Below, in pieces: positions 1 through 23,458 of a stretch of 23,458 nucleotides of DNA. This stretch comes from a virus. The DNA is taken from positions 1 to 23,458 of IMG/VR virus record IMGVR_UViG_3300030090_000535, one strand, 5' to 3'. Numbering within the stretch: the first letter of the stretch is position 1; each line of letters starts with the position of its first letter. The notes under the pieces are model-generated. The model searched no databases and was not told where the DNA came from. It saw only the letters and a list, made by a program, of their open reading frames with translations. Made by a program: the position numbers and the translations under genes.

Positions 1-1
1 C

Positions 2-241
2 AGTAAGACTTTGCGATTGCCTCATGTCCAAGAGTATATGCAACAGAGGATAAGACAGAGCATTGGATTAAATGCTACGATTGCTTCAAGAAAGATACTC
101 ACTTTAGCGAATAACGCTAAAAGTGAGTATGTTCAGCTTGAAGCAAGTAAGGACATACTGGATAGAGCAGGTTATAAGCCAGTTGATAAGGCAATGCATT
201 TAGTTCAGGGTAATATCTCTGTATCCATAGACTTAACCTAG
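2..241 (+). CDS. Probable terminase small subunit, C-terminal part (5' end outside window)
   Basis: The frame is open from the first bases of the window, so this is the 3' end of a longer gene; about 79 codons are visible. The readable protein is helical, with VQEYMQQRI followed by a segment rich in A, K and S and then QLEASKDILDRAGYKPVDK, ending in a short beta-like tail (ISVSIDLT). The 'ASKDILDRAGYKPV' stretch is typical of the C-terminal region of small terminase subunits in podoviruses and related phages. Such a protein recognises the packaging site and regulates the large subunit encoded about 1.1 kb downstream. The DNA-binding N-terminus is missing, so the call rests on the tail motif and context. 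A TTG at position 11 is in frame but has no convincing ribosome site. Confidence 0.6.
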   Translation, partial: SKTLRLPHVQEYMQQRIRQSIGLNATIASRKILTLANNAKSEYVQLEASKDILDRAGYKPVDKAMHLVQGNISVSIDLT

Positions 242-315
242 TAGGGGGTTAAAAAAGTTACACTTGAACACATGACATGGTCTTACACAAACATTATTCT
301 TAAAAAAGGTTCGTT

Positions 316-489
316 ATGAAGATGCTGCTACATTATTACAATACGCTTCTTGCTTTCTTCAAGCCACAAAGTAAGAATGACTTGGCGAACAAAATGAAGT
401 CGCTAGAGAAGGAGAAAGATATGCCTAAAGGTAAAGGTACATATGGCACTAAAAAAGGTAGACCTAGAAAGCCAAAGAAGGGAAAGTAA
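316..489 (+). CDS. Small basic phage peptide, long form (57 aa)
   Basis: ATG at 316 is preceded by AAAGG at a plausible spacing and opens a 57-residue frame. The first ~35 residues hold a short hydrophobic/aromatic stretch (LLHYYNTLLAFF) followed by a charged helix. The last 22 residues form a Gly/Lys/Arg-rich peptide beginning MPKGKGTYGTKKGRP. Peptides of the form MPxGKGTYGxKxGRPxKK recur, from memory, beside packaging and structural genes of marine podoviruses; no function is known to me. The strongly basic tail suggests binding to nucleic acid or an acidic partner, which is inference. An internal start at 421 has the better ribosome site, so the long form may not be the main product. Confidence 0.45.
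   Translation: MKMLLHYYNTLLAFFKPQSKNDLANKMKSLEKEKDMPKGKGTYGTKKGRPRKPKKGK
421..489 (+). CDS. Nested short form of the basic GKGTYG peptide (22 aa)
   Basis: ATG at 421 lies in the same frame as the 316 start and is preceded by AAGGAG (409-414) six bases upstream, a strong Shine-Dalgarno site. The product would be 22 residues, about half of them Lys, Arg or Gly, starting MPKGKGTYG, which is where I recall homologous peptides in marine phages starting. This may be the only real product, or a second product from one gene. Confidence 0.5.
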   Translation: MPKGKGTYGTKKGRPRKPKKGK

Positions 490-526
490 GTTACTTAACA
501 TTTGGTTTCAGGGAAAAGTCCAAGAG

Positions 527-706
527 ATGTTGGCTATTCCTTTAAAGAATGGGTTGAAATTATTTTTATCTTTAAAAGGTAAAAGTATAAAATTACTTAC
601 GCCTGAAAAACTTAAAGAATTAAATAAGAGTTTGAATAATCCTAAAAGAGTGTTAGATAAGAGGAAGGCATTGCAACTTCTTCAAAGGGTAACAAAGAAT
701 GATTGA
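527..706 (+). CDS. Small basic hypothetical protein
   Basis: ATG at 527 gives 59 residues; an earlier in-frame ATG at 443 (87 residues) would lie inside the preceding peptide gene and lacks a good ribosome site, so the later start is preferred, though a GGGAAAAG-type site before 527 is only modest. The protein is rich in K and L (KLFLSLKGKSIKLLTPEKLKEL) and looks like short amphipathic helices with a strong positive charge. Its end overlaps the next gene by 8 bases, consistent with a co-translated phage gene. I do not recognise a family. Confidence 0.45.
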   Translation: MLAIPLKNGLKLFLSLKGKSIKLLTPEKLKELNKSLNNPKRVLDKRKALQLLQRVTKND

Positions 707-1154
707 TCCTATTTCAGCATTTGGTGCTTTAACTGCTGCACATGGCGCAATTAAAAAGTGCGTGGAGATGGGCAAGGATTTGGCTAGTGCTTCTTCTGCT
801 ATTGAGAAATATGCAAAGGCAGAAGCCGAGTTAGGATTTGGTAAAGAAAGAAAAAAGAAAAAGAGTTTGTTTGGTGGCATTATGGATAGTGCTATTGAAC
901 AACACTTTAAAGAAGAAGAACAAGCTAGATTAAAAAAAGAACTTCGTTCCTTGTTTCAGTTGTATGGCTCTCATGGTCAATGGGAAAGATTACAGGCAAC
1001 TATAGCAAGGGCAAGAGCCGAACATAAGAAACAATTAGAAGCACAAGCTAAACGCAGAGATGCTATCCTAAAATCCTTAACGATTGTAATTACATTGACA
1101 ATTGGTGGTATAGGTTTGTATTATCTTGCAATATATTTGAAAGGAACTTTATGA
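699..1154 (+). CDS. Conserved phage protein with C-terminal membrane anchor (DPISAF type)
   Basis: A 151-residue protein starting MIDPISAFGALTAAHGAIKK. Residues ~1-50 are an Ala-rich helix, ~50-60 a KERKKKKS basic patch, ~65-120 a charged helical region with a GSHGQWERLQ segment, and ~123-147 one clear hydrophobic span (SLTIVITLTIGGIGLYYLAI). Proteins with a DPISAF-like N-terminus and a single C-terminal membrane segment are, from memory, common and unassigned in marine podoviruses, often near the terminase. With one membrane helix and a long charged cytoplasmic domain it could act at the membrane in lysis or assembly, but no holin or spanin signature is decisive. It is flanked by an 8-base overlap upstream and an ATGA overlap downstream. 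Confidence 0.75.
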   Translation: MIDPISAFGALTAAHGAIKKCVEMGKDLASASSAIEKYAKAEAELGFGKERKKKKSLFGGIMDSAIEQHFKEEEQARLKKELRSLFQLYGSHGQWERLQATIARARAEHKKQLEAQAKRRDAILKSLTIVITLTIGGIGLYYLAIYLKGTL

Positions 1155-1345
1155 GTTTTCTCCATACTTTAAAGATAGAAGAAAGACGCATACTGCGAGA
1201 AGTTGTAAAGAAAGTTCACTTCAAGCATTACCCTAAAGAATTTTGCACAGATCATGAAGCAGATAAAATGATTTCAGCTATAGGTCCTGAAGTTGTAGAT
1301 AAGTTAATAAAAATCGGCAAAGATTTTAAAATTGATAGAGTTTAA
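1151..1345 (+). CDS. Small conserved phage protein upstream of terminase
   Basis: A 64-residue protein whose ATG shares the ATGA junction with the preceding gene; AAAGGAAC lies upstream at a good spacing. The core FKHYPKEFCTDHEADKMIS and PEVVDKLIKIGKDFKID matches, from memory, a small conserved protein found just before terL in marine phages. It is predicted soluble and helical, with no known role. It overlaps the terminase start by 14 bases, which suggests translational coupling and possibly a packaging-related role. Confidence 0.7.
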   Translation: MSFLHTLKIEERRILREVVKKVHFKHYPKEFCTDHEADKMISAIGPEVVDKLIKIGKDFKIDRV

Positions 1346-2852
1346 ATATAAACCTGATGGTCAAGTCTTAAAAGACTTTATGAAAGACAATACTTTCTTT
1401 CGTGGTATAAGAGGTCCAGTTGGTAGTGGCAAATCAGTAGCTTGTTCTATAGAAGTTTTTAGACGAGCATTAATGCAGGAGAAAGATAAGAATGGTAAAA
1501 GAAAAAGCAGGTGGGCAGTCATCAGGAATACGAATCCTCAACTTCGGACTACCACAATTAAGACTTGGTTGGATTGGTTTCCAGAGGAAGATTGGGGTAG
1601 GTTCTCTTGGTCAGTACCATATACGCATTTCATTACCCAAGCTGATTTGGAAATGGAAGTCATATTCCTTGCTCTTGATAGACCAGAAGATGTCAAAAAA
1701 CTCCTTTCGTTAGAACTTACTGGTGTGTGGGTTAATGAAGCAAGGGAAATTCCCAAGTCAATTATAGATGCCTGTACCATGAGAGTAGGTAGATACCCTT
1801 CTGTTAAAGATGGGGGTGCTACTTGGAATGGTGTTATATGTGATACGAATAGTCCTGAAGAAGATCATTGGTGGTCAATCATGTCAGGCGAAGTTCCAGT
1901 TCCAGACCATATAACTTTGGAAGAATCAAGAATGTTAGTTAAACCTGATAACTGGCAATTCTTTACACAGCCAAGTGGTATGCTTGAAGAAAAAGATGAA
2001 GATGGTTCTGTTGTCGGTTATAAGAAAAATATTAAAGCAGAAAATATAAATAATATTTTAGATACTTATTATCCTAATCTTGTTCAGGGAAAAACAAAGT
2101 CTTGGATAGATGTTTATGTAATGAATAGACTCGGTACAATTCAAGATGGTAAACCAGTTTATAATATGTTTGTGGCTGATACCCATGTGTCAAAAGAAGA
2201 AATACCAGTAGCAGATGGTGTTCCCTTGTATATTGGATTAGATTTTGGATTAACCCCTGCTGCTGTTTTTGGTCAAAAGGTTAGAGGTAGATGGATAATC
2301 TTACAGGAGATTGTGGCATTTGATATGGGCATTGTAAGATTTGCAGAGTTGCTTCGTGCAGAAATCGCAACACGATATTCTAATTTAGAAGTTAATATCT
2401 TTGGTGATCCTTCAGGAGATTTCAGGGCGCAGACTGATGAATCAACAGCTTTTCAAGTGTTAAGAGGTGCAGGGTTAAGTGCCAGACCTACTTCTAGTAA
2501 TGATGTATCGTTAAGAATTGAGTCTGTGGCATCTGTTTTAAATAGAATGGTAGATGGATTATCTGGAATTTTAATTGACTTTAGGTGCAAAGAACTGATA
2601 AAAGGTTTTGAGGGGGGTTATCAATATCGTAGACTTCAAGTATCAGGAGAACGATATGATGATAAACCTCTTAAAGACCGATACTCACATATACATGATG
2701 CTATGCAGTATCTTATGTTGGGTGCAGGTGAAGGCAGACAGGTATTAGGTATGAATAAAAAGATTGAAACATTTAATGCTAGAGTTGAGTATGATGTTTT
2801 TAAACGACAACCTAAAAATCCAAGAAGGCAAGGTCTATGGGCAAGAATGTAA
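1332..2852 (+). CDS. terL: Terminase large subunit (packaging ATPase and nuclease)
   Basis: This 506-residue protein is the DNA-packaging motor: it hydrolyses ATP at the portal to drive DNA into the procapsid and cuts the concatemer. The Walker A loop GPVGSGKS is at residues 28-35 and a Walker B-like VWVNE at 132-136, with catalytic E136. The RNase H-like nuclease domain follows: IGLDFG with D304, NIFGDPSGD with D359, and a C-terminal SHIHDAM with H455-D456, fitting a metal-dependent nuclease triad. The start is TTG at 1332, overlapping the preceding gene; ATG at 1380 (M17) is possible but would remove the YKPDGQVLKDF stretch that precedes the P-loop in relatives. Length is normal for a podovirus terminase. 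It sits before the portal, unlike T7, where terminase genes lie at the late end of the map. Confidence 0.95.
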   Translation: MIEFKYKPDGQVLKDFMKDNTFFRGIRGPVGSGKSVACSIEVFRRALMQEKDKNGKRKSRWAVIRNTNPQLRTTTIKTWLDWFPEEDWGRFSWSVPYTHFITQADLEMEVIFLALDRPEDVKKLLSLELTGVWVNEAREIPKSIIDACTMRVGRYPSVKDGGATWNGVICDTNSPEEDHWWSIMSGEVPVPDHITLEESRMLVKPDNWQFFTQPSGMLEEKDEDGSVVGYKKNIKAENINNILDTYYPNLVQGKTKSWIDVYVMNRLGTIQDGKPVYNMFVADTHVSKEEIPVADGVPLYIGLDFGLTPAAVFGQKVRGRWIILQEIVAFDMGIVRFAELLRAEIATRYSNLEVNIFGDPSGDFRAQTDESTAFQVLRGAGLSARPTSSNDVSLRIESVASVLNRMVDGLSGILIDFRCKELIKGFEGGYQYRRLQVSGERYDDKPLKDRYSHIHDAMQYLMLGAGEGRQVLGMNKKIETFNARVEYDVFKRQPKNPRRQGLWARM

Positions 2853-2857
2853 AGGAG
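2853..2857 (+). promoter_or_regulatory. Shine-Dalgarno site fixing the start at 2863
   Basis: AGGAG directly follows the terL stop codon and lies 5 bases before ATG 2863. It decides for this start over an in-frame ATG at 2764 inside terL. Confidence 0.75.
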
Positions 2858-2862
2858 TATTT

Positions 2863-3090
2863 ATGTGTATAGGTGGTAGAAGTAGCAGTCCTCCTCCTCC
2901 AACTAAAGAGGAAAAAGAAGCTGAAATGGAAAGAGAAGCACAAAAAGCCATTGAAACAGCAGAAAGAGATGACGCTAGACAAGATGTGCTTGAAGAAAAT
3001 ATTACAAGAAAAAGAAAAGGCGCAGGTCGTAGAAGTTTGTTAAGAGGTTCTGGTGGTGGAATCGGCTTTTATAATGAGTACGATAAATAA
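2863..3090 (+). CDS. Small conserved head-region protein (GRRSLL-GSGGGIGFY)
   Basis: A 75-residue protein between terL and portal. It begins MCIGGRSSSPPPP, continues with a highly charged helix (~15-50, KEEKEAEMEREAQ) and ends with a basic, glycine-rich tail GAGRRSLLRGSGGG and GFY. Proteins with an N-terminal MCxGG...P and a C-terminal RRSLL(T/R)GS.GG.GF motif are common just before the portal in marine and T7-like podoviruses; their function is unassigned. The tail suggests a docking peptide for a virion partner, which is inference. It ends in TAATG shared with the portal start. Confidence 0.8.
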   Translation: MCIGGRSSSPPPPTKEEKEAEMEREAQKAIETAERDDARQDVLEENITRKRKGAGRRSLLRGSGGGIGFYNEYDK

Positions 3091-4637
3091 TGTACGAAAA
3101 ATCTGCTGACATGATGCTGCAAAAATACGAGAAAGCTCTTTCTGTAAGGAGAGAGTTTGAAGAATTGTATGATGAAATCTTTGAATATTGTTTACCACAA
3201 AGGCAAGGGTTTAAAAATTATTCAGCAGGGCAAAGACGAGATGATAAGATATTTGATGAAACAGCAGTTGTAGGTATTCAAGAGTTTGCTTCAAGACTTC
3301 AATCAGGTCTTACTCCTAATTTTGCCAGATGGGCAGACTTTGTTACTGGATCAGAAGTTCCTGAAGAAGAAAGAGATGATGTTAATAATGCTTTAGATGG
3401 TGTTACTGATTATGTTTTTGAAATACTACAGACTTCAAACTTTGCACAAGAAATACATGAGTGCTTTATAGACTTGGCACTCGGTACAGCAGTATTGCTT
3501 GTAACCGAAGGTGATGCAGTTAATCCTATAAGATTTCAATCTATTCCTTTACCTCATGTTGTTTTAGATACTGGACCTGATGGCAGAGTAGATCATGTAT
3601 ATAGAGAACGATTAATTAAAAATGAGGATATATTAATAGCTTATCCTAAAGCTACCTTAACTCCAAAGATGGTAGAAAGAATTAATAACAATCCTGATGC
3701 TCATACAAAAATATTAGAAGTGTCTTGTAAACTTTATGACAAGCCAAATGAAGAACGATACTCGTATATGGTTATAGATGTAGCAGATAAGCAAATGATT
3801 ATGCAGGAATTGTATACAGGTGTAGGTTCTAATCCTTTTATTGCATTTAGATGGAGTAAAGCAAGTGGTGAAATCTATGGTCGTGGACCTGCTATTAATG
3901 CTTTAAGCGCAATCAAAACCTGTAACCTTACGATTGAATTAGTATTAGAAAATGCACAGATGGCTATATCAGGTATCTATCAGATAGATGATGATGGTGT
4001 AATTAATGTAGATACAATTAACCTCGTGCCTGGCACAGTCATTCCAAAAGCACCAAACACACAAGGATTGCAACCTATAAGAGCAGCAGGATCTTTTGAT
4101 GTAGCTAACCTTGTTCTTAATGACATGAGAAATAATATTAAAAGAGCATTGTATAATGATATGTTAGGTGATCCAAATAAAACACCTGCGTCTGCAACAG
4201 AAGTAGCAGAAAGAATGGCAGACCTATCTAGGAAAATAGGTTCAGCTTTTGGTAGATTACAAGCAGAAATGGTACAGCCAGTTTTACAAAGAGTTATTTA
4301 TATTTTAAAGAAACAGGGTCGGATAGAAATGCCAGTTGTAAATGGCAGAGAAGTCAAGATTCGTAGTGTGTCACCCCTTGCACAAGCGCAATCTAATCAA
4401 GATATTGTGTCTTTAAATAGATTTTTACAAACTGTTGCAAATTCATTCGGTCCTGAAATCCTAAATATATTAATATCTTCAGAAGAAACTGCGTTGTATC
4501 TAGCCAAGAAATTTGGTGTGCCTGATAATTTAATTCGTGATGCTGACGAAAGAAGGCAACTAATTGAAATGGCGCAACAAGTACAGCAAATGCAACAGCA
4601 AGGAGAAATACCAGATGCCACAGCACTTGGGGGTTGA
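3090..4637 (+). CDS. Portal / head-to-tail connector protein (T7 gp8-like)
   Basis: A 515-residue protein, close to T7 gp8 (536). It forms the dodecameric ring at the capsid vertex through which DNA is packaged and ejected. The N-terminus (KYEKALSVRREFEELYDEIFEYCLPQ) and the ARWADFVTGSEVPEEE region fit the podovirus head-tail connector family. Later segments such as NPFIAFRWSKASGEIYGRGPA and the LGDPNKTPASATEVAERMADL helix, about two thirds along, are characteristic of the portal core. The C-terminus is a Gln/Met-rich helix (QVQQMQQQGEIPDA). The start uses a TAATG overlap with a weak ribosome site, so translation is probably coupled to the small upstream gene. Confidence 0.95.
   Translation: MYEKSADMMLQKYEKALSVRREFEELYDEIFEYCLPQRQGFKNYSAGQRRDDKIFDETAVVGIQEFASRLQSGLTPNFARWADFVTGSEVPEEERDDVNNALDGVTDYVFEILQTSNFAQEIHECFIDLALGTAVLLVTEGDAVNPIRFQSIPLPHVVLDTGPDGRVDHVYRERLIKNEDILIAYPKATLTPKMVERINNNPDAHTKILEVSCKLYDKPNEERYSYMVIDVADKQMIMQELYTGVGSNPFIAFRWSKASGEIYGRGPAINALSAIKTCNLTIELVLENAQMAISGIYQIDDDGVINVDTINLVPGTVIPKAPNTQGLQPIRAAGSFDVANLVLNDMRNNIKRALYNDMLGDPNKTPASATEVAERMADLSRKIGSAFGRLQAEMVQPVLQRVIYILKKQGRIEMPVVNGREVKIRSVSPLAQAQSNQDIVSLNRFLQTVANSFGPEILNILISSEETALYLAKKFGVPDNLIRDADERRQLIEMAQQVQQMQQQGEIPDATALGG
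4601..4605 (+). promoter_or_regulatory. Shine-Dalgarno site fixing the start at 4615
   Basis: AGGAG inside the portal coding sequence lies 9 bases before ATG 4615. It favours this start over an upstream in-frame ATG at 4564. Confidence 0.65.
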
Positions 4638-4869
4638 TGGATACCCTCGTTCAAAAGAAGAAGATGAACGAATATCAAAGAATCTTTTAGGTCTGTTTAA
4701 TACACCTAACGGAACAGAAGTTTTAAAATATCTGAAATCAGTAACAATAGAAGCAGTTAGTGGACCTAACATTTCAGATGCAGAACTTCGTCATTTAGAA
4801 GGGCAACGATATTTAGTTGCTTTAATTGTTAAAAGAATCAATCATGCACAGAGGTTAAAAAATGAGTGA
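4615..4869 (+). CDS. Small head-region protein, Bbp19-like
   Basis: ATG 4615 gives 84 residues beginning MPQHLGVDGYPRSKEED and overlaps the portal end by 23 bases. The body reads LFNTPNGTEVLKYLKSVTIE, then LRHLEGQRYLVALIVKRI. The pattern of 'F-x-T-P-x-G-x-x-V-L-x-x-L' followed by 'EGQR-x-x-x-x-x-I' is that of the Bbp19-like small phage proteins found between portal and scaffold genes. Their role is not established; the position suggests head assembly. It overlaps the scaffold gene by 8 bases at ATGAGTGA. Confidence 0.75.
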   Translation: MPQHLGVDGYPRSKEEDERISKNLLGLFNTPNGTEVLKYLKSVTIEAVSGPNISDAELRHLEGQRYLVALIVKRINHAQRLKNE

Positions 4870-5593
4870 AGAACAAGTTACACAAGAATCTGCTACAGAG
4901 CAATCAGTAGAAACTCCTCCGTCTGTTGGAACTGTAGCAGAACCAACAAGACCAGAGTGGTTACCTGAAAAATTTACCACACCTGAAGATATGGCAAAGT
5001 CTTATAGTGAGTTAGAATCTTGGAAAGGTAAGAAAGAAGAAGATTTAAGAAAGACTATATCAGATGAATTAAAGGTAGAGTCACTTTCACAAAGACCTAA
5101 AACAGCAGGAGATTATCAAATACCTGACTCTATTGATGAAGAAGAAGCAGGAACTAATCCCTTACTTAAAGAATGGGCAGATTATGCTTGGGAAAACGGA
5201 TACTCACAAGAAAAGTTTTCACATTGGGTAAATAAATTTGCAGAATATATGAACGCAGATCAACCTGATTTAGAACAAATTAAAAAAGATTTAGGCGATA
5301 ATGCTAATGCAAGAGTTGAATCTGCTCAATTATTTATGAATAAGTTTTTTCCAACAGAAATGCACGAAGCTATATCTCAATTAGGAACTTCAGTAGAAGG
5401 TATAAAAGCTATAGAATTTATACAAAGGCAAATGCAAGGCACAGATATTTCTGGTCAAGCAAGTACACCTAGCAAACTATCTCATGCTGATATTGAAACT
5501 AAAATGAAAGATGAGAGATATTGGAATCCTGCTAAAAGGGATAAAGCATTTGTTGATGAAGTAAATAATGACTTCCAAAAACTTTATGGGTAG
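4862..5593 (+). CDS. Capsid scaffolding protein (T7 gp9-like)
   Basis: A 243-residue acidic, hydrophilic protein that would guide coat assembly into a procapsid and then leave. The disordered N-terminus is rich in E, Q, S and T; residues 30-38 read RPEWLPEKF, followed by TPEDMAKSYSELESWKGK, the usual opening of gp9-like scaffolds. The middle carries PKTAGDYQIPDS and a NPLLKEWADYAWENGYS helix. The C-terminus (DERYWNPAKRDKAFVDEV to LYG) is the expected coat-binding helical hairpin. It is somewhat shorter than T7 gp9 (307). Its place between portal and capsid matches the family. Confidence 0.9.
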   Translation: MSEEQVTQESATEQSVETPPSVGTVAEPTRPEWLPEKFTTPEDMAKSYSELESWKGKKEEDLRKTISDELKVESLSQRPKTAGDYQIPDSIDEEEAGTNPLLKEWADYAWENGYSQEKFSHWVNKFAEYMNADQPDLEQIKKDLGDNANARVESAQLFMNKFFPTEMHEAISQLGTSVEGIKAIEFIQRQMQGTDISGQASTPSKLSHADIETKMKDERYWNPAKRDKAFVDEVNNDFQKLYG

Positions 5594-6101
5594 TGGGGTT
5601 TATGATGGTTATTCCATTGTAGAATCAGACTTATCTCACATAAATCATTTACAAAATAACTTACGAGATTCAGATGTTCGTGAGTGTATTATACATGGTG
5701 CTACTCCTTTTCGTGCTTTAATGGCAGGTTTGCGTGAACATAATGCAGAAACTTATACTGTTATTATAAATGGCAAACCTGCAATGATGTTTGGTGTAAC
5801 CCCTATTTGTAATAATATGATAGGAAAAATATGGTTACTTGGCTCATATGAAATAGAAAATCATAGAAGAAAATTTTTGTATTGGAGTCATAAAGTTATA
5901 GATTATTTTCAAAATAAATATTACCAGTTAGAAAATGTAGTACCTGCTGACCATATTAAGACATTGAATTGGTTGGAGTTTTTAGGATTTACGATAATAG
6001 AAAGACCTATAAAAATAAACGGATTTAAAGTTTTTAGATTTGTTCGTTGCAAAGGAGATAAAATTCTGTTAAATACAGAAGAACAGCCCATTACTAGCTG
6101 A
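5568..6101 (+). CDS. T7 gp13-like GNAT-fold assembly protein
   Basis: A 177-residue protein of the T7 gp13 / DUF2833 family, which has an acetyltransferase-like (GNAT) fold. Visible features are the early helix RDSDVRECIIHG, TPFRALMAGLREH, the strand-turn YTVIINGKPAMMFGVTP, IGKIWLLGSYEI, and a C-terminal YYQLENVVPADHIKTLNWLE then LGFTI. These match the GNAT order, but whether acetyl-CoA is bound cannot be told here. T7 gp13 is needed for particle assembly. ATG 5568 overlaps the scaffold gene by 26 bases; an in-frame ATG at 5586 (M7) is equally possible, and neither has a clear ribosome site. In T7 the equivalent gene lies between genes 12 and 14; here it lies between scaffold and capsid. Confidence 0.8.
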   Translation: MTSKNFMGSGVYDGYSIVESDLSHINHLQNNLRDSDVRECIIHGATPFRALMAGLREHNAETYTVIINGKPAMMFGVTPICNNMIGKIWLLGSYEIENHRRKFLYWSHKVIDYFQNKYYQLENVVPADHIKTLNWLEFLGFTIIERPIKINGFKVFRFVRCKGDKILLNTEEQPITS

Positions 6102-6143
6102 TAGCCCATTCGGATAACTAGATGACGCAAAAGATGGATAACT
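6085..6143 (+). repeat. Short direct repeats before the capsid gene
   Basis: AGCCCATT occurs at 6085-6092 and 6103-6110, and GGATAACT at 6112-6119 and 6136-6143. Most of this lies in the 81-base gap between the gp13-like gene and the capsid gene, the longest non-coding gap in the window. An AT-rich stretch (6159-6170) and the GGAGA ribosome site follow. No confident promoter can be named. Confidence 0.3.
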
Positions 6144-6182
6144 GAAAAATGAAATGTAACTTTAATTAAACGGAGAACTGTT

Positions 6183-6998
6183 ATGGCTAATACAATTAGT
6201 ACAGCTTTTATCACACAGTTTGAGAGTGAGGTTCATCTTGCGTATCAGAGAATGGGTAGTAAATTAAGAAATACTGTCCGAACTGTGAGCAACGCAACTG
6301 GAAACACAGTACGATTTCAAAAGATTGCTAGTGGCACAGCTTCTACAAAATCAAGAAATGGTAATGTAACTCCAATGGAACTTGCCCATACAACTGTTGA
6401 TGTAACTCTTTCTGACTATTATGCAGCAGAATATATTGATAAGTTAGACGAGTTAAAAACCAATATAGACGAAAGACAAGCAGTTGCACAAAGTGCAGCA
6501 GCAGCTTTAGGTCGTAAAACTGACGCATTGCTTTATGCAGCAATGGATTCAGGCGCATCAAGTACACAAATACATGATACTGGATCTGCTTTAGCAAAAG
6601 CCGATTTATTATCCTTATTTGAAACTGTAGGTGTGGCAGATATGCCTGAAGATGGTGGCAGATACCTAGCTATGAATCCGAAAGGATTTGCAGATTTATT
6701 TGCTATCACAGAATTTGCGTCATCAGATTATGTCGGTGACCAGAATCTGCCATTCGCAGGAGGAATGTCAATGAAGGAATTTTTAAGTTTTAAAGTTTTT
6801 TCTACTTCAGCAATTACAGCAGGAAAGAATATTGCTTACCATACTTCAGCAGTAGGTCTTGGCATAGGTGCTGATGTAACTACAGAACTTAATTATGTAC
6901 CTGAAAAAGTTTCTCATTTAGCAACTTCAATGATGTCAATGGGCGCAGGAGTTATTGACTCCAATGGTGTCTATGAAGTCCTTGATAACAATTCATAA
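6183..6998 (+). CDS. Major capsid protein (HK97-fold, not T7 gp10-like in sequence)
   Basis: A 271-residue coat protein. The N-terminal segment MANTISTAFITQFESEVHLA and VSNATGNTVRFQKI, then GNVTPMELAHTTVDVTLSDY and AAEYIDKLDELKTNIDER, match the short capsid family related to P22-type/'phage capsid 2' coat proteins. The middle holds the helix AVAQSAAAALGRKTDALLYAAMD, and the C-terminal half has RYLAMNPKGFADLF and a VISL-type beta region, as expected for the P- and A-domains. At 271 residues it is shorter than T7 gp10A (345), and the sequence is not gp10-like by eye. A GGAGA site precedes the ATG. It lies directly downstream of scaffold and gp13-like genes and would be the most abundant virion protein. 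Confidence 0.88.
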   Translation: MANTISTAFITQFESEVHLAYQRMGSKLRNTVRTVSNATGNTVRFQKIASGTASTKSRNGNVTPMELAHTTVDVTLSDYYAAEYIDKLDELKTNIDERQAVAQSAAAALGRKTDALLYAAMDSGASSTQIHDTGSALAKADLLSLFETVGVADMPEDGGRYLAMNPKGFADLFAITEFASSDYVGDQNLPFAGGMSMKEFLSFKVFSTSAITAGKNIAYHTSAVGLGIGADVTTELNYVPEKVSHLATSMMSMGAGVIDSNGVYEVLDNNS

Positions 6999-7008
6999 GG
7001 AGGATTAA

Positions 7009-7272
7009 ATGGCTTATGCAGCAAGTGGTCTAACTAGGATTGGTGGTGGTAGTGGAACAGCTTTGTGGGTTTATCAAACTACAGACGCTGTTGGTACTGT
7101 CAATACTGCTAACTATTTTAATGATGCAGCAAATATGTTAAATGTTCGTGATTTAATAATTGTGCAAGATACTAATACACCTACTACTCATTTCTGTACT
7201 GTTTTATCAAACAACGGAACAGCAGTAGATGTATCAGATGGTACAGCAGTAGCCGAAACTGATGGCGACTAA
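7009..7272 (+). CDS. Probable head decoration / capsid-associated protein
   Basis: An 87-residue protein beginning MAYAASGLTRIGGGSGTALW, followed by YQTTDAVGTVNTANYFNDA and RDLIIVQDTNTPTTHFC. Small beta-rich proteins of this pattern (YFxDA ... V.DxxIVxDT) regularly follow the capsid gene in this phage group and are thought to be head-associated; I cannot prove the role. The ribosome site TAAGGAGG overlaps the capsid stop codon and is the strongest in the window, which predicts high expression alongside the capsid protein. Confidence 0.7.
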   Translation: MAYAASGLTRIGGGSGTALWVYQTTDAVGTVNTANYFNDAANMLNVRDLIIVQDTNTPTTHFCTVLSNNGTAVDVSDGTAVAETDGD

Positions 7273-7278
7273 AAAGGA

Positions 7279-7302
7279 TAAGGGGAGAGCAATCTCCCCT
7301 TA
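7279..7302 (+). terminator. Perfect 10-bp hairpin with GCAA loop after the capsid genes
   Basis: The arm TAAGGGGAGA (7279-7288), loop GCAA and the exact complementary arm (7293-7302) form a stable stem closed by a GNRA-type tetraloop. It lies between the decoration gene and the tail tube gene, where T7 has its late terminator between genes 10 and 11. No U-tract follows (the next bases are AACAAAC), so it is not a canonical intrinsic terminator and may instead be a partial terminator, a processing site or an RNA-stability element. The only Shine-Dalgarno-like sequence before ATG 7309 (AAGGGGAG) lies inside the stem. Confidence 0.6.
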
Positions 7303-7308
7303 ACAAAC

Positions 7309-7896
7309 ATGGCAAGTACAGCAGCAAATTCATCAATAGATATAGCATCAAGAGCATTAGTTCTTATAGGTGCAGAACCTATTACCTCTTTTGATTCTTC
7401 CAGTACCGAAGCATTAGTGGCAACTAATATGTATGAAGATACAGTTAGAGCAACATTAGCAGCTTCAAGATGGAGATTTGCAACTGAACAAGCAGAGTTA
7501 AATCAATTATCAGATACACCAACTGGAAGATTTGATATTGCTCACCAACTTCCTAGCAATCTACTTGTCTTACATGGTGTAACTATTAATGACAGATTAA
7601 TAGATTATACAGTTTATGGTGATAAAGTATTTTCAGATTCAACAACTACAGATACTTTAATTGCCGATTATACTTATAGAGCAACAGAAGATAACTTTCC
7701 TAGTTATTTTTCATTAGCATTAGAATATGCGTTAGCATCTATATTCTCTACATCTATTGCAAGAGATGAAGGATTAATGAAAGTGATAGAAGCTAAAGCA
7801 CAACAATTAATGGCTAAAGCTAGGAATCTTGATGCTCAACAACAAACTACAAGAAGGTTATCTACTTCAAGATTTGTGACTAATAGGAGAAGTTAA
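7309..7896 (+). CDS. Tail tubular protein A (T7 gp11-like)
   Basis: 195 residues, almost exactly the length of T7 gp11 (196). The N-terminus IDIASRALVLIGAEPITSFD followed by ATNMYEDTVRATLAASRWRF is the family signature; the middle has the LPSNLLVLHGV strand and DYTYRATEDNFPSYFSLALE helix, and the C-terminus a Gln-rich helix. It forms the adaptor ring between portal and nozzle. ATG lies 7 bases after the hairpin at 7279-7302, with no free ribosome site, so its translation may depend on hairpin opening or readthrough. It ends in TAATG with the next gene. Confidence 0.93.
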   Translation: MASTAANSSIDIASRALVLIGAEPITSFDSSSTEALVATNMYEDTVRATLAASRWRFATEQAELNQLSDTPTGRFDIAHQLPSNLLVLHGVTINDRLIDYTVYGDKVFSDSTTTDTLIADYTYRATEDNFPSYFSLALEYALASIFSTSIARDEGLMKVIEAKAQQLMAKARNLDAQQQTTRRLSTSRFVTNRRS

Positions 7897-10490
7897 TGGC
7901 AAGAGTGCGAGTGCCATTAAACAATTTTTCTTTTGGAGAAGTTAGTCCTTCCCTTACCTCAAGAACAGATACACAGATTTATACAAGTGCAGCAGAACAA
8001 GTAAGAAATTTTTTTATTCGTTCTGAAGGTGGTTTAAAAAAAAGAACTGGAACTAAAAGATGGGCAAATCTTGGTAATTATACTAATGGCACTTGCACAA
8101 TAACAGTTTCAGATTATGCCAACATTGTGGTCGGATCAACAATTAAGATACCATTTAATGATGGCACAATAATTACTTTAGAATTTGAAACAGCAGGTTC
8201 AAGTTCACCAAGCGCAGCATCAGGCAACACTCATTATGTTAGAGCAAATGCAAATAACAATACAACAGCAGATAATATATATACTGCTTTAAATGCAGTA
8301 GATGGATTAACTGTAGCTAATCCTGCTGCTGCTGTAGTAACAGTTAAAAGAGATGATGGTGGTAGTGATAATTTAGAAGTTGTTACATCTGATACAACAC
8401 GACTTGCAGTTACAGATTTTTCTGTATTAAGACAAGAAGTAAGATTAGAACCTTTTATATTTTCTGATGATGAAAAATATATAATTGCATTTAGTAATAC
8501 GCAAATACAAATATTTCAAATTAGTCCTACAACTGGCGCAGTTAGTTCAATTCAAACTATTACTGGTCAATCGTGGTTAGTAAATACTACAGCAAATCCA
8601 TATTTAGAAGAAATTACATTTGCTCAACAAGGCGATATAATGTTTATTTGCCATCAAACTTTTATGGTAAGAATGTTAGAAAGAACTTCGCTAACAACTT
8701 TTGCAGTTAGCACTTATTCTTTTGACACTTCAAGAGATGGCAATGATATATATCAACCTTATTATTCTTTTCAATCATTAGGTGTTACATTAACTTGTAA
8801 TGCCACAACTGGTAGTAGCAAAACTTTAACTGCTTCTGCTGATTATTTTACTTCAGATCATGTAGGCATTGATATGCTTATGGGTGAAACTCGTTTAAGA
8901 ATTACTGGTTACACAAGTGCTACACAAGTTACTGTAACTATTCAAGGAACAATAAGACAACAATTAGAAATTGATTCTATTAAAGTATTTGAAGGTAGTG
9001 GTACAGTTCAAGTTACTCAAGCATTGCATGGATTAGCTACTGGCGCATCAGTTGTTATAGATAGATCAGGCGCAGTCGGTGGTATTGCTGCATCTAATAT
9101 AAATGGCACAAGAACTATTACTGCTGTTCCTACAGAAAATACTTTTGAATTTACAGCAGGCAGTAGTGCTACTGCAACTTCAAGTGCAATAGGTGGGGGA
9201 AGTCCTAGAATTGAAAGTGCTGCTGCTACGACTGAATGGCAAGAGCAAAGTTTTTCTGCTGTTAGAGGTTATCCTGCTGCTGTTACTTTTCATCAAAATC
9301 GTTTGTGGTTTGGTGGCACATTGTCGCAACCAGACGGAATATGGGGTAGTAAATCAGGACAATTTTTTAATCTTGATGTTGGAGAAGCAGAAGATAATGA
9401 CGCTTTAGATTTGACAGCTAATGTTGGTGAGATATTTACTATAAGACATTTAGTATCTAATAGAGATTTACAGGTATTTACTACAGGTGCAGAGTTATTT
9501 GTTCAAGCACCTGCCGACAAACCAGTTACACCTGCTAATGCACAAATAAGAAGGCAGACACCATTTGGTAGTAGCTTTGTTAAACCGACAGTATTTGATG
9601 GTGCAACTTTATTTGTGCAGAAAACTGGTAGTGCTTTAAGAGAATTTTTATTTACTGATGCAGAAGCTGCTTATACTTCTGTTGCAGTTTCAGGTCTTGC
9701 ACCTCATTTAATACTTGATCCTATACAACAAACTTCTATTAAGGGTGCATTAAATAGAAGTGAATCCTATGCTTTTCTTGTTAATAAAGATGGAACATTA
9801 GCAGTATTTTATTCTGTAAGAGGAGATCAAAAAGCAGGTTGGTCTTTATGGACTACAAGAGGAACATGGCATAGCATATGTTCAGTACATGAAAGATTAT
9901 TTGTTGTGTCTACTAGAGATGATGGTTCAGGCACAACTAAAATGTACCTTGAGGAGTTTCAAACTGATATGCCTATGGATTTTTGTGACTCTTTTAGTGG
10001 AAGCGCAAGTGTATTTACTGGCTTAACCTCTGCTCATTTTACTAATGATGCTGTTGTTAAAGCAACGAATGGTAATGATTATCTAGGTTCTTATACTATA
10101 AGTGGTGGACAAATTGATGTGTCTAGTGTTAAAAGTGGAATAACCCAAGCGTATATTGGTTATGCTTTTGAGCCAACGATAAAAACATTACCAGTAGATG
10201 CTGTTATACAAGGAGGTCCTTTGACTGGAAACCCAAGACAAATACCAACAGTAGTATTAGATTTGTATAATACTTCAGCAGTAAGTGTTCAAGGACCAAA
10301 TACAACTTCAACTACTAGAGATTTAGTTATTAGAAATGTTACAGATGATATGAGTTTAGATAGAACAGCAGTTACAGGTAAAGAAGAATTTAGATTGATA
10401 GGATATAGTCGTGATCCAAGAGTAACAGTATCACAATCTTTTCCTTTAGATTTGCAAATTAACGGAATGATAGTAGAGGTGGCATTTTAA
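7896..10490 (+). CDS. Tail tubular protein B / nozzle (T7 gp12-like) with inserted domains
   Basis: 864 residues (T7 gp12: 794), the main tail-nozzle protein. The N-terminus VPLNNFSFGEVSPSLTSRTD and GGLKKRTGTKRWANL is diagnostic. The usual next strand (RLEPFIFSDDEKYIIAF, from residue 183) is displaced by an extra ~115-residue beta-rich segment at about 64-178, containing YVRANANNNTTADNIYTAL. A second insert at about 369-435 (QVTQALHGLATGASVVI ... INGTRTITAV) has the 'HGL-G-V-I-NGT-T-V' pattern of a small beta domain seen in phage tail proteins. The core resumes with GYPAAVTFHQNRLWFGGT and GSKSGQFFNLDVG. The start uses TAATG with AGGAGA upstream. Confidence 0.93.
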   Translation: MARVRVPLNNFSFGEVSPSLTSRTDTQIYTSAAEQVRNFFIRSEGGLKKRTGTKRWANLGNYTNGTCTITVSDYANIVVGSTIKIPFNDGTIITLEFETAGSSSPSAASGNTHYVRANANNNTTADNIYTALNAVDGLTVANPAAAVVTVKRDDGGSDNLEVVTSDTTRLAVTDFSVLRQEVRLEPFIFSDDEKYIIAFSNTQIQIFQISPTTGAVSSIQTITGQSWLVNTTANPYLEEITFAQQGDIMFICHQTFMVRMLERTSLTTFAVSTYSFDTSRDGNDIYQPYYSFQSLGVTLTCNATTGSSKTLTASADYFTSDHVGIDMLMGETRLRITGYTSATQVTVTIQGTIRQQLEIDSIKVFEGSGTVQVTQALHGLATGASVVIDRSGAVGGIAASNINGTRTITAVPTENTFEFTAGSSATATSSAIGGGSPRIESAAATTEWQEQSFSAVRGYPAAVTFHQNRLWFGGTLSQPDGIWGSKSGQFFNLDVGEAEDNDALDLTANVGEIFTIRHLVSNRDLQVFTTGAELFVQAPADKPVTPANAQIRRQTPFGSSFVKPTVFDGATLFVQKTGSALREFLFTDAEAAYTSVAVSGLAPHLILDPIQQTSIKGALNRSESYAFLVNKDGTLAVFYSVRGDQKAGWSLWTTRGTWHSICSVHERLFVVSTRDDGSGTTKMYLEEFQTDMPMDFCDSFSGSASVFTGLTSAHFTNDAVVKATNGNDYLGSYTISGGQIDVSSVKSGITQAYIGYAFEPTIKTLPVDAVIQGGPLTGNPRQIPTVVLDLYNTSAVSVQGPNTTSTTRDLVIRNVTDDMSLDRTAVTGKEEFRLIGYSRDPRVTVSQSFPLDLQINGMIVEVAF

Positions 10491-10491
10491 T

Positions 10492-10974
10492 ATGGGATTA
10501 CCATTAGCATTAGCAGTAGCGTCAACTGGAATTAGTATATTGGGTTCAATGAGTGCAGCAGCAGCAGCAAAGCGAGAAGCAGCACTTCAACGCAGACAAT
10601 TACAAGCGCAAATAGAAGGCGCACAATTAGCTGCTTTACAAGACCATAATGCACGAATGAAAAATTTATCTACTTTTTTAGGAACAAATGAAGCCATTAC
10701 AGGAATTATGGGAAGGGATACAGATAAAAGTTTAAAGGCATTGCAAAAGAGAGCAAAAACAGAAATGGCAACAGAAACAGATAGAGCTAACTTACAATTT
10801 TTACAAGAAAAAGCCAAGTTATCTGCTGCACAAAGCATGGCGACAGAACGAGGAAGAAACTTATCTAGAGCATATAAGTTTCAAGCATTTTCCACATTAT
10901 TTTCTGGCGCAACACAAAGTTATAAACTGTATGGTTCTAAAGGTATTAATCCTTATTATCATGGTGGAACATAA
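10492..10974 (+). CDS. Internal virion protein (T7 gp14-like)
   Basis: 160 residues, in the T7 gp14 position. It starts with a hydrophobic Ala/Gly-rich helix (LALAVASTGISILGSMSAAA), then a long Arg/Gln/Ala amphipathic helix (AAKREAALQRRQLQAQIEGA), and a second helical half. This is typical of gp14-like ejection proteins, which leave the head first and form the outer-membrane part of the DNA-ejection channel. Sequence similarity to gp14 itself is weak by eye, so the call depends on helical pattern and gene order. Confidence 0.8.
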   Translation: MGLPLALAVASTGISILGSMSAAAAAKREAALQRRQLQAQIEGAQLAALQDHNARMKNLSTFLGTNEAITGIMGRDTDKSLKALQKRAKTEMATETDRANLQFLQEKAKLSAAQSMATERGRNLSRAYKFQAFSTLFSGATQSYKLYGSKGINPYYHGGT

Positions 10975-13727
10975 TGGCGCAATATATTAAGAGCAAACCA
11001 ACTACTTTTCGTAATAGACCAGTAGGTGTGGTTAATGTAAATACTGGCGCAATACAAGCAGCAAATATAGTAAGAACTGAAGCAAGTAAACTTGCTGCTC
11101 AATATTTTCAAGAAGAAGAAAAAATACAAACAGAATTAGGAAAAGATGTAGGATTAACTTTACCAGTTAGAGATAAAAGTGGCGAACTTCTTTTTCAAGA
11201 TGTACCATCATCATTAAGTGCAGTAGCACAATCTTCAGCTAAACCAATTATTCAGAAAAGATACCAAACAGCTTTACATTTAGATATTTTTAATAAGATA
11301 CAATCTATTAGAAACAATCCTGAAATTAAAACTTCACAACAATTTTCTGATGTTGTTGAAACAGAAATGGCATCTTATATAAATCAAACAAAATTAGACG
11401 GAGGTGAACAATATGTAGCTGCCATGACTGAAAGTGTTGCCAAATTATCTTCACAACATTTTAATGAAATGGTAGCAGAAGAAATGAAAGAGCAATTAAA
11501 AATTGCATCTCTTAATGAAAACTCTCTTATAACAAAAAGTGCGAAAGACCTTTATTCTACAGCAGGTAAAATGTTGTTAGATACTCAAACTCAAAAAGAT
11601 TTTATTAATATGCTTTCTACTCAAAAAGAAATAGTAAATGATTTATTAAAGGCAAATGACAATAACTTAAAAGAAAATGATTTGGATTGGCAAACTCATA
11701 GAGCTACTAATACTAACATAAAATCTACTATACCTAGAGGTTTATTAAGAGCATTTACAAAAAACAAAACATATAATGAAATTTTAGGAATTAGAAGTTA
11801 CATAGAAGATGGCACAGAATTACAGTTTAAAGATAAAAATGGTAAGCTAATACCTTTAAATGAAAAACAAAAAAGAATTTTAGATTGGATAAAAGAACAC
11901 CCTGAAAGAGAATCAATAGAAATAGAATTAAATACTATAAGGCAACAAAAAAAAGAAATTGAACAAGCAAATAGAACAGCAAAAACCCAAGAAAAAGCAG
12001 ATAAAACTCTTGCAATAAAAGAATTACAAGATGACCCAAATAATAAAACAGCAGCAATAGAATTTGTAGATGGTCAAACAGAAAAGTTTGACAGCATTTA
12101 TCAAAATTTAAAAAATAATAATTTTAATTTTAATGAAACTATTTCTGCTAATTTAAAAAAAATTCAAGATAATTTATGGAAAGCTACTACAAAAGAAGGT
12201 TTAGTTTGGAATGATAAAAATGGGCAAAAAAGAAGGATATTCTTATCTTCTAAAGCTGTGGCAAGTCTTATAGCTGATTCACAAAGCGAATTACTTTTAA
12301 ACCATTTTTCAAAATCAGGAAAATTTACGACATCTAATGACTATGCAAAATTATTACATCACATTGCAAATCCTGAATTAACTATTTTAAATTCAGAACA
12401 AAAAGAAATACATAAACAAGTTAAAAATTTTATAGATTCTTTTGGGTTACAAAAAGGTACTACAGATATTTTAGTTAGAAAATTGACGAATAAACATACT
12501 AATTTAAATAGAGTAGAAAGAGATGCTATAACAAATAATAAGAGTAAAAATGTACTTATGAACGCTAGTCAGGGTGTATTTAAAAAAACAGATGCATCAA
12601 CACTAAACGATAATTTAATAACTGATGATGATAATAAACTAACTGCAAATTATTTTACAGGTCAATATCAAAACGATTTAAGCCAAAATAGAGAGAAGGC
12701 AAAATTAATAGATAACTTGTTAAAAAAAGGTTCTTTCCCATCATCATTTTATAATATTTTAGAAAAAGTTACTTCTGGAAATGGCACATCTACTGATGTT
12801 GATAATGTTATAGCTTTGTTTTCCAAGTATGAGTCACAATTAAAAGATACTCAAAAATATAATGAAAAAGATTTTGCATTATTAAAAATAGCATCTGATC
12901 TTATTCCTAACTATCAAGGCACTACAATGTTTTTTGGGGTTGCAAATCAAGATAATGCGCCTGTTTCATCTCAACAAATGTTTTCTAAAATTAGAGAAGC
13001 ATTTAATTCAAGAACTGATGAGAATACAAAACATTATTTAGATAAAATTTTATCAGAAGGATTACAAAATAAATACAAGAGTTCTTTTTCCTATTTAAAA
13101 AGTTTAGATTTTGATGACACAGAAGCAAGTGAACTTTCTTTTGTTGTTGATCTTGCAGCATCTATGGGAATGAACGGAGATAATTTAAAAACATTATTAA
13201 GTTTAATAAAAGAAGATATTTATGCAGATGGTCAAGGATTTATACTAGATAAATTAAGTAGTGGTGGAGATAGCACAAAGTCAAAGCATAGCTTTTTAAA
13301 AAGATTTCCTGATGATAAGATGAGAGCAAATATTCTTTCGCAAATCTCAAGTGATATTGCAAGTCACCCTAAAGGAACTCATTTAGAGCGTGAAGCAAAT
13401 TTAAAATCAACAAAAGGTCGTTATATATTTGGATATGAAATGGCAGATATAGAAAATAAAGAACAATTACAAAATATAGCAGCACAAAGTAGTAACACGA
13501 ATTTAAATATTAGAGCAACTAATGAAAAAACAACACCTTATGATGTTAAAGTAATGTTACACCCATTTAGATATGGTCCAAATAATAGTTATGTGAGATA
13601 TATAGCTATGTATCAAAAAGGTCAATTTTATGTACCTTTGTATAAGCCAGATGATTCTTTGTATGTGTATGACGCAAGAGATTTAGAAGAAAAATATTTG
13701 GATAAATTTACTTGGTTAGGGGATTAA
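10974..13727 (+). CDS. Internal virion protein (T7 gp15-like core protein)
   Basis: 917 residues (T7 gp15: 747). The N-terminal segment GAIQAANIVRTEASKLAAQYFQ and ELGKDVGLTLPVRDKSGEL resembles the opening of gp15-like core proteins, and the remainder is predominantly helical, charged and Asn/Lys-rich. A small beta-rich C-terminal end is suggested by NNSYVRYIAMYQKGQFYVPL and DARDLEEKYLDKF. I see no transglycosylase or peptidase motif. The family forms the periplasmic tube of the ejectosome together with the gp16-like partner encoded next. It begins at a TAATG junction and its stop lies 5 bases before the next start. Confidence 0.85.
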   Translation: MAQYIKSKPTTFRNRPVGVVNVNTGAIQAANIVRTEASKLAAQYFQEEEKIQTELGKDVGLTLPVRDKSGELLFQDVPSSLSAVAQSSAKPIIQKRYQTALHLDIFNKIQSIRNNPEIKTSQQFSDVVETEMASYINQTKLDGGEQYVAAMTESVAKLSSQHFNEMVAEEMKEQLKIASLNENSLITKSAKDLYSTAGKMLLDTQTQKDFINMLSTQKEIVNDLLKANDNNLKENDLDWQTHRATNTNIKSTIPRGLLRAFTKNKTYNEILGIRSYIEDGTELQFKDKNGKLIPLNEKQKRILDWIKEHPERESIEIELNTIRQQKKEIEQANRTAKTQEKADKTLAIKELQDDPNNKTAAIEFVDGQTEKFDSIYQNLKNNNFNFNETISANLKKIQDNLWKATTKEGLVWNDKNGQKRRIFLSSKAVASLIADSQSELLLNHFSKSGKFTTSNDYAKLLHHIANPELTILNSEQKEIHKQVKNFIDSFGLQKGTTDILVRKLTNKHTNLNRVERDAITNNKSKNVLMNASQGVFKKTDASTLNDNLITDDDNKLTANYFTGQYQNDLSQNREKAKLIDNLLKKGSFPSSFYNILEKVTSGNGTSTDVDNVIALFSKYESQLKDTQKYNEKDFALLKIASDLIPNYQGTTMFFGVANQDNAPVSSQQMFSKIREAFNSRTDENTKHYLDKILSEGLQNKYKSSFSYLKSLDFDDTEASELSFVVDLAASMGMNGDNLKTLLSLIKEDIYADGQGFILDKLSSGGDSTKSKHSFLKRFPDDKMRANILSQISSDIASHPKGTHLEREANLKSTKGRYIFGYEMADIENKEQLQNIAAQSSNTNLNIRATNEKTTPYDVKVMLHPFRYGPNNSYVRYIAMYQKGQFYVPLYKPDDSLYVYDARDLEEKYLDKFTWLGD
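13718..13723 (+). promoter_or_regulatory. Ribosome site fixing the gp16-like start
   Basis: AGGGGA overlaps the end of the gp15-like gene and lies 9 bases before ATG 13733. It supports that start rather than an in-frame TTG at 13712. Confidence 0.6.
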
Positions 13728-13732
13728 AATTA

Positions 13733-16700
13733 ATGACTTTAAATTTTTGGGATACTAATCAGCCAATACCAATTAACAAAAATTCATTTGAGAAATCATT
13801 AGAACCTATGCTTGAAACAAGAGAGCAAAGAATACAAAGAGTTCTTAATCCTCAATTACCTTCATTTAGAACAAACACTTCATCAGAATTAGATGTAGAT
13901 TTTGCTGATACTTATAGCGCACAAATGGGATACAGTTATATGCCTATTATAAATGCTATTACAAATTGGTATAATTTTGATGAAGATGACAGAGATCAAA
14001 ACTTTAATCCTTTTGCGCATATGCAAGGTTATGAAGAATATTCAGATTATTTAAAAGATGCTGTTAATGAAAAGCACATGAATGTTTTAAAAGAACAATT
14101 AGAAGCTAATATTGAACGAAGGCATTTATTAGAGCATAGCAGTTTAGGTTCTCAATTAATTGCAGGTATATTTGATCCCATTAATTTAATTCCTTTGCCT
14201 TTTGGTCAATTTGCAAAAGGTGCTATATATGCAGGAAGTAGAATTGGAACACAAGTTGCAGGTATTACTGCACTAGCAGAAGCTGCAAGATACCCATTTG
14301 ACCCATTGGCAACACCTGAAGAAGTAGGTGCTAATATAGGAATGTCTTTTGTAGGTGGCGCATTATTAGGTGGTACTATTGGATTTGTAGCAGGAAGAAA
14401 ATTAAAAAAAGTTATAAATGAATTAGAAGCTGACGAAGCTCATCATATTAATTTAGCTAAAGAGGTATCTGAAAGTACAGAAAAAGCAGAAGTTTTTGTT
14501 TACAACGAAGAAACAATGCCAATAGAAGAATTAATAAAAAGAGGTGACAAAGATCAGCTTCAATCACATGAATTATCATTACCTAATAGAATAGCAAAAA
14601 TAAAAGAAAAAATTAAAACACAAGAAAAACACCCAGACATTTTTACTAATGAAGTTGTAGAAAAATCTTTTTATAATCAGAGAAAAGAATTAAGAGAAAA
14701 AATTGCTAATGAAAAACAAAAAGTTAAAAACTTTGTTTTAAAAAATAAAGAACTACAAAAAAGTGTGGAAGGTTTTGAGTCATCTATTGGTAAAATAAAA
14801 AAAGCAAGAGATGAATATTCTGTTAATTTAAAGAACATTAAAAAGCGATTAATAGATCAAGCTGAAGGAAGAAGTCTTACTATAGGTTTAACAAAAAAAC
14901 AATTAGACTTTTTAAGTCAAATTAAATCAAAAGAAGCAAATAAATTTTTTACACCAAAACAAAAGAAAGCAGTAAATATTTTAATAAAAAAAATAGAAGA
15001 TGCTCAAAAGAAAATAGAAACTAATAAAAAATTATTAGCAACTAAACGAGAAGGAAATATTGTTTTTTTAGGTGATAAACAAATTCGTGTAATTCAAGAA
15101 GATTTGGAAAAAGTAACTGAAGTTATAAGAAAAAATAATAGATTAACATCAAATTATACACAGTTAAGTAGATGGGAATCAGACTATCAAAAAATAAGAA
15201 ATGAATTAAAACAAAGAAAAATTAATGAAGATGCTTTGTATAATGCAGAAGGAGTATTAGTTAATAAATATAATTTAACATCAGATACATGGTATGGAAG
15301 ATTATATTTAAATTCTCCATTGTTTAAAGGTGTTCCTACACCAGTAAAAGACGCTTTACAACATAAAACATTGCCTCAATTAAGTAAGAAAAAGGTTATA
15401 GATTTAGCAGGTGATAATGCTTTAAATCTTGAAGCGCATAAACATGGTGAAGCAATTTCAGGATCAGTAAATACTAAAGCCATTAGAAGAAATGGCGAAT
15501 ATGTTAAAGTGCATGACAAATTAAGAAAACTCTATTCAGAACATACAGGAAAAAATCAAGTATATTTAGATTATGATTTTCAAAAAAGGGGATACCACGA
15601 ATGGCTAGAGGATACTTATACAAGGATTTTAAAAGGTGAATCTTTATCTGATTTAGATAAAAAAGTAAAATCTGTAACTAAAGAATTTTGGACTATGTGG
15701 GAAGAAAGAGCCAGAAAACAAGGAATAATAGGTGATTCAGGAAGTATAAAAAAAAGTATTACAAAAAAAGAATTAGATATAATTAATTATACAAAAAAGT
15801 TAAGAGATGTTGTTAGAAAAGCTGCCACAGAATTTGAGTTAGAAAATGCAAATATAATTATTAAAGATGCTGAATCTATATTAACAGGTGTTAGAAAACA
15901 AACTCGTTATAAAAACACAAAATCACTTTCTATAGCTGAAATACAAGAAAGATTTGGTGATGATTATAATATAAAGAAATTAATAGATGACCCTAAACTA
16001 CTTGACGAATATAGAAATAAAAATCCAGATGTATCCAATACATTAGGGTTTCATGTTTTTTACGATCAAAAAAAAGGTGATGTTTATATTGATGAAGCAG
16101 GTATTAGAGAAAGATGGAGAATACTTACAAAAGGACAAAAAGAAGAATTTAAAGAAACTTTTTATCAAAAGTATTTAAGCCAATATATTCCTGAAGAAAA
16201 AAAACATATAGGCACAATGCACTTAAAGTTTGAATATGATAACTATAAGTATTTTGATTCATATGATGACCTTTATGATTTTATTGTATTTCACGAATTA
16301 ACTCATGGAAAGTATAAACAATTTAAAAATGAAACATTGTTTGATTTTGAATATCGTACAAATGAATTGGCATTAGAACGATTATTAATGGAAAAAGAAC
16401 AATTTAATCCAATTACACAAGGCATGGTTTTGGGTAAAAAAACCATGAAAGATTTAGATTCTTTAAAAAAATTAAAATATGAAAAAGGTTTATCACCAGA
16501 TCAAGTAAAATATAAAAACAATGTTATTAATTATATTAAAGAAATAAATGAAGAATTAATTGGGTTAAGAAAAAATTTAAAAGATGCTGAAGATACAAAA
16601 ATCTTACCAAAAGATGTAGAAGATTTTTTTCCTAGATATTGGAATGTAGAAAAAATAAAAGAAAATAGAGAGCAACTTGCAGAAATATTAACTCAATGGT

Positions 16701-18550
16701 TTATGGATAATCCTACAGTTTTTAAAAAAAATAAAAATGGAAATATAGAAAGAACTCCTGCATTAACACCTTATGAAACAATGAAAGCTACAGATCCTGC
16801 AAATGTTCTTAAAAGAGTAAATCAATCTATAGATAATATTATTAAAAATAAAAATGATGTAACTGAAGATGAAATGGCATTTTTTGGGCATGGTAAATCT
16901 AAACATTTTAGACATAGAAATTTGGACATACCTAATAAATTAGTTACTGATTTTATCATTACAAACCCTGTTCAAGTTATGCAAGTTTATACTAAAAAAG
17001 TAGCACCTAAATATGAATTTATGGTTAAGTTTGAAGGTAAAAATATAGACGAAGTTATGAGAGATTTAACTCTTGATAACTATCAAGCAGGAATGTCAGA
17101 AATAGAAGTTAATAAGATTAATAAAAATTTTTTACATTTATACGATAGAGTTGTTGGTAATGTTATAAAAAATCCTGATAGATGGGATCAGACAGCAGTA
17201 ATTATATTAAGAGATTTAGCACAGCTTTCTTGGTTAGGCAGTTCAGGTTTTAGCACATTACCTGATTTAGCAAAAATTTTAATGGAACATGAAATTGGAA
17301 ATGTAATGAAGGGATTAACTGGAATATTACAAGATTCAAGAGTAAGAATGACAGCAAAAGAAGGTAGACTTGCAGGAGAAATATTAGAAATATTGCAGGG
17401 TGATGTTCATTTAAGAAATGTAGAAGATTTAACAAACACTCCTCTTGCACAAGGTTATCAATTAAAAATGAGCAAAGTAAGAAATTTGTTTTTTGCTTTA
17501 AATGGTTTAGCACCTATGACCAATTTAATGAAAAAATTAGATTCTGTTATTAGACAACATGAAATGATTGATTTTGCTATAAAAGAAATTAACGGAACAG
17601 CAAAAGCAAGTGACATAACATATTTAAGAAGATACGGAATATCTAACAAAATATCAGAAGATATAAAAAAACTTGTTGATAAAGATATAATACAAAATAC
17701 AAAAGATGGTAATGGTTTATGGTTAGCTAATACAGAAAAATGGATTGAAAATGGTGCAGCAGAAGAATCATTAGATGCTTTTCGTGATTCTTTAAATAGT
17801 GGAATAATGAATACTATATTAATGGCAACTCCTGCTGATAAACCTATTATAGCAGATGGTGTAGTTTACATTCCTAAATGGATTGGTGAAAAATTTGGCA
17901 TGAAAGAAGATATAAGGTTTAAAGGATACACAAGGATTGAAACTGGTTTGGCAGGATTGCCATTTCAATTTTGGTCATATTCATTTGCTGCTGCAAATAA
18001 GATAACTGCTGCTATAGCAACTGGTCAGGCAAAAAATAGAGCTGCTGCTGTTACAGCAGCAATAGCTTTAGGTTATGTTTCTCTTGAAATTAAATCAAGA
18101 TATAGTGGACCTGCTATAGAAGCAATGTTTGATAATATGTCTTGGGAAGATAAACTTGCACGATCTATAGATTCTTCAGGATTGTTAGCAATGTATAGTG
18201 ATTTGTTTTATACTGCAATGGATACAAGTTTAGCATTAGGTGGACCTGATATTTCAATGGGGTTGTTGCAACCAAAAGTACCAAGAAATTATAAAGATAT
18301 GAGTGCATGGGAAAAAGCAGGAGAAGTTATAGGCGCAGTAGGTGGCGCAGGACCAAGTATAGGCATTGAATTATTTAAAGGTGCAAAACAATTTGTTGAA
18401 GGAAATTATGGTTATGGGTCAAGACAAATAATTAAAAATTTGCCTTTTATGAGATTATGGTTTATGAAGGAAATGACACATGAATTGGGGAGTGTTTTAA
18501 CAGATATAGAAGATGAAGGATTAGAAAGAGTAGTAAGGACTAGATTTTAA
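13733..18550 (+). CDS. Large internal virion protein (T7 gp16-like) with zincin motif
   Basis: 1605 residues from ATG 13733 (T7 gp16: 1318). The likely role is ejection from the head to build the cytoplasmic-membrane part of the DNA channel. Residues ~135-225 hold two hydrophobic stretches (LIAGIFDPINLIPLPFGQF; FVGGALLGGTIGFVAG), as in gp16-like cyanophage proteins. About 225-500 is a very long Lys/Glu-rich coiled region. HELTH at 854-858, with E878 20 residues after the second His, forms a gluzincin-type zinc-peptidase motif inside the sequence FIVFHELTHGKYKQF. The C-terminal quarter has channel-like segments (PFQFWSYSFAAANKITAAIA near 1409-1428; RAAAVTAAIALGYVSLEIK) and ends GLERVVRTRF. No N-terminal lytic transglycosylase as in T7 gp16 is seen. 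It ends in TAATG shared with the fibre gene. Confidence 0.9.
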   Translation: MTLNFWDTNQPIPINKNSFEKSLEPMLETREQRIQRVLNPQLPSFRTNTSSELDVDFADTYSAQMGYSYMPIINAITNWYNFDEDDRDQNFNPFAHMQGYEEYSDYLKDAVNEKHMNVLKEQLEANIERRHLLEHSSLGSQLIAGIFDPINLIPLPFGQFAKGAIYAGSRIGTQVAGITALAEAARYPFDPLATPEEVGANIGMSFVGGALLGGTIGFVAGRKLKKVINELEADEAHHINLAKEVSESTEKAEVFVYNEETMPIEELIKRGDKDQLQSHELSLPNRIAKIKEKIKTQEKHPDIFTNEVVEKSFYNQRKELREKIANEKQKVKNFVLKNKELQKSVEGFESSIGKIKKARDEYSVNLKNIKKRLIDQAEGRSLTIGLTKKQLDFLSQIKSKEANKFFTPKQKKAVNILIKKIEDAQKKIETNKKLLATKREGNIVFLGDKQIRVIQEDLEKVTEVIRKNNRLTSNYTQLSRWESDYQKIRNELKQRKINEDALYNAEGVLVNKYNLTSDTWYGRLYLNSPLFKGVPTPVKDALQHKTLPQLSKKKVIDLAGDNALNLEAHKHGEAISGSVNTKAIRRNGEYVKVHDKLRKLYSEHTGKNQVYLDYDFQKRGYHEWLEDTYTRILKGESLSDLDKKVKSVTKEFWTMWEERARKQGIIGDSGSIKKSITKKELDIINYTKKLRDVVRKAATEFELENANIIIKDAESILTGVRKQTRYKNTKSLSIAEIQERFGDDYNIKKLIDDPKLLDEYRNKNPDVSNTLGFHVFYDQKKGDVYIDEAGIRERWRILTKGQKEEFKETFYQKYLSQYIPEEKKHIGTMHLKFEYDNYKYFDSYDDLYDFIVFHELTHGKYKQFKNETLFDFEYRTNELALERLLMEKEQFNPITQGMVLGKKTMKDLDSLKKLKYEKGLSPDQVKYKNNVINYIKEINEELIGLRKNLKDAEDTKILPKDVEDFFPRYWNVEKIKENREQLAEILTQWFMDNPTVFKKNKNGNIERTPALTPYETMKATDPANVLKRVNQSIDNIIKNKNDVTEDEMAFFGHGKSKHFRHRNLDIPNKLVTDFIITNPVQVMQVYTKKVAPKYEFMVKFEGKNIDEVMRDLTLDNYQAGMSEIEVNKINKNFLHLYDRVVGNVIKNPDRWDQTAVIILRDLAQLSWLGSSGFSTLPDLAKILMEHEIGNVMKGLTGILQDSRVRMTAKEGRLAGEILEILQGDVHLRNVEDLTNTPLAQGYQLKMSKVRNLFFALNGLAPMTNLMKKLDSVIRQHEMIDFAIKEINGTAKASDITYLRRYGISNKISEDIKKLVDKDIIQNTKDGNGLWLANTEKWIENGAAEESLDAFRDSLNSGIMNTILMATPADKPIIADGVVYIPKWIGEKFGMKEDIRFKGYTRIETGLAGLPFQFWSYSFAAANKITAAIATGQAKNRAAAVTAAIALGYVSLEIKSRYSGPAIEAMFDNMSWEDKLARSIDSSGLLAMYSDLFYTAMDTSLALGGPDISMGLLQPKVPRNYKDMSAWEKAGEVIGAVGGAGPSIGIELFKGAKQFVEGNYGYGSRQIIKNLPFMRLWFMKEMTHELGSVLTDIEDEGLERVVRTRF
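16292..16366 (+). other. Zincin-type metallopeptidase motif HExxH...E
   Basis: Codons for H854-E855-L-T-H858 start at 16292 and the putative third ligand E878 is at 16364-16366. Flanks (VF before, GK after, RTNELALERL around E878) form the two-helix arrangement expected of minimal gluzincins. Zinc binding and catalysis are inferred. Confidence 0.6.
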
Positions 18551-19830
18551 TGACAATAGCATTAAGCGATAATACACCACGAGTTAGTTACACAGTAAGT
18601 GAAAGTGCTTCTCAAACTTCTTTTGCTGTACCCTTTGTTTTCTTTGATGGTTCATCAGACCTTAATGTTTATGTAGATAATACAGCTAGGAGTTATCATG
18701 CTTCAACTGCGAATACTACGCAATATACTGTATCAGGTGGGAGTGGTGCTACTGGCAGCATTAATACTAATGTTACTGGTGCTAGTGGTGGGAGTACAGT
18801 AGTTATTACTCGTGCTGTTCCTCTTTCACGAACAACAGATTTTCCAAGTTCAGGTGCTTTTGAAGTATCTAAACTTAACACAGAATTAGATACATTAATT
18901 GCTATTAACTCTGATTTTAATGATGATGCGTCACGAGCATTAAGATTAAAAGATTCCGATAGTGCTGTTTCAATGGAGTTACCATTACTTGCAGCTAGAA
19001 AAGGAACTGTATTAGGATTTAATGCTTCTACTGGTGCTGCTGAAGCAGGACCTACGATTGCTAATGTTAATTCTTTATCGGCAATAACTGCTAATATAAA
19101 TACAGTAGCAGGTATTGCTTCAAATGTAACTACAGTAGCAGGTATTGCTTCCAATGTAACTACAGTTGCAGGTATATCTTCAAATGTTACAGCAGTTGCA
19201 GCAAAGGCATCATTAATTACATCTGATTTTGTTGCAGATTTAAATACATTAGCTACATCAGATATAGTAAGTGACCTTAATACTCTTGCTACAGCAGATA
19301 TTGTTTCCGATTTAAATACATTAGCTACAAGTGATATAGTTTCAGACTTAAACACATTGGCTACTAGTGATATAGTTTCAGATATAAACACACTTGCTAC
19401 AAGTGATATAGTTTCTGATTTAAATACATTAGCTACATCAGATTTTGTTTCTGATTTAAATGCTATAGAAGCTATTAAAGCAAATGTTACTACTGTTGCA
19501 GGGAATATAGCAGGGGTTAATTCATTTGCTGACAGATACAGAGTTGCTTCATCTGATCCTTCATCAAGTCTTGATGCAGGTGATTTGGCATTTAACACAA
19601 GTTCTAATGTACTTAAATATTATAATGGAAGTTCATGGCAAACTATATCAGCAGTTACTACTGGCATATCTAGTGGAAATGTGTTAGTTGCTACAAGTGG
19701 TATTGCTGATAATGACTTTTTAAGAGTAGATGGAACATCTATAGAAGGTAGAAGTGCAAGTGAAGTTGCTAGTGATATAGGTGCAGCAACACAAGATGAT
19801 GCAACAGCTTTAGCAATAGCTTTAGGATAA
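18550..19830 (+). CDS. Tail fibre protein with T7 gp17-type N-terminal domain
   Basis: 426 residues (T7 gp17: 553). Residues 1-~140 are the tail-attachment domain: NTPRVSYTVSESASQTSFAV, PFVFFDGSSDLNVYVD, VVITRAVPLSRTTDF and LNTELDTLIAINSDF are its typical segments. About 182-221 holds four 10-residue repeats (NVTTVAGIAS type), about 227-310 seven 12-residue repeats (DLNTLATSDIVS type), probably a trimeric shaft. A NVLKYYNGSSWQTIS segment and FLRVDGTSIEGRSASEVASD follow, both common in marine-phage fibres. The protein ends soon after with no obvious receptor-binding or chaperone domain, so tips are probably supplied by the downstream genes. Start at TAATG with AAGGA upstream. Confidence 0.9.
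   Translation: MTIALSDNTPRVSYTVSESASQTSFAVPFVFFDGSSDLNVYVDNTARSYHASTANTTQYTVSGGSGATGSINTNVTGASGGSTVVITRAVPLSRTTDFPSSGAFEVSKLNTELDTLIAINSDFNDDASRALRLKDSDSAVSMELPLLAARKGTVLGFNASTGAAEAGPTIANVNSLSAITANINTVAGIASNVTTVAGIASNVTTVAGISSNVTAVAAKASLITSDFVADLNTLATSDIVSDLNTLATADIVSDLNTLATSDIVSDLNTLATSDIVSDINTLATSDIVSDLNTLATSDFVSDLNAIEAIKANVTTVAGNIAGVNSFADRYRVASSDPSSSLDAGDLAFNTSSNVLKYYNGSSWQTISAVTTGISSGNVLVATSGIADNDFLRVDGTSIEGRSASEVASDIGAATQDDATALAIALG
19093..19212 (+). repeat. Four 30-base (10-residue) coding repeats in the fibre
   Basis: In-frame units NINTVAGIAS, NVTTVAGIAS, NVTTVAGISS and NVTAVAAKAS. The first units are nearly identical in DNA and later ones drift. They form part of the fibre shaft. 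Confidence 0.85.
19228..19479 (+). repeat. Seven 36-base (12-residue) coding repeats in the fibre
   Basis: Seven consecutive in-frame units of the form (F/I)V(S/A)D(L/I)NTLAT(S/A)D. The protein units are almost invariant, but codons differ between copies (for example TTAAAT, CTTAAT, TTAAAC and ATAAAC for the L/I-N pair). The last copy has degenerated to FVSDLNAIEAIK. Confidence 0.9.
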
Positions 19831-19839
19831 GGAGAAAAT

Positions 19840-20199
19840 ATGGCTAATACATTTAAGGTTGTAACATTTGCAGCCGAACCTGCTAGTGCAGGTACACCAT
19901 ATACAGTTTATACTACACCAAGTAGCACAACGACTGTTATCATAGGTCTTATACTAACAAACATTCATACTTCACAGGTTACTTGTGAGGTTGAGTTAGT
20001 GTCAGATACTTCAGGTGGTGGTAGAGGTGCTACAAATGGAACTTCGTTTTTAGCAAAAGATGTTCCGATTCCTGTAGGTTCATCATTAGAACTTTTAACA
20101 GGTGGTAAAGTAATATTAGAAACAACAGATATTTTAAAGATAGACTGTTCAGTAGCAGATAAAATTTCAGGAACATTGAGTATTATGGAGATAACATAG
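19840..20199 (+). CDS. Conserved small tail-region structural protein
   Basis: 119 residues: MANTFKVVTFAAEPASAGTP, then TTTVIIGLILTNIHTSQVTCEVEL, DVPIPVGSSLELLTGGKVIL and ETTDILKIDCS. This all-beta pattern (IIxG...NI..S..VTVxV...L...PIPxGSSL.LL.G.K.VL..GD.L.V) is common among marine-phage virion-region proteins, usually annotated hypothetical or structural. Its place directly after the fibre suggests a small fibre- or tail-associated beta-sandwich. The start has TAAGGAGA overlapping the fibre stop codon. The molecular role is unknown. Confidence 0.75.
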   Translation: MANTFKVVTFAAEPASAGTPYTVYTTPSSTTTVIIGLILTNIHTSQVTCEVELVSDTSGGGRGATNGTSFLAKDVPIPVGSSLELLTGGKVILETTDILKIDCSVADKISGTLSIMEIT

Positions 20200-20200
20200 T

Positions 20201-20650
20201 ATGCCATATATAGGTAATTCGTTAGCAGCTAATTTTCAAACACCCCCTGCTGTAGTTAGGTTTAATGGTGATGGCTCTGATACAACATTTGCACTTGGAA
20301 GGACAATAGGTTCTGTTCAAGAGATATTGGTATCAGTTGATGGTGTTGTTCAGGATAGTGCTGCTTATACTGTGCCTGATGGCTCTACTCTTACTTTTAG
20401 CGCAGCACCTTCAAGTGGAACAGGAAATATCTTTGTATATTTTCTTGAATTAGCAGGTGCAACAATAACTCCTACTGACCAATTCAAAGGTAATTTTAAA
20501 GCAGGTGGTTTATTTAGAACAAACGCACAAACATTAGATTCAAACATAACTATCTTGGCTACAGAAAATGCACAAGTTACAGGTCCACTTACAGTTTCAA
20601 GTGGAGTTACACTTACTGTTGAAAGTGGTGGAAGGTTGGTAACATCATGA
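20201..20650 (+). CDS. YIG-module fibre/adhesin protein
   Basis: 149 residues. It starts MPYIGNSLAANFQTPPAVV, continues with an Ig-like module (GDGSDTTFALGRTIGSV, ILVSVDGVVQDSAAYTV, LTFSAAPSSGTGNIFVYFLE) and ends with a repetitive beta region (LFRTNAQTLDSNITI, ENAQVTGPLTVSSGVTLTVE) that looks like a beta-solenoid cap. Such modules occur in tail fibres and separate fibre-associated proteins of marine phages, and are probably involved in host attachment (inference). It is related to the truncated gene at the window end. GGAG in the last codons of the preceding gene serves as the ribosome site, and its stop forms ATGA with the next start. Confidence 0.78.
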   Translation: MPYIGNSLAANFQTPPAVVRFNGDGSDTTFALGRTIGSVQEILVSVDGVVQDSAAYTVPDGSTLTFSAAPSSGTGNIFVYFLELAGATITPTDQFKGNFKAGGLFRTNAQTLDSNITILATENAQVTGPLTVSSGVTLTVESGGRLVTS

Positions 20651-21021
20651 GTACAATTAAGGTAGATACAGTACAAAGCAGAGGTGCAGGTGCAGTTATA
20701 CTAACTAACCAAAGTGCGTCTAAATTTAGAGTACATCATTCTGGTGATTCGCCCACAACAAATGAAAGTCTTAACATGAGTAGTTTATCAGATGAAGGAA
20801 GTGGAGAATACGCATATTCATTTAGTAATAATTTTAATACTGTTTATTTTACTACTACTGCCATGAGTACAGAAGATGGAACAATCGGTTATGTAACAAT
20901 GTATTATAGTAGAGATTATACTCGTGCTTCTTCTAGCGTACATCTTCAAGGTATAGATCAAGGAGATAGTTATGATGATGGACAATATACTTCTGTTGTT
21001 TCACATGGAGACCTAGCATGA
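20647..21021 (+). CDS. GDLA-family fibre-associated protein, copy 1
   Basis: 124 residues: MSTIKVDTVQSRGAGAVILT, then the family core (KFRVHHSGDSPTTNESLNMS, SDEGSGEYAYSFSNNFNTVY) and the C-terminus SVVSHGDLA. The 'S-x-N-x-S-S-x-x-D-x-G-x-G-x-Y-x-x-x-F-x-N' core is shared with three other genes nearby and with adhesin-like small proteins of marine phages. The MSTIKVDT start is also common in fibre proteins of that group. It is the most diverged copy: the KAW segment is replaced by KFRVHH. It probably forms a beta-rich trimer tip or receptor-binding accessory; function inferred. Confidence 0.72.
   Translation: MSTIKVDTVQSRGAGAVILTNQSASKFRVHHSGDSPTTNESLNMSSLSDEGSGEYAYSFSNNFNTVYFTTTAMSTEDGTIGYVTMYYSRDYTRASSSVHLQGIDQGDSYDDGQYTSVVSHGDLA
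21007..21010 (+). promoter_or_regulatory. Ribosome site encoded inside GDLA codons, copy 1
   Basis: GGAG, from the Gly-Asp codons of the terminal HGDLA, lies 7 bases before ATG 21018 of the next paralogue. Confidence 0.7.
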
Positions 21022-21413
21022 GTACCATAAAGACAAACACCTTAACAGGTACAACTTCAGCAGGTAGCATTGTTGTTACAGGAGAGGGTGGTTCTACCAC
21101 GACTAACTTACAACAAGGGTTGGCTAAAGCATTTTGTCATTGGAACTCTACCACGACAATAGCTAATGGATTTAACATTAGTTCTATTGATGATGACGGA
21201 ACAGGAGATAATGATTTAAACTATACAAATCCTTTTAGTAATACAGAAAGCATTATTACATCAGGTACAGAAAATTCTTTTCAATCATCACATATGTGCA
21301 TGACTACGATTGGTGGTAACACTACAGCAGATTGTACTATATATGGTGTAATAACAACTGGTGCAAATAAAGATGTTGGTCAATTTATTTTAGTAGATGG
21401 AGACCTCGCATAA
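21018..21413 (+). CDS. GDLA-family fibre-associated protein, copy 2
   Basis: 131 residues: MSTIKTNTLTGTTSAGSIVV, then NLQQGLAKAFCHWNSTTTIA, FNISSIDDDGTGDNDLNYTN and the C-terminus LVDGDLA. The N-terminus matches copy 1, while the QQGL-AKAF-C segment matches copy 4 (QQGLSKSWCVFN) with a shared 12-base DNA identity. A beta-rich tail-tip module is the best guess. Starts at ATGA, ends at TAATG. Confidence 0.72.
   Translation: MSTIKTNTLTGTTSAGSIVVTGEGGSTTTNLQQGLAKAFCHWNSTTTIANGFNISSIDDDGTGDNDLNYTNPFSNTESIITSGTENSFQSSHMCMTTIGGNTTADCTIYGVITTGANKDVGQFILVDGDLA
21399..21402 (+). promoter_or_regulatory. Ribosome site encoded inside GDLA codons, copy 2
   Basis: GGAG in the terminal DGDLA codons lies 10 bases before ATG 21413. 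Confidence 0.65.
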
Positions 21414-21808
21414 TGGCAAACGGAACAATAGCATTTGATACATTAACAACATCTGACCAAGCAAAGTCTGGTACAGAAAAATCTGTTGATACAAGTTATA
21501 TTTATAATGGTGTAACAAAAGCATGGCTATCTTTTGATGGCACAAGCACAGCTCACATAGATGATTCTCTTAATTTTTCAACTGTAACAGATGGTGGAAC
21601 AGGAGATTATGCTATTAGTTTTACTAATGCTATGAATAGTGCTGATTATTCTCATACAAATGGTGCTGCTAGTCCTTCTGGACAATCTTTTGGTATAAGG
21701 CAACCTAATAATATGAGTACCACTCAAGTCTCATTTGAAACATATTACGCAACAACACAAGCAGATTTTGCAAATGTATCAAGTGCAATACATGGAGATT
21801 TAGCATGA
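21413..21808 (+). CDS. GDLA-family fibre-associated protein, copy 3
   Basis: 131 residues. The N-terminus (MANGTIAFDTLTTSDQAK) differs from copies 1 and 2. The core is canonical: KAWLSFDG from K36, DDSLNFSTVTDGGTGDYAIS at ~50-69 and FTNAMNSADY at ~70-79, and the end is AIHGDLA. It matches the marine-phage module 'KAW..F.G...I.DS.N.S..TD.GTGDY...F...M..A.Y', which is attached to fibres or found as stand-alone genes. The shared core with swapped N-termini suggests module exchange. Confidence 0.75.
   Translation: MANGTIAFDTLTTSDQAKSGTEKSVDTSYIYNGVTKAWLSFDGTSTAHIDDSLNFSTVTDGGTGDYAISFTNAMNSADYSHTNGAASPSGQSFGIRQPNNMSTTQVSFETYYATTQADFANVSSAIHGDLA
21794..21797 (+). promoter_or_regulatory. Ribosome site encoded inside GDLA codons, copy 3
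   Basis: GGAG in the terminal HGDLA codons lies 7 bases before ATG 21805. Confidence 0.7.
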
Positions 21809-22290
21809 CAATAGAAACACCAGAATTTCAAGGCACACATTTATGGGATAGATTATGTTGGGCAAAAGAAAAGTTAGAAGGCAAACAATCTGATTATCGT
21901 GTGGTATGGGAAGATCCTGATAATTTAGATGAATGTGCAAAGGTAACTGTACCTGATCCTAATTGGTTAGCTTGTGCATTACAAGGTGGCATATTACCAC
22001 CAGTTGAAGTCTACTGGGCGTTAGCAGAAGATGAAGCTAAACCTGATTTTAAGAAACATACAAGAGGGTACTTGTTACACAATACTAAACCGATTGAACC
22101 AATGACAGAAGAACAGGCAATAGAATATTTAATTATGAAGGATATACCACAGAGAGTGTGGAGAGATTACGAGAAAGCCAATAGACCTAGATTGGTTATC
22201 TGTAAAAAGGATCAGCTTCCAAGTACAAGAGTTTGGAGAAATGCTTGGAAGATTGATGATGAAGTAAACAAAAGCCAAGAAGTAGCATAA
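21805..22290 (+). CDS. Conserved phage protein, possible tail-fibre assembly factor
   Basis: 161 residues, acidic and Trp-rich. Segments: GTHLWDRLCWAKEKL, VPDPNWLACALQGGILPPVE, EDEAKPDFKKHTRGYLLHNT, PMTEEQAIEYLIMKDIPQRV, and a C-terminal LPSTRVWRNAWKIDDE. The 'MTEEQA.EYLI.KDIP..VW' and 'RxxRNAW' elements are, from memory, typical of conserved hypothetical proteins in marine-phage fibre regions. The C-terminal RNAW box is shared with the N-terminus of the next protein. A chaperone or assembly role for the fibres is inference from position and from the neighbour. The next gene begins 11 bases after the stop, behind TAAGGAG. Confidence 0.65.
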   Translation: MTIETPEFQGTHLWDRLCWAKEKLEGKQSDYRVVWEDPDNLDECAKVTVPDPNWLACALQGGILPPVEVYWALAEDEAKPDFKKHTRGYLLHNTKPIEPMTEEQAIEYLIMKDIPQRVWRDYEKANRPRLVICKKDQLPSTRVWRNAWKIDDEVNKSQEVA

Positions 22291-22301
22291 GGAGATTAAC
22301 T

Positions 22302-22673
22302 ATGGCAACAACAATGATAATGGATAAAGATGGAAAAAGCATAGATGCTTCTACAGCAACTGTTCCATCTGATAGACATTTTAGAAATGCTTGGACACTT
22401 AAAGGTAAAGTTATATCTGAAGATATGACTGAAGCTAAAAAGATTTTCCAAGAAAAAATAAGAGAAGTAAGGAAACCTTTACTTGAAGAACAAGATGCTT
22501 TGTTTATGAAAGCATTGGAAGATGATGATTCATCTGCTCAATCTACAATTAAGACAAAGAAGAAAGCATTAAGAGATGCACCTGCTGCAAAGGCAATATC
22601 AGATGCAGACACTATTGCTAAACTTAAAGCAGCTTGGGATTCAACTAATCTAGGCGATAGTCCTTACGCATAG
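22302..22673 (+). CDS. Probable tail-fibre assembly chaperone-like protein
   Basis: 123 residues. The N-terminus has VPSDRHFRNAWTLKGKVISE, followed by a helical part (MTEAKKIFQEKIREVRKPLL, QDALFMKALEDDD, KKKALRDAPAAKAISDADTI, LKAAWDS). The 'FRNAW...G.I..DM..A..I....IR..R.P.L...D..F..A.E...........K..LRD.P' pattern is widespread in phage genomes near fibre genes and resembles tail-fibre assembly proteins. I call it chaperone-like with moderate confidence. TAAGGAG at the preceding stop provides the ribosome site. Confidence 0.65.
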   Translation: MATTMIMDKDGKSIDASTATVPSDRHFRNAWTLKGKVISEDMTEAKKIFQEKIREVRKPLLEEQDALFMKALEDDDSSAQSTIKTKKKALRDAPAAKAISDADTIAKLKAAWDSTNLGDSPYA

Positions 22674-22682
22674 GAGTAATAG

Positions 22683-23087
22683 ATGGCTCTTACTAGAGTT
22701 ATAAATTCAGGCATAGGTGTTGCTGCGTCTATTGCAGGTGAAGGTACAGCTACGACCAGTTTGCAACAAGGGTTGTCTAAATCTTGGTGTGTTTTTAATG
22801 GTGAAGGATCAGTAGCTATAACGGATAGCAATAATAGTACATCTTTAACAGATGTCGCTGTAGGAGACTATACTTTGGGTTTTACTAATAATATGAATAG
22901 TGCAGCTTATATTGTTACTGGCTCAAGTGTTGGAAGTGATGCTGCTAATTGGTGGAACGCTTTATATGGAGATGGTGCAAACAACACAACTAGCGTGTAT
23001 GAAATAAATTTTGTGCATAGAACTGACTCTGAAGGTCAAATAGACAATGACCATTCTGGCGTGGTAATACATGGAGATTTAGCGTAA
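22683..23087 (+). CDS. GDLA-family fibre-associated protein, copy 4
   Basis: 134 residues. The N-terminus MALTRVINSGIGVAASIAG is typical of fibre-associated proteins in marine phages. The core is SLQQGLSKSWCVFNGEGSVA, ITDSNNSTSLTDVAVGDYTL and FTNNMNSAAYIVTG; the end is GVVIHGDLA. It is separated from copies 1-3 by the two assembly-factor-like genes. AGGAG overlaps the stop codon of the preceding gene (TAGGAG) and serves as its ribosome site. Confidence 0.75.
   Translation: MALTRVINSGIGVAASIAGEGTATTSLQQGLSKSWCVFNGEGSVAITDSNNSTSLTDVAVGDYTLGFTNNMNSAAYIVTGSSVGSDAANWWNALYGDGANNTTSVYEINFVHRTDSEGQIDNDHSGVVIHGDLA
23073..23076 (+). promoter_or_regulatory. Ribosome site encoded inside GDLA codons, copy 4
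   Basis: GGAG in the terminal HGDLA codons lies 10 bases before ATG 23087. Confidence 0.65.
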
Positions 23088-23458
23088 TGGCATATATAGG
23101 AAGATCACCCAGTCAATCTGTAAGGAACAGGTATCAGTATCAGGCAACTGCTAGTCAAACAACATTTAGTGGTTCTGATGCAAACTCACTTACTTTAACT
23201 TATACTGATGGTTTATACATGGATTGCTACCAGAATGGAGTTCTCTTAAAAGCAGGTACAGATTATACTGCAACAAGTGGAACATCTGTTGTCTTGGCTA
23301 CTGGTGCAAGTCTTAATGATATAATTGAGATGGTTGTGTATGATGTATTTTCTGTTAATGAAACTTATACTAAAACAGAATCAGATGACAGGTATCCATT
23401 TCTAGGAAACAACAGTATTATAAGAACAAATGGTAACACCATAAGTGCAGACATAACA
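23087..23458 (+). CDS. YIG-module fibre/adhesin protein, second copy (3' end outside window)
   Basis: ATG 23087 overlaps the preceding TAA (TAATG) and the frame stays open to the last base, 124 codons. The protein starts MAYIGRSPSQSVRNRYQYQA, then ASQTTFSGSDANSLTLTYTD, YQNGVLLKAGTDYTATSGTS, VVLATGASLNDIIEMVVYDV, then TYTKTESDDRYPF and SIIRTNGNTISADIT at the edge. The Ig-like module with 'NGV.L..G.DYT...G....L..GA...D.IE..VYD' is frequent in marine-phage fibres. The last visible residues align with RTNAQTLDSNIT of the 20201 gene, so a similar beta-repeat end probably lies outside the window. Confidence 0.8.
   Translation, partial: MAYIGRSPSQSVRNRYQYQATASQTTFSGSDANSLTLTYTDGLYMDCYQNGVLLKAGTDYTATSGTSVVLATGASLNDIIEMVVYDVFSVNETYTKTESDDRYPFLGNNSIIRTNGNTISADIT

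Follow-up and report, generated by a model that had tools for sequence, protein, structure and literature searches.

The gp16-like ejection protein encoded in a 23,458-base virus record (the window, by which we mean the whole stretch of DNA analysed) was found to carry a distinct inserted segment, about 190 aa long (residues ~695–885, bp 15815–16387, boundaries approximate), which contains a HELTH sequence followed by a conserved glutamate. This module is very probably zincin-like, because its conservation and several individually weak lines of fold and sequence evidence agree. Among related loci it is present at differing positions, absent or decayed, and from these comparisons it looks like an accessory insert resembling exchangeable cargo, since intact copies occupy three sites, absences are clean, and both histidines have been lost in one clade. 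Residues are numbered from the ATG at bp 13733, and the features described for the gp15-like and gp16-like genes are on the plus strand.

Genomic context and carrier protein

The window contains genes for a head-tail connector (portal-type), T7-type capsid assembly, capsid and tail tube, and downstream of these are three ejection-protein genes: an ORF (bp 10492–10974) matching the internal virion protein of PHROG 418 (E = 6e-6), a gp15-like ORF (bp 10974–13727, 917 aa) and a gp16-like ORF (bp 13733–18550, 1,605 aa), an arrangement corresponding to the gp14-gp15-gp16 order of T7. The gp15-like ORF was assigned by its position and its resemblance to the corresponding gene of relatives, being 9–34% identical to the counterpart in 29 of them. 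The gp16-like protein, which showed full-length homology with 52–54% identity to those of loci L011–L017, matched PHROG 342 (E = 9e-47) and PHROG 16310 (E = 1e-28); because it is homologous to gp16, it would be packaged in the virion and ejected with the DNA. PHROG 342 is named "internal virion protein with endolysin domain", and the match of the window protein begins only at profile position 205, so that the region expected for the lytic domain precedes the match. Compared with T7 gp16 and the PHROG 342 proteins, the window protein lacks the N-terminal lytic region and contains the insert.

Two further observations concern the region beyond these genes. An ORF at the tail-fibre position (bp 18550–19830) contains a repeated SDIVSDLNTLAT unit and weakly matched the LED repeat (PF20854, E = 8e-5, under the curated cut-off), and four short ORFs (bp 20647–21021, 21018–21413, 21413–21808 and 22683–23087) in the tail/receptor region are paralogue-like, each ending in (H/D)GDLA.

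Conserved residues of the module

A sequence-only reading of this DNA had proposed a zinc-metallopeptidase motif with HELTH at residues 854–858 (bp 16292–16306) and E878 (bp 16364–16366), 20 residues past H858, as the third ligand. Both positions were confirmed in the sequence, and a zinc-metallopeptidase-like domain in the gp16-like protein is borne out by the conserved HExxH, the conserved downstream Glu and the zincin-like predicted topology described below; the assignment of the third ligand had to be changed. In two alignments of diverged copies (A7, 13 copies; A8, 38 copies), F850, H854, E855, H858, E873 and N877 were invariant, and A880 and D846 were invariant or nearly so, with D846 and F850 both invariant in A7. 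Conservation of HExxH together with a downstream Glu, as in gluzincins, was thus seen in both alignments. By contrast, the column of E878 was variable (D 53, E 6, Q 5, K 4 and N 1 in 69 distinct modules, a count in which the E...N..A box was located by pattern, the invariance itself resting on the 13- and 38-copy alignments). Since E873 (bp 16349–16351) is invariant and E878 is not, the third zinc ligand is most likely E873, which forms the box E...N..A with N877 and A880. Of the four residues whose invariance had been put forward as a check, H854, E855 and H858 were invariant in intact copies and E878 was not.

Among 107 module ORFs (70 distinct sequences), 104 had a downstream E...N..A/T box, and the other three had longer inserts in between. 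The number of residues separating the second His from the conserved Glu ranged from 14 to 117 in relatives, because some of them hold extra sequence between the two helices. A thermolysin-like spacing, suggested by the 20 residues between H858 and E878, was accordingly dropped, given this range and the variability of E878. In L060, L061, L063–L065 and L169, roughly 76–100 residues were added between HEIMH and the E...N box; L062, otherwise 81–91% identical to L060, is without them.

Values of dN/dS were 0.03–0.28 across ten module pairs, showing at the codon level that the module is under purifying selection. That HELTH arose by chance in a helical protein has practically no probability left. 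The composition of the protein predicts 0.037 occurrences of HExxH, and at about 0.04 occurrences such a motif could arise by chance if many proteins are considered; HExxH with the downstream E...N..A box appeared in 0.02% of 5000 shuffles, the box having been picked after the alignment was seen. However, the motif is invariant in diverged copies residing at different sites and is present or absent together with the module as a unit, and we rejected the chance explanation on the basis of this conservation in homologues.

Predicted structure and relation to known metallopeptidases

The AlphaFold model of the window module (residues 680–935, built from 13 sequences) had a pLDDT of 78 and a pTM of 0.66, and that of a compact copy described below (L108, from 38 sequences) had values of 86.8 and 0.79, respectively. 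In the window model, three beta strands were predicted at residues 749–751, 775–778 and 783–786 (bp 15977–16090; local strands 70–72, 96–99 and 104–107), an active-site helix at residues 844–860 (bp 16262–16312) containing D846, F850 and HELTH, and a glutamate helix at residues 869–890 (bp 16337–16402; local helix 190–211). In the compact model, three strands are followed by a helix and then by the HEIMH and E/N helices. Both models thus have the same order of strands, support helix, HExxH helix and Glu helix, the window copy having two additional helices that follow the support helix and precede the HExxH helix, and the beta sheet, HExxH helix and Glu helix expected of a zincin fold are predicted in both.

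The fold search that had been suggested gave a divided result, with the zincin-like topology predicted and no zincin or other meaningful match for the window model in the PDB by Foldseek. For the compact model, the top eight PDB matches were minigluzincins (selecase, jannalysin) and the later ones were mostly zincins, all at non-significant levels (E = 0.19 or worse, 0.19–0.95 for the minigluzincins; TM about 0.3). The minigluzincins (selecase, jannalysin, abylysin), whose best E value was this 0.19, are the nearest solved structures; they are minimal soluble archaeal zincins of ~110 aa that stand alone, whereas the module here is embedded in an ejection protein. Among viral models, the compact model matched four at E ≤ 1e-3, all uncharacterised viral proteins of 990–1325 aa, followed by IrrE- and SprT-like peptidases; the likeness to ImmA/IrrE-like peptidases is limited to these weak structural matches, and no scanned module had a Pfam match to that family. 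Weak sequence matches were obtained to MPTase-PolyVal (E = 0.0076), the PHROG 87 metallo-protease (E = 0.025) and dipeptidyl-peptidase III (E = 0.038). No single database match significant for peptidase function was found, the Pfam matches lying under the curated cut-offs; for MPTase-PolyVal (PF18818), the best score was 16.8 bits (L041) against a cut-off of 27.5, and the window module itself gave no match.

The closest known system appears to be MPTase-PolyVal (PMC5512222), for which Iyer et al. described a small three-strand zincin core with a HExxH helix followed by a Glu helix, located N-terminally, centrally or C-terminally in large proteins of phages that are believed to inject them. It differs from the module family described here in that the sequence match is under the Pfam cut-off; in addition, the MPTase-PolyVal carriers are N4-type RNA polymerases or plasmid primases, whereas here a T7-gp16-type ejection protein is the carrier and the domain is a clean insert at several sites of one orthologous protein. 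The words internal virion and ejection proteins are absent from PMC5512222. Subdomain C1 of the N4 virion RNA polymerase (PMC12633501), which we liken to the module by its description, is likewise a HExxH domain of a podophage protein that is packaged and ejected, the carrier being an RNA polymerase as opposed to a gp16-type channel protein. In the open-licence literature, we found no paper on metallopeptidase-bearing podovirus ejection proteins, which does not by itself prove novelty.

Distribution of the module among related loci

When the module or the entire window protein was used as a single query against IMG/VR, nothing was returned, and an alignment of the C-terminal half was required to find relatives. 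With a C-terminal alignment excluding the module, 80 IMG/VR loci were gathered, a set unbiased for the motif. HExxH was present in the gp16-like ORF of 28 of these, and a profile of the intact copies detected a homologous degenerate module in 18 more (16 of them at E ≤ 2e-7 and the remaining two, the weakest, at 4e-5 and 3e-4) as well as in Pelagibacter phage EXVC031P Hodr; the remainder comprised 27 loci with no detectable module and 7 fragments that cannot be judged. In the degenerate copies (L073–L090 and L001), which constitute the Hodr clade, HExxH is replaced by KExxR/S/K and the box is retained as E..R(I/L)N. Every module of the 80-locus set outside this clade has an intact HExxH.

The 107 module ORFs mentioned above were reached through a second scan, for which the compact module served as query; the patterns used included part of the motif, so that the HExxH rate in that scan is not independent evidence. 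A scan with the window-type module returned only the seven known A-type loci, and a compact-module scan of bacterial and archaeal genomes found no relative. Among phage records, only Hodr was reasonably close to the window protein (25–36% identity in matched parts); weak matches to Vibrio, Escherichia and other phages were mostly confined to the C-terminal half, and these phages have no HExxH. No phage record was matched by the window module in tblastn, and the sole match of the compact copy was the degenerate module of Hodr (E = 5e-5). The earlier idea of a family-wide activity is thus not supported: the module is widespread in marine relatives but patchily distributed, and both histidines have been lost in one clade, to which the only cultured member belongs.

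Insertion sites and presence or absence of the module

When each protein was mapped onto the window protein, intact copies were found at three sites, central, near residue 1340 and N-terminal. The central site of the window is shared by L011–L017, and in the close relatives L019, L020 and L054 the equivalent of window residue 694 is joined to that of 875 with a short leftover; accordingly, the window and L012 each differ from L019 by ~180–240 aa. In L036–L042, L057–L067, L070 and L072, nothing occupies the central site, and a compact copy of ~125 aa is instead found where the equivalents of residues 1337 and 1343–1345 flank it, a site that is empty in the window (residues 1337–1343, bp 17741–17761). 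Comparison of L039 with L028 revealed a clean difference of 125 aa, with flanks 69% and 84% identical and residues 1031 and 1032 of L028 directly adjacent. The module of L033 is in the N-terminal third of the protein, and the degenerate copies of the Hodr clade, except that of L074, are at about residues 310–450.

A quick tree was made from the C-terminal core, and in it the window-type copies formed one clade (support 99) and the degenerate copies another (support 100). Occupancy of the compact site required at least 3 changes, and overall 8 changes were counted as compared with 23.8 when labels were shuffled. Some joins are on long branches, so the order of gain and loss is not firm, and movement of one module and separate acquisitions are both compatible with the tree.

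Relation to the lytic transglycosylase

The transglycosylase of T7 resides in the N-terminal part of gp16, and this domain can be moved to the gp15-like protein in other phages; an N-terminal lytic transglycosylase is absent from P22-like relatives as well (PMC8954989). The sequence-only reading had noted no recognisable transglycosylase in the gp16-like or the gp15-like protein of the window and had proposed that a protease is ejected in place of a muramidase. Pfam agreed with the first statement for both window proteins, and likewise detected no transglycosylase in 34 gp16-like and 30 gp15-like proteins of the family, with or without the module. This negative is soft, because Pfam also missed the gp15-like ORF of L003 (bp 2591–4732), which is annotated as a putative lytic transglycosylase and contains no simple SLT motif, as is the case for all public gp15-like relatives searched; the L003 annotation may be remote or wrong, and an unrecognised transglycosylase may exist in the family.

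The second statement fared worse. A module that stands in for the gp16 transglycosylase and cleaves peptide cross-links to open the peptidoglycan would be in keeping with the mobility of the transglycosylase domain between ejection proteins and with its apparent absence from the window proteins. However, close relatives without the module are likewise without a Pfam transglycosylase, so presence of the module is not correlated with transglycosylase loss; moreover, the position of the module differs between relatives, that of the window is not N-terminal, and no peptidoglycan-peptidase family was matched. We therefore regard replacement as very improbable.

Proposed function

We favour, as the probable reading, an accessory minimal gluzincin-type module akin to MPTase-PolyVal that is ejected with the DNA, cutting of host or defence proteins being its preferred role. 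In the predicted site, zinc would be held by H854, H858 and E873, and E855 would act as the catalytic base. Carried inside the gp16-like protein, the module would be delivered along with the DNA; its most likely action is to cut a protein after ejection, a host or defence protein being preferred as substrate over obligatory maturation of the ejection proteins. The dispensability of the module and the analogy with polyvalent proteins point to host-directed action, and we give even chances to its being an effector of this kind.

Both attack on host proteins and self-processing have been proposed for the MPTase domains of polyvalent proteins, the latter including N4-type virion RNA polymerases (PMC5512222). 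By this precedent, segments of the gp16-like protein or of its partners might be cut free by the module, either inside the head or once ejection has taken place. We consider this unlikely, since the gp16 architecture is unchanged in module-free close relatives and in the clade with dead copies, which argues against obligatory processing, and three different sites are ill-suited to one fixed cleavage geometry. More generally, a module that is dispensable in evolution, found at several sites and sometimes dead speaks against essential maturation or wall passage. Retention of the fold for binding or structure without catalysis is less probable still: in the Hodr clade the module is still recognisable and the E...N box persists although both histidines are gone, so the fold may be of some use without zinc, but outside this clade HExxH is intact in all modules of the unbiased set and purifying selection is evident.

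ART-like segments and the cargo idea

Polyvalent proteins are large injected virion proteins that unite unlike enzymatic domains in a single chain. By homology the window protein is a virion/ejection protein with one zincin-like module, and an ART-like module was seen only in relatives, by motif resemblance. Four module-free loci (L026, L047, L049 and L052) contain a segment (YHG ... S.S....A..YT ... EAM.EVV) with an ART-like H...Y...E pattern, located in the gp16-like ORF at residues ~736–911 in L047 and 261–412 in L026, for which no Pfam, PHROG or PDB match was found. L047 and L055, whose flanks are 94–95% identical, differ cleanly by the presence and absence of this stretch. In the gp16-like ORFs of L164 and L165, past residue ~905, an insertion of ~230 residues separates the HExxH helix from the E...N box; within it is a stretch resembling ART (FVHYT..NIESLLRNGYD...GDVMYFTND) that had no Pfam ART match. 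If confirmed, the ART-like segments would strengthen a cargo reading.

It is possible, and we suggest it tentatively, that ejection proteins of ocean podophages have tolerated slots serving as a cargo bay, in which enzyme modules (a zincin here, an ART-like module in other lineages) are exchanged, relocated, lost or inactivated without change to the channel-forming protein, and which may deliver, as the DNA enters, different effectors directed at host functions or defences. Zincin domains in injected phage proteins were already known; here, one orthologous ejection protein is found with the module at three sites, without it through a clean in-frame absence, or with a dead copy. This natural series makes function testable by comparison, and its dead-copy end is accessible to experiment because a pelagiphage of the Hodr lineage is in culture. 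The series speaks against a role of the module in essential processing or wall cutting and points to cargo.
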